Positions 1 to 64,000 of a stretch of 64,000 nt of DNA are shown in pieces (positions within the stretch are counted from its first letter, which is position 1; each line of letters starts with the position of its first letter). Under the pieces are notes generated by a model. It saw only the letters and a list, made by a program, of their open reading frames with translations, had not been told where the DNA came from and searched no databases. Location: the NCBI RefSeq assembly GCF_014197035.1, contig NZ_JACIEU010000021.1, forward strand, positions 1 to 64,000, in the 5' to 3' direction. The DNA comes from Sphingobium scionense. GTDB taxonomy: Bacteria; Pseudomonadota; Alphaproteobacteria; Sphingomonadales; Sphingomonadaceae. A program made the position numbers and the translations under genes.

Positions 1-95
1 AGCGCAAGGAAGCCCGTCACATCAACGTTCCGCCATCCTGACAGGGGGTCCCTTTTGCGCGCCGATAAGGGGTCCCGTTTGCACGCCGATTGACA
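1..95 (-). mobile_element. Terminus of an IS21-like insertion sequence (partial)
   Basis: The sequence ends at 91-95 with TGACA (TGTCA read on the minus strand), exactly where the neighbouring integrase reading frame stops resembling an integrase. Just inside the end are two imperfect 22-base repeats, at 45-66 and 69-90, each running from GGGGTCCC to GCCGAT and spaced 24 bases apart. Multiple terminal repeats of this kind are characteristic of IS21-family ends, where the IstA transposase binds. The plus strand at 3-41 reads a short open frame ending in TGA at 39-41, which may be the 3' end of an IS gene. The rest of the element is outside the window. The family call rests on the end structure alone. 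Confidence 0.65.
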
Positions 96-629
96 ATTCT
101 CGCGATACCCCGAGGCATATGCCCAGTCGAGCACAGTGCCGATCCGCTGACGAACACGTCGCGCTGTCTCAGGTTTGGCTAGCCAGATGTCCGAAAGCAG
201 ATTGCGGATCATCGGACCGGTAATCTCATGAACCGGGAGATCACCGATTTGTGGGAAGACGTAGGTTTCGAGGGTCTGGTGCCACTGCTTCCCATGCTTC
301 TCATTCCGCCATGTCTTGCTGTGGGCGGCGATCACCTTGGCTGCAGCCTGCCGAAATGTCGGAATGCCTTCAGCCTTGCGGCGTTCAAATATCGGATCCA
401 GGCCAAGTTCTACCCAAGCGCGGATCTCGCGCGCACGTTCCCTTGCTGTCGCCAGTGAAACTTTCGACGCGCTTCCCAGGCCAAAGTCACGACGATGGCC
501 ATTCTTTTGTACCCGGCACATCCAACTCTTGCCGCCGCCGGGCTGAATAATCAGAAATAGCCCGTCGCCATCGCCAAGCCGCCCAGGACGTTTTGCTGCC
601 TTTACAGCGGTAGCGGAAAGCTTTCCCAT
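96..629 (-). pseudogene. P4-type tyrosine recombinase (integrase), 5' part, cut by an IS
   Basis: A minus-strand frame opens with ATG at 627-629 and reads about 178 integrase-like codons before running into the IS terminus at 95. The N-terminus (MGKLSATAVKAAKRPGR, then GDGDGLFL, then SWMCRVQKNGHRRDFGLGS) is the arm-type DNA-binding domain (DUF4102 type) of integrases of phage P4-like islands. Next come the ERAREIRAWVELGLDP and FRQAAAKVIAAH segments leading into the core-binding domain. The catalytic domain with its R-H-R-Y residues is absent from the window, so this copy should be inactive. The frame stays open to the window edge through IS DNA. The gene lies 144 bases downstream of the 3' end of tRNA-Ser, the normal position for an island integrase. 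Confidence 0.85.
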
Positions 630-773
630 GCCACCAATTCTCCCACATTCTTTCCCACATTACCAATCGGTCACTGGTGGACGAGCAGGGATAGCCGTGG
701 ACGCGAATCACGTTCAAACCCTTGGAAAACTTAGGGTTTTGCGATTTGATACGGATGCGAAAGGACAGGATGG
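630..773. other. Probable att-side spacer between tRNA-Ser and the integrase
   Basis: No gene is visible in these 144 bases. Islands with this type of integrase normally recombine within the 3' end of the tRNA, so the attachment core is expected at about 774-800 (the tRNA CCA end and T-arm), with this spacer being element DNA next to the junction. The second copy of the core is not in the window, so the exact boundary cannot be fixed. Confidence 0.4.
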
Positions 774-863
774 TGGCGGAAGCGGTGGGATTCGAACCCA
801 CGGTGAGCTTGCACCCACGGCGGTTTTCAAGACCGCTGCCTTAAACCACTCGGCCACACTTCC
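774..863 (-). tRNA. tRNA-Ser (anticodon TGA)
   Basis: Read on the minus strand the gene starts GGAAGTG and ends CGCTTCC-G-CCA, giving a seven-pair acceptor stem with one T-G pair. The D-arm (GGCCGAGTGGTTTAAGGC), the anticodon loop CTTGAAA with anticodon TGA, a long variable arm and the T-arm TTCGAATCC are all present. The 90-base length with long variable arm is typical of serine tRNAs, and the CCA end is encoded. It is the likely integration target of the island whose integrase lies downstream. Confidence 0.96.
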
Positions 864-998
864 GTTGCGACGCTTCCTAGCGAAGCCGGCGAACAAGCCA
901 AGGGCAAAAATGACAATATTGAGGGGAATGGTCGCCCATTCGCGCCTTCGTATCGGATAGGGGTTTCGCCGGTCGCCCTGGCTGTGCCACAAAAGGTC

Positions 999-2051
999 AT
1001 GGCAGATTCTCGGTTCAATTCGCTGGCCATTGCGCTGATGATGGGTTTTTCGACGGTTGTGGCGGGATTTGCTGCGCCGCAAGTCGCGATCGCGCAGGAT
1101 GATGGTGATTTTCGGACCTATCTCGAATCGCTGCGCCCCAAGGCGCGCGCGATGGGCATTCGCGATGCGACGCTGGATGCCGTTTTTCCGACGCTGACGA
1201 TCAATCCCCGCGTTGTGGCGCTCGACCAGAGCCAACCGGGCGGTGGCGCCTATTCACCCATTCCCAATTTCGAACCCTATCGCCGGCAGCATGTCGATGC
1301 GGCGCGGATCAGCCGGGGACGGGCGGTCTATTCCGCCAATCGCGCGCGGCTGGCGGGGATCGAGGCGGAAACCGGCGTGCCCGAGGAAATCATGGTCGCG
1401 ATTTTCGGCCATGAGACCAATTATGGCTCCTACACCGGCGATTTCGACCTGATCCGGTCGCTGGCCACCCTCGCGCATGAGGGGCGCCGCCGGACCTTGT
1501 TCGAGCCGGAATTGCTCGCCACGCTCAAGATGCTGAACGATGGCGTGCCGCGCAGTCGGCTGGTGGGGAGTTGGGCCGGCGCCACCGGCTATCCGCAATT
1601 CCTGCCGTCGGTCTATCTCAAGCTGGCCAAGGATGGCGACGGCGATGGCAGGGCAGACATCTGGACCAGCCAGGCGGATGCCCTCGCCTCGATCGCCAAT
1701 TATTTCGTCGCGGCCGGGTGGCGCCGTGGCCAGCCCTGGGGCGTGGCCGTCAGTGTTCCGTCCGGTTTCAACCGCGCATCAGTGGCCGCCCGCACGACGG
1801 CGCCGCGCTGTCCGCGGGTATTCAACCGCCACAGCCGCTGGCTGACGATGGCCGAATGGCGCAAGCTGGGCCTGTTCCCGGCCAGTGGCATCTGGCCGGC
1901 GGACACTGTCATGGCGACCCTGCTGGAGCCGGATGGGCCGGGCAAGACCGCCTATCTGCTGACCAGCAATTATCGCGCGATCCTGGACTATAATTGCTCG
2001 AATTTCTACGCTCTTTCCGTGGGGTTGCTGGCTGATGCGGTCAAGCAATAG
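999..2051 (+). CDS. Lytic murein transglycosylase, MltB family (GH103)
   Basis: A 350-residue exported or lipid-free periplasmic enzyme expected to cleave the MurNAc-GlcNAc bond of peptidoglycan with formation of 1,6-anhydro-MurNAc. An N-terminal hydrophobic stretch ending in VAIAQ looks like a signal peptide. The catalytic region is recognisable as VAIFGHETNYGSYTGDF, the Glu of which is the family's catalytic acid, followed by SLATLAHEGRRRTLFEPEL and GSWAGATGYPQFLPS, all hallmark SLT_2/MltB segments. A GTG at 984 is in frame, but ATG 999 gives the better signal peptide; neither has an ideal ribosome site. The end overlaps the rlpA start by 17 bases, which suggests co-expression of two septal or cell-wall enzymes. 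Confidence 0.92.
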   Translation: MADSRFNSLAIALMMGFSTVVAGFAAPQVAIAQDDGDFRTYLESLRPKARAMGIRDATLDAVFPTLTINPRVVALDQSQPGGGAYSPIPNFEPYRRQHVDAARISRGRAVYSANRARLAGIEAETGVPEEIMVAIFGHETNYGSYTGDFDLIRSLATLAHEGRRRTLFEPELLATLKMLNDGVPRSRLVGSWAGATGYPQFLPSVYLKLAKDGDGDGRADIWTSQADALASIANYFVAAGWRRGQPWGVAVSVPSGFNRASVAARTTAPRCPRVFNRHSRWLTMAEWRKLGLFPASGIWPADTVMATLLEPDGPGKTAYLLTSNYRAILDYNCSNFYALSVGLLADAVKQ

Positions 2052-3021
2052 GAACTGGCTCACACTGGGCGGGGCAGGAATCCTGCTGGCGTCGTGCGGC
2101 GGCGAGCAGGCCAATGTGCCGCCGGCGCCGCGCCCCGTTCTGCCGGTGTCGGCGCCAGCGGTTGCCGACGAACCGGTCAAGATCGGCGAGCCCTATAATG
2201 TGGGGGGCAAGACCTATGTCCCGGCCGACCCGATCCATTATGACGAGGTCGGTTATGCCAGCTGGTATGGCGAAGAGGCGATGGGCAAACCGACGGCCAA
2301 TGGCGAGGCTTTCGTGCCCTCGGCGATCAGCGGCGCGCACAAGACCTTGCCCCTGCCAAGCTATGTCGAGGTTACGGCACTGAACAGCGGCCGCACGATC
2401 CTGGTCAGGCTCAATGACCGTGGTCCGTTCAGCGACGATAAGCTCATCGACCTGTCGCGCGGCGCGGCCGAACAATTGGGCATTACCGGCGATGGCGCGG
2501 CGCCCGTTCGCGTCCGCCGGGTCAATCCGCCCGAGCAGGAAAAGGCGCTGCTGCGTGCCCACCACCGCGCGCCTGAGCGGATCGAGACGCCCCAGCCCCT
2601 GCTGAAGGTGCTGCAACGGCGTCTGGCGGAAGCCCCTGCAAGCCAGCCGCAGCAGCCCCAGGCCGCACGCCCCGTCGTTCAGGCGCTGCCGGCCGCGAGC
2701 AGTCCCAGTCGTCCCGGCGCGTCCTTCGATACGTCCACGCCGCGCATTCCCAAGCCGGCCTCGAAGACCACGGCACCGGCAAAACCGGTATCGGCAAAAC
2801 CGGTATCAGGTGGCTATGTGGTTCAGGTTGCAGCTCTTTCTTCCCAGAGCCGGGCCGAGGCGCTGGCCAGGCAGATCGGCGCCCATGCCGTGGCCGCCGG
2901 TCCGGTCTGGCGAGTGCGCTATGGTCCCTATCCCTCGCAGGAGGCTGCGCAGGCCGGCGTGAAGGCGGCGGCGGCGAAGGGCTTTGCGAATGTCCGTGTC
3001 ATGGCTAATGACGCGCGCTAA
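2035..3021 (+). CDS. rlpA: RlpA family septal ring lytic transglycosylase with SPOR domain
   Basis: A 328-residue lipoprotein. The signal sequence ends in a lipobox (LLASC, Cys at about residue 21). A double-psi beta-barrel RlpA domain follows, with GYASWYGEEAMGKPTANGE and VRLNDRGPFSDDKLIDLSRGA containing the conserved Asp of the active site. A proline/alanine-rich linker then leads to a C-terminal SPOR domain (GGYVVQVAALSSQSRAEALA) that in this family binds denuded septal glycan. It overlaps the upstream transglycosylase gene and is followed closely by dacC, making a peptidoglycan-processing cluster. Confidence 0.94.
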   Translation: MRSSNRNWLTLGGAGILLASCGGEQANVPPAPRPVLPVSAPAVADEPVKIGEPYNVGGKTYVPADPIHYDEVGYASWYGEEAMGKPTANGEAFVPSAISGAHKTLPLPSYVEVTALNSGRTILVRLNDRGPFSDDKLIDLSRGAAEQLGITGDGAAPVRVRRVNPPEQEKALLRAHHRAPERIETPQPLLKVLQRRLAEAPASQPQQPQAARPVVQALPAASSPSRPGASFDTSTPRIPKPASKTTAPAKPVSAKPVSGGYVVQVAALSSQSRAEALARQIGAHAVAAGPVWRVRYGPYPSQEAAQAGVKAAAAKGFANVRVMANDAR

Positions 3022-3068
3022 TCATAGCGATGCATCCAGCGAATCTATCCAGTCGAAGGCTTGAGTTC

Positions 3069-4232
3069 ATGAAGAAAACCGTTGCCGCCACTCTCTTCGT
3101 TGCGCTGCTGGCCCAGCCGCTGGTTGCCGCGGCCCCGCCCTATACGAGCGAGGCGCCGATCGCCTATATGAAGGATCTGTCGTCGGGCGCGGTGCTTTAC
3201 GACAAGGGCGGCGAAACACGCATGCCGCCGGCGTCGCTGGCGAAGATGATGACCGCCCATGTCGCCTTTCGCCTGATCCAGAAGGGCGAATTGAAGCTCG
3301 ACACCAAGTTCACGGTCCGCCCGGAAACCTGGCAGCAATGGCACGGCCCCAAGGCGGGATCGACCATGTTCCTGTCGGTGGGTGAGCAGGTGTCGGTCGA
3401 AAATCTGCTGCACGGCATCGTCACCCTGTCCGGCAATGACGCCTGCGTCGTCCTGGCCGAGGGCATCGCCGGCACCGAGCAGGCGTTCGTTGCGCTGATG
3501 AACGAGGAGGCCAAGCGCATGGGCCTCAAGAACAGCCATTTCGGCACCAGCAATGGCTGGCCCGACGAGGGCGTGACCTACGTTACAGCCGAAGACCTCG
3601 CCAAACTGGCCGAGGCGACGATCGTCGAGACGCCGGATCTCTACAAGAAATTCTACGCCACCCGTTCCTTCACCTGGGGCAAGACAATGGGTGGCACCGA
3701 TATCGCGCAAGGCAATCGCAACCCGATCCTGGGCAAGATCCCCGGCGCAGATGGTCTCAAGACCGGCCATACCGAGGAAGCCGGTTTCGGCTTTACCGGT
3801 TCGGCCGAACAGGATGGTCGTCGCCTGGTGATGGTGGTTGCGGGCCTGACCAGCTTCAATGGCCGCATCACCGAATCCGTCCGCTTCATGGATTGGGGCT
3901 TCCGCGCCTGGAAGGCGCAGCCGCTGTTCAAGAAGGGCCAGACGGTCGAAACGGCCGAGGTCCAGCAGGGCAGCGCATCGACCGTGTCGCTGGTCGCGCC
4001 GCAGAATATGGCCGTCACCATGCCGCGCACGGCATCGGCCAATGTGAAGGTCAAGGTCGTCTATACCGGCCCGATCAAGGCGCCGATCGTCAAGGGCCAG
4101 CAGATCGCACAGCTTATCGTCCAGACCCCGGATACGCCGCCGCAAGTGCTGCCGCTGGTCGCCGGTGAGGATGTCGCGGAAGCGGGCATTTTCGGTCGTT
4201 TGTGGAATGGTTTGAAGTCCTTCTTCGGGTGA
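3069..4232 (+). CDS. dacC: D-alanyl-D-alanine carboxypeptidase (PBP5/6 type, peptidase S11)
   Basis: A 387-residue penicillin-binding protein that should trim the terminal D-Ala of pentapeptide stems in the periplasm. MKKTVAATLFVALLAQPLVAAA is a signal peptide, so ATG 3069 is preferred to 3030. The active-site motifs are SLAKMMTAH (SxxK), SGND (SxN) and DGLKTGHTEEAG (KTG), in the usual order and spacing. A PBP5-type beta-rich C-terminal domain follows, and the last residues (FGRLWNGLKSFFG) can form the amphipathic membrane anchor of this family. The stop codon overlaps the GTG start of the thymidylate kinase gene. Confidence 0.95.
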   Translation: MKKTVAATLFVALLAQPLVAAAPPYTSEAPIAYMKDLSSGAVLYDKGGETRMPPASLAKMMTAHVAFRLIQKGELKLDTKFTVRPETWQQWHGPKAGSTMFLSVGEQVSVENLLHGIVTLSGNDACVVLAEGIAGTEQAFVALMNEEAKRMGLKNSHFGTSNGWPDEGVTYVTAEDLAKLAEATIVETPDLYKKFYATRSFTWGKTMGGTDIAQGNRNPILGKIPGADGLKTGHTEEAGFGFTGSAEQDGRRLVMVVAGLTSFNGRITESVRFMDWGFRAWKAQPLFKKGQTVETAEVQQGSASTVSLVAPQNMAVTMPRTASANVKVKVVYTGPIKAPIVKGQQIAQLIVQTPDTPPQVLPLVAGEDVAEAGIFGRLWNGLKSFFG

Positions 4233-4855
4233 GTTGCGGCCGTTTCATCACGCTGGAAGGCGGCGAGGGTGCCGGTAAATCGACCCAGCTTCGTGCGCTG
4301 GCGTCGGTGTTGCGGGCGCGCGGGCTGGAAGTTGTCGAAACCCGCGAACCGGGCGGCAGCGAAGGGGCGGAAGCGATCCGTGCCATGCTGCTGACCGGCG
4401 GCGCAGACCGCTGGAATGCCCGCGCCGAAGCGCTATTGTTCGCGGCTGCGCGCGCGGATCATATCGAAAAGACGATCCGGCCGGCGCTGGCCCGTGGCGC
4501 CTGGGTGCTGTCCGATCGCTTTCTCGACAGTAGCCGTGCCTATCAGGGGCAGGGCGAGTTGACGGACGAGGACATATTAGCGCTGCATCGCATCGGCAGC
4601 GCCGGATTCCTGCCCGATCGCACCTTGTTCCTGACCCTGCCAGAGGCCGAGGCGGAAGCCCGCGCCCATGCCCGCGACGGCGACGTGTCGGACCGGATCG
4701 GTGGCCGCGACCGCAGCTTTCATCGCGCCGTGGCCGATGCGTTCGTTCGCTTTGCAGCCGATGAGCCGGCACGCGTCCGCGCGATTGACGCATCGGGCGC
4801 GGCTGAGGCTGTAACTGCTCGACTGCTGGCCGCGCTGGACGACCTGCTGTCATGA
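4229..4855 (+). CDS. tmk: Thymidylate kinase
   Basis: Phosphorylates dTMP to dTDP. The P-loop LEGGEGAGKST lies at residues 9-19 counting from GTG 4229, followed by TREPGG and the DR(F/Y) motif in LSDRFLDSS. The length of 208 residues fits the family. An in-frame ATG at 4202 would add nine residues inside dacC. The GTG at 4229 overlaps the dacC stop as GTGA, so translational coupling makes it the likely start. The gene overlaps holB by four bases. Confidence 0.94.
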   Translation: MSCGRFITLEGGEGAGKSTQLRALASVLRARGLEVVETREPGGSEGAEAIRAMLLTGGADRWNARAEALLFAAARADHIEKTIRPALARGAWVLSDRFLDSSRAYQGQGELTDEDILALHRIGSAGFLPDRTLFLTLPEAEAEARAHARDGDVSDRIGGRDRSFHRAVADAFVRFAADEPARVRAIDASGAAEAVTARLLAALDDLLS

Positions 4856-5823
4856 CGTCACTTGTCGGGCATGAAGTCCAAGCGCAGACGCTGCTGGTGG
4901 CAGCAAGCAGTGGGCGCATGCATCATGGCTGGATCTTGAGCGGGCCACGCGGCATCGGCAAGGCGAGCTTTGCCCGCGCCATGGCCATGCGCCTGCTGGC
5001 GGACGCGGCTGGCCCGAAGATTGCGGGCGAGGGGCTCGACGTTCCCGAAAGCCACCCGATCCGCCGCTTGATCGAGGCGAGCGCCCATCCCGATTATGCC
5101 GAACTCGCCCCGCTGGAAAAGGACGGCGTTACCGCGCGGAACATCAGCGTCGATCAGGTGCGCGGACTCCAACGGTTGATCCAGTCGGCGCCGTCGCTCT
5201 CCTCCCGTCGCATCGTCGTGATCGACAGTGCTGACGATCTCGAGCGCGGCGCCGCCAATGCGCTGCTCAAGACATTGGAAGAGCCGCCGGCGGACATGAT
5301 CTTCCTGCTGGTCAGCCATGCGCCCGGCCGGCTGCTGCCGACCATTCGCTCGCGCTGCCGCACGATGCGTTTTGATCCGCTGTCGGACGGGGCCGTCGCC
5401 ACGGTGCTTCGCCGCCAGGATGAGAGCCTGTCCGGGCCGGAGCTGGACGCGCTGTTGCGGGCTGGGGAGGGGGCTCCCGGTCGCGCTCTGCGCTATGCCG
5501 GTCTCGACCTTGCCGGGCTGGAGACATCGCTGCAGGCGATCGCCGCCAATGGCGATCCGGGCAATCGCGAACGGCTGCGCCTTGCCAAGGCATTGTCGGG
5601 TAAGGCAGCCAAGCCGCGTTACGAAGCCTTTCTGGAGCGCGCGCCGGCCTTTATCGCGCAAGCGGCTCGGACACGGTACGGCCCGACGCTCGGCAGCGCG
5701 CTCGATCATTGGGAAGCGGCCCGGCATCTGGCGGGCGGTGCGGTCATCCTGTCGCTCGACCCGGCCTCGGTCGTTTTCGAGCTGGGCGGCCATGTTGCCG
5801 CACTGGCTGAGGCGGCGACCTGA
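4852..5823 (+). CDS. holB: DNA polymerase III subunit delta'
   Basis: A 323-residue clamp-loader subunit. It has an AAA+ fold with a P-loop-like LSGPRGIGKASFARA near residue 25-40, the ALLKTLEEPP segment conserved in delta' and gamma/tau, and a sensor-1 type SRCR motif (TIRSRCRTMRF). It begins at ATGA overlapping the tmk stop, an arrangement (tmk-holB) common in bacteria. Forty-three bases separate it from metG. Confidence 0.93.
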   Translation: MTSLVGHEVQAQTLLVAASSGRMHHGWILSGPRGIGKASFARAMAMRLLADAAGPKIAGEGLDVPESHPIRRLIEASAHPDYAELAPLEKDGVTARNISVDQVRGLQRLIQSAPSLSSRRIVVIDSADDLERGAANALLKTLEEPPADMIFLLVSHAPGRLLPTIRSRCRTMRFDPLSDGAVATVLRRQDESLSGPELDALLRAGEGAPGRALRYAGLDLAGLETSLQAIAANGDPGNRERLRLAKALSGKAAKPRYEAFLERAPAFIAQAARTRYGPTLGSALDHWEAARHLAGGAVILSLDPASVVFELGGHVAALAEAAT

Positions 5824-5866
5824 AAAGCGGCTTTGCGGCGACGCGAACAGCCGCTAGGGAAGCTGC

Positions 5867-7435
5867 ATGTCGCAGCCTTACACCATCACCACCGCCATCT
5901 CCTATCCCAACGGCCGTCCGCATATCGGCCATGCCTATGAGGTGATCGCCACCGACGCGATCGCCCGGTTCCAGCGGATGATGGGCCGCGACGTCTTCTT
6001 TCAGACCGGAACCGACGAACATGGGCTGAAAATGGCCCAGACGGCGCGCAACCGGGGCATCGAGCCGCGCGAACTCGCCGATGAGATGTCGTCCCATTTC
6101 AAGCAGATGAACGATAGTCTGAATATCAGCTATGATCGTTTCATCCGCACCAGCGAACCCGATCATCACCGCGCCAGCCAGGCCATCTGGCAGGCGATGG
6201 AGGCCAATGGCGACCTGTATCTGGGCCGCTATGAAGGCTGGTATTCGGTCCGCGACGAAGCTTTCTATGACGAGAAGGAAATCACCGACGGCGAGGGCGG
6301 CGTAAAGCTGTCGCCGCAGGGAACGCCGGTCGAATGGACCGTCGAGGAAAGCTGGTTCTTCCGCCTGTCCAAATATCAGGACAAGCTGCTGGACCTCTAT
6401 AACAGCCAGCCCGACTTCATCCGCCCGGAAAGCCGCCGCAACGAAATCCTGCGCTTCGTCGAGGGCGGCCTGTCCGATCTCAGCATCTCGCGCACCAGCT
6501 TCGACTGGGGCGTCAAGGTGCCCGGCGCCGACGGCCATGTCATGTATGTCTGGGTCGACGCGCTGACCAACTATATCACCGGCTGCGGCTATCCCGACGA
6601 TGCCGAACGGATGGCGTGCTATTGGGCCGAAGGTGGCGATATCACCCATATCATCGGTAAGGATATCGTCCGTTTTCATACGGTTTATTGGCCAGCCTTC
6701 CTGATGAGCGCGAAGCTGCCGCTACCCAAGCAGGTGTTCGGCCATGGCTTCCTGCTGAACCGCGGCGAGAAGATGTCCAAGTCGGTCGGCAATGTCGCCG
6801 ATCCGATGGAATTGGCCGAACGCTTCGGCGTCGACCAGCTGCGCTATTTCCTGCTGTCCGAAGTGACTTTCGGCAATGACGGCAGCTATAGCGCCGAAGC
6901 GATCGTCCAGCGCTCCAACAGTGACCTCGGCAATGCGTTCGGCAATCTCGCCCAGCGCACGCTGAGCTTCATCGCGAAAAATCTGGAAGGCCGCCTCCCG
7001 GCCATCAACGGCCATGACGCCGCCGATACGGAATTGTTCGCGCTGATCGACAAGGTGGTGCGCAGCGACATGCCCGCCGCCATGGCCGATCTGGCGCCGT
7101 CGGTGGCGATCGATGCCTGGCTGCGCGCCGCCTTTGCCTGCAACCAATATATCGACGCGCAGGCGCCCTGGTCGCTGCGCAAGACCGATCCGCAGCGGAT
7201 GGAGACGGTACTGGCCACCCTCTATATCGCCATCGCCCAACTGGCAGTCGCGATCCAGCCGGTAATCCCGGCCAGCGCCACCGCGCTGCTCGACCATATG
7301 GGCGTGCCAGCGGACAAGCGCAGCTATGGCGCGATCGGCGATCATTGGTATAGCGATCTGGCCGAAAGCGATTTCGTGCTGGCCGCGCCCAAGCCGCTCT
7401 TCCCGCGCCTGGAACTAACCGAAGCGGACGCCTGA
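5867..7435 (+). CDS. metG: Methionyl-tRNA synthetase
   Basis: A 522-residue class I synthetase that charges tRNA-Met. The ATP-binding HIGH motif is in YPNGRPHIGHAYE near residue 20, and the second signature is GEKMSKSVGN near residue 303. The connective peptide has no zinc-knuckle cysteines, and the C-terminal tRNA-binding (EMAP-like) domain found in longer forms is absent, as is usual for the short alphaproteobacterial type. It follows holB and precedes tatD by three bases, in line with a replication/translation operon. Confidence 0.96.
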   Translation: MSQPYTITTAISYPNGRPHIGHAYEVIATDAIARFQRMMGRDVFFQTGTDEHGLKMAQTARNRGIEPRELADEMSSHFKQMNDSLNISYDRFIRTSEPDHHRASQAIWQAMEANGDLYLGRYEGWYSVRDEAFYDEKEITDGEGGVKLSPQGTPVEWTVEESWFFRLSKYQDKLLDLYNSQPDFIRPESRRNEILRFVEGGLSDLSISRTSFDWGVKVPGADGHVMYVWVDALTNYITGCGYPDDAERMACYWAEGGDITHIIGKDIVRFHTVYWPAFLMSAKLPLPKQVFGHGFLLNRGEKMSKSVGNVADPMELAERFGVDQLRYFLLSEVTFGNDGSYSAEAIVQRSNSDLGNAFGNLAQRTLSFIAKNLEGRLPAINGHDAADTELFALIDKVVRSDMPAAMADLAPSVAIDAWLRAAFACNQYIDAQAPWSLRKTDPQRMETVLATLYIAIAQLAVAIQPVIPASATALLDHMGVPADKRSYGAIGDHWYSDLAESDFVLAAPKPLFPRLELTEADA

Positions 7436-7438
7436 CGC

Positions 7439-8227
7439 ATGTTGATCGACAGCCATTGCCACCTCAATTACAAGGGGTTGATCGAGGATCAGCATAATGT
7501 GCTGGAACGCGCCCGCGGGCGCGGTGTCGATCTGATGCTCAATATCGCCACCCGCGAAAGCGAGTGGGACGATGTGCTGGGCACGGCGGTGCGCGAGGCG
7601 GATGTCTGGGCGACCGTCGGCATCCACCCGCATGAGGCGGACGAGCATCCCCATGTCGACACCGCCAAGCTGGTCGATCGCGCGGCCCATCCGCGCGTCG
7701 TCGGCATCGGCGAGACGGGACTCGATTATTATTACGACCATAGCGATCGCGAGCGGCAGCAGAAGAGCTTCCGCAGCCATATCGCCGCCTGCCGCGAGAC
7801 CGGCCTGCCGCTGATCGTCCATACCCGCGAAGCGGAAGAGGATACGCTGGCGATCATGCGGGACGAGATGGGGAAGGGGGCCTATAGTGGCGTCATCCAC
7901 TGTTTCACCGCCAGCGGCGCCTTCGCCGATGCGGCGATGGACCTCGGTTTCTACATCAGCATTTCGGGCATCGTGACCTTCAAGAGCGCGAAGGATCTGC
8001 AGGAAACGGCCGCACGCCTGCCGCTCGACCGGCTGCTGGTGGAGACGGACTCGCCCTTCCTTGCCCCGGTGCCCCATCGCGGCAAACCGTGCGAACCGGC
8101 CTTTGTCGCCGACACGGCGCGCTTCCTGGCCGATCTGCGCGGTGAGAGCATCGGTGATCTGGCAGCAGCCACATCGGCCAATTTCCTGCGCCTCTTTGCC
8201 AAGATCGAGGGTCAGCCGCAGGCATGA
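7439..8227 (+). CDS. TatD family metal-dependent hydrolase (YcfH-like)
   Basis: A 262-residue TIM-barrel metallohydrolase; family members act as 3'-5' deoxyribonucleases or related phosphoesterases. Metal ligands are visible in MLIDSHCHL at the N-terminus, VGIGETGLDYYYD, IVHTREAE, GVIHCFTAS and LVETDSPFLAPVPHRGKPCEP. The gene sits between metG and the beta-lactamase-fold hydrolase gene, a very common neighbourhood, and overlaps the latter by four bases. Confidence 0.93.
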   Translation: MLIDSHCHLNYKGLIEDQHNVLERARGRGVDLMLNIATRESEWDDVLGTAVREADVWATVGIHPHEADEHPHVDTAKLVDRAAHPRVVGIGETGLDYYYDHSDRERQQKSFRSHIAACRETGLPLIVHTREAEEDTLAIMRDEMGKGAYSGVIHCFTASGAFADAAMDLGFYISISGIVTFKSAKDLQETAARLPLDRLLVETDSPFLAPVPHRGKPCEPAFVADTARFLADLRGESIGDLAAATSANFLRLFAKIEGQPQA

Positions 8228-9012
8228 GCCTCAAGCTGACCATCCTTGGCAGCGGCACATCCTCCGGCGTTCCCCGGATCGGCAATGACTGGGGTGCCTG
8301 CGACCCGACGGAGCCGCGCAACCGCCGCACCCGCGTCTCGATCCTGGTAGAGAGCGCGACGACACGGATATTGATCGACACCTCGCCCGACATGCGCGCG
8401 CAGTTGCTGGCGGCCGACGTGATCGACATCGATGCGATCCTGTGGACGCATGATCATGCCGATCACAGCCATGGCATCGATGATGTTCGCCAGTTGTTCC
8501 ACCACCGTGGCAATCCGATCCCCGGCTATGCCCGCGCCCAGACGATGCGCCTGCTCCAGGCGCGTTTCGCCTATGCCTTTGCGGGGAGGGGGGGCTATCC
8601 CCCGATCATCAGCCCACATGATCTGCCCGACGGCCTTAGGATCGGCGATATCGACATTGCCTGCACCGATATGCCCCATGGCGACATCTACTCGACTGGA
8701 TTCCGCTTCAGTCATGGTGAAAGCCATATTGGATATGCTACGGATTTTCATACCATAACACCTGGCATGCTAGCCTTGTTCGAGGCGCTCGATATCTGGG
8801 TGGTCGATGCGCTGCGTGCCCGGCCCCATCCCACCCATGCCCATCTGGAAATGACATTGGCGGGGATCATGGCGACCCGGCCCAAGCGCGCGATCCTGAC
8901 CCATATGGACCAGAGCATGGACTATGCGACCCTGTGCGCCACGCTCCCCAAAGGGGTGGAGCCGGGCTATGACGGGCTGGTGATCGACCTTAACGACGGA
9001 GCACCCCACTGA
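8224..9012 (+). CDS. MBL-fold metallohydrolase (PhnP-like)
   Basis: A 262-residue metallo-beta-lactamase-fold protein. The glycine-rich opening LTILGSGTSSGVPRIG and the metal-binding THDHADHSHG match the phosphodiesterase subgroup that includes PhnP. Further metal ligands are in PHGDIYSTGF and ILTHMDQSMDY. In sphingomonads and rhizobia it is normally found behind metG-tatD, so the substrate is probably housekeeping rather than phosphonate; there are no other phn genes here. Confidence 0.88.
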   Translation: MSLKLTILGSGTSSGVPRIGNDWGACDPTEPRNRRTRVSILVESATTRILIDTSPDMRAQLLAADVIDIDAILWTHDHADHSHGIDDVRQLFHHRGNPIPGYARAQTMRLLQARFAYAFAGRGGYPPIISPHDLPDGLRIGDIDIACTDMPHGDIYSTGFRFSHGESHIGYATDFHTITPGMLALFEALDIWVVDALRARPHPTHAHLEMTLAGIMATRPKRAILTHMDQSMDYATLCATLPKGVEPGYDGLVIDLNDGAPH

Positions 9013-9671
9013 TGGACGGCACGGATCAGGCGATGTCCAGCATCTGGTATCTGCTCGCCCTGGTCCTGGTCGGCTCCGCGCTCATTGGCCGCCGCATCGC
9101 GCTGGGCAGCTTCGTGCGGATGGCGCTGCTCTGGGTGCTGATCTTCGGCGCCCTGCTCGGCCTCTTCACCTTCGCCCAGAAGGCGGGACTGATGCCGGCA
9201 CGGTTCGCAGCGGAGGAGGGGGCCTTGCTCCAGCCGCAGAACAGTGCCGAGGCCATGTCACAGCCCGCGCCGCAGCCGGCCCCACCACCGATCCAGTCCG
9301 ATGGGCAGGTGGTGCGCATTCCCGTGGCGCCGGACGGCCATTATTGGGTCGAGGGCATGGTCAACGGCATGTCCGCCCGCTTCCTGATCGACAGTGGCGC
9401 GACCATCACCGCCCTTTCGGAAAATACCGCTCGCGCCACCGGCCTCAATATCGACATGAATGCGCCCCCGATCCCGCTCAACACCGCCAATGGCAAGATC
9501 GACGCCCGCCGCGGCAGCATCTCGACGCTGACGGTTGGGCCGCTGCGCGCCAATGATGTCGAGGTCGTCGTCTCGCCGGCGCTGGGCGACGTCAATGTCA
9601 TCGGCATGAACATGCTGTCCCGTCTCAAAAGCTGGAGCGTTGAAAATGGTGAAATGGTGCTGACGCCATGA
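9012..9671 (+). CDS. Retropepsin-like aspartic protease, membrane anchored (TIGR02281 type)
   Basis: A 219-residue protein with an N-terminal hydrophobic segment (IWYLLALVLVGSALIG), then a second one (MALLWVLIFGALLGLFTFA), a proline-rich linker and a retropepsin domain. The single catalytic motif is FLIDSGATITALS, so it should work as a dimer. The motif INVIGMN near the end (VNVIGMNMLSRL) is the usual second signature. The active domain faces the periplasm. It overlaps both neighbours by one to four bases. Confidence 0.88.
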   Translation: MDGTDQAMSSIWYLLALVLVGSALIGRRIALGSFVRMALLWVLIFGALLGLFTFAQKAGLMPARFAAEEGALLQPQNSAEAMSQPAPQPAPPPIQSDGQVVRIPVAPDGHYWVEGMVNGMSARFLIDSGATITALSENTARATGLNIDMNAPPIPLNTANGKIDARRGSISTLTVGPLRANDVEVVVSPALGDVNVIGMNMLSRLKSWSVENGEMVLTP

Positions 9672-10975
9672 CGTCACATTTGGCTCAGGGGGATGGGGCA
9701 CCCGACAAGCGAACCCGGCTCAAGGCGATCATCGGCGGTTCCACCGGCAATCTGGTCGAATGGTATGACTGGTATGCCTATGCCGCCTTCACTCTTTATT
9801 TTGCGCCGCACTTCTTCCCGAGCGAGGATCGCACCGCCCAGTTGCTGAGTGCCGCCGGCATCTTTGCCGTCGGCTTCCTGATGCGACCGATCGGCGCCTG
9901 GCTGATGGGCGTCTATGCCGACCGCCATGGCCGCAAGAGCGGCCTGACGCTGTCGGTGTCGCTGATGTGCGCCGGATCGCTGCTGATCGCAGTGACGCCA
10001 GGCTATGAGGTGATCGGCGTTGGCGCGCCGCTGCTGCTCGTTCTTGCCCGGCTGATGCAGGGCCTCTCGATCGGCGGCGAATATGGCGCCAGCGCGACCT
10101 ATCTCACCGAAATGGCCGGCAAGGACCGGCGCGGATTCTATTCCAGCTTCCAATATGTGACGCTGATCGCCGGGCAACTGGTGGCGATCTGCGTGCTGCT
10201 GCTGCTCCAGTCGATCCTGACCGAGGCACAGCTTGACGCCTGGGGCTGGCGCATTCCTTTTGCCATCGGTGGCGGGCTGGCGGTCATCGTCTTCTGGCTG
10301 CGGCGCGGCCTCGCCGAAACGCAAAGCTATCACGCGGCAAAGGCCGAAGGTGCCCCGAAATCCGGCTTCATCGAACTCATCACCAGTCATCCGCGCGAGA
10401 CGCTGACGGTGATGCTGCTGACCGCCGGCGGCACGATCGCCTTCTATGCCTATTCCATCTACATGCAGAAATTCCTCGTCAACACGGCCGGTTTCTCTCG
10501 GCAAACTGCATCGGAAATCAATGGGATAACATTGTTCCTTTTCATGTTGTTGCAACCTCTGGCCGGCGCCTTGTCCGACCGGATCGGACGCAAGCCGCTG
10601 ATGATCGGCTTCGGCATCATGGGCGTGTTCTGTACCTATCCGATCTTCGCGACCCTGGCCGTGACGCGCGATCCCTTGGTCGCCGGGCTGCTGGTCATGG
10701 CGGGCCTCGTGATTGTCACCGGCTACACCTCGATCAACGCCGTAGTGAAGGCCGAGCTGTTTCCCGCGCATATCCGCGCACTGGGCGTGGCACTGCCTTA
10801 CGCGCTGGCCAATACCTTGTTCGGTGGCACGGCGGAATTCGTGGCGCTCTGGTTTAAACAGTCCGGGATGGAGTCCGCTTTCTATATCTATGTCAGCGTC
10901 ATGATCGCGATCTCGCTGACCGTCTATGTCCGCATGCGCGACACCAAAGCCCATAGCCGCATCCTGGAGGATTGA
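9668..10975 (+). CDS. MFS transporter, metabolite:H+ symporter type (KgtP-like)
   Basis: A 435-residue major-facilitator protein with twelve predicted membrane segments. The start GGSTGNLVEWYDWYAYAAF and the loop YADRHGRKSGLTLSV are typical of the MHS group, which carries alpha-ketoglutarate, shikimate, proline and similar acids with protons. The substrate cannot be read from the sequence; KgtP-like carriers are the nearest match by motif. It ends the forward cluster and faces the catabolic operon tail to tail. Confidence 0.86.
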   Translation: MTSHLAQGDGAPDKRTRLKAIIGGSTGNLVEWYDWYAYAAFTLYFAPHFFPSEDRTAQLLSAAGIFAVGFLMRPIGAWLMGVYADRHGRKSGLTLSVSLMCAGSLLIAVTPGYEVIGVGAPLLLVLARLMQGLSIGGEYGASATYLTEMAGKDRRGFYSSFQYVTLIAGQLVAICVLLLLQSILTEAQLDAWGWRIPFAIGGGLAVIVFWLRRGLAETQSYHAAKAEGAPKSGFIELITSHPRETLTVMLLTAGGTIAFYAYSIYMQKFLVNTAGFSRQTASEINGITLFLFMLLQPLAGALSDRIGRKPLMIGFGIMGVFCTYPIFATLAVTRDPLVAGLLVMAGLVIVTGYTSINAVVKAELFPAHIRALGVALPYALANTLFGGTAEFVALWFKQSGMESAFYIYVSVMIAISLTVYVRMRDTKAHSRILED

Positions 10976-11096
10976 GATGGGTGAAACGAAAGACCTGCCA
11001 TCAATCCGATCCATGATTTAACATAATATATATTATCGAACTTAAATTTGTGGAGCCCGGATGCCCCCGCTCCAGATCGGCGATTCCATCCGGTCA

Positions 11097-11135
11097 GCAT
11101 GGACAGGAAATCTTTGCGCAATTTCCTGTCCATGC
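11097..11135. terminator. Perfect hairpin between convergent genes
   Basis: The arms are 11097-11111 (GCATGGACAGGAAAT) and 11121-11135, fully complementary over 15 bases with a nine-base loop. It lies in the 223-base gap between the MFS gene and the tail of the SDR gene, where a bidirectional terminator is expected. There is no U-tract on either side, so the termination role is inferred from position only. The remaining gap bases show no gene. Confidence 0.45.
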
Positions 11136-11198
11136 CATGTCGCAGACATAGCTAAGCCGGGCTGATACCTTCTCTCCCGCTATGTCGGATCATAGAAC

Positions 11199-11984
11199 TC
11201 AGGGCCGCAACACCCAGCCGCCATCAACATGGACCGTCTGGCCGGTAATCCAGCGCCCCGCTTCGGAGCAAAGGAGCAATGCCGTGCCGACCAGTTCGTC
11301 CGGCTCGCCGCGCGGACGCAGGGCACAGCTCATCTGCAGGAACTGGATGAACGGGGAATCGTCGGGCACCAGCATCTTGCCGGCGTCCGATGTGACATTG
11401 CCCGGCGCGATCGCGTTGCAGGTGATATTGTCCTTGCCGAACTGCTTGGCGAGCGTGGTGGTGAGCCCCACCAGCGCCAGCTTGGAAATGCCGTAGAGAC
11501 CCGTCGCCGGGAAGGCGCCGCCCGAGGTCTGGTTGATGATGCGTCCGCCGCCGCGCGCGCGCATCGAGGGGATCACCGCGCGTGCACACAGCAGCGCGCC
11601 GTTCAGATTGACGGCAAAGGCCCGGTTCCAGGCCTCCAGGCTGACGGCTTCGACATTGTCGTAACTGATATCGACCATCAGCGCGGCATTGTTGATGAGG
11701 ATGTCGACACCGCCAAAGGCATCACTCGCCGCCGTCGCCATGGCCAGCGTCGAGGCCTCGTCGGCGACATCGACTTGGACGGCAACGGCCCGCCCGCCAC
11801 CGGCGACGATCTCGTCAGCCACCGCCTGCGCGCCTTCGCCATTGAGGTCAGCAACGACGACTGCGGCGCCGGCCGCCGCCAGCCCCAGCGCATAGGCCCG
11901 GCCGATGGAATTGCCGCGCCCGCCGGCGCCGGTGACGATCGCAACTTTGCCGTCGAGGCGGAACTGATCGAGGGTGAAGGACAT
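11199..11984 (-). CDS. SDR family NAD(P)-dependent oxidoreductase
   Basis: A 261-residue classical short-chain dehydrogenase. The cofactor motif is VTGAGGRGNSIGRAYALG (TGxxxGxG with an insertion of the enoyl-reductase-like kind), followed by NNAAL, the catalytic Ser in NQTSGGAF, and Y-x-x-x-K in YGISKLAL. VVADLN after beta-2 suggests NAD(H). It is the last gene of the five-gene catabolic operon transcribed from 15856 leftwards, 20 bases behind its neighbour. Substrate unknown. Confidence 0.88.
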   Translation of the reverse strand: MSFTLDQFRLDGKVAIVTGAGGRGNSIGRAYALGLAAAGAAVVVADLNGEGAQAVADEIVAGGGRAVAVQVDVADEASTLAMATAASDAFGGVDILINNAALMVDISYDNVEAVSLEAWNRAFAVNLNGALLCARAVIPSMRARGGGRIINQTSGGAFPATGLYGISKLALVGLTTTLAKQFGKDNITCNAIAPGNVTSDAGKMLVPDDSPFIQFLQMSCALRPRGEPDELVGTALLLCSEAGRWITGQTVHVDGGWVLRP

Positions 11985-12004
11985 GGTTGGATCTCCTGAA
12001 ATGG

Positions 12005-12814
12005 TCAGTCGCCGCAGGCGGCGGCTAGGAAGGGGGTCGCAGCCTGAGACAAGGATTCAGCTCCGGCATGATCGGGTAGGCTGGTCATCAGCAGGCCGAC
12101 ATCCTTGCGCAGCAGCGGTGCGCCATGGGCAAAGGCGCCGGGGGTCGGCAGCCGGGCATAAACCTCGAAACCAAAGCTGCGGCCGCTGCTCGCCTTGATG
12201 AGATCGCGCAGGGGCGCGTCGTCCAGGTCCAGCGCCCTGCCCGCCTCCATCGCGGCATGGGCCAGCCCCATATTGGCCGCCATCAGCGCGTTGTTGACGA
12301 TCTTGGCGCGTTGCCCAGCCCCGACATCGCCCATCCGCACGATCAGGCCGGCAAAGCTTTCCAGCACCGGCCGGGCCGCTTCATAGGTCTTGGTCGTGCC
12401 GCCGCACATCACGGTCAAACTGCCTGCCGCGGCGGCCGGGCCACCGCCGCTGACCGGCGCATCGAGGAAGGCGATGCCGCGTGCCGCGCAGCGTTCGGCC
12501 AGTGCCACGCAATGGTCGGGCAATATGGTCGAATGGATGACGATCCGACTGCCCGGCCGCATCGCTGGCAGCAATTGCTCGACGATCGCCGCCACACCGG
12601 CGTCATCGACAACACAAATGCCGACATGATCGCAGGTCGATCCCAAAGCCGCGATATCCGGGGCCGCCGTTGCGCCATTTGCGAGAAAAGGCGCCAGCGC
12701 ATCGGGGCGGCGTGCCCAGAGCTTGAGCGGATAGCCGGCGGCGGTGATGCGCTCGGCCATGGGGCCGCCCTGGCTGCCAAGGCCGATGAAGCCGATCCGT
12801 TCCATCCCGCTCAT
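12005..12814 (-). CDS. NAD(P)-dependent oxidoreductase, 3-hydroxyisobutyrate dehydrogenase family
   Basis: A 269-residue beta-hydroxyacid dehydrogenase. The Rossmann motif IGFIGLGSQGGPMAERI is at the N-terminus, the substrate-binding FLDAPVSGGGPAAAAGSLTVMCGG is in the middle, and GAGQRAKIVNNALM contains the family's catalytic Lys. The start at 12814 overlaps the stop of the upstream SDR as ATGA, so it is preferred over the longer frame. It probably oxidises a beta-hydroxy acid intermediate of the pathway served by the operon. Confidence 0.87.
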   Translation of the reverse strand: MSGMERIGFIGLGSQGGPMAERITAAGYPLKLWARRPDALAPFLANGATAAPDIAALGSTCDHVGICVVDDAGVAAIVEQLLPAMRPGSRIVIHSTILPDHCVALAERCAARGIAFLDAPVSGGGPAAAAGSLTVMCGGTTKTYEAARPVLESFAGLIVRMGDVGAGQRAKIVNNALMAANMGLAHAAMEAGRALDLDDAPLRDLIKASSGRSFGFEVYARLPTPGAFAHGAPLLRKDVGLLMTSLPDHAGAESLSQAATPFLAAACGD

Positions 12815-13566
12815 CCTGCGGTGATCCCGGCATCGATCGAGATGCAATTGCCATGGAAGCCACGCCCTGCCGGCGAGGCGAGCAGGGCCACCATGTCGGC
12901 GACGTCATCGACCTCGACCGTGCCGCGCATCCCGGAAAAGCGCTTGAGCAGTTCGAAGTCGCAGCCTTCGGGTGGCCGAAAATTGGTGGCGATATTGGTG
13001 ATCATGCCACCGGGCGCGACGGCATTGATACGGATCGGCTGCTTCTGAAACTCCATCGCCATCGCCTTGGTGAGGTTGAGAAGGCCGGCTTTCGACGCGC
13101 AATAGGCGGCCGCATAGGCTTCGCCGATGAAGGCGGCCGAGGAGACCACGTTCACGATCGCGCCGTTCACCTTGAGCAGATGCGGGATCGCCGCCTGCGA
13201 CAGCAGGAAGGGCGCGGTCAGGTTGACCGCGAGCGTCTTGTCCCACAGCGGCTTGGGCATGTCGGGCGAATTGGAGAGATAGATGAGGCCGGCGACATTG
13301 CACAGCGCATCAAGCTGGCCGAAATGGGCGACAGCCGCATCAACGGCGGCCCGACAAGCATCAGGATCGGCCAGATCGACGATCGCAACCTGATGATCGC
13401 CCTGGGGAAGCAGGTTTTTCGTTTCGGTCAGCCCTTCGGCGTTGACGTCGACCAGGCAAAGCCTTGCGCCGGCCTGCGCCAGTTTCAATGCCGTCGCACG
13501 GCCCAGCCCGGACGCAGCCCCTGTCACCAGCGCAACCTTGCCGGTCATGTCGATTGCAATGCTCAT
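12811..13566 (-). CDS. SDR family oxidoreductase
   Basis: A 251-residue short-chain dehydrogenase: VTGAASGLGRATALK (TGxxxGxG), VDVNAEG for NAD preference, NVAGLIYLS, catalytic Ser in NVVSSAAFIG and YCASKAGL (YxxxK). The frame is open far upstream, but ATG 13566 overlaps the stop of the CMD-domain gene and begins at the expected position before the Rossmann motif. Second dehydrogenase of the catabolic operon. Confidence 0.89.
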   Translation of the reverse strand: MSIAIDMTGKVALVTGAASGLGRATALKLAQAGARLCLVDVNAEGLTETKNLLPQGDHQVAIVDLADPDACRAAVDAAVAHFGQLDALCNVAGLIYLSNSPDMPKPLWDKTLAVNLTAPFLLSQAAIPHLLKVNGAIVNVVSSAAFIGEAYAAAYCASKAGLLNLTKAMAMEFQKQPIRINAVAPGGMITNIATNFRPPEGCDFELLKRFSGMRGTVEVDDVADMVALLASPAGRGFHGNCISIDAGITAG

Positions 13567-14372
13567 GGCTTGCCCCCCTCCTTCTCGTTCCAGGCCAGCC
13601 CCTTGGCGACCTTCCCGGCCATTTCCAGCACTACGCCCTGGATCACCGATGCCTTGGGCCAGCCGGCATGGACAGCATATTGGAGGACGAACTCGTGCAA
13701 CTCGGCAGCGGTGCAATTGCCGCTCGCCATGGCGGCGTGGAAATGGCTGGCGATCGGCACGGTGGCAGCAGAGTCCGCAACGCCAACCAGGGTCAGGAAG
13801 CGGCGTGACCGCTGGTCGAGGCCCGACCGGCCCCACATCTCGCCGAACACGAAGTTCAATATGCCATCCTGCAGATAGGGAAGGCCATTGCCGACACGCG
13901 GGCCATCGAAGGTCATCACCGCGCGAAACTCGGCAAAGCCCTGCTCCATCCGCTGCTGCGGATCCCAGGGCGCGGCCCGGATCGGCGACAAGGCAACCTG
14001 CGCCAGCCCCTCTTCCGCTTCGACCCGGTCGATCGCCGCATCGATCGCGCCACCCTTGTCCCAGCCTGCATAGACCGCGACATGCAGCGCGGCCTCGCGC
14101 AATTCGGCCTGGGTCAGCGCACCGGTCGCCAGCGCACCGCGGACATAGCCGTCCAGCCGATCAGTCGGCGCGGTCGCGCCAGCGGCAGAGGCCAGCGCGA
14201 TCAGGAAGCGCGCGCGCCGATCCAGCCCCGGACGCGACCAGATTTCGGCATAGATGAAATCGCGCCAGCTTTCCGCCACCGGCGATCGGGGCGCGGGACC
14301 ATCTCGCCCGGTCAGTTCGGCCTGAAGGCTGCTGCCCAGTGCGCTGCGCGCTGCGGGATCGCACAGGCTCAT
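13563..14372 (-). CDS. Carboxymuconolactone decarboxylase family protein, two CMD domains
   Basis: A 269-residue protein with two copies of the CMD/AhpD-like domain. Domain one contains IYAEIWSRPGLDRRARFL and LHVAVYAGWDKG; domain two contains FGEMWGRSGLDQRSRRFLT and LQYAVHAGWPKAS. Both keep the W-R-GL and H/A-GW features of the decarboxylase branch, and the CxxC of peroxidase-type AhpD is missing. It probably acts on a lactone or a related ring-cleavage product. It overlaps the ALDH gene by four bases. Confidence 0.85.
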   Translation of the reverse strand: MSLCDPAARSALGSSLQAELTGRDGPAPRSPVAESWRDFIYAEIWSRPGLDRRARFLIALASAAGATAPTDRLDGYVRGALATGALTQAELREAALHVAVYAGWDKGGAIDAAIDRVEAEEGLAQVALSPIRAAPWDPQQRMEQGFAEFRAVMTFDGPRVGNGLPYLQDGILNFVFGEMWGRSGLDQRSRRFLTLVGVADSAATVPIASHFHAAMASGNCTAAELHEFVLQYAVHAGWPKASVIQGVVLEMAGKVAKGLAWNEKEGGKP

Positions 14373-15856
14373 TGCCCGCCCTCCGGTGCGGCCATGCTCA
14401 TCCAGACATTCTTGGGCTGGAGGAATTCATGCAGCCCCTCGACCCCGCCCAGCCGGCCATGGCCGCTCTTCTTGAATCCGCCGAAAGGACAGTTGGGCTG
14501 CATCGCCTCGCCCGAACCATTCACATGGATCATGCCGGCCTGCAGCTCGCGCGCCAGATGATGGGCACGGCGCAAATTCTGCGTGTGGACATAGGCGCCA
14601 AGGCCATAGTCGGTGCCGTTGGCCAGCGCGATCGCCTCATCCTCGTCATCGAACGGGGTCGCGACCAGCACCGGACCGAACACCTCATTCTGCGCGATCT
14701 CACACTGGTCCGGCACGTCGGCCAGGATCGTTACCGGCAGGAAGAAACCATCGGCGAAATCCCCGTCCAGACGCTGGCCGCCCGCGATGATGCGGCCGCC
14801 ATCGGCGACGCCCCGCGCCACCATCCCGCTGATCCGATCGAGCGCAGTCTGGCTGATCACTGGCCCCAGCACCGTCGCGGGATCGAAAGGGTCACCCGAT
14901 TGCACATGGCCGGCCATCGCGCCGATCAGGTCGAGATAGCGATCATAGATGCCGCGCTGGACCAGCAGGCGCGTGCCGTTGACACAGCCCTGTCCATTGG
15001 AGGAAATCGCCCCGGTCAGCCCCTTCTTCGCCGCGAGCATCAGGTCGGCATCATCGAACACGACCACGGCCGACTTGCCGCCCAGTTCCAGGCCTACCGG
15101 CTTGAGCGACTGGGCCGCATTGGCAAGCACCTGGCGCGCGGTCGCGCCCGATCCGATGAATTCGATCTTGTCGATGCCGGGATGGCTGACCATCGCCGCG
15201 CCGACATCGGCGCCGCCCGTGACCAGATTGACCACGCCGTCGGGCAGGCCGGCCTCATGCAGCAGGTCGATCAGTTGCATCACGCTATAGGGGGCAAGTT
15301 CCGGCGCCTTGATGACCACGCAATTGCCCGCCGCCAGCACCGGCGCCAGCACCATGGTCGCGGCGAACAGCGGACCGTTCCACGGCACGATGATACCGAT
15401 CACGCCATAGGGATCATAGCTGACATAATCATGGGCCGGCGCGCCCCACATCGGGATGGTGCGTCCATGCAGCTTGTCGCACCAGCCGCCGAAGTAACGG
15501 AATTTCTGGGCGGCATCATAACCCATATAGGGCGCGACCATCGCCACCGATCCATTCTCGGCGATCAGGCTCGGGGCGAATTCTGCCGACTTCGCTTCCA
15601 GCAGCGCCGCGATGCGGAACATGAGGTCGCGCCTTTTGTCGCCCGGCATGGCGCGCCACGCCGGAAACGCCTTGCGCGCAGCGGCGGTGGCCCGGTCGAC
15701 ATGCCCTGCATCCGCCAGCGCCAGTTCCTGCGTCACCTTGCCGGTGCCGGGATAGACATGGACGTGGCGCGCCGGGCCGGTCGGCACCTCCCGCTGCCCG
15801 CCGATGATGACGGGGTAACGCGGCAACGCGTCGATCACGGGATTTCTGAATGCCAT
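14369..15856 (-). CDS. NAD(P)-dependent aldehyde dehydrogenase
   Basis: A 495-residue ALDH. Motifs in order: IIVPWNGPLFAATM (substrate/cofactor entry), FIGSGATARQVLA, LELGGKSAVVVFDDADL with the general-base Glu, NGQGCVNGTRLLVQ with the catalytic Cys, and NEVFGPVLVATPF. ATG 15856 is preferred over 15892 because GAGGAGAG lies just upstream of it. It is the first gene of the catabolic operon and is divergent from the GntR-type regulator. Confidence 0.91.
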   Translation of the reverse strand: MAFRNPVIDALPRYPVIIGGQREVPTGPARHVHVYPGTGKVTQELALADAGHVDRATAAARKAFPAWRAMPGDKRRDLMFRIAALLEAKSAEFAPSLIAENGSVAMVAPYMGYDAAQKFRYFGGWCDKLHGRTIPMWGAPAHDYVSYDPYGVIGIIVPWNGPLFAATMVLAPVLAAGNCVVIKAPELAPYSVMQLIDLLHEAGLPDGVVNLVTGGADVGAAMVSHPGIDKIEFIGSGATARQVLANAAQSLKPVGLELGGKSAVVVFDDADLMLAAKKGLTGAISSNGQGCVNGTRLLVQRGIYDRYLDLIGAMAGHVQSGDPFDPATVLGPVISQTALDRISGMVARGVADGGRIIAGGQRLDGDFADGFFLPVTILADVPDQCEIAQNEVFGPVLVATPFDDEDEAIALANGTDYGLGAYVHTQNLRRAHHLARELQAGMIHVNGSGEAMQPNCPFGGFKKSGHGRLGGVEGLHEFLQPKNVWMSMAAPEGGQ

Positions 15857-15934
15857 GGCTCTCTCCTCTTTCGGCAAGGACGGCCCCTGCACGGCGCCGC
15901 CACCGAATGTGCAGCGATTCTTGAGAGGGATATT

Positions 15935-15947
15935 AATATGCGCATTA
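15935..15947. promoter_or_regulatory. Candidate operator, copy 1
   Basis: AATATGCGCATTA, centred on the palindrome ATGCGCAT, lies 78 bases upstream of the ALDH start in the divergent intergenic region. The identical 13 bases occur again at 15999-16011, 64 bases away centre to centre, about six helical turns. GntR-family regulators bind such short palindromes, so these are the likely binding sites of the adjacent regulator. Confidence 0.55.
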
Positions 15948-15998
15948 TTAGATCATCAAGGCGATGATCCCGAGTATCGCCCTTGCGAAATTTCATTC

Positions 15999-16011
15999 AA
16001 TATGCGCATTA
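15999..16011. promoter_or_regulatory. Candidate operator, copy 2
   Basis: Identical 13-base site to that at 15935-15947, here ending six bases before the proposed ATG of the regulator gene. Occupation would block the regulator's own translation start or promoter, which would fit autoregulation. The position also argues that the regulator starts at 16018 rather than at 15964. Confidence 0.5.
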
Positions 16012-16017
16012 ATTTGC

Positions 16018-16734
16018 ATGAACCTGATCCAGCACAATGCCCAGACAGAACCATCAATCGGTAAGCGGCAGATCGTCCGCAATGCGGCTGATGCCCTGCG
16101 CCGACGTATCCTTGCCGCACCGGCCGGCGAACAGATCGGCTCCCTTCCGACCCTTGCCCGCGAGCTGGAGGTCGGCATCGTCACGATCCAGCAGGCTGCG
16201 CGCATCCTGGAGCATGAAGGCCTGCTGGAGGTTCGGCGGGGACCGGGCGGCGGCTATTATGGCCGGCGACCACAAATGGCCGATCTGGAACGGATGCTCG
16301 GCGCCTATCTGTGCGGTGAGCCCGGCTCCTGGCGCGAGATACTCGATATCACCTCGCTGCTGTTCAATCGGCTCTGCGCGGCGGCGGCCCGATGTGATGA
16401 CATGGCGCTCCGCAGGGAACTGGTGGATCTGCGCGGCCAGATCGACACGTGCGACAGCATGGACGGGCTGGGCCGACTGGAAGGGCGGCTTCAGGATATC
16501 TTGTTCCGAATGGTCAGCCAGCCCTTATTCGAACTGCTCACACGCGTCGCGCTGGGAAGCGCACGCGACGTCGAGCGAGAGGGCAACGGCACGGACATGT
16601 TTGATCTGAATGCGTGGCGCCATGGTCGCATGCGCATTATTGATGCGATTGCCGGTCTGGATCCTGCTCTTGCGCACTTCGAGGCGGATCGGCAGAATCG
16701 TCAAATTCTGGCCGGCCTGTTCGGGTTTGAATGA
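16018..16734 (+). CDS. GntR-family transcriptional regulator
   Basis: A 238-residue protein with an N-terminal winged helix: ADALRRRILAAPAGEQIGSLPTLARELEVG, TIQQAARILEHEGLLEVRRG and the wing GPGGGYYGRR. The C-terminal all-helical half resembles the FCD-type ligand domain but is too divergent to name the ligand. It is divergent from the ALDH operon and is the likely regulator of it. ATG 15964 is in frame but would run through the second operator copy. No good ribosome site is visible before 16018. Confidence 0.82.
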   Translation: MNLIQHNAQTEPSIGKRQIVRNAADALRRRILAAPAGEQIGSLPTLARELEVGIVTIQQAARILEHEGLLEVRRGPGGGYYGRRPQMADLERMLGAYLCGEPGSWREILDITSLLFNRLCAAAARCDDMALRRELVDLRGQIDTCDSMDGLGRLEGRLQDILFRMVSQPLFELLTRVALGSARDVEREGNGTDMFDLNAWRHGRMRIIDAIAGLDPALAHFEADRQNRQILAGLFGFE

Positions 16735-16877
16735 TCTGAACCAACAGATCATGTGATTGATCCGATCGCCGCCGATCAAGTCATTTTGAACCCGCGTCAA
16801 AAAACGATCAAGTGGGCTGGCTATGCCTCAGCCGAAACTTTATCGCCAACCTTTCCTCGTCTCACATCAGGATCTTC

Positions 16878-17657
16878 ATGTCCGACACCAGCAAAGCCAG
16901 TCCCGCCGATATCATGCCGATCGCCGATGTCATGGCGCGGCTGCGCGATCCGGAAACGGGCTGCCCCTGGGACATTGAACAGGATTTTGCGAGCATCGCC
17001 CCCTACACGATCGAGGAAGCCTATGAAGTGGCCGATGCGATCGATCGCAACGACATGGCGGACCTGCGCGACGAACTGGGCGATCTGCTGCTGCAGGTCG
17101 TGTTCCACAGCCGCATCGCCGAACAGGCCGGCCATTTCCGCTTGCAGGATGTGATCGACAGCATCGCGGCCAAGATGATCCGGCGCCATCCCCATGTCTT
17201 TGGCGAAGGCGCCCGCCGCGAAGATGGCCACGCCCAATGGGAAAGCATCAAGGCGGCCGAGCGCGCCGACAAGATCCCCGACCCGAGTGCCATGGCCGGT
17301 GTCGCGCAGGCGCTCCCCGCGCTGCTGCGCGCCGAAAAACTGCAGAAGCGGGCCGCCCGCACCGGCTTTGACTGGCCCGACGCCCAGGGCGCGATCGCCA
17401 AGATCCATGAGGAACTGGACGAGGTCACCAGCGCGACCAGCCATGCCCATCGGGAAGAAGAGGTCGGCGACCTGCTCTTTGCCGTCGTGAACCTCGCACG
17501 CCATCTCAAGATTGACCCCGAAGTCGCGCTGCGTGGCGGAAATACCAAGTTCGATCGTCGTTTTCGTCAGATGGAGGCGATCGCTGGCGATGCGTTCGTC
17601 GGCCTGTCGCTAGACGAGAAGGAAGCGCTATGGCAGCAGGCGAAGCAGGCGGAATAA
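16878..17657 (+). CDS. mazG: Nucleoside triphosphate pyrophosphohydrolase MazG
   Basis: A 259-residue enzyme with two MazG domains that hydrolyses NTPs to NMP and pyrophosphate. Domain one shows CPWDIEQDFASIAPYTIEEA and LRDELGDLLLQVVFHSRIAE; domain two shows KIHEELDEV and EEVGDLLFAVVNLARHL. The ExxE and ExxD metal ligands are kept in both. ATG 16878 fits the family N-terminus. The end overlaps the GNAT gene by 28 bases. Confidence 0.94.
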   Translation: MSDTSKASPADIMPIADVMARLRDPETGCPWDIEQDFASIAPYTIEEAYEVADAIDRNDMADLRDELGDLLLQVVFHSRIAEQAGHFRLQDVIDSIAAKMIRRHPHVFGEGARREDGHAQWESIKAAERADKIPDPSAMAGVAQALPALLRAEKLQKRAARTGFDWPDAQGAIAKIHEELDEVTSATSHAHREEEVGDLLFAVVNLARHLKIDPEVALRGGNTKFDRRFRQMEAIAGDAFVGLSLDEKEALWQQAKQAE

Positions 17658-18133
17658 TCAGGCCGGTCACGCCGGCGGATGATGACGCGATCTGGGCAAT
17701 CCTGGAACCAGTGCTGCGCGCTGGTGAAACCCTGGCGGTCGATCGCGCCATCAGCCGCGAAGACGCGCTTGCCCTCTGGCTGTCCCTGGACCGCACCGTC
17801 CGCATCGTCGAGGAGGATGGCACCCTGCTCGGCATCTTCTACATCCGCGCCAATCAGGCCGGCGGTGGCCGCCATGTCGCCAATGCCGGCTATGTCACCG
17901 CAGGTCACGCAACCGGACGCGGCGTTGCCCGACGCATGTGCGCCGCCTCGTTCGATCTGGCGCGCGACCTGGGTTTCAGCGCGATGCAGTATAATTTCGT
18001 GGTTTCCTCCAACAGTCGCGCGGTCGCGCTGTGGCAGGCGATGGGCTTTGCCATTGTCGGCCGCGTGCCCGGCGCCTTTGTCCATCCGGCACTGGGTCCG
18101 GTCGACACATTTGTGATGCATCGTTACCTTTGA
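17630..18133 (+). CDS. GNAT family N-acetyltransferase
   Basis: A 167-residue acetyltransferase. GYVTAGHATGRGVARRMC is the acetyl-CoA loop (motif A, R/Q-x-x-G-x-G/A), followed by YNFVVSSNSRAVALWQAMGF, the usual motif B. It resembles the RimI/L-amino-acid acetyltransferase group. The substrate is unknown. It overlaps the 3' end of mazG and is likely cotranscribed. Confidence 0.85.
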   Translation: MAAGEAGGIIRPVTPADDDAIWAILEPVLRAGETLAVDRAISREDALALWLSLDRTVRIVEEDGTLLGIFYIRANQAGGGRHVANAGYVTAGHATGRGVARRMCAASFDLARDLGFSAMQYNFVVSSNSRAVALWQAMGFAIVGRVPGAFVHPALGPVDTFVMHRYL

Positions 18134-18257
18134 CGCGCGGCTTGTGCAGCGGCATAGGGCGCGCAATCGCGACCATCGCGCATAGGGGGTATCTGGTGTC
18201 AATTTCGCTGTCCGGGCCGGCCATGGCCCCTTCCCTTCTTTTGCCTGGTTGCACACG

Positions 18258-19589
18258 ATGAACGGCTCCACCACGGGCTGGCTGGAACGCCGTTTCCAGA
18301 TCTCCGAACGCGGCAGCAGCTTGCGCACGGAAATCGTCGCCGGCATCACCACCTTCCTCACCATGGCCTATATCGTGCTGGTCAATCCGGCGATCCTGGG
18401 TGAGGCCGGCATGCCGCTGGTCGGCGTGGCCGCCGCAACCTGTTTCGCCGCCGCTTTCGCCAGCATCCTGATGGGGATGGTCGCCAATGTGCCGCTCGCG
18501 CTGGCGCCGGGCATGGGGCTCAACGCCTATTTCACCTATTCGGTGGTGCTGGGCCTCGGCATTCCCTGGCCGGTCGCGCTGGGCTGCGTCTTCCTCTCGG
18601 GCGTCGCCTTTCTGGCGCTGACCCTCGCGGGCATCCGCCAGATGATCCTGGCCGCCATTCCGCCCCATCTGCTGGCCGCAGTCGCCGGCGGCATCGGCCT
18701 CTTCATCGCGTTCATCGGCCTACGCAATGCGGGCATCGTCGTCTCCAACAGCGCCACCTCGGTCGCGCTCGGCGATCTTCGCTCGGCGCCGGTGCTGCTG
18801 ACCCTGTTCGGCCTGACGCTGATCGCCGGCCTGTCGATCCGCAAGGTGCGGGGCGCGATCCTGATCGGTATCGTTGCCACCACCCTGCTCGGCTGGCTGG
18901 TCGGCGCCCTGCATTTCACGCCGACGCCCTATGATGCGTCCGCGCTCGGCAGCACCGCCTTTCATCTCGATCTTGGCGCGGTCTTTGCCGGTAGCCACGG
19001 CATTGGCGTGCTCGAGATCATCTTCGTCTTCCTGTTCGTCGACCTGTTCGACAATCTGGGCACGTTGATGGCGGTGACCAAGCGCGCAGGCCTCGCTCGC
19101 CCCGACGGAAGCGTGCCCAACCTCAACCGCATCCTGATCGCCGACGCCGCCGCCACCATGGTCGGCGCGACCGCGGGCACCAGCACCGTCACCTCCTATG
19201 TCGAAAGCGCGGCGGGGGTCGCAGCCGGCGGCCGCACCGGCCTTACCGCCGTCGTCACCGGCATCCTGTTCCTGCTCACCATCTTCGCTGCCCCCTATGC
19301 CGGCCTGGTGCCGCTCTATGCCACCGCGCCGGCCTTGATCCTGGTCGGCAGCCTGATGATGGCGCCGTTGGTGGAAGTCAGTTGGGAAGAGCCGTTCGAG
19401 GCGGTCCCCGCCTTCCTCACCCTCGCCCTCATCCCGCTCACCTTCTCGATCGCCAATGGCATTGCCTTCGGCATCGTCGCCCATGCGATCCTGAAGCTGC
19501 TGCGCGGCGCGATGAGCCGCACCGACTGGCTGCTGTTCCTGCTCGCCATCCTGATCGTCATCCGCTTTGCCTGGGTCGCCGCTGCATGA
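18258..19589 (+). CDS. NCS2-family purine permease (AzgA-like)
   Basis: A 443-residue membrane protein with twelve or more membrane spans. The motifs GITTFLTMAYIVLVNPAIL and ANVPLALAPGMGLNAYFTY near the N-terminus, and GATAGTSTVTSYVESAAGV in the second half, are those of the AzgA/PbuG guanine-hypoxanthine-adenine permeases. The stop overlaps the start of the exported nucleosidase gene, so substrate release and uptake look coupled. An in-frame TTG at 18249 is less likely than the ATG. Confidence 0.92.
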   Translation: MNGSTTGWLERRFQISERGSSLRTEIVAGITTFLTMAYIVLVNPAILGEAGMPLVGVAAATCFAAAFASILMGMVANVPLALAPGMGLNAYFTYSVVLGLGIPWPVALGCVFLSGVAFLALTLAGIRQMILAAIPPHLLAAVAGGIGLFIAFIGLRNAGIVVSNSATSVALGDLRSAPVLLTLFGLTLIAGLSIRKVRGAILIGIVATTLLGWLVGALHFTPTPYDASALGSTAFHLDLGAVFAGSHGIGVLEIIFVFLFVDLFDNLGTLMAVTKRAGLARPDGSVPNLNRILIADAAATMVGATAGTSTVTSYVESAAGVAAGGRTGLTAVVTGILFLLTIFAAPYAGLVPLYATAPALILVGSLMMAPLVEVSWEEPFEAVPAFLTLALIPLTFSIANGIAFGIVAHAILKLLRGAMSRTDWLLFLLAILIVIRFAWVAAA

Positions 19590-20491
19590 AATTTCTCCTC
19601 GTCCTTGTCGGCCTGCTGACCGCCGCGCCCGCCCTCGCCCAAAAGCTGGACGACCAGCCCCGCACCGCGATCATGACGGCATTCCCGCCCGAACATGCGG
19701 CGCTCGTCGGCCGTATCGAGCAGCCCCGCACGGTGCGCGTCAATGGCGTGCCGGTGACACTCGGCCAGATGGGCGGAAAGCCCGTGCTGCTGGTCGAAAG
19801 TGGCGTCAGCATGGTCAATGCCGCCATGACCACTCAATGGCTGGTCGATCGCTTTGCGGTGAAGCGCATCCTCTTTTCCGGCATTGCGGGCGGGATCGAT
19901 CCGTCGCTGCATATCGGCGATGTCGTCGTCGCGGCCGATTGGGGCCAGTTCATGGAAAGTACGATCGCGCGCGAGGCGCCGGGCGGCTATGCGCCGATCT
20001 TCCGCACGCCGGGCAATGACCTGCCCAATTATGGCATGATCTTCCCGCGCGATGTGGAAGCCGGCAACGATGTCGAGGCCAAGAGCTGGCACCGCACTTT
20101 CCCGGCCGACCCTGCCCTGCTTGCTATCGCCCGCGCCCTTTCCTCGTCGGAAAGCTTGGCCCGCTGCGCCGATGCGACCGCCGCCAAATGCCTGCCTCAC
20201 CAACCCAGCCTGCATGTCGGCGGTCGCGGTATCAGCGGTCCCGCCTTCATGGATAATGCCGCCTATCGCCAATATCTGTTCGCCACCTTCCAGGCGCAGG
20301 TGCTGGACATGGAAAGCGCTGCCGTGGCGCAGGTTGCCTATGCCAACCGCGTCCCCTTCCTCGCCTTCCGCAGCTTGTCGGATCTGGCGGGCGGCGATGC
20401 GGAACAGAACCAGATGAGCGCCTTCATGGCGCTCGCCTCGGCCAACTCCGCGCGCGTGGTGCAGGATTTCGTGGCGCGACTGCCCGATTAA
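19586..20491 (+). CDS. Exported purine nucleoside phosphorylase / MTA-SAH nucleosidase family protein
   Basis: A 301-residue protein with a clear signal peptide (MKFLLVLVGLLTAAPALAQ). The mature part has the MTAN/PNP fold signatures: ILFSGIAGGID, HIGDVVVAADW and VLDMESAAVAQVAY, the last carrying the ribose-binding Met-Glu. An insertion with two cysteines around SLARCADATAAKCLP is consistent with a periplasmic disulfide. The start is ATGA-coupled to the upstream purine permease, so it probably frees bases from nucleosides in the periplasm for import. The exact substrate is inference. Confidence 0.83.
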   Translation: MKFLLVLVGLLTAAPALAQKLDDQPRTAIMTAFPPEHAALVGRIEQPRTVRVNGVPVTLGQMGGKPVLLVESGVSMVNAAMTTQWLVDRFAVKRILFSGIAGGIDPSLHIGDVVVAADWGQFMESTIAREAPGGYAPIFRTPGNDLPNYGMIFPRDVEAGNDVEAKSWHRTFPADPALLAIARALSSSESLARCADATAAKCLPHQPSLHVGGRGISGPAFMDNAAYRQYLFATFQAQVLDMESAAVAQVAYANRVPFLAFRSLSDLAGGDAEQNQMSAFMALASANSARVVQDFVARLPD

Positions 20492-21819
20492 CGGTCGCGC
20501 TTCAGGAAGCGGGCGAGGCCGGAGTCGGACAGGCGGACATCCACCTGTATTTCCGCCTCGCTCGGCCGGGTCGCCAGCACCTCGCCATGCTCATGCAGCC
20601 AGGCGAGGGCCGCCCCATCGGCGATCGGCAACCGCAGGCTGTGGACCCGGGCACCGCGCGTCAGCCGGCTGCTGATCGCCCGCTGCAACCCGTCGACCCC
20701 CTCGCCGGTCAATGCCGAGATGATGACGACATCATCATGACGCGCCGCAATCTCGCGCGCCTGCGCGGCATTCTCCGCGTCGAGCAGGTCCAGCTTGTTC
20801 CATGCCTCGATGATCGGTGGTGGATCGGCCTCGCCTTCGCCGCGCTCCAGCGCCCCTTCGCCAGCGACGCCCAATTCGCTCAGCACATCCAGCACATCGT
20901 CGCGCTGCGCCTCGGTATCGGGATGGGCGATGTCGCGGACATGGACGATGATGTCGGCCGACAGCACTTCCTCCAGCGTCGCGCGGAAAGCCGCGATCAA
21001 CTGGGTCGGAAGATCGGACACGAAACCCACCGTGTCGGACAGGATCGCCTTGTCGAGGCCCGGCAACACGATCTGCCGCATGGTCGGGTCCAGTGTCGCG
21101 AACAGCAGATCCTCTGCCATCACTTCCGCGCCGGTCAGGCGGTTGAACAGGGTAGACTTGCCGGCATTGGTATAGCCGACAAGGGCAATCACCGGCCAGG
21201 GCGCGCGCTGGCGCCGGGCACGATGCAGGCCGCGCGTTTTGGTCACCTGATCCAATTCGCGCCGGATTTTGGCCATGCGGTCGCGGATCATGCGCCGGTC
21301 CGCCTCGATCTGGGTTTCGCCCGGACCGCCCAGGAAGCCGAAGCCGCCGCGCTGGCGCTCAAGATGGGTCCAACTGCGCACCAGGCGCCCGGCCTGATAG
21401 TCGAGATGGGCGAGTTCGACCTGCAACCGCCCCTCGTTGGTGGCGGCGCGCTCGCCGAAAATTTCCAGAATAAGCCCGGTCCGGTCGATGACCTTGGCGC
21501 CGGTTCCCTTTTCCAGATTGCTCTGTTGCACCGGGGTCAACGCATTGTCGACGATGACCAGCTCGGCCTCTTCCTGTGTCACCAGCGTGGCGATCTGGTC
21601 GACCTGGCCGCTGCCGAACAGGGTGGCGGGCTTGCGGTCGCGCACGCGAAAGCTCTGGGCGGCGCGCACATCGATGCCGATGGCCAGCGCCAGGCCGCGC
21701 GCTTCCTCCAGCCGGGCATCGCTGTCGCGGCGGTCACCGCCATGGGTTTCGGCATGCACGACGACGGCGCGCGCACCGCGCGCCACTTCGTCCTCGGAGT
21801 CGCGATTGAATATGGCCAT
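20488..21819 (-). CDS. hflX: GTPase HflX
   Basis: A 443-residue ribosome-associated GTPase. N-terminal HflX domain (LALAIGIDVRAAQSFRVR, FGSGQVDQIA), the glycine-rich GFGFLGGPGETQIEADRR, then the G domain with G1 LVGYTNAGKSTLFN, G3 LSDTVGFVSDLP and G4 NKLD. It is last in the dusB-ntrBC-ntrYX-hfq-hflX series, 75 bases behind hfq. It meets the nucleosidase gene tail to tail with a four-base overlap. Confidence 0.94.
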   Translation of the reverse strand: MAIFNRDSEDEVARGARAVVVHAETHGGDRRDSDARLEEARGLALAIGIDVRAAQSFRVRDRKPATLFGSGQVDQIATLVTQEEAELVIVDNALTPVQQSNLEKGTGAKVIDRTGLILEIFGERAATNEGRLQVELAHLDYQAGRLVRSWTHLERQRGGFGFLGGPGETQIEADRRMIRDRMAKIRRELDQVTKTRGLHRARRQRAPWPVIALVGYTNAGKSTLFNRLTGAEVMAEDLLFATLDPTMRQIVLPGLDKAILSDTVGFVSDLPTQLIAAFRATLEEVLSADIIVHVRDIAHPDTEAQRDDVLDVLSELGVAGEGALERGEGEADPPPIIEAWNKLDLLDAENAAQAREIAARHDDVVIISALTGEGVDGLQRAISSRLTRGARVHSLRLPIADGAALAWLHEHGEVLATRPSEAEIQVDVRLSDSGLARFLKRDR

Positions 21820-21894
21820 GTCAGCTTAGAGCATCTGGCCGCGCTCCGGTCTACCCGCGCGGATCGGCGGGAAGACCGGATGCGGCGTGGACGA

Positions 21895-22377
21895 TCAGTC
21901 GTCCTGCTCGTTCTCGCCCGACAGGTCGAGCGCGTGGAGCGGTTGCACGGTCGAAATGGCGTGCTTGTAAACGAGTTGCACCATGCCGTCGCGTTCGAGC
22001 AGCATGCAGAACAGGTCGAAGGCGGCGATTTCACCCTGGAGCATCACGCCGTTCACCAGGAACATGGTGACCGGGCTACCCGACTTGCGAACCGCGCTCA
22101 GGAAGATTTCCTGCAGCAGGCGGGGCTTGCCGTTACCGTCGCTCGCCTTGCGCAGATCGGTCAGGTCCATCGACTGGGCCGGCATGACCGTCGAAATGGC
22201 ATGCTTGTAGACCAGTTGCGACTGACCGTCCCGGCGCAGCAGCACGGAAAAATTGTCGAACCAGGTGATGATGCCCTGCAACTTGACGCCCTTGACCAGG
22301 AACATGGTCACGGGGGTCTTGGACTTGCGCAGGCTGTTGAGGAAAATATCCTGAAGGTTGTTCACTTTGTCGGCCAT
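21895..22377 (-). CDS. hfq: RNA chaperone Hfq, two Hfq domains in one chain
   Basis: A 160-residue protein, about twice the normal length, made of two Sm-like Hfq cores. Domain one (residues about 5-70) has [24 protein letters not shown] and LVYKHAIST; domain two (about 86-150) has [24 protein letters not shown] and LVYKHAIST. Both YKHA Sm2 motifs (57-60 and 137-140) are intact. The two differ at variable surface positions (ITWFDNFSV versus IAAFDLFCM). A hexamer-like ring would need three chains. It lies between ntrX and hflX, the normal hfq place in alphaproteobacteria. Confidence 0.96.
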
Positions 22378-22533
22378 GGTCGTTGCCAGTCCTTTATTGG
22401 CGGGACGTTACCCGCTCTCGCACCTCTGGGCGGAGGTGTCTTGCCTGCCCCCGCTTGTCGAGGGCAAGGCAATTCTACCGCAATTGCGAAGGGGCGTCCA
22501 TGCCTGACATCGCCATCGGGAATTTCCCTAGCG

Positions 22534-23907
22534 TCAGCTATCCTTTCCGTCCGTGATCCCCAGCAGCTTCAGTTTGCGGTGCAGCGCAGAGCGCTCCATG
22601 CCGATGAAGGTCGCCGTGCGCGAGATATTGCCGGAAAAGCGGCGGATCTGGATGCGCAGATATTCCCGCTCGAAACTTTCTCGGGCTTCGCGCAGCGGCG
22701 CGCCCATGATGGCGGACTGGCCGATTCCATCGCCGCCGCCACCGCTGGTGAGTTCAGCCGGCAACATGTCCAGTTCGATCCGGCCGATCCGATCGCCCGG
22801 CGCCAGAATCATCGTCCGCTCGATCACGTTGCGCAACTGGCGGACATTGCCCGGCCATTCATTGGCCTGCAAGGCCGCCATGGCGTCGCTGGCCATCTCT
22901 GGCGGACTGACCCTGCGGTCGGCAGCAAAACGGGCCAGATAATGCTCGACCAGCGGCGGAATATCGTCCCGTCGCTCGGACAGCGGCGGAATCTGCAGCG
23001 GCACGACGTTCAGGCGATAGAATAGATCTTCGCGGAAACGCCGTTCCTCGATTTCCACCGACAGATTACGCGCGGTCGAAGAGATGACGCGCACATCGAC
23101 CTTCACCTGTCGCTGGCCACCGACACGGGTAAAGCTCTGATCGGTCAGCACGCGCAGGATCTTGCCTTGGGTGGTCACCGGCATGTCGGCGATCTCGTCG
23201 AGATAGAGCGTCCCCCCATGCGCCTGTTCCAGATAGCCGGGACGCACGAGACCGCTGGGATCCTCGACACCGAACAGCTCTTCCTCGACCCGATCGGGAT
23301 CCATGCGGGCTGCTGCAACGATGATGAACGGCGCATCGGTGCGACCGCTCCAGCTATGGAGCATGCGGGCGGCGACCTCCTTGCCAACGCCGGCCGCGCC
23401 GGAAATCAGCACACGGCTGCCGGTGCCGGCCACCTTCTTGATCGTTGCCCGGACACCGTTGATCGAGGCCGAGGTGCCGGTCAGTTCGTCATCCTGACCA
23501 AAGCGCGCGCGCAGCGTCTGGTTCTCGCGCCGCAACCGTTCGGTCTCGGTCGCGCGGGCGACCAGGTGCAGCAGCCGATCGGCCTCGAATGGCTTTTCGA
23601 TGAAATCGGCCGCTCCCTTGCGGATTGCGGCGACGGCCGTGTCGATATTGCCATGGCCCGAGATCATGAGAACCGGGATCGTCGGGTCGCGCCGCTTGAT
23701 TTCCTCCAGCAGTTCCAGGCCGTCGAGCTTGGAGCCCTGCAACCACACATCGAGCAACACCAGCGACGGGCGCCGGCTGTCCAGCGCATCGATCGCGCTG
23801 TCGCTATTGGCGGCCGTGCGGGTCGAAAAACCTTCGTCCTCCAGCACGCCTGCCACCAGATCGCGAATGTCCTCTTCGTCGTCGACAATCAGAATATCAA
23901 GCGCCAT
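22534..23907 (-). CDS. ntrX: Nitrogen-regulation response regulator NtrX
   Basis: A 457-residue response regulator. Receiver domain with phospho-acceptor Asp in LVLLDVWLQGSKLDG, AAA+ domain with ISGAAGVGKE and LYLDEIADMP, and a C-terminal Fis-type helix-turn-helix (RTATFIGMERSALHRKLKLL). The sigma-54 contact motif GAFTGA is missing (the region reads ELFGVEDPSGLVRPGYLE), as expected for NtrX, so it should not activate sigma-54 promoters as NtrC does. It overlaps ntrY by 11 bases. Confidence 0.94.
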   Translation of the reverse strand: MALDILIVDDEEDIRDLVAGVLEDEGFSTRTAANSDSAIDALDSRRPSLVLLDVWLQGSKLDGLELLEEIKRRDPTIPVLMISGHGNIDTAVAAIRKGAADFIEKPFEADRLLHLVARATETERLRRENQTLRARFGQDDELTGTSASINGVRATIKKVAGTGSRVLISGAAGVGKEVAARMLHSWSGRTDAPFIIVAAARMDPDRVEEELFGVEDPSGLVRPGYLEQAHGGTLYLDEIADMPVTTQGKILRVLTDQSFTRVGGQRQVKVDVRVISSTARNLSVEIEERRFREDLFYRLNVVPLQIPPLSERRDDIPPLVEHYLARFAADRRVSPPEMASDAMAALQANEWPGNVRQLRNVIERTMILAPGDRIGRIELDMLPAELTSGGGGDGIGQSAIMGAPLREARESFEREYLRIQIRRFSGNISRTATFIGMERSALHRKLKLLGITDGKDS

Positions 23908-26152
23908 TGGCCATCACTTTTCCTTTGGGCAGGGCAACCACCTGCCCCTCTTCTAGTTTTTCCAGGGCTGTGACGGAGAAGCGCAACGTCACCCGCGCAC
24001 CCCCGCCTTCCGCATCATCGAAACGGATTTCACCCATATGTTCTTCGACAATCTTCTTGACGATAGCCAAGCCTAAACCCGTCCCCTTCGACCGCGTGGT
24101 CATATAGGGTTCCAGGATGCGCTCGCGCTCGGGCGGCAGGCCGATGCCATCGTCGCGAACCTCGATCACCAGCGCGCCCTCGACCTGATGCAGGTGCATG
24201 CGGATATTGCCACGCACATTGCCTTCTTCGGGCGCGGGCTTCGGCTCGATCGCTTCGACGGCATTTTTGACGATATTGGTCAACGCCTGCCCAAGCTGAC
24301 GCCGATCGCAGACCATTTCCATGTCGCCGTCATCAGCCTCGAATGCGAAGCGAATGTCGGGATGGGCCACCTCGTGGAGGAACAGGGCGTGGCGGGCAAT
24401 ATCGCCCAGCGCCTCGCGCCGAAACACGGGTTTGGGCATGCGCGCAAAGGAGGAAAATTCGTCGACGATACGGCGCAGGTCTCCCACCTGGCGGACGATC
24501 GTACCGGTCAGCCGCGCAAAGGTCGGCTTGTCGCTCGTCACTTCCTCGCCATAGCGGCGCTGCAACCGTTCGGCGGCCAGCTGGATCGGCGTCAGCGGAT
24601 TCTTGATCTCATGCGCGATGCGCCGTGCCACGTCCGACCAGGCCGCACGGCGCTGATCCGACAATTGCTGGGTGATGTCATCGAACGTCAGAATATGACC
24701 GGACACATCTTCGGACACCTTGACCGCCAGCGTGCGCAAGTCCCCCTGCGCACGGACCTGCACGATGCCGGCATCATCCTGCGATGCCACCAGATCCGCC
24801 AGTTCGGCCGAAATCTCGGCCAGCGGCCGTCCGACCGGATCATCACCTTCGCGCACCAGAATTGCGGCGGCCGAGCTGTTCAGCAACTGGATCACGCCAC
24901 CCCGGTCGACCGACAGCACGCCGGCACTCACGCCCGACAGGATCGCCTCGATAAAGGCGCGCCGTTCATCGAGCTGGCTGTTCGCTGCGACCAAGGCCCC
25001 CGTCTGAGCCTCCAGACGTTGGGTCATGCGGTTGAAGGCTGACGCGAGCGTGCCGATCTCATCCCGGCTCGCCGGGCTGGTGACGCGGGCCGACAGGTCG
25101 CCGGCCGTAATCCTGCGCGCGGCCGTGACCAGTTCGTTCACCGGCCTGACCATCCAGTCGGCCACGGCCAGCGCAATATAGACCGCAATGCCGACCAGCA
25201 GCAGCGAGCCTACGAACAGCAGCAGATTGAACCGCAATTGCAGCGCGCGCGACTGGGCAGCGAACAGGTCATAATCGCCCAGCACCTTCTGCGCCCGTTC
25301 CACATTGGAGAAGGAGGAACTGCCGGCGTTGCGGGTCGCGTAAAGATAGATTTTGGAATTTGGATAGAGCAGCGTCACGGCCTCGATCTGGTTGGGCTTG
25401 GCCGCCACCACCACATCTTCACCGGAAGCAAGGCGCTTCATCACCTCGGCCGACAACATTTCCGACGCCGGCCGGCTTTCGGGATCGACCGTCGCCGCAG
25501 TCCGCGCCACGCCGTCCTTGCCAATCTCGATGATCGCCGATCTGTTGAGCTTTCGCGTCACCACCTGATAGATATAGCCCTCGGCAAAGCGGGGGCTCGA
25601 AACGCTCGACTGGCCCAGATAGTCGCGCAGATCGCTCGCCATGGTCAGCGTCTCGTCGCGGACCTCGCGCAAATTCTGCTCATAATAGCCGCGCGCCAGG
25701 TCGCTGGCATTTTGCAACATGCCGCGCGCGCTGTCCGAAAACCAGAATTGCACGCCATATTGGAACAGCAGCGAGGCGAAGATGACGACCAGCAGCATCG
25801 GCACGCTGGCCACGACCGAGAAGATCGCCACCAGCCGGACATGGAGCTGGCCATCGCTGCCGATCGCCGACTTGGCAGCCCGGCGCTTGGCCACACGACG
25901 CCCCAGCAGCATCAGCAGCGCGATCGCGGGCACCAGATTGGCAACCAGCAGCAGCGCCACGATCGGCGGAGTCAGCAGCGTATAGGACTGGTCCTGGCCC
26001 GAGAGCAGGCCATAGGTCAGGCCGGCAGTGCCGAGGAACAAGATAAGCGTGACAATTTCGAGTGCAGCCGCCAACCGGCCGTTGCGCAGATAAGGCCGGA
26101 CCAACCTCGCCCACGCCGGCCCCCGTCGGGGGATTGTCACCGCACCAGTCAT
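23897..26152 (-). CDS. ntrY: Sensor histidine kinase NtrY
   Basis: A membrane kinase of about 751 residues, partner of NtrX. Several N-terminal membrane spans, a periplasmic/extracytoplasmic region, a fourth span leading into a HAMP domain (ITAGDLSARV), a PAS domain, then HisKA with [21 protein letters not shown] and HATPase with DGIGLPPER and GTGLGLAIVKKI. ATG 26152 is used; an in-frame ATG at 26191 would add 13 residues. It follows ntrC after about 98 bases. Confidence 0.93.
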   Translation of the reverse strand: MTGAVTIPRRGPAWARLVRPYLRNGRLAAALEIVTLILFLGTAGLTYGLLSGQDQSYTLLTPPIVALLLVANLVPAIALLMLLGRRVAKRRAAKSAIGSDGQLHVRLVAIFSVVASVPMLLVVIFASLLFQYGVQFWFSDSARGMLQNASDLARGYYEQNLREVRDETLTMASDLRDYLGQSSVSSPRFAEGYIYQVVTRKLNRSAIIEIGKDGVARTAATVDPESRPASEMLSAEVMKRLASGEDVVVAAKPNQIEAVTLLYPNSKIYLYATRNAGSSSFSNVERAQKVLGDYDLFAAQSRALQLRFNLLLFVGSLLLVGIAVYIALAVADWMVRPVNELVTAARRITAGDLSARVTSPASRDEIGTLASAFNRMTQRLEAQTGALVAANSQLDERRAFIEAILSGVSAGVLSVDRGGVIQLLNSSAAAILVREGDDPVGRPLAEISAELADLVASQDDAGIVQVRAQGDLRTLAVKVSEDVSGHILTFDDITQQLSDQRRAAWSDVARRIAHEIKNPLTPIQLAAERLQRRYGEEVTSDKPTFARLTGTIVRQVGDLRRIVDEFSSFARMPKPVFRREALGDIARHALFLHEVAHPDIRFAFEADDGDMEMVCDRRQLGQALTNIVKNAVEAIEPKPAPEEGNVRGNIRMHLHQVEGALVIEVRDDGIGLPPERERILEPYMTTRSKGTGLGLAIVKKIVEEHMGEIRFDDAEGGGARVTLRFSVTALEKLEEGQVVALPKGKVMANGA

Positions 26153-26250
26153 AGTGGCTTCGTTACAACAATGCCGTGCCCGATCAAACACAGTTTTTAC
26201 ATAAAACCATGTCGCTGGTCGATGCGATTGGGCGCTTCGTCCCGCGGCCT

Positions 26251-27693
26251 CTAATCGCTCAGCCGCAGTTGCAGCGGATCGAGGCCGTAATCGGTGAGCT
26301 TCTTGCGCAGCGTATTGCGATTGATGCCGAGCAGGCCGGCAGCGCGGATCTGGTTGCCATCGACGCTGGCCAGCGTTTCCTGCAACAGGATCGGCTCGAT
26401 CACCGCGAGCAGATTGTCATGCAGGTTGGGATCGGCCTGACCAAGGCCCACGCCAAGCTGTCGCTTGGTCCATTCCCTTACAGCTTGCGCCAGTTGGCCT
26501 GCCGGCGCGGCATGATCGGCGGGCATCGCGTCAAGCGGGAGCGCATGGCGCAACATATCCGCCGCGATCACATTCTCCCGGCTTAATACGGCCAGGCGCT
26601 GCATGATATTCTGGAGCTCGCGGACATTGCCCGGCCAATGATAGGCCATCAGCAATTGCGCCGCGTCGTCGGACAAGGCCTTGCGCGGCAATCCGTCCTG
26701 CGCGGCCCGATCCAGGAAATGGCGCGCCAGCAGGATCACGTCCTCGCGCCGCTCGCGCAGCGGCGGCAGCGATACCGGTACGACATTGAGCCGATAATAG
26801 AGATCCTGCCGGAACCGGTTCTCCTCGATCAACCGGGGCAATTCCTTGTTGGTGGCCGCGATGATGCGGACATCCACACGCACCGGCTTGGATCCGCCAA
26901 CCGTGGTCACTTCGCCTGACTGGAGCACGCGAAGCAGCCGCGTCTGCGCCTCCATCGGCATGTCGCCAATCTCGTCCAGGAACAAGGTGCCTCCCTGCGC
27001 CTGCTCGAACTTGCCCGCCGTGCGCGCATGGGCGCCGGTAAAGGCTCCCTTTTCATAGCCGAACAGTTCCGCTTCGATCAGTTCGCGGGGAATTGCGGCC
27101 ATGTTGATCGCAACAAAGGGGCGGGTGCGCCGTTGGCCCAGGCTATGGATCGCCTCCGCCACCAGTTCCTTGCCGGTGCCCGACTCACCCAGCACCAATA
27201 TGCTGAGATCATTGGATAGAACCCGGGCGATGGTGCGATACACTTCCTGCATCGCCGGCGAACGACCGACAAGCGGCAGGCCGTCATGGGGCAGCCCAGG
27301 CTCGGCGGCATCCGCCCCGCCTGTTCGGTGCCCCAAAGCATCAGCAACGGCGCGCGTCAATTCATTGAGATCGAAGGGTTTTGGCAGATATTCGAACGCC
27401 CCCTTCTCGGTCGCCCGGATCGCGGTGTTCAGGGTATTCTGCGCGGAAAGAATGATAACATTCAGATCCGGTTTGCGCTCGATAATCTCCGCGACGCCGT
27501 CCAAGCCATCGCCATCCGGCAACATGACGTCGGTAATCAGAATATCCGGAGAGAAACTCTCCATCAGCGCTGTCCGTTCACGAATGGACCCGGCGATCTT
27601 CACCTTATGCCCCTGACGTCGCAGTGCTTCGCCGACCACCACACAGATGGCGGGATCATCATCAACAACCAGGACCGCGCCCGTCACCGCCAT
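26251..27693 (-). CDS. ntrC: Nitrogen-regulation response regulator NtrC
   Basis: A 480-residue sigma-54 activator: receiver domain (ILITDVMLPDGDG), AAA+ domain with GESGTGKELVAEAIH, the sigma-54 contact motif in ELFGYEKGAFTGAHART and LFLDEIGDMP, and the C-terminal Fis-type DNA-binding domain (RAAGLLGINRNTLRKKL). It controls nitrogen-assimilation genes when phosphorylated by NtrB. The start abuts the ntrB stop (TGATG overlap). Confidence 0.95.
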   Translation of the reverse strand: MAVTGAVLVVDDDPAICVVVGEALRRQGHKVKIAGSIRERTALMESFSPDILITDVMLPDGDGLDGVAEIIERKPDLNVIILSAQNTLNTAIRATEKGAFEYLPKPFDLNELTRAVADALGHRTGGADAAEPGLPHDGLPLVGRSPAMQEVYRTIARVLSNDLSILVLGESGTGKELVAEAIHSLGQRRTRPFVAINMAAIPRELIEAELFGYEKGAFTGAHARTAGKFEQAQGGTLFLDEIGDMPMEAQTRLLRVLQSGEVTTVGGSKPVRVDVRIIAATNKELPRLIEENRFRQDLYYRLNVVPVSLPPLRERREDVILLARHFLDRAAQDGLPRKALSDDAAQLLMAYHWPGNVRELQNIMQRLAVLSRENVIAADMLRHALPLDAMPADHAAPAGQLAQAVREWTKRQLGVGLGQADPNLHDNLLAVIEPILLQETLASVDGNQIRAAGLLGINRNTLRKKLTDYGLDPLQLRLSD

Positions 27694-28802
27694 CAGCCCA
27701 TTCCCATCGGCAGCAGGATACGGAAGGTGGACTCGCCAGCCTCCTGATCGCGTGAATATTGCACGAACCCACTCATGTCCCGTACCAGCTTGTCTACCAG
27801 GGCAAGACCAAGCCCCTGGCCGTCCCGCTTGCCCGTAATGAAGGGATTGAAGAGATGGTCGAGGATATGCTCCGGGACGCCCGGGCCATTGTCGATCACG
27901 ACAATCTCGATCGGCAGCACGGCACTGCCTTTGCGGTCACCAACCAGCACCGACATGCCATGCCGGAAAGCCGTCTCGACGCGGATGCAGGGGCGCTCGA
28001 CATGTTCCAAGGCCTCGGCCGCATTCTTGAGCAGGTTGATCATCACCTGCACCAGTGCATCATCATTGATGATCGCGAATGGCAGAGATGGATCATAACG
28101 TTTTATAATCTTTATATTCTTGGCAAATCCAGCGGCCGCGATATGCGATGCGCGATCGATCAGCGGATAGATATTGCCGGGACCGCACTCCAGCGTGCGA
28201 TCGGTCGTGAAATCCTGCATCCGATCGATCAGGGCGGCGATCCGATCAACCTCGTTGCAGATCAGTTGGGTCAGGGCGGCGTCGGTTCCGCCGTTGCTCG
28301 TCTCCAGCAACTGGGCGGCCCCGCGAATGCCGGACAAGGGGTTCTTGATCTCGTGCGCCAGGATCGCCGCCGCACCGACCGCCGATCGCGCACCGCCCGC
28401 CGTGCCGCGATGGCCGATCTTGCGGGCCTGACCCTGCGCATGGATCGACACGACCCGCCAGCCATCATGGTCGACGATGGGAGAAATCATCAGGTCCACT
28501 TCCATCTCGGCGGTGCGACCGGCATGGACCTTGATGTCATAGGCGGCGATCGGCTTGTTGCTGTGCCAGATATCGAACCGGGCACCGGCTTCCGCAATGC
28601 GCACGGTGCGCGCCACGTCGCTGCCGATGATGGCCGACCGCGCCATATTCAGCAGGGTTTCTGCCCGTACATTGGCATCGGCAATGCTGTTATTCGGCCG
28701 CACCACCAGTGTCGCCACGGGCAAGGCGGTCATCAGTTCCGACAGAGAAGGCCCATCCTGCTGCATCTGAAGCGGCGGAAGGGACGTCAATGGCATGGTC
28801 AT
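27693..28802 (-). CDS. ntrB: Nitrogen-regulation sensor kinase NtrB
   Basis: A soluble kinase of 369 residues with a PAS domain ([18 protein letters not shown]), HisKA box [19 protein letters not shown] and HATPase motifs ([31 protein letters not shown]). The start at 28802 overlaps the dusB stop as ATGA; ATG 28796 two codons later is the alternative. NtrB phosphorylates NtrC under nitrogen limitation, usually under PII control. Confidence 0.94.
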
Positions 28803-29830
28803 GCAGCCTGTAGCGCAACCGTCGGTTCTTCCGCTGCGATCAGCGGCTCGTAGAAAGCAGCCAGCATATCGAGCACCCGCTGGGCATCGGCCTCTTGGTT
28901 GACCGTGTTGCGGAACTCGGCCGATCCGGTCAGGCCCTTGGTATACCAACCGATATGCTTGCGCGCCATGTTGACGCCAGTCATCTTGTCATAATGATCC
29001 AGCATCATGCGATAATGGTCTGTTATCAGCTCATATTGCTCAGAAAGACTTGGGTCGGAGCGACGCTCGCCGGTGGCGAACCAGTGCATCACCTGGCCCA
29101 GCAGCCACGGCTTGCCATAGGCGCCACGGCCGATCATCACGCCATCGGCACCGCTCTGGTCGAGCGCGGTTTCCGCGTCCTCGATCGAGCAGATGTCGCC
29201 ATTGACGATCACCGGCAGCTTGACCGCGTCCTTGACCGATCGGACGAAGCCCCAGTCGGCACTGCCCTTGTACATCTGGCAGCGCGTGCGGCCATGGACG
29301 GTGATCAGCTTCGCGCCCAGATCCTCGGCGATATGCGCCAGTTCGGGCGCATTCAGGCTCGCATGATCCCAGCCCATGCGCATCTTGACGGTGACAGGAA
29401 CGTCGACCGCCTCGACCGTCGCCTTGATCAGCGATGCCGCCAGCGGCAGGTCGCGCATCAGCGCGCTGCCCGCGTCGCCATTGACGACCTTCTTCACCGG
29501 GCAGCCCATGTTGATGTCGATGATCGCCGCGCCGCGATCGGCATTGAGCTTGGCCGCTTCGGCCATTTCCGTCGGCGAACAGCCCGCCAACTGCATCGAC
29601 ACCGGCTCCTCCAGCGGATGCCAGGCGGCCTTCTGCAAAGACTGGCGCGTTTCGCGGATCATCGCCGCGGTGGCGATCATCTCGGTGACGTTGAGGCCCG
29701 ACCCGAAACGGCGAACCAGCGTGCGGAAGGGCATGTCGGTAACGCCGGTCATCGGCGCCAATATCACCGGCATATCGACCGTCACCGGTCCAACGGAAAT
29801 GGGGGAAAGCCTGCGCGTCATCTTCTTCAC
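28799..29830 (-). CDS. dusB: tRNA-dihydrouridine synthase B
   Basis: A 343-residue flavoenzyme reducing uridines in the tRNA D-loop. [19 protein letters not shown] (FMN/substrate), [30 protein letters not shown] with the catalytic Cys, VKMRMGWD and [12 protein letters not shown] are all typical. First gene of the ntr operon (formerly nifR3 in this context). Confidence 0.95.
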
Positions 29831-29948
29831 TGCCTAAAAAACAGGCAGCCCTTAGCCGAAAATGGCCGCGGCGACAAGGCAGGCACCGGACTAGTGGTTG
29901 CGCTTTAGAGGTTGGCGAGCATGGGGCAGAGCGTCTATGCGCCGCTGC

Positions 29949-31118
29949 ATGACATCGAACAGCAGGATCGTCGCGCTGATCGTCGCCGCCGGGCAAGGAA
30001 GCCGGGCGGGCGGTGACATCCCCAAGCAATATCGGCGGATCGGTGGCAAGGCCGTGCTGGCCCACGCCCATGACGCCCTGACGGCGCATGGTGGCGTATC
30101 GGCCATCCACATTGTGCTGGGCGAAGGCGAGGAAGAGCGTGCTCAGGCTGTTCTCGGCGACCGCGTCGCCCATTTCGTCACCGGCGCGGACAGCCGGCGC
30201 GGATCGGTCCGGGCCGGACTGACGGCGATCGCCGCATCCGGCGGCGCAGACATCGTGCTGATCCACGATGCCGCCCGCCCCTTCCTGCCCCCTTCGGTGA
30301 TCGACCGGTTACTGGCCGCGTTGGCGGATGCCGAAGGCGCCATCCCTGCCTTGCCGGTCGCCGACACGCTGGTGCGCAGCGATGGCGCGCTCATGGGCGA
30401 CGGCGTCGATCGCACTGACCTGCATCGCGTCCAGACGCCGCAGGCCTTCCGCTTCCAGGCTATCCTGTCCGCTCACGACGATTGGGACGAGGCGCGAGAA
30501 GCCACTGACGATGCCCAGATCCTGCGCGCCTGGGGCCATGACGTCATCTTGGTGCAGGGCGATGAAAGGCTTGAGAAATTGACCTATCCTGAGGACTTCG
30601 CGCGCGCCGAGGCGCGCATCGTGGGCGCCCGCACCACCCGCGTCGGGATGGGCTATGATGTCCATCGCCTCGCGCCAAACGAAGAATTGTGGCTCGGCGG
30701 CGTGCTGGTCCCACACGACCGCGGCCTTGCTGGCCACAGCGATGCCGATGTCGCCCTCCATGCCATCGTTGACGCGATCCTCGGCGCGCTGGCCGATGGC
30801 GATATCGGCAGTCATTTCCCGCCGTCCGACCCGCAATGGCGTGGCGCCTCGTCGGATCGTTTCCTCGCCCATGCCCGCGATCTGGTCCTGAAACGGGACG
30901 GCCGGATCGACCATGTCGACCTCACCATCATCTGCGAAGCGCCCAAGATCGGGCCGCATCGCGACGCCATGCGCGCGAAAATCGCCGAGATACTGGACGT
31001 TCCCGTCGATCGCGTCAGCGTGAAGGCCACCACCACCGAGCGGCTGGGTTTCGCTGGTCGCGGTGAGGGCATCGCCGCACAGGCGGTTGCCACCCTCTCC
31101 CTCCCCACGCTATTCTGA
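29949..31118 (+). CDS. ispDF: Bifunctional IspD/IspF enzyme of the MEP isoprenoid pathway
   Basis: A 389-residue fusion. The IspD half (4-diphosphocytidyl-2-C-methylerythritol synthase) starts VALIVAAGQGSRAGGDIPKQY and has LIHDAARPF and RVQTPQAF. The IspF half (2-C-methylerythritol 2,4-cyclodiphosphate synthase) starts VGMGYDVHRLAP, with LAGHSDADVALHA and the terminal KATTTERLGFAGRGEGI. Such fusions are common in alphaproteobacteria. ATG 29949 is closest to the IspD N-terminus. It precedes cinA by 7 bases. Confidence 0.95.
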   Translation: MTSNSRIVALIVAAGQGSRAGGDIPKQYRRIGGKAVLAHAHDALTAHGGVSAIHIVLGEGEEERAQAVLGDRVAHFVTGADSRRGSVRAGLTAIAASGGADIVLIHDAARPFLPPSVIDRLLAALADAEGAIPALPVADTLVRSDGALMGDGVDRTDLHRVQTPQAFRFQAILSAHDDWDEAREATDDAQILRAWGHDVILVQGDERLEKLTYPEDFARAEARIVGARTTRVGMGYDVHRLAPNEELWLGGVLVPHDRGLAGHSDADVALHAIVDAILGALADGDIGSHFPPSDPQWRGASSDRFLAHARDLVLKRDGRIDHVDLTIICEAPKIGPHRDAMRAKIAEILDVPVDRVSVKATTTERLGFAGRGEGIAAQAVATLSLPTLF

Positions 31119-31125
31119 GCCCATC

Positions 31126-31644
31126 ATGCCCAACACCATCCTGCCCGCCCAGCTCGTCGACCTCGCCGAAAAGGTCATCATCGCCAACCGTCGCGCCGGT
31201 CGCACCGTGGCCGTTGCGGAAAGCTGCACCGGCGGCCTGGTGTCGGCGGCGCTCACTGAGATCGCTGGCTCATCCGACGTTTTCGAAGCCGGTTTCATAA
31301 CCTATTCCAACGACATGAAGGCGGAACTTCTCAAAGTCTCGCATGACGTGCTGGATACGTTCGGCGCGGTCTCCATCGCGACCGCCTGGGCCATGGCGCA
31401 AGGCGCGCTCAAGAAGAGCCACGCCCATGTCGCGGTCGCCATCACCGGCATCGCCGGGCCGGGTGGCGGCAGCGAGCAGAAGCCGGTCGGCACCGTAGTC
31501 TTCGCGCGGGCGGAACGCGGCGGCAGCCCCGACAAGGTCGTGGCCGACATGCATCATTTCGAAGATAATGGTCGCGGTGGCGTCCGCCTTCAGGCGGCGT
31601 TGTGCGCACTCGAACTGCTGCTACCCGACTCGCCAGCGCCATAA
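31126..31644 (+). CDS. CinA-family nicotinamide-nucleotide amidohydrolase (PncC)
   Basis: A 172-residue protein with only the C-terminal CinA domain, which deamidates nicotinamide mononucleotide. The hallmark VAVAESCTGGLVSAALTEIAG, FITYSNDMKAELL and GIAGPGGGSEQKPVG are present. ATG 31126 lies just after the ispDF stop. It overlaps the oppositely oriented COQ10-like gene by 55 bases. Confidence 0.92.
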   Translation: MPNTILPAQLVDLAEKVIIANRRAGRTVAVAESCTGGLVSAALTEIAGSSDVFEAGFITYSNDMKAELLKVSHDVLDTFGAVSIATAWAMAQGALKKSHAHVAVAITGIAGPGGGSEQKPVGTVVFARAERGGSPDKVVADMHHFEDNGRGGVRLQAALCALELLLPDSPAP

Positions 31645-32066
31645 AGCGCCGCCGCGCGTGTCTCGAACGCGCCGATCATCTTGCGCAGTGCCTTGTCGAA
31701 AAACTGGCCGGCCAGCATCTCGAAGATGCGGTTCTTGAATTCGAACTCGACCTCGAACTCGACCAGCACGCCGCCCTGCCCGTCGTCCCGGAAGCGCCAC
31801 TCATTATGAAGATGCTTGAGCGGGCCGTTGAGATAGTCGACCCGGACATGGTCCGGACGATGCTTGTGGACGCGAGAGGTGAAGCTCTCGCTGACCCCCT
31901 TGAAGCCGACGATCATGTCCGCGACCATCTCGCTCTCACTGTCCGATCGGATGCGGATCGCGCTGATCCAGGGCAGAAATTGCGGATAGGCCGAGACGTT
32001 CGACACAAGGTCGAACATCTGTTCCGGACTATAGGGCAGTTGGCGGGTCTCGTGATGCTTGGGCAT
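31590..32066 (-). CDS. Coenzyme Q-binding protein COQ10 / RatA-like START-domain protein
   Basis: A 158-residue SRPBCC-fold protein: MFDLVSNVSAYPQFLPW, VGFKGVSESFTSRV and FEFEFKNRIFEML-type segments typical of the COQ10/RatA family, which binds ubiquinone. The name RatA (a toxin in E. coli) is not supported as a function here, as no antitoxin gene is next to it. ATG 32066 is chosen; the upstream frame is open but is only antisense DNA. Seven bases separate it from the lipA stop. Confidence 0.88.
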   Translation of the reverse strand: MPKHHETRQLPYSPEQMFDLVSNVSAYPQFLPWISAIRIRSDSESEMVADMIVGFKGVSESFTSRVHKHRPDHVRVDYLNGPLKHLHNEWRFRDDGQGGVLVEFEVEFEFKNRIFEMLAGQFFDKALRKMIGAFETRAAALYGAGESGSSSSSAHNAA

Positions 32067-32073
32067 TCGCCGA

Positions 32074-33027
32074 TCAGGCCTTCGCGGCGGCCGCCTTGGC
32101 CAGCTTCGCCTCGCGCGCGGCGCGCATCTCGGCGAAATCCTTGCCGGCATGATAGCTCGACCGGGTCAGCGGGCTCGACGCCACCTGCAGGAAGCCCTTG
32201 GCCCGCGCGATCGCCGCATAGGCGTTGAAAGCTGCCGGAGTGACGAATTCCATCACCTTGGCATGCTTGGGCGTGGGCTGCAGATACTGGCCCATGGTCA
32301 GGAAATCGATATCGGCCGAACGCATGTCGTCCATCACCTGGTGGACTTCCAGCCGCTCCTCGCCCAGGCCCAGCATGATGCCGGACTTGGTGAAGATCGA
32401 GGGATCGAGCTTCTTCACGCTTTCGAGCAGGCGCAGCGACGCATAGTAGCGTGCACCCGGACGGATGGTCGGATAGAGCCGGGGCACGGTCTCCAGATTA
32501 TGGTTGTAGACGTCCGGGCGAGCCTTGACGATCATCGCGACCGCGCGCTCATGCTTGTTGCGAAAATCCGGCGTCAGGATCTCGATCGTGGTGCCCGGCG
32601 TCGTGCGGCGCAGCGCCTCGATGACCTTGACGAACTGGCTGGCGCCGCCATCGGGCAGGTCGTCGCGATCGACCGAGGTGATGACGATATGTTCAAGTCC
32701 CATCTCCGCGGCGGCATCGGCCAGATTCTGCGGCTCGTTGACGTCCACCTTGCGCGGCATCCCGGTCTTGACGTTGCAGAAGGCACAGGCACGGGTGCAG
32801 ACATCGCCCAGGATCATCACCGTGGCATGCTTCTTGGTCCAGCATTCGCCGATATTGGGGCAGGCCGCTTCCTCGCAGACTGTCGCCAGTCCTTTTTCCC
32901 GCATCAGCTTGCGCGTCTCGTGATAGCCGGGACTGGTCGGCGCCTTGACACGAATCCAGTCAGGCTTGCGGACGCGCTCCGGCTTGGCGGGCTGACCGGG
33001 TACGGGGATCGGGGCAATGTCGTTCAT
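32074..33027 (-). CDS. lipA: Lipoyl synthase
   Basis: A 317-residue radical-SAM enzyme that inserts two sulfurs into octanoyl groups. The auxiliary cluster motif [13 protein letters not shown] and the radical-SAM motif [10 protein letters not shown] are complete, and [11 protein letters not shown] near the end carries the conserved Ser ligand. ATG 33027 gives the normal N-terminus. It is divergent from the carbonic-anhydrase gene. Confidence 0.96.
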
Positions 33028-33091
33028 GCGCCCCAGATAGCGATGCCGGACCGCTCTTGCCAGTCCTCTCTTTGTGCGGCACACCCACGCC

Positions 33092-33730
33092 ATGACCGAT
33101 TTTGCCGACATGCTTCAGGGCTATCGCCGCTTCCGGGAAACCGGATGGTCCCAACAGCGCGAGCGCTGGGACGAACTCAACGAAGGGCAGAGCCCCAGGG
33201 TGATGGTGATCGCCTGCTCCGACAGCCGAGTCGATCCGGCCCAGATCTTCGATACCAGTCCCGGCGAAATCTTCGTCGTGCGCAACGTCGCGGCGCTGGT
33301 GCCGCCGTTCGAGACCAATCCGGGCTGGCACGGCGTATCGGCCGCGCTCGAATTTGCAGTCCAGGTGCTCAAGGTCGGCGAGATTGTCGTCATGGGCCAT
33401 GGCAAGTGTGGCGGCTGCAAGGCGGCACTCAGCCATGACCTCAAGGACGCGCCGCCCGGCGAAGGCGGCTTCATCCATCACTGGATTGAATTGCTCGATG
33501 ATGCCCGGGAGGTCGTGGTCGGCCGTTATGGCGACCAGCGCGACCGCGAGGTCGAGCGTGCCATGGAGCAGGAGGGCGTCAAGGTCAGCCTGGCCAACCT
33601 GCGCAGCTTCCCCTGCGTCCGCGCCAAGGAGAAGAGCGGCGAGTTGAAGCTGGTCGGCAGCTTCTTCGCCATTGCCGACGGCCAGCTCCACATATTGGAC
33701 GAGCAGACCGGCGCCTTCGCCCCGGCCTGA
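33092..33730 (+). CDS. Beta-class carbonic anhydrase
   Basis: A 212-residue zinc enzyme interconverting CO2 and bicarbonate. Zinc ligands are visible in [16 protein letters not shown] (Cys and Asp/Arg pair) and [15 protein letters not shown] (His and Cys). Length and C-terminus are normal. It is followed after 25 bases by the NYN-domain gene. Confidence 0.95.
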
Positions 33731-33755
33731 AGAGGGCCAGACAAGGAGAATTTCC

Positions 33756-34571
33756 ATGCCCATGCGGCAGGAAGGGCGCGGCAATATCGCCCTGCTGATC
33801 GATGCGGACAACGCGTCGGCGGCCCATTTTGACGCGGTCATGACCGTGTTGGCGGAGTTGGGCACGGTCAATATCCGCCGCGCCTATGGCAATTGGAACA
33901 AGGCGACGCTCAAGACCTGGGCGGCGCTGTCCGTGGCGCAGGCGATCGAGCCGCAGCAGCAGTTCGATCTCACCAAGGGCAAGAATGCCACTGACATGAA
34001 GATGACGATCGACGCGATGGATCTGCTTTCCAGCGGGCGCGTCGACGGCTTTGGCCTGATGTCGAGCGACAGCGATTTCACCCCGCTGGTGACGCGACTG
34101 CGCCAGGACGGCATTCCGGTCTATGGTTTCGGCAACACCAATGCGCCTGAAGGCTTCCGCCGTGCCTGCACCCGCTTCATCGATGTGGCAGCGCTGCGCC
34201 CGGTGGAGGTTCCGGTAGCCAAATCGGCTGCGACGCCCAAGAAGAAGGCTCCGACCAAAGGCAGCGAGGCTGCGCGGCCTGCCGCTGCGCCACCCCCTCC
34301 CCCGCCGGCGGCGACCGCTGCGCCAGCAGGCACCGGCGCGGCGGTGGACCCGGAGGTCGTGCGCCTCTTGATCGACGCCTATGACGAGGCGAAGCGGGAC
34401 GAGCGGGGCTTTGTCGCATTAGGTCCGGTCGGCCAGCGGGTCGGCAACCGCTCCAGCTTCGACGTGCGCAACTATGGCTTCAAGCGCCTGTCCGACCTGG
34501 TCGCCGCCATACCCAACTTCACCAGCGAAGTGCGCGAAGGCGGCCAGACCTGGATCAAGCGGATTCGCTGA
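33756..34571 (+). CDS. NYN-domain (DUF88/LabA-like) protein with C-terminal OST-HTH/LOTUS domain
   Basis: A 271-residue protein. The N-terminal 150 residues form a PIN-like NYN domain with acidic residues expected in a metal-dependent RNase: ALLIDADNASAAHFD, GKNATDMKMTIDAMD and LMSSDSDFTPLVTRL. An Ala/Pro-rich linker leads to a C-terminal OST-HTH domain (VALGPVGQRVGNRSSFDVRN). The combination suggests an RNA-binding RNase, as in other NYN-LOTUS proteins. ATG 33756 has a good ribosome site (AAGGAGA). It overlaps the acylphosphatase start. Confidence 0.9.
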   Translation: MPMRQEGRGNIALLIDADNASAAHFDAVMTVLAELGTVNIRRAYGNWNKATLKTWAALSVAQAIEPQQQFDLTKGKNATDMKMTIDAMDLLSSGRVDGFGLMSSDSDFTPLVTRLRQDGIPVYGFGNTNAPEGFRRACTRFIDVAALRPVEVPVAKSAATPKKKAPTKGSEAARPAAAPPPPPPAATAAPAGTGAAVDPEVVRLLIDAYDEAKRDERGFVALGPVGQRVGNRSSFDVRNYGFKRLSDLVAAIPNFTSEVREGGQTWIKRIR

Positions 34572-34852
34572 TGCCGGCCGTTGCGTGCCGCCTGATGATC
34601 CATGGCCGGGTTCAGGGCGTGTTCTATCGCAACTGGACGGTCCAGACCGCGCGCAGTCTGGGCCTCACCGGCTGGGTGCGCAACCGGATGGACGGCAGCG
34701 TCGAGGCACTGGTCCAGGGGGAGGCGGACGCTGTAGATCGCTTCATCGCGCTGGCACAAGATGGGCCGCCGGTGGCAAAGGTCGCGCGGATCGAGGCGAT
34801 GGATGTGCCGCGCGAAGCGCTGGGCGGCTTCGAGAAGCGGCAAACCGCCTAA
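34571..34852 (+). CDS. Acylphosphatase
   Basis: A 93-residue enzyme hydrolysing acyl phosphates. LMIHGRVQGVFYRNWT has the catalytic Arg and GWVRNRMDGSVEALVQGE the catalytic Asn. It is translationally coupled to the NYN gene (TGATG). Confidence 0.95.
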   Translation: MPAVACRLMIHGRVQGVFYRNWTVQTARSLGLTGWVRNRMDGSVEALVQGEADAVDRFIALAQDGPPVAKVARIEAMDVPREALGGFEKRQTA

Positions 34853-35270
34853 ACGTCGCCCCCCTTTGCTGCCGGTGGGCCACCCAAACTTCTGCCCTTT
34901 CCTATTTGGACTTTCCTTGCTCTACTCTGGTGCCCGTCCCACTGCGCAAGACCGTGACCCAAGTGTCGCGTCATCATGACCTTGGCGTCACCCCATCATG
35001 ACCCGACCGTTGCGTCACTGGAACGCAACGGTCGCGTCGATGGTGCGTTGCGCTGAACTTTCTCGTGAAATCGGCCAGAAATGCAGGGCAAGAACGGTGT
35101 GAACTTTGCCGCTGACGCGTCACCATGATCCTGTCGTGACCCAAAACCCTGCGGATCCGACCCTCATGTCGCCATTCATCATCAACCAGAAAAGAAGCAG
35201 CAACAGTCGAAACCTACATGCCACTGTGACGACCGGGCAACAAAGCACGGCGTCACAGCAGGAGAATGCA
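34853..35270. repeat. Intergenic region with GCGTCA-type repeats and a hairpin
   Basis: No gene of its own is seen in these 418 bases. Three related sites begin GCGTCA and continue to CATGA(C/T)C, at 34968-34981, 34985-35003 and 35117-35131. A perfect hairpin has arms GACCGTTGCGT (35005-35015) and its complement (35023-35033) with a seven-base loop. These may be a terminator for the acylphosphatase gene plus regulator sites for the downstream gene, but no regulator is known. Confidence 0.4.
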
Positions 35271-35678
35271 ATGAGTTTGATCCTTATGGCGCTTGCCGCC
35301 GCCGCGACCCACAATGTCTCGGTCGAGCATCATGGCAACCAGGTCGGTGCCACCTACACCGCCCGTGCCGACATCAGCACCAAGACGGTCGGCGCCAAGA
35401 CGCCCAACCGGATGGACAGCCAGCGCTGCCAGTGGACCGCGACGATCGTCGTCGACCGCAAGCTGGACCATGGCCCGGCGCTCGCCCGCACCGTGTCGAG
35501 CGACAAGCGTTTTTCGGGTAGCGAGGCTGGCGCCTGCACCCCCGGTCGTCAGTCCGGCGAACGCAACATGGCCCAGTATCAGGACAAGATCGAGGCGCAT
35601 CTGATCGCCGTGGCGGAGGCCGATCGCGCGCCGCTGCTGGCTGAACTGGACTCGGTGCGCGCCCTTGCGTCGAACTGA
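35271..35678 (+). CDS. Hypothetical protein, probably exported
   Basis: A 135-residue protein that I do not recognise. It begins MSLILMALAAAATHNVSVEH, a short hydrophobic segment that may be a signal peptide. Two cysteines (QRCQW and EAGACTP) could form a disulfide in the periplasm. The C-terminus (MAQYQDKIEAHLIAVAEAD) is helical. The start is set by GGAG at 35261-35264, seven bases ahead of ATG 35271. It overlaps the putative porin start by 14 bases, so the two may be cotranscribed. Confidence 0.7.
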   Translation: MSLILMALAAAATHNVSVEHHGNQVGATYTARADISTKTVGAKTPNRMDSQRCQWTATIVVDRKLDHGPALARTVSSDKRFSGSEAGACTPGRQSGERNMAQYQDKIEAHLIAVAEADRAPLLAELDSVRALASN

Positions 35679-36402
35679 TCGCGTCACGACCGTGGCATGG
35701 CTGGGCGGGCTTGGCCTCGCCCTCCATGCCCTGCCGGCGGCCGCTCAATATGCCAGCGGTCCCAGCGCGACGATTGAGGTTGCCAGCGACGAACGCCGCC
35801 GCGGCCTCAGTTGGAGCGACGGCGATCCTGTGCTGCGCGGCAGCTTGTCCGTGCCGGTCGCGCAAGGCCTCTCGCTCGATGGCGCCGCGACCAGCCTCTG
35901 GGGCAGCGATCGCCATGGCGGCGCCGACGCCGTCATCGACCTTGGCCCCTCCTATGTCCATCAACTGGGCGGCTGGCGCCTGTCGCTCGACGCGCGCTAC
36001 CATCTCTTCCCCGGCGCCGATCATCAGGGCTATGGCGAATTTGGCGCCGGCGCCGGCTTCCTGATCGGCCCTGCCAGCATCGACATCGGCGCCCAATATG
36101 CCCCGCGCCAGTCGGCGATCGGCGGCGACAATCTCTATCTGTCCTCCGCCGCCTCCTTCGCCATTCCCGGCACGCCGCTCACCGCCTCGGCACGGGTCGG
36201 CCATAGTTCCGGGTCGGATCGCGATCCGCTAGCCTCGCAACGGCTGCGGCCGGGCGGCGATTATTGGGATTATGGCGCGGCCATCGCCTGGTATCGTGGC
36301 CGCTGGTCGGCGGAGCTGCGCTACAGCGACACCGACATTGACGGGCGCGACGCGCGCCACGGCGGGTCGGCTCTCATCGGGAAGGTCGGCCTAACCCTGT
36401 AG
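35665..36402 (+). CDS. TorF-family putative porin
   Basis: A 245-residue outer-membrane beta-barrel-like protein. The N-terminus (TTVAWLGGLGLALHALPAAAQ) is a signal peptide. The mature part alternates polar and aromatic residues in strand-like stretches (EVASDERRRGLSWSDGDPVL, GPSYVHQLGGWRLSLDARYH) that match the Gcw_chp/TorF group. The track start is a TTG; a GTG at 35692 would also leave the signal peptide intact. It overlaps the GGDEF/EAL gene tail to tail. Confidence 0.78.
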   Translation: MRRTDRVTTVAWLGGLGLALHALPAAAQYASGPSATIEVASDERRRGLSWSDGDPVLRGSLSVPVAQGLSLDGAATSLWGSDRHGGADAVIDLGPSYVHQLGGWRLSLDARYHLFPGADHQGYGEFGAGAGFLIGPASIDIGAQYAPRQSAIGGDNLYLSSAASFAIPGTPLTASARVGHSSGSDRDPLASQRLRPGGDYWDYGAAIAWYRGRWSAELRYSDTDIDGRDARHGGSALIGKVGLTL

Positions 36403-38403
36403 CACCAGCGATATGAGTTCGGGCGAGGAGACGCCCGCCGAGCGCAGGAAACCCTGATAATAATCACAGCCTTCCCGTGCCAGCAGGTCGAGTTGCTGCT
36501 CCGTCTCTACCCCTTCGGCGATCACGTTCAGGCCCAGCGATTTCGCCATATGGATCACCCCGCGCACGATGATCCGGTCGCGCGCCGACCCGGCGATGTC
36601 CTGAGCCAGACTGGAGTCGATCTTCAGATAATCGAGCGGCAGGCCCTTAAGGTAAGCAAGGCTCGAATAGCCGGTGCCGAAATCGTCGATCGCCACCGCC
36701 AGCCCTTCGGACCGCAATGCCGTCAGCAGCGCCGCCGCCGCGTCGACATCCTGGATCAGCCCGCTCTCGGTGATCTCCACCGTCAGCCGCGACCGGGGAA
36801 AGCCGCTGCGGTCCACCTGCCCCAGAAAATCGGCCATGAACCCCGGCTGCGCAATATCCGCCGCCGTGACATTGATCGACAGGCGCAGATTGGACAGCGC
36901 ACTCGGCCATGCCGCCGCCTGCCGCAGCGCCTCGGCCTGGATATGCGCCGACAGCGGCAGCATGTAATCGGATCGCTCGGCCGTGCCGAACAATATGCCA
37001 GCCCCCAGCGGGCCATAGATCGGGTGGTTCCACCGCGCCAAAGCCTCGACCCCGCTGATGCGATGGTCATAGACCGGATATTGCGGCTGGAACACGATGC
37101 CGATCTCGCCCCGGTGCAGCGCCAGCCGCAGGTCGGTTTCGAGCTGATCGGCGTCGAGCTGGCGACTGCGCTTCTCGGCGGAAAAGATGCGAATGCCCTC
37201 ACCCCCGCCCTGCCGCGCATCGGCCAGTGCAGCGCCCGCTCGTCGCAGCAACTGGGTCGCATCATCCTCCGCCCGTGCCTGCGCGATACCGCAGCGCGCA
37301 ATCAGGCGGATCAGATGATCCCCCGCGCTGAACGGCCGGCTGATCGCCTCGATCAACTGCCGCGCCAGATAGGTCGCCCGCTCCGCCGCCGCCGGCTCGC
37401 CGGTCAGGCCGACCAGAAACTCGGTGCCGGCGATCCGCGCCACCATCGCATGGCCCGCCACGGCATCCACAATCTGCTCGATCCGTCGGGCGATCCGTCC
37501 CAACAGCGCATCCCCCACCACCTGGCCATAGGCTGCGTTCATGCGATCGAACTGGCTAATCGACAGCAGCACCACCGTCGTCGGCAGGCCCGACCGACGA
37601 TCCAGCCAGTCCAGCGCCGCCTGACGCGACCGCAACCCGGTCAGATTGTCGCGGCTCGCGACATCCTGGTCCTGCGCGTCGGACAGCCACTCCACATCGG
37701 CCGCCACCGTGCCATCGACGAAGCGCAGATGATGCACCAGCCGATTGCCCGGCCGCCCAGGCACGGCATGGGCGAACGCCGCCGGACGGCCCGACTGCAT
37801 CATCCCCTCCAGTGCGTTCAGCACCGCCTTGCGTTCATTGCGCGCCAGCCGGTGGATCAGCGTCGATGGCGTCGGCTGCCAAGCCTCGATCCCCAGATTG
37901 CGGGCCAGGCTTTCGCTCAGGCGCAGCCCGGCGCCATCGCGGTCCATCTCCCAGTAAAGCGCGTCCCCCCGGCGGATGCGCTGCGCCCGCTGACTTTGCA
38001 TCGCGCCGCCGCCCAGCCGCTCGACCAGTCGCTGCGCCGATGCCAGCGTTGCCTGCAACAAGGGTTGCGTTACCGGTGCGACCAGAAAGTGGGTTGCGCC
38101 GGCGTCGAACAATTGCGGCAGGCTCGCGACTGCTGCCGGATCGACCAGCACCACCAGCGCACAGCCGCCGGCGTCCACCGCCGGCACCAGCGGCGCGATC
38201 AGCTTGGCCGCCGTCCCGCCGCGCATGTCGACCAGCGCGATCTGGGCGTCGCTGCGCAGAAAACGCTGCGGCGCATCGGTGGCACGCCGCGCACCGATCG
38301 CGCGCCAGCCCGCCTCCTGTGCGGCACGGCACAGAGGGTCGCGGTCGCCGGGCGACAGGATGAAGATGCTGCGCTGTCCGTCCGGCGCGGCCTGCCCGCT
38401 CAC
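36391..38403 (-). CDS. GGDEF/EAL-domain protein, probable c-di-GMP phosphodiesterase
   Basis: A 670-residue protein. Roughly the first 150 residues look like a degenerate receiver. A GGDEF domain follows whose signature reads AGTEF instead of GGDEF, so it is unlikely to make c-di-GMP. The EAL domain is complete in its key motifs: GVEALARWNHP, SINVTAAD, TVEITESGL, IDDFGTGYSSLAYLK, VIAEGVETEQQ and YYQGFLRS. It should cleave c-di-GMP to pGpG. GTG 38403 with AGGGAG upstream is chosen because the longer frame to 38556 would run into the divergent moaA. Confidence 0.87.
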   Translation of the reverse strand: MSGQAAPDGQRSIFILSPGDRDPLCRAAQEAGWRAIGARRATDAPQRFLRSDAQIALVDMRGGTAAKLIAPLVPAVDAGGCALVVLVDPAAVASLPQLFDAGATHFLVAPVTQPLLQATLASAQRLVERLGGGAMQSQRAQRIRRGDALYWEMDRDGAGLRLSESLARNLGIEAWQPTPSTLIHRLARNERKAVLNALEGMMQSGRPAAFAHAVPGRPGNRLVHHLRFVDGTVAADVEWLSDAQDQDVASRDNLTGLRSRQAALDWLDRRSGLPTTVVLLSISQFDRMNAAYGQVVGDALLGRIARRIEQIVDAVAGHAMVARIAGTEFLVGLTGEPAAAERATYLARQLIEAISRPFSAGDHLIRLIARCGIAQARAEDDATQLLRRAGAALADARQGGGEGIRIFSAEKRSRQLDADQLETDLRLALHRGEIGIVFQPQYPVYDHRISGVEALARWNHPIYGPLGAGILFGTAERSDYMLPLSAHIQAEALRQAAAWPSALSNLRLSINVTAADIAQPGFMADFLGQVDRSGFPRSRLTVEITESGLIQDVDAAAALLTALRSEGLAVAIDDFGTGYSSLAYLKGLPLDYLKIDSSLAQDIAGSARDRIIVRGVIHMAKSLGLNVIAEGVETEQQLDLLAREGCDYYQGFLRSAGVSSPELISLVLQG

Positions 38404-38524
38404 TCTTTTTTCGACTCCCTGACAAGGCGCATGCCGCTCTTGTAACAGCAACCGGTTACCGACCTCTTCACCGCCCCGCAACCGGCCTGCTTGCGCCAAC
38501 CATGCCCATGGCCTAGCTAGGGGC

Positions 38525-39538
38525 ATGGCCATGGTGGATCCTGCCGCAATTTCCATGACCGACGGCCTTGGCCGCCGGATCGACTATCTGCGGATTTCCG
38601 TTACGGATCGGTGTGACCTGCGCTGCCGCTACTGCATGGCGGAGCGGATGCAGTTCCTGCCGAAGAACCAGGTTCTGACGCTGGAAGAAATCGCGCTCCT
38701 CGCCGATCTCTTCATCGCGCGGGGCGTGCGCCGCATCCGGCTGACCGGTGGCGAGCCGCTGGTACGCCGCGACATCATCGACCTGATCCATCGAATCGGC
38801 CGCCATCTCGATGCCGGCCTCCAGGAACTGACGCTGACCACCAATGGCACCCGCCTCGCCGACCATGCACAGGCGTTGCACGACGCCGGGGTCCGCCGGA
38901 TCAACGTGAGCCTCGACACTCTGCAGGCCGATCGCTTTGCCCATGTCACCCGCGGTGGCGACCTGGCGACCGTGTTGCGCGGACTGGACGCTGCGCGGAC
39001 CGCTGGCATCGCGATCAAGATCAACATGGTCGCGCTCAAGGATATCAACGCCGACGAAATCCTGCCGATGCTGCGCTGGTGCGACGGCCAGGGCTTCGAC
39101 CTGACCCTGATCGAGACCATGCCGCTAGGGGAAACCGGCGAAGATCGCACCGACCATTATCTACCGCTGTCACATGTGGCGAAAGAGATTGAAGCCCACC
39201 ATATACTTACCCCGATTGCAGCACGCACGGGCGGCCCAGCACGCTATCATACGGTCGACGGACTGGGCGTGCGCCTGGGGCTTATCACGCCTCTCACGCG
39301 CAATTTCTGCGCCGACTGCAACCGCATGCGCCTGACCTGCGAGGGCAAGATTTACATGTGCCTGGGCCATGACGACCATGTCGATTTCAAGGCCGCCCTG
39401 CGCAGCGGCGGCTTGGCAGCGGTCGAACCGCTGGTAGATCGCGCGCTGCGGCGCAAACCCGCAGCCCATGACTTTCGGATCGGCGCCGGCGCCCCGTCCG
39501 CCGCCGTTCAACGGCATATGAGCGTCACCGGCGGATGA
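38525..39538 (+). CDS. moaA: GTP 3',8-cyclase MoaA
   Basis: A 337-residue radical-SAM enzyme, first step of molybdenum cofactor synthesis. The N-terminal cluster motif CDLRCRYCM and the C-terminal cluster motif FCADCNRMRLTCEGKIYMC are complete, and the chain ends in the functionally needed Gly-Gly (MSVTGG). It overlaps nadK by four bases. Confidence 0.96.
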   Translation: MAMVDPAAISMTDGLGRRIDYLRISVTDRCDLRCRYCMAERMQFLPKNQVLTLEEIALLADLFIARGVRRIRLTGGEPLVRRDIIDLIHRIGRHLDAGLQELTLTTNGTRLADHAQALHDAGVRRINVSLDTLQADRFAHVTRGGDLATVLRGLDAARTAGIAIKINMVALKDINADEILPMLRWCDGQGFDLTLIETMPLGETGEDRTDHYLPLSHVAKEIEAHHILTPIAARTGGPARYHTVDGLGVRLGLITPLTRNFCADCNRMRLTCEGKIYMCLGHDDHVDFKAALRSGGLAAVEPLVDRALRRKPAAHDFRIGAGAPSAAVQRHMSVTGG

Positions 39539-40311
39539 ACAGCGAACCGCGGCGCGCCCTTGTCGCGTCCCCGACCCAGGCTGCACGGGCAGCGGAAGAG
39601 CGGTTGCGCGCCGCCTATGATTTCGTGCCGCTGGAACAGGCGGACACGGTCATCGCCCTGGGCGGCGACGGTTTCATGCTGCAGACACTGCACGCCATGC
39701 TGGAATCCCGCCGCATATTGCCGGTCTTCGGCATGAACCTCGGCACCGTCGGCTTCCTGATGAACGAATGGCGGCTGGAACGGCTGGAACAGCGGCTGGA
39801 GAAGGCCAAGAGCTTCAAGGTCAATCCGCTGCGCATGGTGGTCGATACGGTCGATGGCGAGCGTTTCTCCATTCCGGCGATCAACGAAGTCTCGCTGCTG
39901 CGTGAAACCCGCCAGACCGCCAAGCTGGAAGTCCAGGTCAACGACCGCCCCGTCCTGCCCGAACTGGTGTGCGACGGCGTGCTGGTAGCGACGCCGGCCG
40001 GGTCGACCGCTTATAATCTTTCCGCCCATGGCCCGATCCTGCCGCTCGGCTCCGCACTCGTCGCGTTGACACCGATCAGCCCCTTCCGCCCGCGCCGCTG
40101 GCGGGGCGCGATCCTGCCGGAAAACACCGCGATTCGCTTTACCGTGCTGGACCCGGTGAAGCGCCCGGTCAGTGCCGTCGCCGACCAGCGCGAAGTTCGC
40201 GACGTCGCACAGGTGGAGGTCAAGATCGACCGCGCCACCCCGCTGACCCTGTTGTTCGACCCCGAACATACGCTCGACGACCGGATCGCCGCCGAACAAT
40301 TCATCGCGTAA
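39535..40311 (+). CDS. nadK: NAD kinase
   Basis: A 258-residue kinase making NADP from NAD. VIALGGDGFMLQTLHAML holds the GGDG nucleotide motif, NLGTVGFLMNEWRLERL the NAD site, and LVATPAGSTAYNLSAHGPI the second conserved block. It is ATGA-coupled to moaA and is the last core gene before tRNA-Asn. Confidence 0.95.
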   Translation: MNSEPRRALVASPTQAARAAEERLRAAYDFVPLEQADTVIALGGDGFMLQTLHAMLESRRILPVFGMNLGTVGFLMNEWRLERLEQRLEKAKSFKVNPLRMVVDTVDGERFSIPAINEVSLLRETRQTAKLEVQVNDRPVLPELVCDGVLVATPAGSTAYNLSAHGPILPLGSALVALTPISPFRPRRWRGAILPENTAIRFTVLDPVKRPVSAVADQREVRDVAQVEVKIDRATPLTLLFDPEHTLDDRIAAEQFIA

Positions 40312-40387
40312 ATTTCTGCAATTTCGCACTTGCCATTTGAAACAAGCCGCTGCATATGCGCCACCTGCCCGGCGCAAGCGGGGCTGC

Positions 40388-40462
40388 TCCCCGATAGCTC
40401 AGCGGTAGAGCATTCGACTGTTAATCGAATGGCCGTAGGTTCGAATCCTACTCGGGGAGCCA
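40388..40462 (+). tRNA. tRNA-Asn (anticodon GTT)
   Basis: 75 bases including an encoded CCA. The acceptor stem pairs TCCCCGA (40388-40394) with TCGGGGA (40452-40458); the D-arm is TAGCTCAGCGGTAGAGC, the anticodon loop CTGTTAA carries GTT, and the T-arm is GTTCGAATC. Its last 15 bases also encode, on the opposite strand, the end of the serine recombinase gene, so this is the integration site of the element to the right. Confidence 0.97.
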
Positions 40463-42019
40463 TTCAGAATCATCCGAGCCGCCCGGCCTTGCCGGGGGCT
40501 CGGATGCTGGATTTCCCGGCGACAATTTCTCAAGCATATCAAATGGTTCGCGGAAGGTAACGGTCAACTGTCCGTTTGCCCAAGAGCTGTTCAAAACCAG
40601 CAGATTCAAAGCGGTGTTCTTGCCATTTTGAGACTGTAGGTTGAACGTGGAATGCGCCTTTCGGGCGAGGTTTAGAAGAGCGATCCCATCATCAACGAAG
40701 GCGTCCTCCGCATTGTTGAGGACATCCAGTCTCCGAAGGCAGCCAGCTCGTTCTTCCCGCCAGGTGGCTGCCATGCGGTCGTGCATTTCGGCAGTGATGC
40801 GGCCATCGAGATGATCTACGTAAAGCTTGTCCAATCTTAGCTGCAGCCGATCAGCCTCGCCTCTGAGGCGATCGACCGTCTCCAATCGCTCCTTGTTCTT
40901 ATCACCGTGCGATTCGCGAATCGCCCGCTCGATCAGCGCGAAAATCTCATCGTCCATGTGAAGGCGGGAAAGCTGCTCAGAGAAGGCCTGAGCCAGGGTT
41001 TCTTCGCGCACATATTTTTCAGGGCATTTCTGCTTGAATCCTGAGCAGTGATAATAGATGTACCGGCCCCGCTGCATTTGCGCCACGACCGCGCAACCAC
41101 AATGTCCGCAGGTGATCAAGCCCGTAAAAGCAAATCGCAACGGCTCGGCCCGCACGTTGCTTGCGCTCCGGCCATCAAGAACCTCTTGAACGTTCTCCCA
41201 TGTCTCTTGGCTCACGACCGGCTCGTGAGTTCCTTGGTACAGGCGTCCGCCCCATTCAAAAGCGCCTGCATACAATCGATTGCGAAGCATGTAGTGTATC
41301 GTGCTGGTCCCGACGGGCTTCTGGCTCCGACGGTATCGAAGCCCGGCGGCCCGTGCTTTCTGGGTGACGTCCTTCAGGGCATAATCGCCCGTTTCAAACC
41401 ATTCGAACACGCGCGAAACGATGGGAGCGACATCCGGGTCGGGAACAATGATCTTCTTGCCCTGTGGACCCACGACGTTTAGATAGCCGAGTGGAGCCTG
41501 CGAAGGCCAGATTCCCTGCTTCGCCTTCTCCAGCATGCCCTTGCGGGCCTCCTCCGATAGGTTGTCGACATAGTTCTTGGCCATGAGGACCTTGATCCCA
41601 TGCATGAACTTCTCGGAGGAACGCGAGTCGCGTGAGAGCACCGTTCCCTCTTTTACCAGATGCAGTTCGATGTCGAACCCATCGAGAGTCACCCAATCCT
41701 TGATGTTGCGGTAAAGTCGATCCGTCTTCTCCACGAGGAGATGCCGGACGCCAGGATGGCTCCGAAGATATTTGAGCATCGCCTCAAACTGGGTCCGGCC
41801 GGTCTTTTTTGCAGTTTCGACATCGACATATTGCTGGGCGACCACGAACCCCATTCGTTCGGCATATTCGCGAATCAATGCGACCTGGGCGTCAATTGAA
41901 AAACCTTCCTTCTCCTGTTCGGCCGTCGAGACGCGCGCATAAAGGACCGCCTTTTGCGCTCCGCTCGACCGTCCGTTTGCAGGAGCTTGATTTTTGGGTT
42001 TGCGTGGACGTGCCATCAC
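40448..42019 (-). CDS. Large serine recombinase (site-specific integrase)
   Basis: A 523-residue recombinase. The N-terminal resolvase domain has KAVLYARVSTAEQEKEGFS, whose Ser (residue 31) is the expected nucleophile, and VEKTDRLYRNIKDW. A recombinase domain and a zinc ribbon (LITCGHCGCAVVAQM and YYHCSGFKQKCPEKY) follow, then a coiled-coil-like helix. Codons for the last residues (EWLPE) and the TAG stop coincide with the complement of the tRNA-Asn 3' end, so the gene's end is formed by the attachment site. It is 65 bases downstream of the AT-hook gene. Confidence 0.94.
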   Translation of the reverse strand: MMARPRKPKNQAPANGRSSGAQKAVLYARVSTAEQEKEGFSIDAQVALIREYAERMGFVVAQQYVDVETAKKTGRTQFEAMLKYLRSHPGVRHLLVEKTDRLYRNIKDWVTLDGFDIELHLVKEGTVLSRDSRSSEKFMHGIKVLMAKNYVDNLSEEARKGMLEKAKQGIWPSQAPLGYLNVVGPQGKKIIVPDPDVAPIVSRVFEWFETGDYALKDVTQKARAAGLRYRRSQKPVGTSTIHYMLRNRLYAGAFEWGGRLYQGTHEPVVSQETWENVQEVLDGRSASNVRAEPLRFAFTGLITCGHCGCAVVAQMQRGRYIYYHCSGFKQKCPEKYVREETLAQAFSEQLSRLHMDDEIFALIERAIRESHGDKNKERLETVDRLRGEADRLQLRLDKLYVDHLDGRITAEMHDRMAATWREERAGCLRRLDVLNNAEDAFVDDGIALLNLARKAHSTFNLQSQNGKNTALNLLVLNSSWANGQLTVTFREPFDMLEKLSPGNPASEPPARPGGSDDSEWLPE

Positions 42020-42084
42020 TAGTCCTGTATTTAATCTAACACACTACCCCATCCTCCCTCCCCTCCAGCCAGCAGAAGGCATGG

Positions 42085-42477
42085 CTAAGCGGGAGGTGGT
42101 CGGCGTGGTTTTTTCCTTTTTACAGTATCGGGTTTTCGGGGTCGACCACGGGGTCTCGACAGTTGATTCTTTGCATTCAGAGCCAGATATGGATCCGCGC
42201 CGGAGACTTCCCATTGGACAAGCATCCAGACGTAGTCCGCCAGATTGCCCAGTAGGTTCCGCGCCTCGTTCTCGGACACTGGCCGTCGCAACCTGCGCGT
42301 AAAGACAGTCTGGGCATCAAGAACGAGTTGCCGGGAAAGCGCGCTCCTTCTGATCGCCCAACGATCCTCTCTGCCGAGCGGGCTGTCTGCTGGAGGCGAG
42401 GAGATGAGATCGCCGGCGTCTTCAACGACAGGGCTCGCCTCGCCATAGGAGGTGGTATCGAGGCGCGTTCGTCTCAC
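42085..42477 (-). CDS. Hypothetical protein with AT-hook-like C-terminus
   Basis: A 130-residue protein I do not recognise. The middle (SENEARNLLGNLADYVWMLV) is helical, and the C-terminus has SRPRGRPRKPDT, which matches the AT-hook core (PRGRP), followed by a run of Lys/Arg/Pro. This suggests a minor-groove DNA-binding accessory protein. Located between the lytic transglycosylase and recombinase genes, it could be an excision factor or a nucleoid-type protein, but neither is shown. Confidence 0.6.
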   Translation of the reverse strand: MRRTRLDTTSYGEASPVVEDAGDLISSPPADSPLGREDRWAIRRSALSRQLVLDAQTVFTRRLRRPVSENEARNLLGNLADYVWMLVQWEVSGADPYLALNAKNQLSRPRGRPRKPDTVKRKKPRRPPPA

Positions 42478-43034
42478 GGTCGTACCACCGAGCCAGAGTT
42501 TGAGAAAACATCGCCGCCAAAGCGACGCTCGAGATGGCGTGAGACCGATTCGACATACCTTCGCTGCCGCCAGCTCGTGGGGCTATGGTAGACGCCGACG
42601 GCTTTCCAATAATCGTGTGTGATGCTCAAAGCGGACAGGAAGATCCATCTGGCTGCCTGCACATTGAAGCATGCGTCGTTGGCAAGCCAAAAGCGGATAT
42701 CGCCAGCGGGGCGTCCAGTGAGCGCCGAGAGTTTTGGAACCCAGAAACTGTTGACTTGAAGCGGCCCCAGATCGTGAGTGCCGTTATTGTTTAGCACCTC
42801 GGCTCCGAGCCATCCGGCCTCCTGATCGCGGAGACCCCAGAGGGTCTTTTCTAGCCATGGCCGGCCCGCCGAAGCGACTTGGATGCATCGGGCGATCTCA
42901 CGTTCCGTGGCGGCAGACCCGATCGGTGGAGACGCCGCTGCCGCTGAACCGGACGGGAGGACGAGGCCTGCTACAAGCGCCGGCAAGGCATAGAGCCCTG
43001 ACCGCCACCGCAGGCGCATAAGGGGGAGTCTCAT
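42474..43034 (-). CDS. Conjugation-type lytic transglycosylase (SLT/VirB1-like)
   Basis: A 186-residue exported protein: hydrophobic signal (LYALPALVAGLVLPSGSAAA), then SLT-like LEKTLWGLRDQEAGWLG with a Glu as possible catalytic acid and LGPLQVNSFWVPKLSAL (the DxGxxQIN-like motif). VirB1-type enzymes open the murein layer for mating pores. It overlaps the Mrr-like gene by four bases and the AT-hook gene by four bases. Confidence 0.8.
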   Translation of the reverse strand: MRLPLMRLRWRSGLYALPALVAGLVLPSGSAAAASPPIGSAATEREIARCIQVASAGRPWLEKTLWGLRDQEAGWLGAEVLNNNGTHDLGPLQVNSFWVPKLSALTGRPAGDIRFWLANDACFNVQAARWIFLSALSITHDYWKAVGVYHSPTSWRQRRYVESVSRHLERRFGGDVFSNSGSVVRP

Positions 43035-43579
43035 ATGCGCTTCCCCCTGACCAGGACGGGTTCAACGCGAATGAGGGCGAGAAGTTGATCTCCCGATATG
43101 ATCTGGATATGAGGATGGCGATTGAGCAGCGTTCGGGTCGATGGTCCGGTTCGTCCAGTATGAATGAACAGCCCCGGCATGCTCTTTGCGGCACATAGCT
43201 GCGCGAACGCCTCAACATGTTCCGGCCGTATCGTATCTGCGTAGCGCTTGGCTTGGACAAGCCAGACCCAACCGCAAATTCTTACCTCCCCGTCGATACC
43301 TCCCTCGCCGGTGTAGCGACGGTTTCGGACTACGTGGATCGCGCGACGCTCAAAGCATTCCAGAAGGAGTTCCTCGAAAGCCAGGGGATCCATGTGGCGC
43401 AGCCGGGCGAAAACAACCGCCGGAGGTTGGGAGCGATCATGGCCCTGCAATTGCCGGCACATGATGCGTGCCTGTCGACGTCGCCATCGGTGCTTTACCG
43501 GAATACGCGAGCCGCGAAGGCACCAGAAAAGGAGCACAGCCCCGACGATGACAAGCCATATGGCCCAATCAGCGATCAT
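43031..43579 (-). CDS. Membrane-anchored Mrr-like restriction endonuclease-fold protein
   Basis: A 182-residue protein with one N-terminal membrane span (WAIWLVIVGAVLLFWCLRG) followed by a PD-(D/E)xK domain of the Mrr_cat type: DPLAFEELLLECFERRAI, YTGEGGIDGEV with the Asp, and WVWLVQAKRYADTI with the Gln-x-Lys, then PGLFIHTGRTG. It resembles DUF2034/Mrr-type nucleases found beside relaxases. ATG 43579 overlaps the relaxase end by 11 bases; the longer frame lies within the relaxase gene. Function in transfer or in immunity to it is not known. Confidence 0.78.
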   Translation of the reverse strand: MIADWAIWLVIVGAVLLFWCLRGSRIPVKHRWRRRQARIMCRQLQGHDRSQPPAVVFARLRHMDPLAFEELLLECFERRAIHVVRNRRYTGEGGIDGEVRICGWVWLVQAKRYADTIRPEHVEAFAQLCAAKSMPGLFIHTGRTGPSTRTLLNRHPHIQIISGDQLLALIRVEPVLVRGKRI

Positions 43580-46544
43580 GGCCGCCTCCGTGATCCTGGG
43601 AAGCAGCATGGGAAGGCTCGGGAGCCGGCTGGGGCGCCGTCCGAGCGACGCTCCCCTCTTCCCGGTCATCGCCTCGCTGGGAACTTCGTTCGAGCAGGGA
43701 TGTAACCCACCGGTCCATGAAGGACGCAGCCGACAACGCGCGATCCGCGATGCGCTCAGCCAATCCGGAAGGCTTTGCTCTTTCTGCAGACTCACGTTGC
43801 GCCGCCGGCTTGTCCTTGCGCTCCTCGCGATCCGCGCGTTGTCCGTCGCGGAGCCTGTCCCAGCGTTCGGTGTGGCGGGCCGAACGGCCCTTCACACTGT
43901 CCCGCTCAATCCGCCCCAAAGCCTGGAGAGAAGATGTCTTCTCGCCCGTACGCTGCTTGAGCTTTTCGACCAGCTTCTGCCGATTGTCCGTCCACAGGCT
44001 GGCGCCGAATCTCGCACGGGTGATCGCGGTGTAGAAGTTTTGCCCGGTAACCAGCGGCGAGTTGACAGGCGCCAACACATAAACCCGATCGTAAGTCTTG
44101 GACTGCGCCGAGTAGATGGTTTCACTATAACCATGGTCCCAGTTCTTGTGCTGGGAGAGATCGATTTCCTGGCTCCGACCATCCCGATCCCATCGGATCG
44201 TGGCAACCGTACTGTCGAGACGTTCTACGGTGCCTCGCTCCGCATTCTTGAGATCCAGTTCCTTGTTGACGAGGCGCCACTGGATGCGGTCGCCGGCGGC
44301 AAGGTCGCGTTGCTCCTCCTTGAAAACATTGATCTGGGCGGCCCGCCCCAGACGCGGATCCCACTGGATGGTGCGGCCATGTTCATCGACCAGATTGACC
44401 GTCTGACGCCCTCGGGCGTCTCGTCCCACACCAATCACCTTGTACTCGGCATCCCCGGCGATCCCGAGCCCGACGTTGTCGCGCGAGAACACCACGACCT
44501 GTCCACGAGAGTAGAAGCGCGCGAAATACTTCTCTTGCTCGGTCATGCCGGATGGCGCCAAAATCGATAGCCGGGTTTCCTCGGCCGCGATCGCACCTTC
44601 CGTTTTCAGTGCCTCGCGGATCTTGGTGTTCACGATCAGACGGGTTGTGTTTTCAAGCACGAGAATATTCGTCTTCTCGCGTCTTTCCGGACTGAGGCGC
44701 GTCCAGTCCGCCACGAGCGACACGGCAAGCTTTTCGCTGTCGTCCGCGGTCATCACTTTGTCCAGCGAGCTAAGCGAACCGTCGTAGTTCTGGAGCCGCG
44801 CCAGCCGCACGGCCTGTGTCATCTTGTCCGTTTCCTGCCGAACCGGCTCCCGCAATTCCGCCTTGGACAGGCCAAGACGTTGCATCAGCCAGAACGGCTT
44901 GCCCTGCTCGATCGCTCCCGTTTGGCGGGTGTCACCAATCAGTAGAAGACGAGCGCCGGTGCTCCTACTGATCTCGAGCAAACGCACTGCCTGGCGGTTG
45001 CCAAGCTGTCCGGCCTCATCGACGACAAGGACATGGCTTTCATCGAGCCTCGCGCCGCCGTTTGCCAACAGGCTGGCGACCGTTCGTGATTCGATGCCAG
45101 CTTTTTTACCCAGTTCGGCTGCGGCCGACGAGGTCGGGGCGAGAGCTATGAAGGTCGCATCCTCACCCGCAGCTTCCCGTAACGCGCCGATGATGGTCGA
45201 CTTGCCCGAACCGGCAACGCCGTGGACACCCACGATCCGGTCCTCGCTCCGACCCAGGTGAAGCAAGGCCGTCCGCTGCTCGGGGTTGAGGTTGTGGGCA
45301 AGACCTGCATCCCTGAGGGCTTCGATCGATGCTAGCGGGCTGGCGTCGGTGATGGCTAGGGCGAGATGATCGGAGAGCGCCATTTCGAGGCGCGCCGTCC
45401 TGCGTGACGTCCGACCGCGGGTGTGGATCTCGTCGCCGGTGCGGTGCCGGGTTTCGAGAAGTTTGGCCCGCGCCTGATGCTCCTCGATCACGGGACGGAT
45501 ATCAGACAGCCGAACCTCGCCGACATGTGAAGCCAGGGCCGTCTGCAACAGCCGGCCGAGATTGTTGACCGCCTCCTTGCCTTCCGACTGGCGCAGGCCG
45601 AACAGCATGGCCCGCGCCGCCGTCTGGGCCTCTACCTCGATACTGCGCTCACCGATCCTCTCGGCGTCGGCTCTCAGTTCCTTCACCGTCTCGGCATGTT
45701 GCCCGAGCTGACCGTCCCAACGCTGATGGAGTTCATCGAGAGAGGTTTTCTGTTTCGGCCCGCGGGTGGCATAGAATGATTTCTGCCGGGCCGCCTGCCC
45801 CGTCAGGCCGTGCTCTTTCGCGTGGGCTTCGATCTGCTCGGCGCGCTGCGACATGTCGGTGATCAGGTCTTTGGGCACACCCCTGATCTCGAACAGGCCG
45901 CGACGCGGGTCGTATTCGACATCGTAGCCGCGCTCGCGGAGGAGATGTGCCAGCTCGTTGCGATACACCTGCCCGGCCGCCATCTGCTCGGCGAACATGG
46001 CACGCGTTTCCAGGCTGACTTTCTTTGCTCCATCCCGTTCGTCGGTGATGTTCATGACGACGACATGCGTGTGGAGATGCGGGTCGAGCTCACGAGAGGC
46101 GTGCTCCGTGAAACGCGCCCAGATCAGCCGGCTGGTCGTCTTCTCGGTAACCTCCCCATCGACGCGATGCCGCATCGTGGCATGTTCTTCGAGATAGGCG
46201 AGTGCGACACCGACCGCCTGCTCATGGGCATCGATGATCCTGTCATCACCGGCGACCAGCGCCATGATCGATACCGATTTGGGTGCGTTGACCGCGAAGT
46301 CCCAACCCGGATGATGCTGGATGTTGCCGTCCTTACGGCGACGCCCTAGTTGCTGATCGCCGATCTTACCGGCTAAGAGTTCCTTGAAGACGGCAGGATC
46401 CACCTCGCCTTCCAGTCCCAGTTCGGTGGCAATCTTGCCTCCCCATTCGGAATGCTCGTCGGTACCTTTGGTGTAGTAATCGCCAACCGTGTAGTAGCGA
46501 GCGATGTTGGCTGGCTTGCCTTTGAGGCGGATGGGATTGATCAT
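43569..46544 (-). CDS. MobF-family conjugative relaxase/helicase (TraA/TrwC type)
   Basis: A 991-residue relaxase that should nick and unwind the transfer strand. N-terminal TrwC domain with tyrosine pairs at 17-18 and 23-24 (ARYYTVGDYYTKG), HHPGWDFAVNAPKSVSIMAL and the three-His metal site DPHLHTHVVV (156, 158, 160). The helicase half has GVHGVAGSGKST (Walker A), LVVDEAGQL (Walker B), LLIGDTRQTGAI and a final TAITRARFG motif. The C-terminus is a charged, disordered tail. It overlaps the TraD-type gene by four bases. Confidence 0.95.
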   Translation of the reverse strand: MINPIRLKGKPANIARYYTVGDYYTKGTDEHSEWGGKIATELGLEGEVDPAVFKELLAGKIGDQQLGRRRKDGNIQHHPGWDFAVNAPKSVSIMALVAGDDRIIDAHEQAVGVALAYLEEHATMRHRVDGEVTEKTTSRLIWARFTEHASRELDPHLHTHVVVMNITDERDGAKKVSLETRAMFAEQMAAGQVYRNELAHLLRERGYDVEYDPRRGLFEIRGVPKDLITDMSQRAEQIEAHAKEHGLTGQAARQKSFYATRGPKQKTSLDELHQRWDGQLGQHAETVKELRADAERIGERSIEVEAQTAARAMLFGLRQSEGKEAVNNLGRLLQTALASHVGEVRLSDIRPVIEEHQARAKLLETRHRTGDEIHTRGRTSRRTARLEMALSDHLALAITDASPLASIEALRDAGLAHNLNPEQRTALLHLGRSEDRIVGVHGVAGSGKSTIIGALREAAGEDATFIALAPTSSAAAELGKKAGIESRTVASLLANGGARLDESHVLVVDEAGQLGNRQAVRLLEISRSTGARLLLIGDTRQTGAIEQGKPFWLMQRLGLSKAELREPVRQETDKMTQAVRLARLQNYDGSLSSLDKVMTADDSEKLAVSLVADWTRLSPERREKTNILVLENTTRLIVNTKIREALKTEGAIAAEETRLSILAPSGMTEQEKYFARFYSRGQVVVFSRDNVGLGIAGDAEYKVIGVGRDARGRQTVNLVDEHGRTIQWDPRLGRAAQINVFKEEQRDLAAGDRIQWRLVNKELDLKNAERGTVERLDSTVATIRWDRDGRSQEIDLSQHKNWDHGYSETIYSAQSKTYDRVYVLAPVNSPLVTGQNFYTAITRARFGASLWTDNRQKLVEKLKQRTGEKTSSLQALGRIERDSVKGRSARHTERWDRLRDGQRADREERKDKPAAQRESAERAKPSGLAERIADRALSAASFMDRWVTSLLERSSQRGDDREEGSVARTAPQPAPEPSHAASQDHGGGHDR

Positions 46545-48589
46545 GCGGGCCTCGCCGCGTTGCGGGCACCGTCATGGCGGCCGTGCTGACTGAGGCGGAA
46601 GCCGGCCGGCTTCCCGAACAGTTCCAATGGTGGTGGCGGGTCGCTCGCTTCCTCTTCCCGGTCGTTTTGCGCCGGAGGAGACGCCGGTCCATCATCGGAG
46701 GGCGTGCTGACCGGTTCCGTCGGCTCGCTTGGGGGCACCAGAGGCAGTTCGGCTTCCGGATCGCCGGGGACAGCACGCCGCCGTTTCGCCGGAGTAGTTT
46801 TCGGCTTGGCCGGTGCTGTGGGCGCTGTCGGCGTCGGGGACTCAGGTGGCGTTGGAACCGCCATCCGAATGGGCGCATTGCCCCGCTCCTCAAACGCCTC
46901 ACCAATGGAATCGACCCTGTTGTAACTGTCCTCAAACCGGACCACCGGCAAACTGCGACCGAACCGCAGATAGCCCATCAGGTTGGGGAGGTTTGTGACC
47001 TCGGTATGCATCACCAGCGGCCGCGTCACCTGCATGCGCGAGAGGTTCACACCGTCGCGCATGTCGTTCACACCATAGGACATGCCCTCGTTCGCCTCGA
47101 CCTGTTCTACCTGGCCGAGATTTTCGCTGACATGCTTCGCCGTGGGGGTGTCGTTAGCCCGCAGCGCCACCCACGTGGAGCAGTAGCCGGTGATGGCCGC
47201 AGCATCCTGAATGCCGTAGGTCGCCTCAAGCTGGGGGTAGCTCTGGAAGCCGAGGATACCGCAGCCTCCATACTTCCGCGCGCGGGCAAGGAAGTCGCCG
47301 AGCGAGGGCAAACGCTGGAGCGTCGGCAGCTCGTCGATGACGCAATAGAGGCGCCGGTTGCGATCGGGCGTCATGCTCATGATCGCGCTGATGGCAATGT
47401 CGAGCCATACCGTGATCAGGGGGCGAAGGGATGGAAGCTGATCCGCCTTCACGGTGATGAACAGCCAGCTGTCGTCCTTCTCATTGGCGACCCAGTCACG
47501 GATCGAGAAGCCGTCTGCGGTATCATCGAGATAGGAGAAGCTGCGCATGACGGAGGCGAGTTCGGCCTGAATGCCGGCGCTGGTGCGCTCGCCCTCGGTC
47601 GAGATGAATGCTGCCGCATCGGTGCCGGCTGCAAAAGCGGCGAGATCCTTCAGTTTGGAGCGCAGCAGCGTGTCGAGCAGGATCGAAACGAGGGTGCGTT
47701 CCTGCCGTGCCAGCTTCCGCAAGACGGCGACCAGCGTACCGCGCGCCGCCTTCGCCCAGAAGGGATCGCCGGTCTTGTCAGGGATCGTGGACTCGGCGAT
47801 CTGGTCGTAGTGATAGTCCCTCGGGACGTCGACCCAGGGCGACCAGCAATCCGCCCGTGCGTCGAGCGGATTGAGCAGAATATCGATCCCCGGCCGGTAG
47901 AATTTCTCGACGAAGGTTCCGGCCGTGTCATAGACGATCGCGCGGCGCTTCCGCTTCCGGATGCCGTCTAGCATCTTGACGATGATGTTGGTCTTGCCGG
48001 TGCCGGGCGCACCGCAGAGCAGGATGTGCTCCGGCTCGAAGGCGTCGGGCACGTTGACCCCACCGATCTCGAAACTGCCCTTGGCATGACGCCACAGCGC
48101 TCGGCGCACCTGCCGCACCGTTCCAAACCGCGCGCCGCGCAGGAACTGGTTGGAGCCGAGACCCCTCCCCGTCCGGGTGAAGTAGAACCAGGCCCACCCC
48201 AGCATGGCCAGGGCGAAAAGGCCGGATATCGCAGCCCCGTGCAGAAGATAGGTCTCGAAAGCTTCGAGCGTCTTGTGCGCGAGACCGGAATCGAGAAGCG
48301 CCTTAGGGCTGGTCCAGTATTGTTTGCCTTCCGGCGTCTTGAACAGGATCGGGGTGACGTTACCTGGGACGGCATCCCCCATGAAGGCAGCCTGTCCGAG
48401 CTTCATCAGAATGAAGCGCTCATACTCGGATGATTTCTCGAGCGCGTACCAGATGATTCCGCCGATCCAGATCACCAGCCCCGCAAGGAAGGTCTGGTAA
48501 AAGACCTGCGTGGTCATGCGAACGTTGTGAACGATGGCCTGCCCGCCCCTTGTCCAGGAACCGAGCGTGTCGTGACGAAAGATGCTCAT
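46541..48589 (-). CDS. Type IV secretion coupling protein (TraD/TrwB-like)
   Basis: A 682-residue coupling ATPase that links the relaxosome to a mating channel. Two N-terminal membrane spans (FLAGLVIWIGGIIWYALEK and ISGLFALAMLGWAWFYFT), a Walker A LLCGAPGTGKTNIIVKM, Walker B-like YCVIDELPTLQRLP and GCGILGFQSYPQL follow. The C-terminal third is proline- and acid-rich. It is ATGA-coupled to the RHH gene upstream and overlaps the relaxase gene by four bases. Confidence 0.92.
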   Translation of the reverse strand: MSIFRHDTLGSWTRGGQAIVHNVRMTTQVFYQTFLAGLVIWIGGIIWYALEKSSEYERFILMKLGQAAFMGDAVPGNVTPILFKTPEGKQYWTSPKALLDSGLAHKTLEAFETYLLHGAAISGLFALAMLGWAWFYFTRTGRGLGSNQFLRGARFGTVRQVRRALWRHAKGSFEIGGVNVPDAFEPEHILLCGAPGTGKTNIIVKMLDGIRKRKRRAIVYDTAGTFVEKFYRPGIDILLNPLDARADCWSPWVDVPRDYHYDQIAESTIPDKTGDPFWAKAARGTLVAVLRKLARQERTLVSILLDTLLRSKLKDLAAFAAGTDAAAFISTEGERTSAGIQAELASVMRSFSYLDDTADGFSIRDWVANEKDDSWLFITVKADQLPSLRPLITVWLDIAISAIMSMTPDRNRRLYCVIDELPTLQRLPSLGDFLARARKYGGCGILGFQSYPQLEATYGIQDAAAITGYCSTWVALRANDTPTAKHVSENLGQVEQVEANEGMSYGVNDMRDGVNLSRMQVTRPLVMHTEVTNLPNLMGYLRFGRSLPVVRFEDSYNRVDSIGEAFEERGNAPIRMAVPTPPESPTPTAPTAPAKPKTTPAKRRRAVPGDPEAELPLVPPSEPTEPVSTPSDDGPASPPAQNDREEEASDPPPPLELFGKPAGFRLSQHGRHDGARNAARPA

Positions 48590-48888
48590 GGCCGGTCCTG
48601 CTCGGGATCGAGCAGCCCCCTTTCGCGGAGGAGCCGGCGCGCTTCACCCAACCCCTTCTGGAGGATGTCCGGGGACCGCTCGCCGACCGAAGTGGCGAGG
48701 ATCGCGAATGCCTGGATCGCCGTTGCATGGAGCTCGTCAAAGCGGGCATGGTAGCCCGAAGGATCGGTGCCTTCGAAGCGTTCGAGGATATCGCGACAAT
48801 AGGTCGCGGCGCCGAGACCGGCATTGCGCGCCTGGACAGACAGGCGCGCATAGAGGTCATCGTCTATGCGGATAGTGATGCGTGCCAA
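48586..48888 (-). CDS. Ribbon-helix-helix relaxosome accessory protein
   Basis: A 100-residue protein. ARITIRIDDDLYARLSVQA at the N-terminus forms the beta strand and first helix of a ribbon-helix-helix DNA-binding domain; GLGAATYCRDILERF is the second helix. Small RHH proteins next to relaxases (MobC/TraJ kind) bind oriT and stimulate nicking. First gene of the transfer operon. Confidence 0.8.
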   Translation of the reverse strand: MARITIRIDDDLYARLSVQARNAGLGAATYCRDILERFEGTDPSGYHARFDELHATAIQAFAILATSVGERSPDILQKGLGEARRLLRERGLLDPEQDRP

Positions 48889-49354
48889 GCGGCGGACTCC
48901 TTGTCCGACACGCCAGCAACGTGGTGAAGCGCAACCCTTGTAGCCGATTTACTAAGCAATAACAAGAATTTATCAAATCTGCCGCTGGCAGCCACTAAGT
49001 GCCAAGTCAGATCAATCGCTTAGGCTCAGCAAGCATAGAGCTTGGCTGCCGCCGGCAGACGATGTGTGCCAAAGCGACTGCCGGACTGTGCCAGTGGAAA
49101 GTGGCGGAAATCCGGGCGATTCGCGCCCGCAGCACCCGTGCGTGGGGTGCATTACACCCGCCTCCGGCGTGCGTCCCTGCTCCGCAGCGCGCTTGCCCGC
49201 TGCGCCCGTCTCCCCTGTCCGTGCGGGGCTCTCCCGGCAGGGAATCCGCGCTGGGTCAATTGTGGTCCCGATGTGGGGAAAGCGTTGCAAGCGGCTGCTC
49301 CCTGATGGATAGTCGGTGTTGGCGGGCAGACCTCCTTGAGCAAGGAGTCTAGGA
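48889..49354. other. 466-base intergenic region, candidate oriT and divergent promoters
   Basis: No gene is seen. The part 48940-48980 is notably AT-rich for this window, and an inverted repeat of eight bases has arms GGCAGCCA (48987-48994) and TGGCTGCC (49043-49050). The region is between the RHH gene and a forward small gene, the usual place for oriT near a relaxase operon. No nic sequence could be recognised, so the oriT call is by position. Confidence 0.35.
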
Positions 49355-49681
49355 ATGCCCAAGATGACGGAACGCGAACGGCTCGCGAAGATCGAGGCCG
49401 ATCAGCACAATCTCGCGCGCGAAGCGGAGACGGTGCGACGGGGATTGCGCGCACATTATGGGAGGCTGGTAACGGAATTGCCGGTCGAACGGTTGAGCGA
49501 GCGCGAGTTTCGCGATGTGATCGGCCAAGCGATCCGGGTCGGCGGCAGCGCTGCGATTTCGGCGCTCAAGGGGCTGACGGCACAAGGCGTCCAGGCGGAA
49601 CCGTCTCCGGCGGCGGCTCGCAAGCGCGCGGTCGTTCCCCCCGCTGGCAGCGATGACGCCTCAAAGGCGGTGCATCCTTAG
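49355..49681 (+). CDS. Hypothetical coiled-coil protein, possible transfer accessory factor
   Basis: A 108-residue protein whose first half (MTERERLAKIEADQHNLARE, then VRRGLRAHYGRLVTEL) is a probable helix/coiled coil, followed by PVERLSEREFRDVIGQAIRV and a small-residue-rich end. It resembles small TraC/TraD-like proteins of sphingomonad and rhizobial transfer regions by length, place and composition, but no motif proves it. The ribosome site AAGGAG at 49342-49347 supports the start. Confidence 0.55.
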   Translation: MPKMTERERLAKIEADQHNLAREAETVRRGLRAHYGRLVTELPVERLSEREFRDVIGQAIRVGGSAAISALKGLTAQGVQAEPSPAAARKRAVVPPAGSDDASKAVHP

Positions 49682-49779
49682 CGGAAAGGGAAGCGACCTT
49701 GGCGGGCGGCACGCCCGGCAAAAGGAGTGCTGCCAAGGAAACCGTTCGGGTTTCCCCCGCTCATGCGACAAGCACGACA

Positions 49780-49812
49780 AGGGACCGGCTGCGGTGTCCC
49801 GCGCCGGTCCCT
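49780..49812. terminator. Bidirectional terminator-like hairpin
   Basis: AGGGACCGGC (49780-49789) pairs with GCCGGTCCCT (49803-49812), and inside it GCGG pairs with CCGC around a TGTC loop, with one bulged T. It lies between the convergent genes ending at 49681 and 49833. No long U-tract follows. Confidence 0.6.
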
Positions 49813-49832
49813 CTCTTGGGCTGGTGGTTCGA

Positions 49833-50846
49833 TCAGGCCGCCATGACGCGGCGCCTGCGCTTGATCGGCACATCGGGTTCCTGATCGGTCCGCATGAAAA
49901 CATGGGTCGGGACACGGTGTCCCTGTTGCGGGTTGAACAGGTCATAGAGGCTGGACTGGATGCCCGACCCTTCGCACAAGAGCGCTTCCACCGGCATAAG
50001 CTCGGCGATGTTGCGATTGCGCTTGAAGGCTTTGCCATTGCCGCGCCCATAGAGGCCGAAGGCGATGCAGATAACGCCCCGCTGTGCGGCCCATGCGGCG
50101 GCGGCTGCATCCACGCCAAGGCGCTGTCCGGTGGTGACAAGCACCATATGGGGAATGCGCGTCCTGATCTGGTCGAGCCGGTTCCAGATGATGCGCCAAT
50201 CGTGCCAGTCGGCGGGGCCGGACACGACAACGACGGGGCCTTGCGGGTCGTAACGGTCGCGCCGCCGTTCGGACCTTGCGCGCAGGAAATCGAGCGCCGA
50301 AATCTGACTGGCGGTGGTGACGTGGGACGCGCGCGATCCCTTGGCAGGCGACCATGGGCGACCGGCATAGGCGCGATACATCGCGGCGGCATAGTCGCGC
50401 ATGGCTTCCATGGCGGCGCGCTGTTCGGCGACCGACTGGCATTCAAGCTGGGTGTCCTCCAGTTCCTTGTTGAACACCTCGCCCGGTTCCAGACGGCGGG
50501 CCATGTCGCGGATGGTATCGGCCAGCCGATCCTCGCGGCCTTCGAGTTTGTTCGCGACGAAATGGAAGCTGTTGACGAAGCCCCATGCGAGTTCGGGGGC
50601 GAGTGGGTCCAGCCTTGTATCGCCTAGCAGGTCAAAAATGGCGGCGACGATGCCGCCGCATTCCGCCTGTGCCGCTATGGGATCGGGCATGAGATGTTCG
50701 CCCGGCTCCTCGTCGGGTTCGATGACGGTGAGGGGCAAGGGATCGCCGAAAGATGCCACGAAATCGGGTGTGGCGGTGAGGTCGGCATAGAGTTCCGGCA
50801 GGTCGGCAAAGCTGCTAACACCGCGCAAGGCCGTTGGCTTGCTCAT
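49833..50846 (-). CDS. DUF2493 domain-containing protein
   Basis: A 337-residue protein commonly found in integrative elements and plasmids of alphaproteobacteria. The C-terminal half holds the DUF2493 fold, with VVVVSGPADWHDWRIIWNRL and MVLVTTGQRLGVDAAAAAWA (related to nucleotide-binding SLOG-like folds). The N-terminal half is specific to element proteins. Its function is not known. It precedes the DUF736 gene in order on the minus strand by 81 bases. Confidence 0.82.
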   Translation of the reverse strand: MSKPTALRGVSSFADLPELYADLTATPDFVASFGDPLPLTVIEPDEEPGEHLMPDPIAAQAECGGIVAAIFDLLGDTRLDPLAPELAWGFVNSFHFVANKLEGREDRLADTIRDMARRLEPGEVFNKELEDTQLECQSVAEQRAAMEAMRDYAAAMYRAYAGRPWSPAKGSRASHVTTASQISALDFLRARSERRRDRYDPQGPVVVVSGPADWHDWRIIWNRLDQIRTRIPHMVLVTTGQRLGVDAAAAAWAAQRGVICIAFGLYGRGNGKAFKRNRNIAELMPVEALLCEGSGIQSSLYDLFNPQQGHRVPTHVFMRTDQEPDVPIKRRRRVMAA

Positions 50847-50927
50847 GGGAAGGTTCCTTGTGACGGGGTGATGGTTCAGGGTCCGGGGAAGCGTTGCACC
50901 GCTCCCCCGGCCCGCCTCGGGTGCCGC

Positions 50928-51419
50928 TTAGAAGGGCACCTCATCGTCAAGGCCGCGCCCGCCTCCGGTATATCCGCCGTCCGGCCCTGCGGTGCTGCCG
51001 CCGGAGAAACCGCCGCCGGTTCGGCCGCTGAACCCTCCGCTTGACCGTCCGCCGCCGCTGCGCCCGCCAAAGCCGCCGCCCTGCGCCTCGCGCTCCCGTT
51101 CGCGCCGCCACTGGACGTCGAAGCCGTTCGTCTCGTCCCCGAACAGGGCGATGGGAAGCGGCTCGCGGAAGCTCGGATCGTCGATCATGCCCGACAGGAA
51201 CATTTCGTCATTGGAGCGCATCTTGCGTTCCCAGACGACGCCGATCTGGATTTCGTCGCCCGCGCGGTTCGTCTCGTAAATCTCATAGACGGGGGCGCTG
51301 TCGCTCTGTCGATCCTCGACGCGGCGCATGATGAGATAGGGAAAACGCATTTCGCGCGTGGCGATCTTGCCGATAATGTCGCTGGCGCGTTCGTCGAATT
51401 TGAAGCTACCGATCTTCAT
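50928..51419 (-). CDS. DUF736 protein with Gly-rich linker and SSB-like acidic tip
   Basis: A 163-residue protein: a DUF736-type N-terminus (MKIGSFKFDERASDIIGKIA, then DEIQIGVVWERKM), followed by a long glycine/serine/arginine-rich linker from about residue 105 and ending in DDEVPF. This tail layout, glycine-rich plus acidic tip with a terminal P-F, is the same as in bacterial single-stranded-DNA-binding proteins. The function of DUF736 is not known. ATG 51419 (MKIGSF) is favoured over the 51467 start because of the conserved N-terminus. Confidence 0.82.
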   Translation of the reverse strand: MKIGSFKFDERASDIIGKIATREMRFPYLIMRRVEDRQSDSAPVYEIYETNRAGDEIQIGVVWERKMRSNDEMFLSGMIDDPSFREPLPIALFGDETNGFDVQWRREREREAQGGGFGGRSGGGRSSGGFSGRTGGGFSGGSTAGPDGGYTGGGRGLDDEVPF

Positions 51420-52173
51420 GACTTCATCCTTTCTCTGTGCTGTGGTCCGTTTCTCTTTCCCGGCCACATCAGAACCCTACCCCCTCCCCTCCCTTACTTC
51501 CATGTCATTGATTTCTTGACAGAAATCTATCGTACCTGGTGAGCCCGAGCATCGAACGGCCGCGCCAGCGGCCCCCAAATGACGAAGACGCACCGGCCGC
51601 CTGCGGCCGGTTCCGCCTGAATGGAAAGGGAGCGTGGGCCGGCTGACACGTCATCGCACCCGGAGCCGCCCTCGCAGGCCCGAAGGCGCAGGGCGGGGCT
51701 CTTGTCCGCAAGAAGCACGGGAGGGGCTCTAGCGAAGCTTGGCGAAAAGGGGCCGGCGCTTCTGCTGAAAACAGACAAACATCGCCGGCCCCTTTTCGCC
51801 TAGCGCAGCTTTGCCCCGACGCAATTCTTGCGGACGAAACCCGTCCTGCAACGCACGGATCCTGCGAGGGCGGCGAAGGGGGCGATGCTTGTCGGCTGGC
51901 TCCACGATCCGCATCGCGCGCCAGCGCGATTCCTTAGGCGAAGCCTGAAATGCGATGGTCGTGCAGATCGTCAATTCGTCCGGGGGAAGAAGCTCCCTCG
52001 CCGCAAGCGCCCGCGGAAGGGATCGTCACCGCGCAGCGGACAAGACCCCGGAGGGGGCTTGGTCGGAGCGGAGCGGAGATAGAGCCCGGTGCCCGCACAA
52101 GCGGGCATCCGCCCTCCCCAGCGCTGCCCGTGCAACCCGAACTGCCACCGTACGGCGGGAAGATCCGCCCCGG
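51420..52173. other. 754-base region without a gene, containing inverted repeats
   Basis: I see only short shadow frames here. GATTTCTTGACAGAAATC at 51510-51527 is an inverted repeat (six-base arms) upstream of the DUF736 gene and could be an operator. A much stronger hairpin lies at 51741-51800 (listed separately). Base composition is as for the neighbours. A small RNA or a lost gene cannot be excluded. Confidence 0.4.
51741..51800. repeat. Long perfect hairpin, 18-base arms
   Basis: The arms GGCGAAAAGGGGCCGGCG (51741-51758) and CGCCGGCCCCTTTTCGCC (51783-51800) are exactly complementary with a 24-base spacer. It is by far the strongest hairpin seen in the element. It lies 374 bases downstream of the peptidase gene stop on the minus strand, so it could end that operon, or it may be a small RNA or replication feature. 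Confidence 0.7.
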
Positions 52174-53451
52174 TCACGCAAAGGGCTCAAGCACTTCACC
52201 GCCGTCCCGCCGAATTCCAACGCAATCGCCACAGAGCCTGAGCGAAGGCACACCCGGCATCGCCTCCGCCGCATTGACGAGACGATAATCGTCGGCCGGA
52301 TCGCCGCAGGCCGAGCAGATGTCGGCGGTCCCCATGCGCTCGATGGAGAGACGGGCGATGGCGGCAAGTCGCGGCTCCACGCGGTCCACGATCGCAAACC
52401 ACAATTCCGAGTGCGGCGTGATGCGCTGCAGATGGAGAGCGGCTTCACCGGGATGGTGGCGCCTCAGCCGACCCAGGGCGACCTCGCGCCGGGTCTGATC
52501 ATTGACGACCAGTTGCCGGTAGAGCGCCACGAGCTGCGCCGTTGTCCGTCGGCCGTTGGTGGCCAGGGCCTGCTGATAGTGAATGAGATTGACGGCGAAG
52601 CGCAGGCCGCCGGTGTGGAATTCGCGAATGGTGCTGATGCAATATGCAAGGAGGCCCCGATCGGGGAAGGATCCGGCGCTCGCCTCCATGGCGTCCAGAT
52701 CATAGTGCCAGGGATTGATCGCATAATCGGCTTGCCACAGGTCGAGATAGCCGCTGTCCCGGTAGACGCGGGCGATCCGCTCGTCCCACTCCGGATGGTC
52801 CTGGACGAGGCGATCAAGGTCGTTGAAGTTCTCGACGGAGGGATCGAGGTCACGCGCGGCGGTCAGGATCCGGTTCTGGACCTCCTGCATCTCGGCGATC
52901 GGGTTGGGACGCGCGGCCCACGCCGCCAGTTCGGCCTGCGACACCGGCTCGGTCATGTCGGGAAGCTCGGCGAGAAGCGGGCTGCGCCGGATGTGCTCGG
53001 GGGTACAATAGTCGGGATCGGGCACAAGGTGGACAGCGGCACTGGCAAAGGCCCGGGCAACAAGGCGTGAACAGAAGAGCTGTTTTGTCCTTGGCCGGAG
53101 GCCGGGCAGGACCGATCGCGCCGCCTCACTTCTGGAATAGCGGGTTCCGATCTCGGAGCGGGCGAAGTCGATCACCGTACCGAGCTGAACATCGGTAAGG
53201 GGCCGACGGAGGCGCAGCACGGCGATATGGCCGTCAGGCCCGTAAAGCTCCCGCTGGATATTGTGCGCCTGCACGCCGTCGTCGGTCGAGTCGATGACCG
53301 ACCCGTGCTGCACGCAGATCATCGCATGCGATACCTGCCCCTTGCTGGCCAGGCGAATGGCCTTGCTCATCTTGCCGCTGGACGCCGTGAGGATGATGTC
53401 CCCCGGCATGAGCCGTTCGACCTTGATCCGGCGGATTTCCTCGTCAGGCAT
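52174..53451 (-). CDS. Permuted papain-fold (YiiX/NlpC-like) protein with C-terminal zinc ribbon
   Basis: A 425-residue protein. The N-terminal region resembles permuted NlpC/P60 (YiiX-like) enzymes: LMPGDIILTASS, VSHAMICVQHGSVIDST with a His (42), and KQLFCSRLVARAFA with a Cys (127), which is the His-before-Cys order of the permuted group. The middle is of unknown fold. The C-terminus holds a four-Cys ribbon (Cys 379, 382, 407, 410). It is the last gene of a four-gene operon, nine bases behind the cyclase-like gene. A protease, amidase or lipid thioesterase role is possible. Confidence 0.7.
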   Translation of the reverse strand: MPDEEIRRIKVERLMPGDIILTASSGKMSKAIRLASKGQVSHAMICVQHGSVIDSTDDGVQAHNIQRELYGPDGHIAVLRLRRPLTDVQLGTVIDFARSEIGTRYSRSEAARSVLPGLRPRTKQLFCSRLVARAFASAAVHLVPDPDYCTPEHIRRSPLLAELPDMTEPVSQAELAAWAARPNPIAEMQEVQNRILTAARDLDPSVENFNDLDRLVQDHPEWDERIARVYRDSGYLDLWQADYAINPWHYDLDAMEASAGSFPDRGLLAYCISTIREFHTGGLRFAVNLIHYQQALATNGRRTTAQLVALYRQLVVNDQTRREVALGRLRRHHPGEAALHLQRITPHSELWFAIVDRVEPRLAAIARLSIERMGTADICSACGDPADDYRLVNAAEAMPGVPSLRLCGDCVGIRRDGGEVLEPFA

Positions 53452-53460
53452 CGGGCACCG

Positions 53461-54237
53461 TCAACCGAGGTTGCTGGAGTCGAGCGTCCCGCGGATCCAT
53501 GCGGCGGGCGGCTGTTCGGTATCGATATAGTCCCGGATCGCCCGCTCGGCGTCCGCAGGCGCCCTGCCGACGCCTGCCTGTGAGGCTATGCGGTCGATAT
53601 GCGGGTGCCGGGCATGAACCCAGTCGAGGACCGTGAGGGCGTCATGGCCAGCGACAGTCCGGCGGGGAAAGCTCGGGGATATCCTGAGGCTGTCCGCGGT
53701 CGTGACGGTAAGGATCGATCCTTTGACGGGGTTGCGGGCATCGAGCTTGTTGGCGGCGATCAGCGCGGTTCCCATGACGGGCAACAATGTCATGAGGCCG
53801 CTTCCCATCGACACGAAATCGTCCGATCCCTCCCGCGTAACGGCGTCCTGGATGATCCTGGGCCATAGGCCCGAGATGTCGGCGAACTCGCCTTCGGCTA
53901 TGGCCGCGCGGGCGAGGCATCCGGCGTTGGATATGTGCCGCATGAGCGCGACGGCGATGGCGGCACAGCGATCGAGCCGGGGCTCGTGAAAGTCCGCGAC
54001 GATGATGAACCCGTCCCCGAACTGGTGGGCGAAGAGGCGGTCTCCGTCATCGCGATAAAGGCGGTTTCCGAGATTGTAGATACCCTCCATGAGTGCCCGC
54101 AGGCCCGCTACGGCCTTGCGGCCGCGCACCCATAATGTGCTGAAGCCTTCAACGTCGATCCAGATCGACCACCGCTTGCCGTCTTCGACCGGGACGGGCT
54201 CGCCCGAACCGTCATGCGCGCTGCCCATCGCCATCAT
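53461..54237 (-). CDS. Class III nucleotide-cyclase-like protein
   Basis: A 258-residue protein. WSIWIDVEGFSTLWVRG and HQFGDGFIIVADF carry the two metal-binding Asp residues (28 and 75) of class III cyclases, 47 residues apart as expected. Later MGTALIAANKLDARNPVKGS aligns with the usual G-x-x-V-N-x-x-x-R-L segment, but the Asn is Ile (160) and the Arg is Lys (164), so transition-state contacts differ. It may make an unusual cyclic nucleotide, as Pycsar cyclases do, or bind nucleotide only. ATG 54237 overlaps the upstream stop as ATGA. Confidence 0.65.
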   Translation of the reverse strand: MMAMGSAHDGSGEPVPVEDGKRWSIWIDVEGFSTLWVRGRKAVAGLRALMEGIYNLGNRLYRDDGDRLFAHQFGDGFIIVADFHEPRLDRCAAIAVALMRHISNAGCLARAAIAEGEFADISGLWPRIIQDAVTREGSDDFVSMGSGLMTLLPVMGTALIAANKLDARNPVKGSILTVTTADSLRISPSFPRRTVAGHDALTVLDWVHARHPHIDRIASQAGVGRAPADAERAIRDYIDTEQPPAAWIRGTLDSSNLG

Positions 54238-56606
54238 CCTGTCATTACTGCGCCGGCACACCCGGCTACGTCGGCGGGCGGCTCGCACCGCTCATGGACC
54301 AGTCCAAGCCTCTGTCCGATCGAACGATCGAGCCCCCGACGGATCTGGACGGCGACATCTCCGCCCAGCTCATTGGGCGAGAGGCCCAGCAGAGCGATCA
54401 GGCGTCGGCGCAGCTCGGGGATATATTTGAGGAACGCACGCGCCTTGGGTTGCCCGGCCAATAGCGTCTCGATCGCGTCGAAGCTCCAGAGGATGGTGAT
54501 CCAGCATTCCATGAAGTCGATGGGCATGCCGGCATAGTCACGCGCCATCATGAGCCGGGTGATTGCCGGACGGCGGCCGCAGAAGAAGCCGACAAGGATC
54601 CGGACGACGAAGCGTGGCCAGGACAGCATAGCCTCCGAACCGTCAAGACCGTGCGGCATTTCGGGGCAGCGCGCCTTGTAGAGGAGGAGCAGGATCCAGA
54701 AGCGCAGGCGCAGGACGTCGCCCGGTCCGAGCAGCTCTTCGCCGGCTTCGAGACCTTCGGCATAGGCAAGCACATGGCGTTCGTAGAGGCGCGCGTCGAC
54801 AGGAGCAGGATCGATGGGCGCCTCCCCCGGCGGCGGAGGCCGCTCGGGGACGCCCCCATCCTCCTCCTCGGGATCGACGTTGTCTCTTTCGTCGTCAGGT
54901 TCGTCAAAAGCGGAATCATGATCTTCGTGCCGCAGGGGGTTTTGGCCGGAGAGAAGATTGAGGAAATCGCGGACGACGTCGCTATGGGTGCCGGCGAGAC
55001 TGTTCGCAGCGGCAAAGCCGGCTCGCCCGCCGCCGGATCGCGCCTGCATGAACGTCTCGTAGCTCAGCGATACACCCGCTTCGGTCGCGCTGTCGCGCTT
55101 GCCCGAAGGCCCGCGCGCGGCCGCAAGCGGAGCAGAGCAGGTCGCATGCTCGAAGTCCGCTCGCGCGAGTGTCTCGAAGGCTTGATGCATCCAGAGGTCG
55201 AAATCGCTTCCCTGGATGAACGGGGCAAGCGCGCGGGCGACAGCGCCCGTGGCGATTTCCCTGCGCCGGCCACGCAGGAGATTGCGGTGCGTCACATGGG
55301 TGATGGTCGAGTGGAAATCGCCTGCGGTGTACCGTGCGAAGCAGAGCGAGTGATGGAGCCCCGGATCGAGGAGTGCGGTGCGCATGTCGCCGGACTGGGC
55401 GAAGGATGTGACCGGAAGGGCAAGGAGCAGATCAGCCTTATTGTCGAGAAGCTCGATGTCGCCTCTATCGAAATCCGGACCTGCGGGGCACCAGATGAGC
55501 ATGCCATCGTCGAGGTCGAAGGTGCCGGGGTGTCGCGCCGCGATCGCCTTGAGAGGAATGGGCGCCGATAGGGTGCGCGGCGGAAGGTCGGACAGCGAGA
55601 TGGGTTCCCCGTCAAGCCAGCGATCGAGTTCGAGGATTTCCCGTGCCGTGCCGCGGGGCAGCCTTCGATAGATGCAGGCCTCGGCGTTGGCGCCCACGGC
55701 CCCGGGAGCGCCCAGCGCCGCTGTCGTGCAATTGGCGCTGCCGAATAGGAGGTGGTCATGGCGGGCGGTGGTCGCAAGGAAGATCTTGGCGTGGGTGAAG
55801 CGCCGGGTGGGCCAGCCAAGTGCGACGATGCGAGGCTTGCCGGCGAAGGGCGCATCGACTGGAAACGCGTGGCCACTGCTGTCGATCGGAAGGATGATCC
55901 GGTCCGGCGCGAGGCGATGGGAGAGATTGGCGAGAGCCGCGAGATCATCGTCCCAATAGGGGCTGATGATCATGAGCGACTGCACCTTCTCGCCCCCGAC
56001 GAAGGAGACGAACTGGTCGCCGATCCCTGCTTGGCCCGGCGCATGGAGGAACGCGATTGCCGACCCGTCCTCCAGTTGATGCAGGGCCGGCCCCGGCGGT
56101 CCGTCCAGCCAGGCTGCGCGCTCGCGTGCCCAGCGCAGGGCATCCCGGGCCGGAGAGCCGTGTGGGGGCACGAGCGCCTCCAAATACCGCCAGATCGACC
56201 GGACCATGGTCCGCTCGGGCCCCTCTTCATCCTTGCATTCGATCTCGATCGCGATTTCGGCATTTCCGGCCAGGCCTGCCGCGGTCAGATTGGCGGAACT
56301 GACGAACGCGCGTGCATTCTCGCGGCCGATCTGCAGAATGATCTTGGGGTGGAAAATCCCGTCCGCCGCTGGCGGACTATGGAGCGCATATTCGCGCCCC
56401 AGCGCTGTGGGGAGGATCGATCCATCCGAGAGGGCAAGCGAGGCCATGCGCGCGTCGGTGAGAAGAAGCAGGTTCGTTGCGCCGCTCGCGATGAGCTGCG
56501 GCAGGAGGATTTGCTCGACGGCGGCGAACTCCACGGCGAAGCTCGTAGCGACCGCGCTGTGAAAGGCGCGCCCGGGACGCCGGCCGAGGCGATCGGGAAG
56601 CCTCAC
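54234..56606 (-). CDS. Two-HKD phospholipase D-fold protein
   Basis: A 790-residue protein. Two HKD-type motifs are visible: HPKIIL with SSAN (His 86, Lys 88, Asn 106) and THAKIFL with GSANCT (His 272, Lys 274, Asn 292). The two together form one active site in phosphodiesterases and nucleases of this family. The rest (about residues 330-790) has no recognisable domain; an acid-rich stretch (DEPDDERDNVDPEEEDGG) separates it. Coupled to the gene upstream and to the cyclase-like gene downstream. Nuclease is more likely than lipase on a mobile element. Confidence 0.78.
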   Translation of the reverse strand: MRLPDRLGRRPGRAFHSAVATSFAVEFAAVEQILLPQLIASGATNLLLLTDARMASLALSDGSILPTALGREYALHSPPAADGIFHPKIILQIGRENARAFVSSANLTAAGLAGNAEIAIEIECKDEEGPERTMVRSIWRYLEALVPPHGSPARDALRWARERAAWLDGPPGPALHQLEDGSAIAFLHAPGQAGIGDQFVSFVGGEKVQSLMIISPYWDDDLAALANLSHRLAPDRIILPIDSSGHAFPVDAPFAGKPRIVALGWPTRRFTHAKIFLATTARHDHLLFGSANCTTAALGAPGAVGANAEACIYRRLPRGTAREILELDRWLDGEPISLSDLPPRTLSAPIPLKAIAARHPGTFDLDDGMLIWCPAGPDFDRGDIELLDNKADLLLALPVTSFAQSGDMRTALLDPGLHHSLCFARYTAGDFHSTITHVTHRNLLRGRRREIATGAVARALAPFIQGSDFDLWMHQAFETLARADFEHATCSAPLAAARGPSGKRDSATEAGVSLSYETFMQARSGGGRAGFAAANSLAGTHSDVVRDFLNLLSGQNPLRHEDHDSAFDEPDDERDNVDPEEEDGGVPERPPPPGEAPIDPAPVDARLYERHVLAYAEGLEAGEELLGPGDVLRLRFWILLLLYKARCPEMPHGLDGSEAMLSWPRFVVRILVGFFCGRRPAITRLMMARDYAGMPIDFMECWITILWSFDAIETLLAGQPKARAFLKYIPELRRRLIALLGLSPNELGGDVAVQIRRGLDRSIGQRLGLVHERCEPPADVAGCAGAVMTG

Positions 56607-58117
56607 CGGGACATTTCTAGGGCGCCAAGCCCAAGCGGGGTCAGCCCCTCCACATCGAGGAGATGGATGTCTTCGAGAAACTGGATCGCCGGCGCGAGGC
56701 GCGGCGTGGTAGCGACCGGCTGATAGCCCGAAAGGAAGACGAGGCGTCCGTCGCGCTGCTCGAACAGGAAGGTATAGTCGCGCTGTCGCCGGAGCTTCTG
56801 CATCGCGACCCAGCTGTGGCGCCGGACGACGCGCTCGATCACATAATCGCCGATCAGATCAGCGACTGTGTCGGACTCATGGCTTTCGAGCCAGTCCAGT
56901 TCGCTGCGCAGCGACCGTGCCGCTCCGCGGCCGGGCAGCCCGCGCGTCGCCGCTCCGGCGAGATCGGGTCGTGCCCGAAGCCGCTGGTGCAAGGCTGCCA
57001 TGAGCATGATGGCAGGGACGGTCCGGCCGACCGGCGCGGCGCGGCTGTTGGTCAGCTCCTCCCATATGGCCCGATAGGGGAAGCTTAGCGGGTCCAGGCT
57101 CAGCCGAAGGCTGCGCCAGCTTGCCTGGAAGGACGCTTCGCCATGACCGGAGAGGTGGCCGACGACCTCCTGGCGGATATCGGAAAGCGTTGGCCCAGGC
57201 CCATCGGCGTTGATGATCGCGATGGCCCAGGCCAGCAGGGCAGCCGACGCCACCTGCATCAGATCCTGGCATTGATAGGCCTCCCAACTGAGGCGTTGGT
57301 CCTCGAGGTGCGCGGGCAAGGCTTCGGCCGGGGGATCGAACAGGTGCCAGCGGACATCCTCGGGTCCGGGGCGTCCGCCCGTGGCGCGCGCTGTCTCCAG
57401 GATGAGCCCGAGCGTGGCGGCGCGGCTCTTTGCGCTTTGCGCGGGCGATGCCTCGCGCGCGAAGAGCAGTGTTTCATAGAAGCGACACTCGTCGCTGTCG
57501 GGCGAGATATGCGAGGGCACGATCGGTTCGAGCCGTTCGAGTTCGTGGATGCTGATGCGGGCCTCGGCGATTTTCCGGGCCAGGAGTTTCGTGCAATCGG
57601 TTCCGACCGCTTGGGCGAAGAGATCGGCCGCGCGCCGGCCGAGATCGCGGGTGACGACCTGTATGCCGTGCCGGTTCTCGGTGAAGAGGCCCATTTCGGC
57701 CATTTGCGTATAATAGGCGCCGCCGAAGACACCGAGCGACTGGCGCAGATAGCGTTCCTGGGACGGGTCGGTCGATGCGGCGGCGGCGAAGTCGATGACC
57801 GGCTCCGCCGCGGCCAATCGGCGATTGGCCCATTCCACGCCGCCCACGCCGCCTTCCCCGGCGCGCGCGGAGACAAGGGCATAGAGGGCCTCGGCACGCC
57901 GTATCCAATTGCGCCAGGCCTCGAAGTCGCTGGAGGCGGCGCTGCGGGCATAAGTTTCGCTCAGCCAGCAATAAAAGCCGTAATAGCGCATCCGCAGGGT
58001 GACGTTGCTGATGCCGGGCAGCAGCGACTGGTAGAGGAGGACACCGCTATTCTGCATCCCGAGCGGATCGAGACCGCGCTTGTCGGCCTTTTCGGTCCAT
58101 TGCGGCAATAGATGCAA
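56603..58117 (-). CDS. DUF6361-like protein of unknown function
   Basis: A 504-residue protein. The N-terminus (RGLDPLGMQNSG, then LLPGISNVTLRMRYYGFYCW) has the layout of DUF6361-type proteins, which carry a similar L-PG-S-x-x-x-R-x-RYY-F-x-W run, though I cannot be sure of membership. The rest is helical with winged-helix-like stretches and a final beta-rich piece (YTFLFEQRDGRLVFLSGYQP). It is the first gene of the operon 58117-52174 and overlaps the PLD gene by four bases, so the two likely work as a unit. Confidence 0.6.
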   Translation of the reverse strand: MHLLPQWTEKADKRGLDPLGMQNSGVLLYQSLLPGISNVTLRMRYYGFYCWLSETYARSAASSDFEAWRNWIRRAEALYALVSARAGEGGVGGVEWANRRLAAAEPVIDFAAAASTDPSQERYLRQSLGVFGGAYYTQMAEMGLFTENRHGIQVVTRDLGRRAADLFAQAVGTDCTKLLARKIAEARISIHELERLEPIVPSHISPDSDECRFYETLLFAREASPAQSAKSRAATLGLILETARATGGRPGPEDVRWHLFDPPAEALPAHLEDQRLSWEAYQCQDLMQVASAALLAWAIAIINADGPGPTLSDIRQEVVGHLSGHGEASFQASWRSLRLSLDPLSFPYRAIWEELTNSRAAPVGRTVPAIMLMAALHQRLRARPDLAGAATRGLPGRGAARSLRSELDWLESHESDTVADLIGDYVIERVVRRHSWVAMQKLRRQRDYTFLFEQRDGRLVFLSGYQPVATTPRLAPAIQFLEDIHLLDVEGLTPLGLGALEMSR

Positions 58118-58190
58118 AGTCTCCCCCGTCGACCGGCCCCGAAGCGGTCAGAATAGTCACCATATTCATGCCCAGCGCAAACGCGTCGCG

Positions 58191-58400
58191 CTATTCGCTT
58201 GCGGGGCCGATCCACAGCAGTTCCAGCAGGCTCGTTCCGCGCTGCCAGGCTTCGATCTGCACGGTCCTGTCGCGATGCGCATGCAGATCATCGGCTGTCT
58301 CGAGCCGCCACACGGGTCCATCCTCGGTTTCGAGCAACGGTCCGCGGTCCGTGAACCGCACTATGCCACGCAAGCGCAGCGGCGCGCCCCTGTCCGTCAT
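58191..58400 (-). CDS. Small protein, DUF5818-like
   Basis: A 69-residue protein (MTDRGAPLRLRGIVRF, then GPLLETEDGPVWRLE and TVQIEAWQRGTSLLEL) with a beta-strand pattern like a small OB or SH3 barrel. Similar short proteins annotated DUF5818 are frequent in sphingomonads, from memory. ATG 58400 is chosen, since the long frame upstream is poorly coding. It precedes the four-gene operon by 73 bases on the same strand. Confidence 0.55.
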   Translation of the reverse strand: MTDRGAPLRLRGIVRFTDRGPLLETEDGPVWRLETADDLHAHRDRTVQIEAWQRGTSLLELLWIGPASE

Positions 58401-58560
58401 GGCCGGCCACCGATGACGTGACGGGCAGCGCGCGGCGCGGACGCGGCATGCGGAAACAGCGAAAAGACCGATCGTGACATGTCCGGTCCATGGCATAGCC
58501 GGGATGGAGGTTGCAATATTGTTCAGTATATGTTCCTCATGCGCCCCAGAGGAACCAGCC

Positions 58561-58950
58561 ATGATCCGCGACTATCTCGCTACCTATGATTTCAACCTGC
58601 CGCTGGATGATGCGGCCGTCGATCCTGAGCTGCCGCTGATCCGCCGCAGGCTGGCGAGCCTTGCCGCAAGCGAAGGCCTCAACGGCGGCTATTATGAGGC
58701 GCAGGAGTTGGCTGAGACCTTTCTTGACGCGGCGCGCGAGGCCAATGCCGAGATCGAGGACGACGCCAGCCCGGCGCGTCAGCGGCTGCGGGCGATCCTG
58801 GCGCGCGATCTCGACTATCAGCGCGAATTGTTCGAGGAGGTTTGCGAATTGCCGCTGGCGGAGGCGGCCGCGCATTTGTGCTGGCTCACCGGGTTGATGA
58901 AGCGGCGGGTCGACATGGCACGACCGATCGCGGCTATTCTGGGCAGATAG
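58561..58950 (+). CDS. Hypothetical helical protein
   Basis: A 129-residue protein I do not recognise: MIRDYLATYDFNLPLDDAAV, then helical Ala/Glu/Arg-rich sequence with ETFLDAAREANAEIEDD and LPLAEAAAHLCWLTGLMKRR. AGAGGA at 58548-58553 sets the start. It is alone between divergent and downstream genes, and its codon use looks like that of its neighbours. Confidence 0.65.
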   Translation: MIRDYLATYDFNLPLDDAAVDPELPLIRRRLASLAASEGLNGGYYEAQELAETFLDAAREANAEIEDDASPARQRLRAILARDLDYQRELFEEVCELPLAEAAAHLCWLTGLMKRRVDMARPIAAILGR

Positions 58951-59339
58951 GACAGGCACCGCCAGGAGCGCGGCTGCCCCGAACCCGCCCTCATTGGCAT
59001 GACCAACGGTTCAGAAGTCTCTACCCGGCCCTGAGCGGACCTTGCGGCGCCCTTCGGGCCTGCCTCGACGGACCTGACGCCCGGCGGTTGATCGGCTCCG
59101 GAGACATGATTTTGTGGACCGAACGTCCGTACAGAAAAGATGTCGTCAGCCCGATCCTGTCATGCCGGGCGGCGGGCAGTTTCCGATAAGCGAATAGGCG
59201 ATAGCAACAATCCGACAGTGCAGCGATCAATTGCTTCGGGACATCAATGGGTTCGGACTTTCGCACCAATAGTCTTGCGAGGGCGTCTTGAGTCCGGCGG
59301 TCGATACGATACGATAAGTTTTCTCCGGGGGGCTATGAC
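58951..59339. other. 389-base region without a clear gene
   Basis: Only short low-quality frames are seen, such as a minus-strand frame 59021-59269, which has no ribosome site or family match. The end (CTCCGGGGGG at 59322-59331) holds the ribosome site of the hydrolase gene. It may hold a promoter for that gene. Confidence 0.5.
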
Positions 59340-60899
59340 TTGCAGCAAAGGCCAGCGCGCCTGAGAAACGGGAACACCGTCAATCCTCGCGGCCTGCCAG
59401 GGTCGTGGCTTGCCTCGCTTGCGGCCATATGGTCGGCAGTCGGCATCTCAACCATGGTCCATGCCGCCACGAAGCCGCCCCGCATTCAGGCGGCGGCGTG
59501 TCAGCTTCTCGACGTGCCACCGGATTGGGCGCTTCGTAATCCGGTCGATTGCGGCTGGGTCACGGTTCCCGCCCATCGCGGTTCAGGCGACATGGCGCCT
59601 CTCAAACTATGGGTGTTTCGCATCCGGGCCTATGAGGATCCGGCGAGGAGCGAGCCCAGGGCCGTCATACGCATGGTGGGCGGACCGATACCGCGTCTTC
59701 AGAACATGTCGACCCTGGACAGTGTCGCCACGAGACTCAGCCGCAGAACGCACGATGTCATCTTCTTCGACTATCGGGGCGTGGGACAGTCCGAGCCGAG
59801 GATGGTCTGCCATGTTGATCCTGTGACGGGCATCGCCATCGCCGATCGTCTCGCATCGAAGATCGCGCAATATGGCGCCTGCCGCCGCCAGATTGCAGCA
59901 AGCGGGGTTGATATGCGTGCGGTCAACAGCCGGGACAACGGCCTGGACGTCGCCGACATTGCGCGCGCGATGGGCTATAAACATTATGCGATCCGCGCGG
60001 GATCCTATTCCAATCTGCCCGCGTTCGACCTCATGCGTACGCGCCCCGATGGACTTTATGCCGCGGCGATCGATACGGTTTCCCCACCCAATTCGCCGCT
60101 CGATAATTTCATCTCCGCCTTCGGTGACGGGATGGAGCGATGGCAGCGCGCTTGCGACCTGCAGCCGGCCTGCAAGGCGCGTTTCCCGGACCTGGCCGCA
60201 ATGCTGGGCACAGCCTTCGATCGGCTGGAGCGGCAGCCGCTGGTCGTTTCGGGTCGACACATGACCGCGCCGGACATTGCGGCCGCGATCTTCGATCTTG
60301 GCTTCGACAGCGAGACGCTGCCCTTCGTGCCGCTGGCGATCGAGGCGGCGGCGAAGGGCGACGCGGCGCTGCTCGTGAAATGGCTCGCGGCCATGCCGCC
60401 CGGCGACTTCACCATGCCCGACATGACGGACCCGCTCGGGCCCACGCATGCGACCCTTGTATGTGCGGAGGGAAGCAAGGGACACAGCTACAGGTCGCTC
60501 CTGCAAGAAGGGATGGCGCGATATCCCTATCTCGCCCGCGCCGCCGGGCCGCTCTCCGCGGTCGATCGGTTATGCACGGCCTGGCGGGGTAACAAGCCGC
60601 CGGCCAATCTGTTCGACGCGCCGGCCGGCGACATACCCGTTCTGCTCCTCTCGGCGGCGCTCGATCCCTCCCGGTCGCCCGCCGACGGCCGGCTGGCCGC
60701 GCGCACGCTGTCCCACGCCACAGTCCTGGAGTTGCCCGGGAGAACCCATCTGGGCGGCGACGCCGACTGCCAATATCATATCGAGGCCGCCTTTCTCGCT
60801 GACCCCGCGCAGCCGCTCGATCACGGATGCGTCGAGGCCATGGACGATCCTGTCTTTGCGCTCGAAGGTTTTGAGCCGTTCCTGGACGGATTGAAGTAA
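59340..60899 (+). CDS. Exported alpha/beta hydrolase (TAP/peptidase S33-like)
   Basis: A 519-residue protein with a hydrophobic signal-like segment (WLASLAAIWSAVGISTMVHA). VIFFDYRGVGQSEP and the nucleophile elbow IRAGSYSNLPAFDLM (Ala-Gly-Ser-Tyr-Ser instead of Gly-x-Ser-x-Gly) come first, then a lid, PVLLLSAALDPSRSP with the acid and LPGRTHLGG with the His. The GGPG oxyanion motif is GGPIPR. Family members cut peptides or esters. The start is a TTG preceded by a good GGGG site eight bases upstream. Confidence 0.78.
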   Translation: MQQRPARLRNGNTVNPRGLPGSWLASLAAIWSAVGISTMVHAATKPPRIQAAACQLLDVPPDWALRNPVDCGWVTVPAHRGSGDMAPLKLWVFRIRAYEDPARSEPRAVIRMVGGPIPRLQNMSTLDSVATRLSRRTHDVIFFDYRGVGQSEPRMVCHVDPVTGIAIADRLASKIAQYGACRRQIAASGVDMRAVNSRDNGLDVADIARAMGYKHYAIRAGSYSNLPAFDLMRTRPDGLYAAAIDTVSPPNSPLDNFISAFGDGMERWQRACDLQPACKARFPDLAAMLGTAFDRLERQPLVVSGRHMTAPDIAAAIFDLGFDSETLPFVPLAIEAAAKGDAALLVKWLAAMPPGDFTMPDMTDPLGPTHATLVCAEGSKGHSYRSLLQEGMARYPYLARAAGPLSAVDRLCTAWRGNKPPANLFDAPAGDIPVLLLSAALDPSRSPADGRLAARTLSHATVLELPGRTHLGGDADCQYHIEAAFLADPAQPLDHGCVEAMDDPVFALEGFEPFLDGLK

Positions 60900-60927
60900 C
60901 CGGGCGCCTCATCGCGCGGCCGAACGC

Positions 60928-61428
60928 TCAGGCGCGGCCGGCGATGGTAGGCACCGATCGGACAAGGCGAAGCTCGTGCGGACGCAATGTGGCAAGGAGC
61001 TTCAGTTCGGCGGCTTCCATGTCCTGCGCGCTCACAAATGCATCGATGGTATACGCGCCGCGCGCGAAGCTGTCGGCCGGAGAGTCTGTCAGGCTGGTAT
61101 GGCTTTTCGGCCAGCAGCACAGCATGAGCCAGGGCCAGTCGGGAGCCTGGGGCTCGTAGCGGGCCACGAGGATGTCCTCGATCTGCAGGGATGAGGGACG
61201 GCGATCGAACAGCGAGGGCGCGACAGGCGCGGAGCGCATTTCGCACAGGAACGCCTCGAATTCCTGCAATTCTGCCAGGCTTTCAAGGATGACGGGATAG
61301 TAGCGGTCAAGCGCGAGCCCGCGACCGGCGAAGCCTGGTGGAATATCGATCAGGAGAATATCGGGAAGCGTCGGCAACGAGCGCTGGTAGTATAGTCTCC
61401 TGGCGGCGAGATCGTCGATGAGGCGCAT
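60928..61428 (-). CDS. Hypothetical protein
   Basis: A 166-residue protein without a family I can name. It has MRLIDDLAARRLYYQRSLPT, ILESLAELQEFEAFLCEMRS and WPWLMLCCWPKS, so it is a mixed alpha/beta cytoplasmic protein with no signal peptide. It follows the PP-loop gene on the same strand after 70 bases and may be cotranscribed with it. Confidence 0.6.
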   Translation of the reverse strand: MRLIDDLAARRLYYQRSLPTLPDILLIDIPPGFAGRGLALDRYYPVILESLAELQEFEAFLCEMRSAPVAPSLFDRRPSSLQIEDILVARYEPQAPDWPWLMLCCWPKSHTSLTDSPADSFARGAYTIDAFVSAQDMEAAELKLLATLRPHELRLVRSVPTIAGRA

Positions 61429-61498
61429 AGTGAGTAGGATCGGTGTTGGCGTCGTTCGCAGTCAAGCGGAGTTGCAGACAGATTGACGCGATCCTAGC

Positions 61499-62467
61499 TC
61501 AGGCCGCGAGGCGTTCGACGCCTTCGTTGAAGCGATCGATCCATTCGCGCATGGTCGGGCGCTCCCGCACGGGAATGTTCGCGGCCACGCGCTGGAAATC
61601 GATCAGATCGACGGGCGCGCCGGCGATGATCGCGTCAATCTCGGCTGGCGGCAGCAGAGCGCGTTCGCGGATGAATTGGGTCATGGATCCGGGCCGCTCA
61701 CGCGTCGACGTCCGCCACAGACCCTCGACCGTCACGAGGCGCGGCGCGGCGCGAGCCTCCACCAATATGATCAGGCGCAGGCACCAGGGCGGCAGGGTCA
61801 TCAGCTCGCTGGTTTTTTGGGCAAGGCAAAGCCAGCACGCCGACTTGATCGGTACAGGCAGGCCCTCGGCACGGATCCGCGCGATGCAGGCCTCGCGATC
61901 CCAGTGCCAGTCGCGCAGCGGGTACTGATAGTCGTAAAGGTCGCTGATATGGCCCTCGCGATGGGCATAGCGGCGGCTATCGGCGGGCGAGCTGTCATAG
62001 CCGATGAGCTTGACAACCTTGCCGCCCTGAGCCCATATTCTCTGCGCTGGCCCCCATTCATTAACCCATTGATCTTGGGGCTGTATTTTCCATTTTTGGC
62101 TGCAACTGTGGCGGCCGAAGCTGATCGACGGCAAGGTCGCATTGGTCAGGCAGTTTTCGAGCAGCGAGAAATAAGGCGGCCAGTGCTTGAAGCGCTTGGG
62201 CACATAGCGCACGACATGATGCTCGATATGGTGCCGGTCCATCCAGCGCTGGAAGATCGGCAGGAAGGCATAGGTCTCCTCGCGCTCGACCCCGGTGTCA
62301 GCTGTGAGCACTGCGGACAGGGGCAGCCCCCGCGCGACCCATTCGATGATCATCGCTGTGCTGTCGACGCCCATGCCCCAGGCGGCAATGACAGGGACGC
62401 CGGACATGGCTGCAAGGCAGCCGTCGTCGTTCGCCGCCGCGATCGGCGGTCGCATCGGGTCGTACAT
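61499..62467 (-). CDS. PP-loop ATPase, PAPS-reductase-like
   Basis: A 322-residue protein. AAWGMGVDSTAMIIEW (residues 28-43) is the PP-loop that binds ATP, as in PAPS reductases and tRNA thiolases. Two cysteine sites follow: RHSCSQKWKIQP (Cys 122) and KSACWLCLAQKTS (Cys 211 and 214), which could hold an iron-sulfur cluster or a thiocarrier. It resembles the IbrA/DndC-like group found on mobile elements. No Dnd or ParB-like partner was seen in the window. Confidence 0.7.
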   Translation of the reverse strand: MYDPMRPPIAAANDDGCLAAMSGVPVIAAWGMGVDSTAMIIEWVARGLPLSAVLTADTGVEREETYAFLPIFQRWMDRHHIEHHVVRYVPKRFKHWPPYFSLLENCLTNATLPSISFGRHSCSQKWKIQPQDQWVNEWGPAQRIWAQGGKVVKLIGYDSSPADSRRYAHREGHISDLYDYQYPLRDWHWDREACIARIRAEGLPVPIKSACWLCLAQKTSELMTLPPWCLRLIILVEARAAPRLVTVEGLWRTSTRERPGSMTQFIRERALLPPAEIDAIIAGAPVDLIDFQRVAANIPVRERPTMREWIDRFNEGVERLAA

Positions 62468-62650
62468 GGCTAATCTCCAGGAAAAATGCAGACGATTCGC
62501 GATGATGGATCGATATTCCGGGGCCGTTCTTCGCTACATCGCGGTTGACCAAACACCGCGTGCTTGCCATGTTGCCCTTATGGGGACCGCGATCTCCCCA
62601 CGAGGCGACAGGCTGAAGAATCGCGTCCTGCATTTGGCAAAGGACGCATC

Positions 62651-63505
62651 GTGCCTGCTCTCAATACGATCCCATCGGATAAATTCGCACGCCTGATCGG
62701 TATCCCGACCGGGCCGGTTCTGATCGACGTTCGCGCCGACGATGAGTTCGCCAGCGAACCGCTCCTGATTCCCGGCACCTTGCGGCGAGCCTCGACCGAC
62801 ATCTCGGTATGGGCCAGTGAACTCGCTGGTCGCTCGGCGGTCGTGGCATGCCGCAATGGTGGCCCCCTGAGCCAAGGCGTCGCGGCCCGGCTGCGTCACG
62901 AAGGCGTCTCGGCCGAAGCCCTTGAAGGCGGGGTTGTCGGCTGGGCCGCCGCCGGTCTGCCGATGGTGCCCAACACTGTGCTTCCGGCACGCGACCCCGC
63001 CGGCCGCACCATATGGGTGACGCGCGGCCGGCCTAAGGTCGACCGCATCGCCTGCCCGTGGCTGATCCGCCGCTTCGTCGATCCGAGCGCGATCTTCCTG
63101 TTCGTGGCACCGGCCGAGGTGCAGGGCGTCGCCGAGCGCTTCGGGGCCGCGCCTTTCGACATCGAGGGCGATGGCGTCGTCTGGAGCCATCAGGGCGAGC
63201 TTTGCACCTTCGATGTGATGGTGAAGGCGTTCGGCCTGGGCGACTACACGCCACTGGGCCGCCTCGCGCCGATCGTGCGCGGCGCCGATACCGGCCGGCC
63301 GGATCTCGTGCCCGAGGCGGCCGGCCTGCTCGCCGCATCGCTCGGCCTGTCGCGCATGTATGCCGACGATCTGGAGCAGCTCGAAGCCGGGATGCTCCTT
63401 TACGACGCCTTCTATCGCTGGTGCCGCGACGCCACCGACGAGACCCATAATTGGGTCTCCCACCAGCCCTCTAAGGCGCGCGCCAAAGTCAAGGTGCGGT
63501 CATGA
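62651..63505 (+). CDS. Chromate resistance protein: rhodanese-ChrB fusion
   Basis: A 284-residue protein. Residues 1-95 are a rhodanese domain with DVRADDEFASEP and the active-site loop VVACRNGGPLSQG (Cys 67). From about residue 108 there is a ChrB-type domain (TIWVTRGRPKVDRIACPWLI, FDIEGDGVVWSHQGELCTFD, and EAGMLLYDAFYRWCRD). The GTG start at 62651 has AAAGGAC upstream. It overlaps the chromate transporter start. ChrB-like proteins raise chromate resistance, possibly as sensors or by reduction. Confidence 0.83.
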   Translation: MPALNTIPSDKFARLIGIPTGPVLIDVRADDEFASEPLLIPGTLRRASTDISVWASELAGRSAVVACRNGGPLSQGVAARLRHEGVSAEALEGGVVGWAAAGLPMVPNTVLPARDPAGRTIWVTRGRPKVDRIACPWLIRRFVDPSAIFLFVAPAEVQGVAERFGAAPFDIEGDGVVWSHQGELCTFDVMVKAFGLGDYTPLGRLAPIVRGADTGRPDLVPEAAGLLAASLGLSRMYADDLEQLEAGMLLYDAFYRWCRDATDETHNWVSHQPSKARAKVKVRS

Positions 63506-64000
63506 GCGGCGCGGTGACGGAGATACGGGCCAGCATCGCGGTCCCGCCTGCGGATCATGGTATCCCCTTTGGCGAGGCGGTCCGGGTATGGGCGCGGATC
63601 GCGTCGCTGAGCTTCGGCGGTCCCGCCGGCCAGATCGCGGTCATGCACCGCATCCTGGTCGATGAGAAACGCTGGATCGGCGAGGAACGGTTCCTCCACG
63701 CGCTCAACTATTGCATGTTGTTGCCCGGTCCCGAAGCGCAGCAGCTCGCCGCCTATATCGGCTGGCTGCTCCACAAGACGAAGGGCGGACTGGTCGCGGG
63801 CGCGCTGTTCGTGCTGCCCGGCTTCCTCGCCATCCTGGCTTTGAGCTATCTCTACGTGCTGCTCGGCCACGCGCCGCTGATCGCGGGTCTGTTCTTCGGC
63901 CTCAAGGCGGCCGTCCTCGCCGTGGTCCTCCAGGCGGTCGTCCGGCTCGGGTCGCGCGCGCTCAAGAACAATGTGATGCGCGGAATCGCGGCAGCAGCCT
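63502..64000 (+). CDS. chrA: Chromate transporter ChrA, 5' part (cut by window edge)
   Basis: The frame opens at ATG 63502, overlapping the ChrB stop as ATGA, and stays open to the edge (166 codons). ASLSFGGPAGQIAVMHR and NYCMLLPGPEAQQLAAYIGW are the conserved ChrA motifs near the first membrane spans, and further spans follow (LVAGALFVLPGFLAILALSY, LIAGLFFGLKAAVLAVVLQA). ChrA exports chromate. Confidence 0.92.
   Translation, partial: MSGAVTEIRASIAVPPADHGIPFGEAVRVWARIASLSFGGPAGQIAVMHRILVDEKRWIGEERFLHALNYCMLLPGPEAQQLAAYIGWLLHKTKGGLVAGALFVLPGFLAILALSYLYVLLGHAPLIAGLFFGLKAAVLAVVLQAVVRLGSRALKNNVMRGIAAAA

Follow-up and report, generated by a model that had tools for sequence, protein, structure and literature searches.

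The window (the whole 64,000-nucleotide stretch of DNA that was analysed) carries on its minus strand a four-gene unit, ZacA-PLD-CYC-PAP, which may be a mobile defence operon, i.e., a ZacAB-like nuclease core with a CYC regulator and a PAP hydrolase accessory. This composite reading is given about an even chance. There is good support for the operon being defence-type cargo. It is better described as a two-gene core of wide occurrence with two mobile accessory genes than as a single four-part system in varied taxa, which is not supported. No description of the ZacA-PLD-CYC-PAP set was found in the literature searched. The features are the following.

56603-58117, minus strand: gene 1, ZacA-like protein, 504 aa, TTG start
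54234-56606, minus strand: gene 2, ZacB-like two-half-site PLD-family putative nuclease, 790 aa, GTG start
56343-56351, minus strand: first HxK of the PLD protein, H86 and K88, invariant in alignment A6
55785-55793, minus strand: second HxK of the PLD protein, H272 and K274, invariant in alignment A6
53461-54237, minus strand: gene 3, CYC, class III cyclase-like, 258 aa from ATG
54154-54156, minus strand: CYC D28, first metal-type aspartate (IDxEGF), invariant in 11/11 CYC proteins
54013-54015, minus strand: CYC D75, second metal-type aspartate (FGD), invariant in 11/11 CYC proteins
53758-53760, minus strand: CYC I160, aligned (weak alignment) to the usual transition-state Asn, Ile in 11/11
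52174-53451, minus strand: gene 4, PAP, permuted papain-fold C92 (YiiX-type) putative hydrolase, 425 aa
53326-53328, minus strand: PAP H42, putative catalytic His, invariant in 8/8 homologues
53071-53073, minus strand: PAP C127, putative catalytic Cys, invariant in 8/8 homologues
52222-52317, minus strand: PAP C-terminal CxxC...CxxC zinc-ribbon-like segment, read from the sequence, in 5/8 aligned homologues

The original prediction took the four minus-strand open reading frames as one unit, and this is confirmed. The joins are two 4-base overlaps, between genes 1 and 2 (56603/56606) and between gene 2 and CYC (54234/54237), and one 9-base spacing between CYC and PAP (53451 to 53461). The CYC frame is open to 54288 and would give 275 aa if a GTG were used; the ATG at 54237 is the better start since it overlaps the PLD stop. 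The dN/dS values lie between 0.12 and 0.26 in 11/11 gene comparisons with three homologous loci, i.e., all four genes are under purifying selection; in this set the PAP of L001 was compared only up to its frame break, L004 has no PAP, and the PLD stretch of L002 was extended by about 16 codons beyond its stop, placed at 9874. The scan of the operon for promoters and terminators gave nothing informative.

By its half-sites and its profile, gene 2 is a PLD-family putative nuclease. It scores 32.4 bits against PLDc_2 (Pfam gathering score 27), and H86, K88, H272 and K274 are kept in 11/11 rows of alignment A6, both half-sites having the conserved N/E intact; the predicted two-HKD PLD identity thus holds. 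Against PADLOC ZacB the E-value is 5.4e-14, with only 50 bits, canonical ZacB scoring 409.2. The PLD profile retrieved nothing from the PDB sequences at E 1. DrmC of DISARM resembles gene 2 by the PLD motif; it was rejected with 23.4 bits vs. an NCBIfam cut-off of 133.

Gene 1 matches no Pfam or NCBIfam family at E 0.1 or better. Its likeness to ZacA is remote: the PADLOC ZacA model gives E 0.0018 and 15.9 bits over 64 residues (298.5 bits for canonical ZacA), and BLASTP against canonical ZacA gives a local match only, over 64 residues. The protein had been called DUF6361-like, which appears a fair remote guess in view of this PADLOC match and of the NCBI label of a canonical ZacA gene, «DUF6361 family protein». 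No mention of DUF6361 by name was found in the literature searched. The AF2 model (pLDDT 84.9, pTM 0.85) is helical and has no match in PDB or BFVD at E 0.001 or better. In this model, residues ~43-174 bear a weak likeness to winged-helix domains (VIA-align Z 4.5 with MukF and Z 3.4 with JetA), at values below what a fold assignment would need; the protein may possibly bind DNA. Since the best VIA-align values (up to Z 5.3) are scattered, no fold is assigned to gene 1 among the listed families.

Among the closest known systems is Azaca, composed of ZacA, ZacB and ZacC (PADLOC model names, pBel61, and PMC12278908, PMC12926258, PMC10952713, PMC11224242 and PMC12657218). The operon resembles it by (i) a ZacA gene followed by a PLD-family ZacB gene; (ii) the two PADLOC matches given above; (iii) defence neighbourhoods. 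It differs by (i) the size of the proteins, 504 and 790 aa vs. 422 and 591 in canonical pBel61 Azaca, with similarity that is only local; (ii) the presence of CYC and PAP; (iii) the absence of a ZacC helicase nearby. Canonical pBel61 Azaca scores 298.5, 409.2 and 920 bits for ZacA, ZacB and ZacC, respectively, with a ZacC of 1049 aa. In the window from 48.6 to 64 kb, no open reading frame but the PLD gene reaches 600 aa, and neither CYC nor PAP is a helicase; upstream of the operon in L001, L002 and L004, no called gene exceeds 336 aa within 6 kb. The operon is thus not Azaca by membership, the helicase ZacC being absent. The profiles of the window families do not reach canonical Azaca of pBel61 at E 1e-5.

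The ZacA-PLD pair is found in Alphaproteobacteria, Betaproteobacteria and Bacteroidota. It occurs with overlapping junctions in nine of the ten plasmid loci opened, the tenth (L029) having a short ZacA piece only and no PLD; in a viral collection, 11 of 12 contigs have the two genes adjacent. Zorya ZorB/ZorD adjoin the pair in L023, and restriction genes are near it in L022, L027 and L028. Neither CYC nor PAP is present in the opened stretches of the nine plasmid pairs. ZacA gave no match in phage records.

In the window a MobF relaxase and TraD are close to the operon, so that the mobile-element setting proposed for it stands. The complete set is present in three loci, namely the window, L001 and L002; L004 has genes 1-3, with Gabija taking the place of PAP. 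A test of all four families on 27 opened loci showed that elsewhere the ZacA-PLD pair, CYC and PAP occur separately. The four loci all lie at the same site of a single sphingomonad conjugative element; the expectation that the four genes would co-occur on islands of varied taxa is therefore not borne out. DUF736, YspA-like genes and TraD adjoin the operon in all four copies, followed by MobF in the window, L001 and L002. This constant place among transfer genes, together with ZacA homologues on conjugative plasmids (7/15 records typed conjugative), would suit an operon serving the element itself, by plasmid competition, entry exclusion or addiction, and not anti-phage defence. Such a service is considered unlikely: in the stretch opened, a related element backbone is without the operon, and the ZacA-PLD core is also on the viral-collection contigs and beside Zorya.

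CYC is 3' of ZacAB in all four copies of the element, in spite of a substantial divergence (65-81% identity). The 4-base overlap of the PLD gene with CYC is found in the window, L001 and L004; in L002 the PLD gene ends sooner, leaving 99 bases before the matching CYC ATG.

The naming of CYC as class III cyclase-like is plausible, though on weak support. It matches no Pfam or NCBIfam family at E 0.1 or better (window gene), and PDB sequence searches gave nothing relevant; its AF2 model (pLDDT 36) is unusable. In a weak profile alignment, D28 aligns with the DIxGF and D75 with the IGD of class III cyclases, the spacing between the two being 47 residues. The combination of DxxGF and GD is found in 9/9 CYC rows, 12/21 class III domains and 0/709 non-CYC open reading frames, the pattern having been written after seeing CYC. 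Class III cyclases have in addition a transition-state Asn and Arg. The position of the Asn, which we take to be that of I160, is occupied by Ile, and residue 164, aligned to the usual Arg in the same weak alignment, is K, T, A or R across the 11 proteins.

The profile comparisons do not reach the family cut-off. Guanylate_cyc is reached by 2/11 members (scans at E 10 for eight and E 1 for three), with E 0.027 and 0.11, the latter at 12.5 bits vs. a cut-off of 21.9. With hhalign, nine CYC rows score 20.17 against 21 class III domains (from 25 loci, two being excluded for internal stops and two for wrong-strand reading), while an unrelated PLD alignment scores 20.57 and 100 column shuffles reach a maximum of 20.74 (95th of 100: 19.59). 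With 11 rows the real score, 20.77, is equalled by 6/200 column shuffles. The part of the claim that stands is the pair of invariant metal-type aspartates; some shuffles score as high as the real profile, and homology to class III cyclases is only suggestive. At E 0.001, G000 has no PF00211 match. The G001 match (E 1.8e-4, 39% over 70 residues) lies opposite another called gene and was discarded as a chance one.

The aspartates raise the question of an active nucleotide cyclase, i.e., of Pycsar-like signalling in which ZacAB, PAP or both would respond as effector. CYC is small and stand-alone as PycC is, lies beside candidate effectors, and has its two aspartates at a spacing similar to that of the PycC pairs D62/D106 and D102/D146, as given in PMC11224242. 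In L090, a protein with a membrane-segment-like C-terminus (by eye) begins 8 bases after CYC, an arrangement like that of a cyclase and its membrane effector. On the other hand, (i) Ile stands in 11/11 proteins at the usual place of the transition-state Asn, in a weak alignment; (ii) neither PADLOC, against which four CYC proteins were scanned, nor PDB searches gave a relevant match for CYC; (iii) no cyclic-nucleotide-binding domain was found in the partner proteins scanned, the PLD and C92 neighbours in the window being also without transmembrane or TIR Pfam domains. We regard the Pycsar-like reading with an active cyclase as improbable. A further difference from PycC is that in three contexts CYC is 3' of a ready-made defence system. 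The pair in L090 is also formally similar to Panoptes, in which a palm-type OptS (mCpol) restrains its partner, the membrane effector OptE (PMC12657218). This likeness is one of gene arrangement, and the partners of CYC are mostly nucleases or SIR2 systems.

Gene 4 had been predicted as a permuted papain-fold protein, which agrees with a score of 38.6 bits against Peptidase_C92 (gathering score 27) and with the conservation of H42 and C127, whose catalytic roles are presumably those of the C92 family. The PAP profile retrieves 3kw0 (E 2.1e-7) and YiiX 2if6 (E 4.4e-6) from the PDB. PAP differs from the C92 hydrolases YaeF/YiiX by its long C-terminal region with CxxC...CxxC and by its defence-type neighbourhoods.

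Seven of the 11 CYC loci are without ZacAB. In L003, CYC lies 3' of paired SIR2 and short-Argonaute genes (1432.6 and 472 bits), and in L011 it lies 3' of a split DSR1 (340.1 and 302.3 bits), sharing 4 bases with the second of the two DSR1 genes. In L034 it is close to QatA/QatC and to a TIR-type protein (881.5, 611.6 and 303.6 bits), and in L089 it stands alone amid transfer genes. PAP relatives are near IetAS, near a methylase and canonical Azaca, adjoining AbiH and adjoining TIR. None of the other three families is present in any of these seven CYC loci or of eight PAP loci. No CYC was retrieved by searches of plasmids and of viral contigs, and no PAP was found in the latter. The occurrence of CYC and PAP beside quite different immune systems hints at shared, swappable add-ons.

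These distributions bear on whether the four genes act together. The link of CYC and PAP to the core is loose, L004 being without PAP and L089 having CYC alone. They could be independent cargo placed 3' of ZacAB, the defence system then being ZacAB alone. ZacAB without CYC or PAP in nine plasmid and 11 viral-contig pairs, Gabija in the place of PAP, the CYC loci devoid of ZacAB and the 99-base gap in L002 all point that way. However, CYC follows ZacAB in four divergent copies at low dN/dS, its 4-base overlap with the PLD gene in three of them makes translational coupling likely, and an overlap of this length recurs with DSR1; such coupling is unlike what is expected for a passive passenger. 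The independent cargo is rather doubtful, though a real contender.

A wider role for CYC is proposed tentatively, at well below an even chance: a system-independent immune accessory, either a cyclase-like nucleotide sensor or a signal-maker of altered chemistry, would gate unrelated operons by a common nucleotide cue, PAP being a second add-on. CYC would attach to the 3' ends of the ZacAB, SIR2-Argonaute and DSR1 operons; Qat and membrane effectors may be further cases.

In the preferred reading, that of the mobile defence operon, the core would consist of a ZacA-like helical, possibly DNA-binding protein and a ZacB-like PLD-fold putative nuclease, and would most likely act against incoming phage or plasmid DNA. 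CYC and PAP would have been added to it in the sphingomonad conjugative element family. CYC most likely binds, and perhaps converts, a nucleotide, and would so report or set the nuclease-on state. PAP, as a predicted papain-fold amide hydrolase, would serve either as a further effector or in processing. What is directly observed is that the genes exist, are conserved and are under selection, that PLD and PAP keep catalytic-type residues, and that defence neighbourhoods recur for each part. Of the defence module originally proposed, the mobile cargo, the resemblance of gene 2 (weakly of gene 1) to Azaca and the recurrence of each part by defence systems are retained. The four genes gave no sign of the household role that had been considered against it, and a household function for the operon is rejected.

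The ZacAB-like two-gene cassette is broader than Azaca and is without its helicase. CYC and PAP point to two accessory families moving between unrelated immune systems. If the wider role of CYC is true, diverse immune systems would share a plug-in regulatory layer, which was not found in the literature searched; by gating several systems through one nucleotide cue, CYC would form part of a level of control common to several bacterial immune systems.

The four minus-strand genes of the original prediction are all found, in the arrangement it described. The operon (52174-58117) comprises, in order, gene 1 (ZacA-like), gene 2 (a ZacB-like PLD protein), gene 3 (CYC, class III cyclase-like) and gene 4 (PAP, a C92 permuted papain). 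Its closest named homologues belong to Sphingobium, and three loci (L001, Sphingobium estronivorans; L002; L004) carry a homologous operon on the same sphingomonad conjugative element. CYC most likely starts where it overlaps the stop codon of the PLD gene, at the ATG at 54237. The overlap measures 4 bases in three of the loci (window, L001, L004); L002 has an earlier PLD stop, and 99 bases separate the two genes there. The dN/dS values are 0.12-0.26 in 11/11 gene comparisons (Nei-Gojobori, window vs. L001, L002 and L004; the L002 PLD stretch used extends some codons beyond the PLD stop).

Gene 2 belongs to the PLD family (PLDc_2, 32.4 bits) and its top PADLOC match is ZacB (5.4e-14). The two HKD half-sites predicted for it are present: H86/K88 and H272/K274 are invariant in 11 aligned rows, as are the S, N and E residues associated with them. 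The sole PADLOC match of gene 1 is ZacA (E 0.0018). A canonical Azaca, i.e., ZacA, ZacB and the helicase ZacC (298.5, 409.2 and 920 bits, respectively), is located on the Bradyrhizobium plasmid pBel61, where the ZacA gene is named «DUF6361 family protein» by NCBI. Since the window proteins align only locally with this Azaca and the window-family profiles miss it at E 1e-5, the window pair looks, by sequence, like a distant sister of ZacAB. Moreover, ZacC is missing from the Azaca-like core of the window. Structural comparison of the AF2 model of gene 1 (pLDDT 84.9, pTM 0.85) gives no strong match. Residues 43-174 align with MukF (Z 4.5, rmsd 3.4, 79 aligned) and JetA (Z 3.4, rmsd 3.6, 93 aligned), in parts that we take to be winged-helix; this apparent resemblance is a lead only.

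The gene 1-gene 2 pair is conserved as a unit. Gene 1 matches 15 plasmid records (tblastn), from hosts including Sphingopyxis, Roseovarius, Polaromonas, Undibacterium, Prevotella and Myroides. The PLD gene comes next, with an overlapping junction, in 9 of the 10 plasmid loci opened; in the tenth (L029) gene 1 matches over a short stretch only and the PLD gene is absent. In IMG/VR, 5 stretches are matched by gene 1 and 11 by gene 2, i.e., 12 distinct contigs; both genes adjoin in 11 of them, and a shortened gene 2 alone is seen in the other (L049). Gene 1 has no match among 50,697 phage records. The gene in third place, next to the pair, varies: it encodes 191 aa in Sphingopyxis, what is annotated as a C39 peptidase in Prevotella, and other proteins in the remaining loci. 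Zorya genes lie upstream of the pair on Polaromonas pPNAP01 (ZorB 329.5, ZorD 1532.8 bits). On two viral contigs the gene 3' of the pair (L046:11852-12634, L047:12154-12996) reads, by eye, as an ADP-ribosylglycohydrolase.

The class III cyclase-like character predicted for CYC is retained in part. In its favor, D28 (IDxEGF) and D75 (GD) are invariant, 47 residues apart, and an unforced, weak profile alignment matches them to the class III pair of metal aspartates and GTALIAANKLD to the GDaVNxAaRL motif. Among Pfam families, the 11 CYC members reach Guanylate_cyc alone (2/11, E 0.027 and 0.11). Against it: (i) the Guanylate_cyc match is well under cut-off; (ii) 6/200 column shuffles attain the real CYC-class III score; (iii) in a nine-row test an unrelated PLD alignment scores 20.57 vs. 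20.17 for CYC; (iv) position 160, where the transition-state Asn of class III cyclases would fall, is Ile in 11/11; (v) the structure model failed. We judge a class III-like fold quite probable and canonical cyclase activity rather unlikely.

CYC is found in 6/100 relatives, own genome included (one of the six, in G001, was discarded as a chance match), and in 5/397 genomes of the family, 5/396 of the order, 2/385 of the class and 1/398 of the phylum (own genome only); these counts overlap, the own genome and some others recurring across searches. A contig scan with gene 3 alone gives four named loci, already among the same genomes. Ten of the 11 CYC sequences come from one family, and that of G511 from elsewhere in the class. 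In four loci, all on one element, CYC is 3' of ZacAB. In Sphingopyxis indica it lies 150-220 bases past a SIR2-domain partner/short Argonaute pair (1432.6, 472 bits), and in G037 it follows, with a 4-base overlap, a two-gene split DSR1 (340.1, 302.3 bits); IetA-IetS are upstream there. In G511, QatA is ~2 kb from CYC, QatC is farther and a TIR-type protein is on the opposite side (881.5, 611.6, 303.6 bits). G223 has a type IIG-like methylase-nuclease match at 5.7 kb; the scanned neighbors in G271 include no recognised system, and in G1184 CYC is alone amid type IV secretion-like genes (by reading). These contexts are a raw tally. Since the Argonaute-linked CYC groups with the ZacAB-linked ones in the tree (97/100, without resolving their order), a change of partners inside a close clade is probable.

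In G1331 a CYC relative is followed, after 8 bases, by a 268-aa protein with an apparent C-terminal membrane segment (by reading), and a 236-aa protein nearby has a weak HEPN match (E 0.0052); this group (L090:8151-10447) has the look of a small system of its own. A 309-aa protein (MKIILACDESGAKGYADQ...) lies near CYC in two loci (L031:10951-11880, L032:7964-8893); it presumably resembles DUF3800 and has no match in PADLOC (both copies) or Pfam (L032 copy).

The permuted papain fold of PAP is confirmed by a C92 hydrolase match (38.6 bits); PDB profile matches are 3kw0 and YiiX 2if6. His42 and Cys127 are kept in 8/8 homologues and the CxxC...CxxC segment in 5/8. PAP matches 114 plasmid records, 8 of which cover at least 80% of its length. 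Eight hits were opened: two are without annotation, and five of the other six are near defence-labelled genes, i.e., IetAS (L035, by PADLOC; L036, by annotation, with RES-domain genes between), methylases and a canonical Azaca (L037), AbiH (L040, annotation) and a TIR protein (L042, annotation). The sixth (L039) has no defence-labelled neighbors. The PAP gene of S. estronivorans (L001:10793-12062) is frame-broken near residue 321.

A nearly continuous block (~43.5-58.9 kb of the window) is common to L001 and L002 at ~80% DNA identity, with a break of ~400 bases in L001. In L004 the transfer side and genes 1-3 are likewise present, and Gabija-type GajB/GajA (615.2, 745.6 bits) occupy the PAP place, convergent with ZacA-ZacB-CYC (L004:10778-13904). 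The opened stretches of two related MobF backbones, L091 and L092, are free of all four genes; L092 additionally carries DUF736, DUF2493 and a coupling protein. Co-occurrence of the four genes is seen in copies of one element; 9 plasmid ZacA-PLD pairs, 7 other CYC loci and 8 PAP loci show none of the operon's remaining families. Because L004 carries GajB/GajA instead of PAP, the two related backbones are without the operon in the stretches opened and the families are otherwise apart, ZacAB-CYC can be called the cargo of a single element family, in which the site 3' of CYC is open to further cargo.

Other features of the window are:
51640-51900: near-perfect long hairpin (~230-250 nt) in the gap that separates PAP from the DUF736 gene
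40388-42019: large serine recombinase (Resolvase, Recombinase, zinc ribbon) adjoining tRNA-Asn, likely an integration module
43031-43795: ORF of an Mrr_cat restriction endonuclease; it runs in the same direction as the MobF relaxase ORF, whose 3' end it overlaps

The DNA fold of the hairpin is -92.4 (shuffles -56.4 +/- 3.4, z -10.5). All three homologous loci, L001, L002 and L004, share it; since it is kept in L004, which is without PAP, it belongs to the element backbone. It is single in its own genome, the second match being its own reverse complement, and all Rfam matches are under gathering scores. It is possibly an oriT, a small RNA or a MITE-like insert.

The operon, its selection, the conserved catalytic-type residues and the repeated defence neighborhoods are established. 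A mechanism may be proposed in which: (i) ZacAB would sense or bind invading DNA; (ii) the PLD protein would cut it; (iii) CYC would bind a nucleotide and gate the ZacAB core; (iv) PAP would be a second effector or a processing enzyme. Foremost among the rivals is the view of CYC and PAP as stand-alone accessories. The reading as a defence or maintenance module is partly supported. The operon has an Azaca-like core without helicase, together with two accessory families that move from one defence system to another, unrelated one. At its widest, the reading would be that of a nucleotide-based control add-on shared across defence systems.
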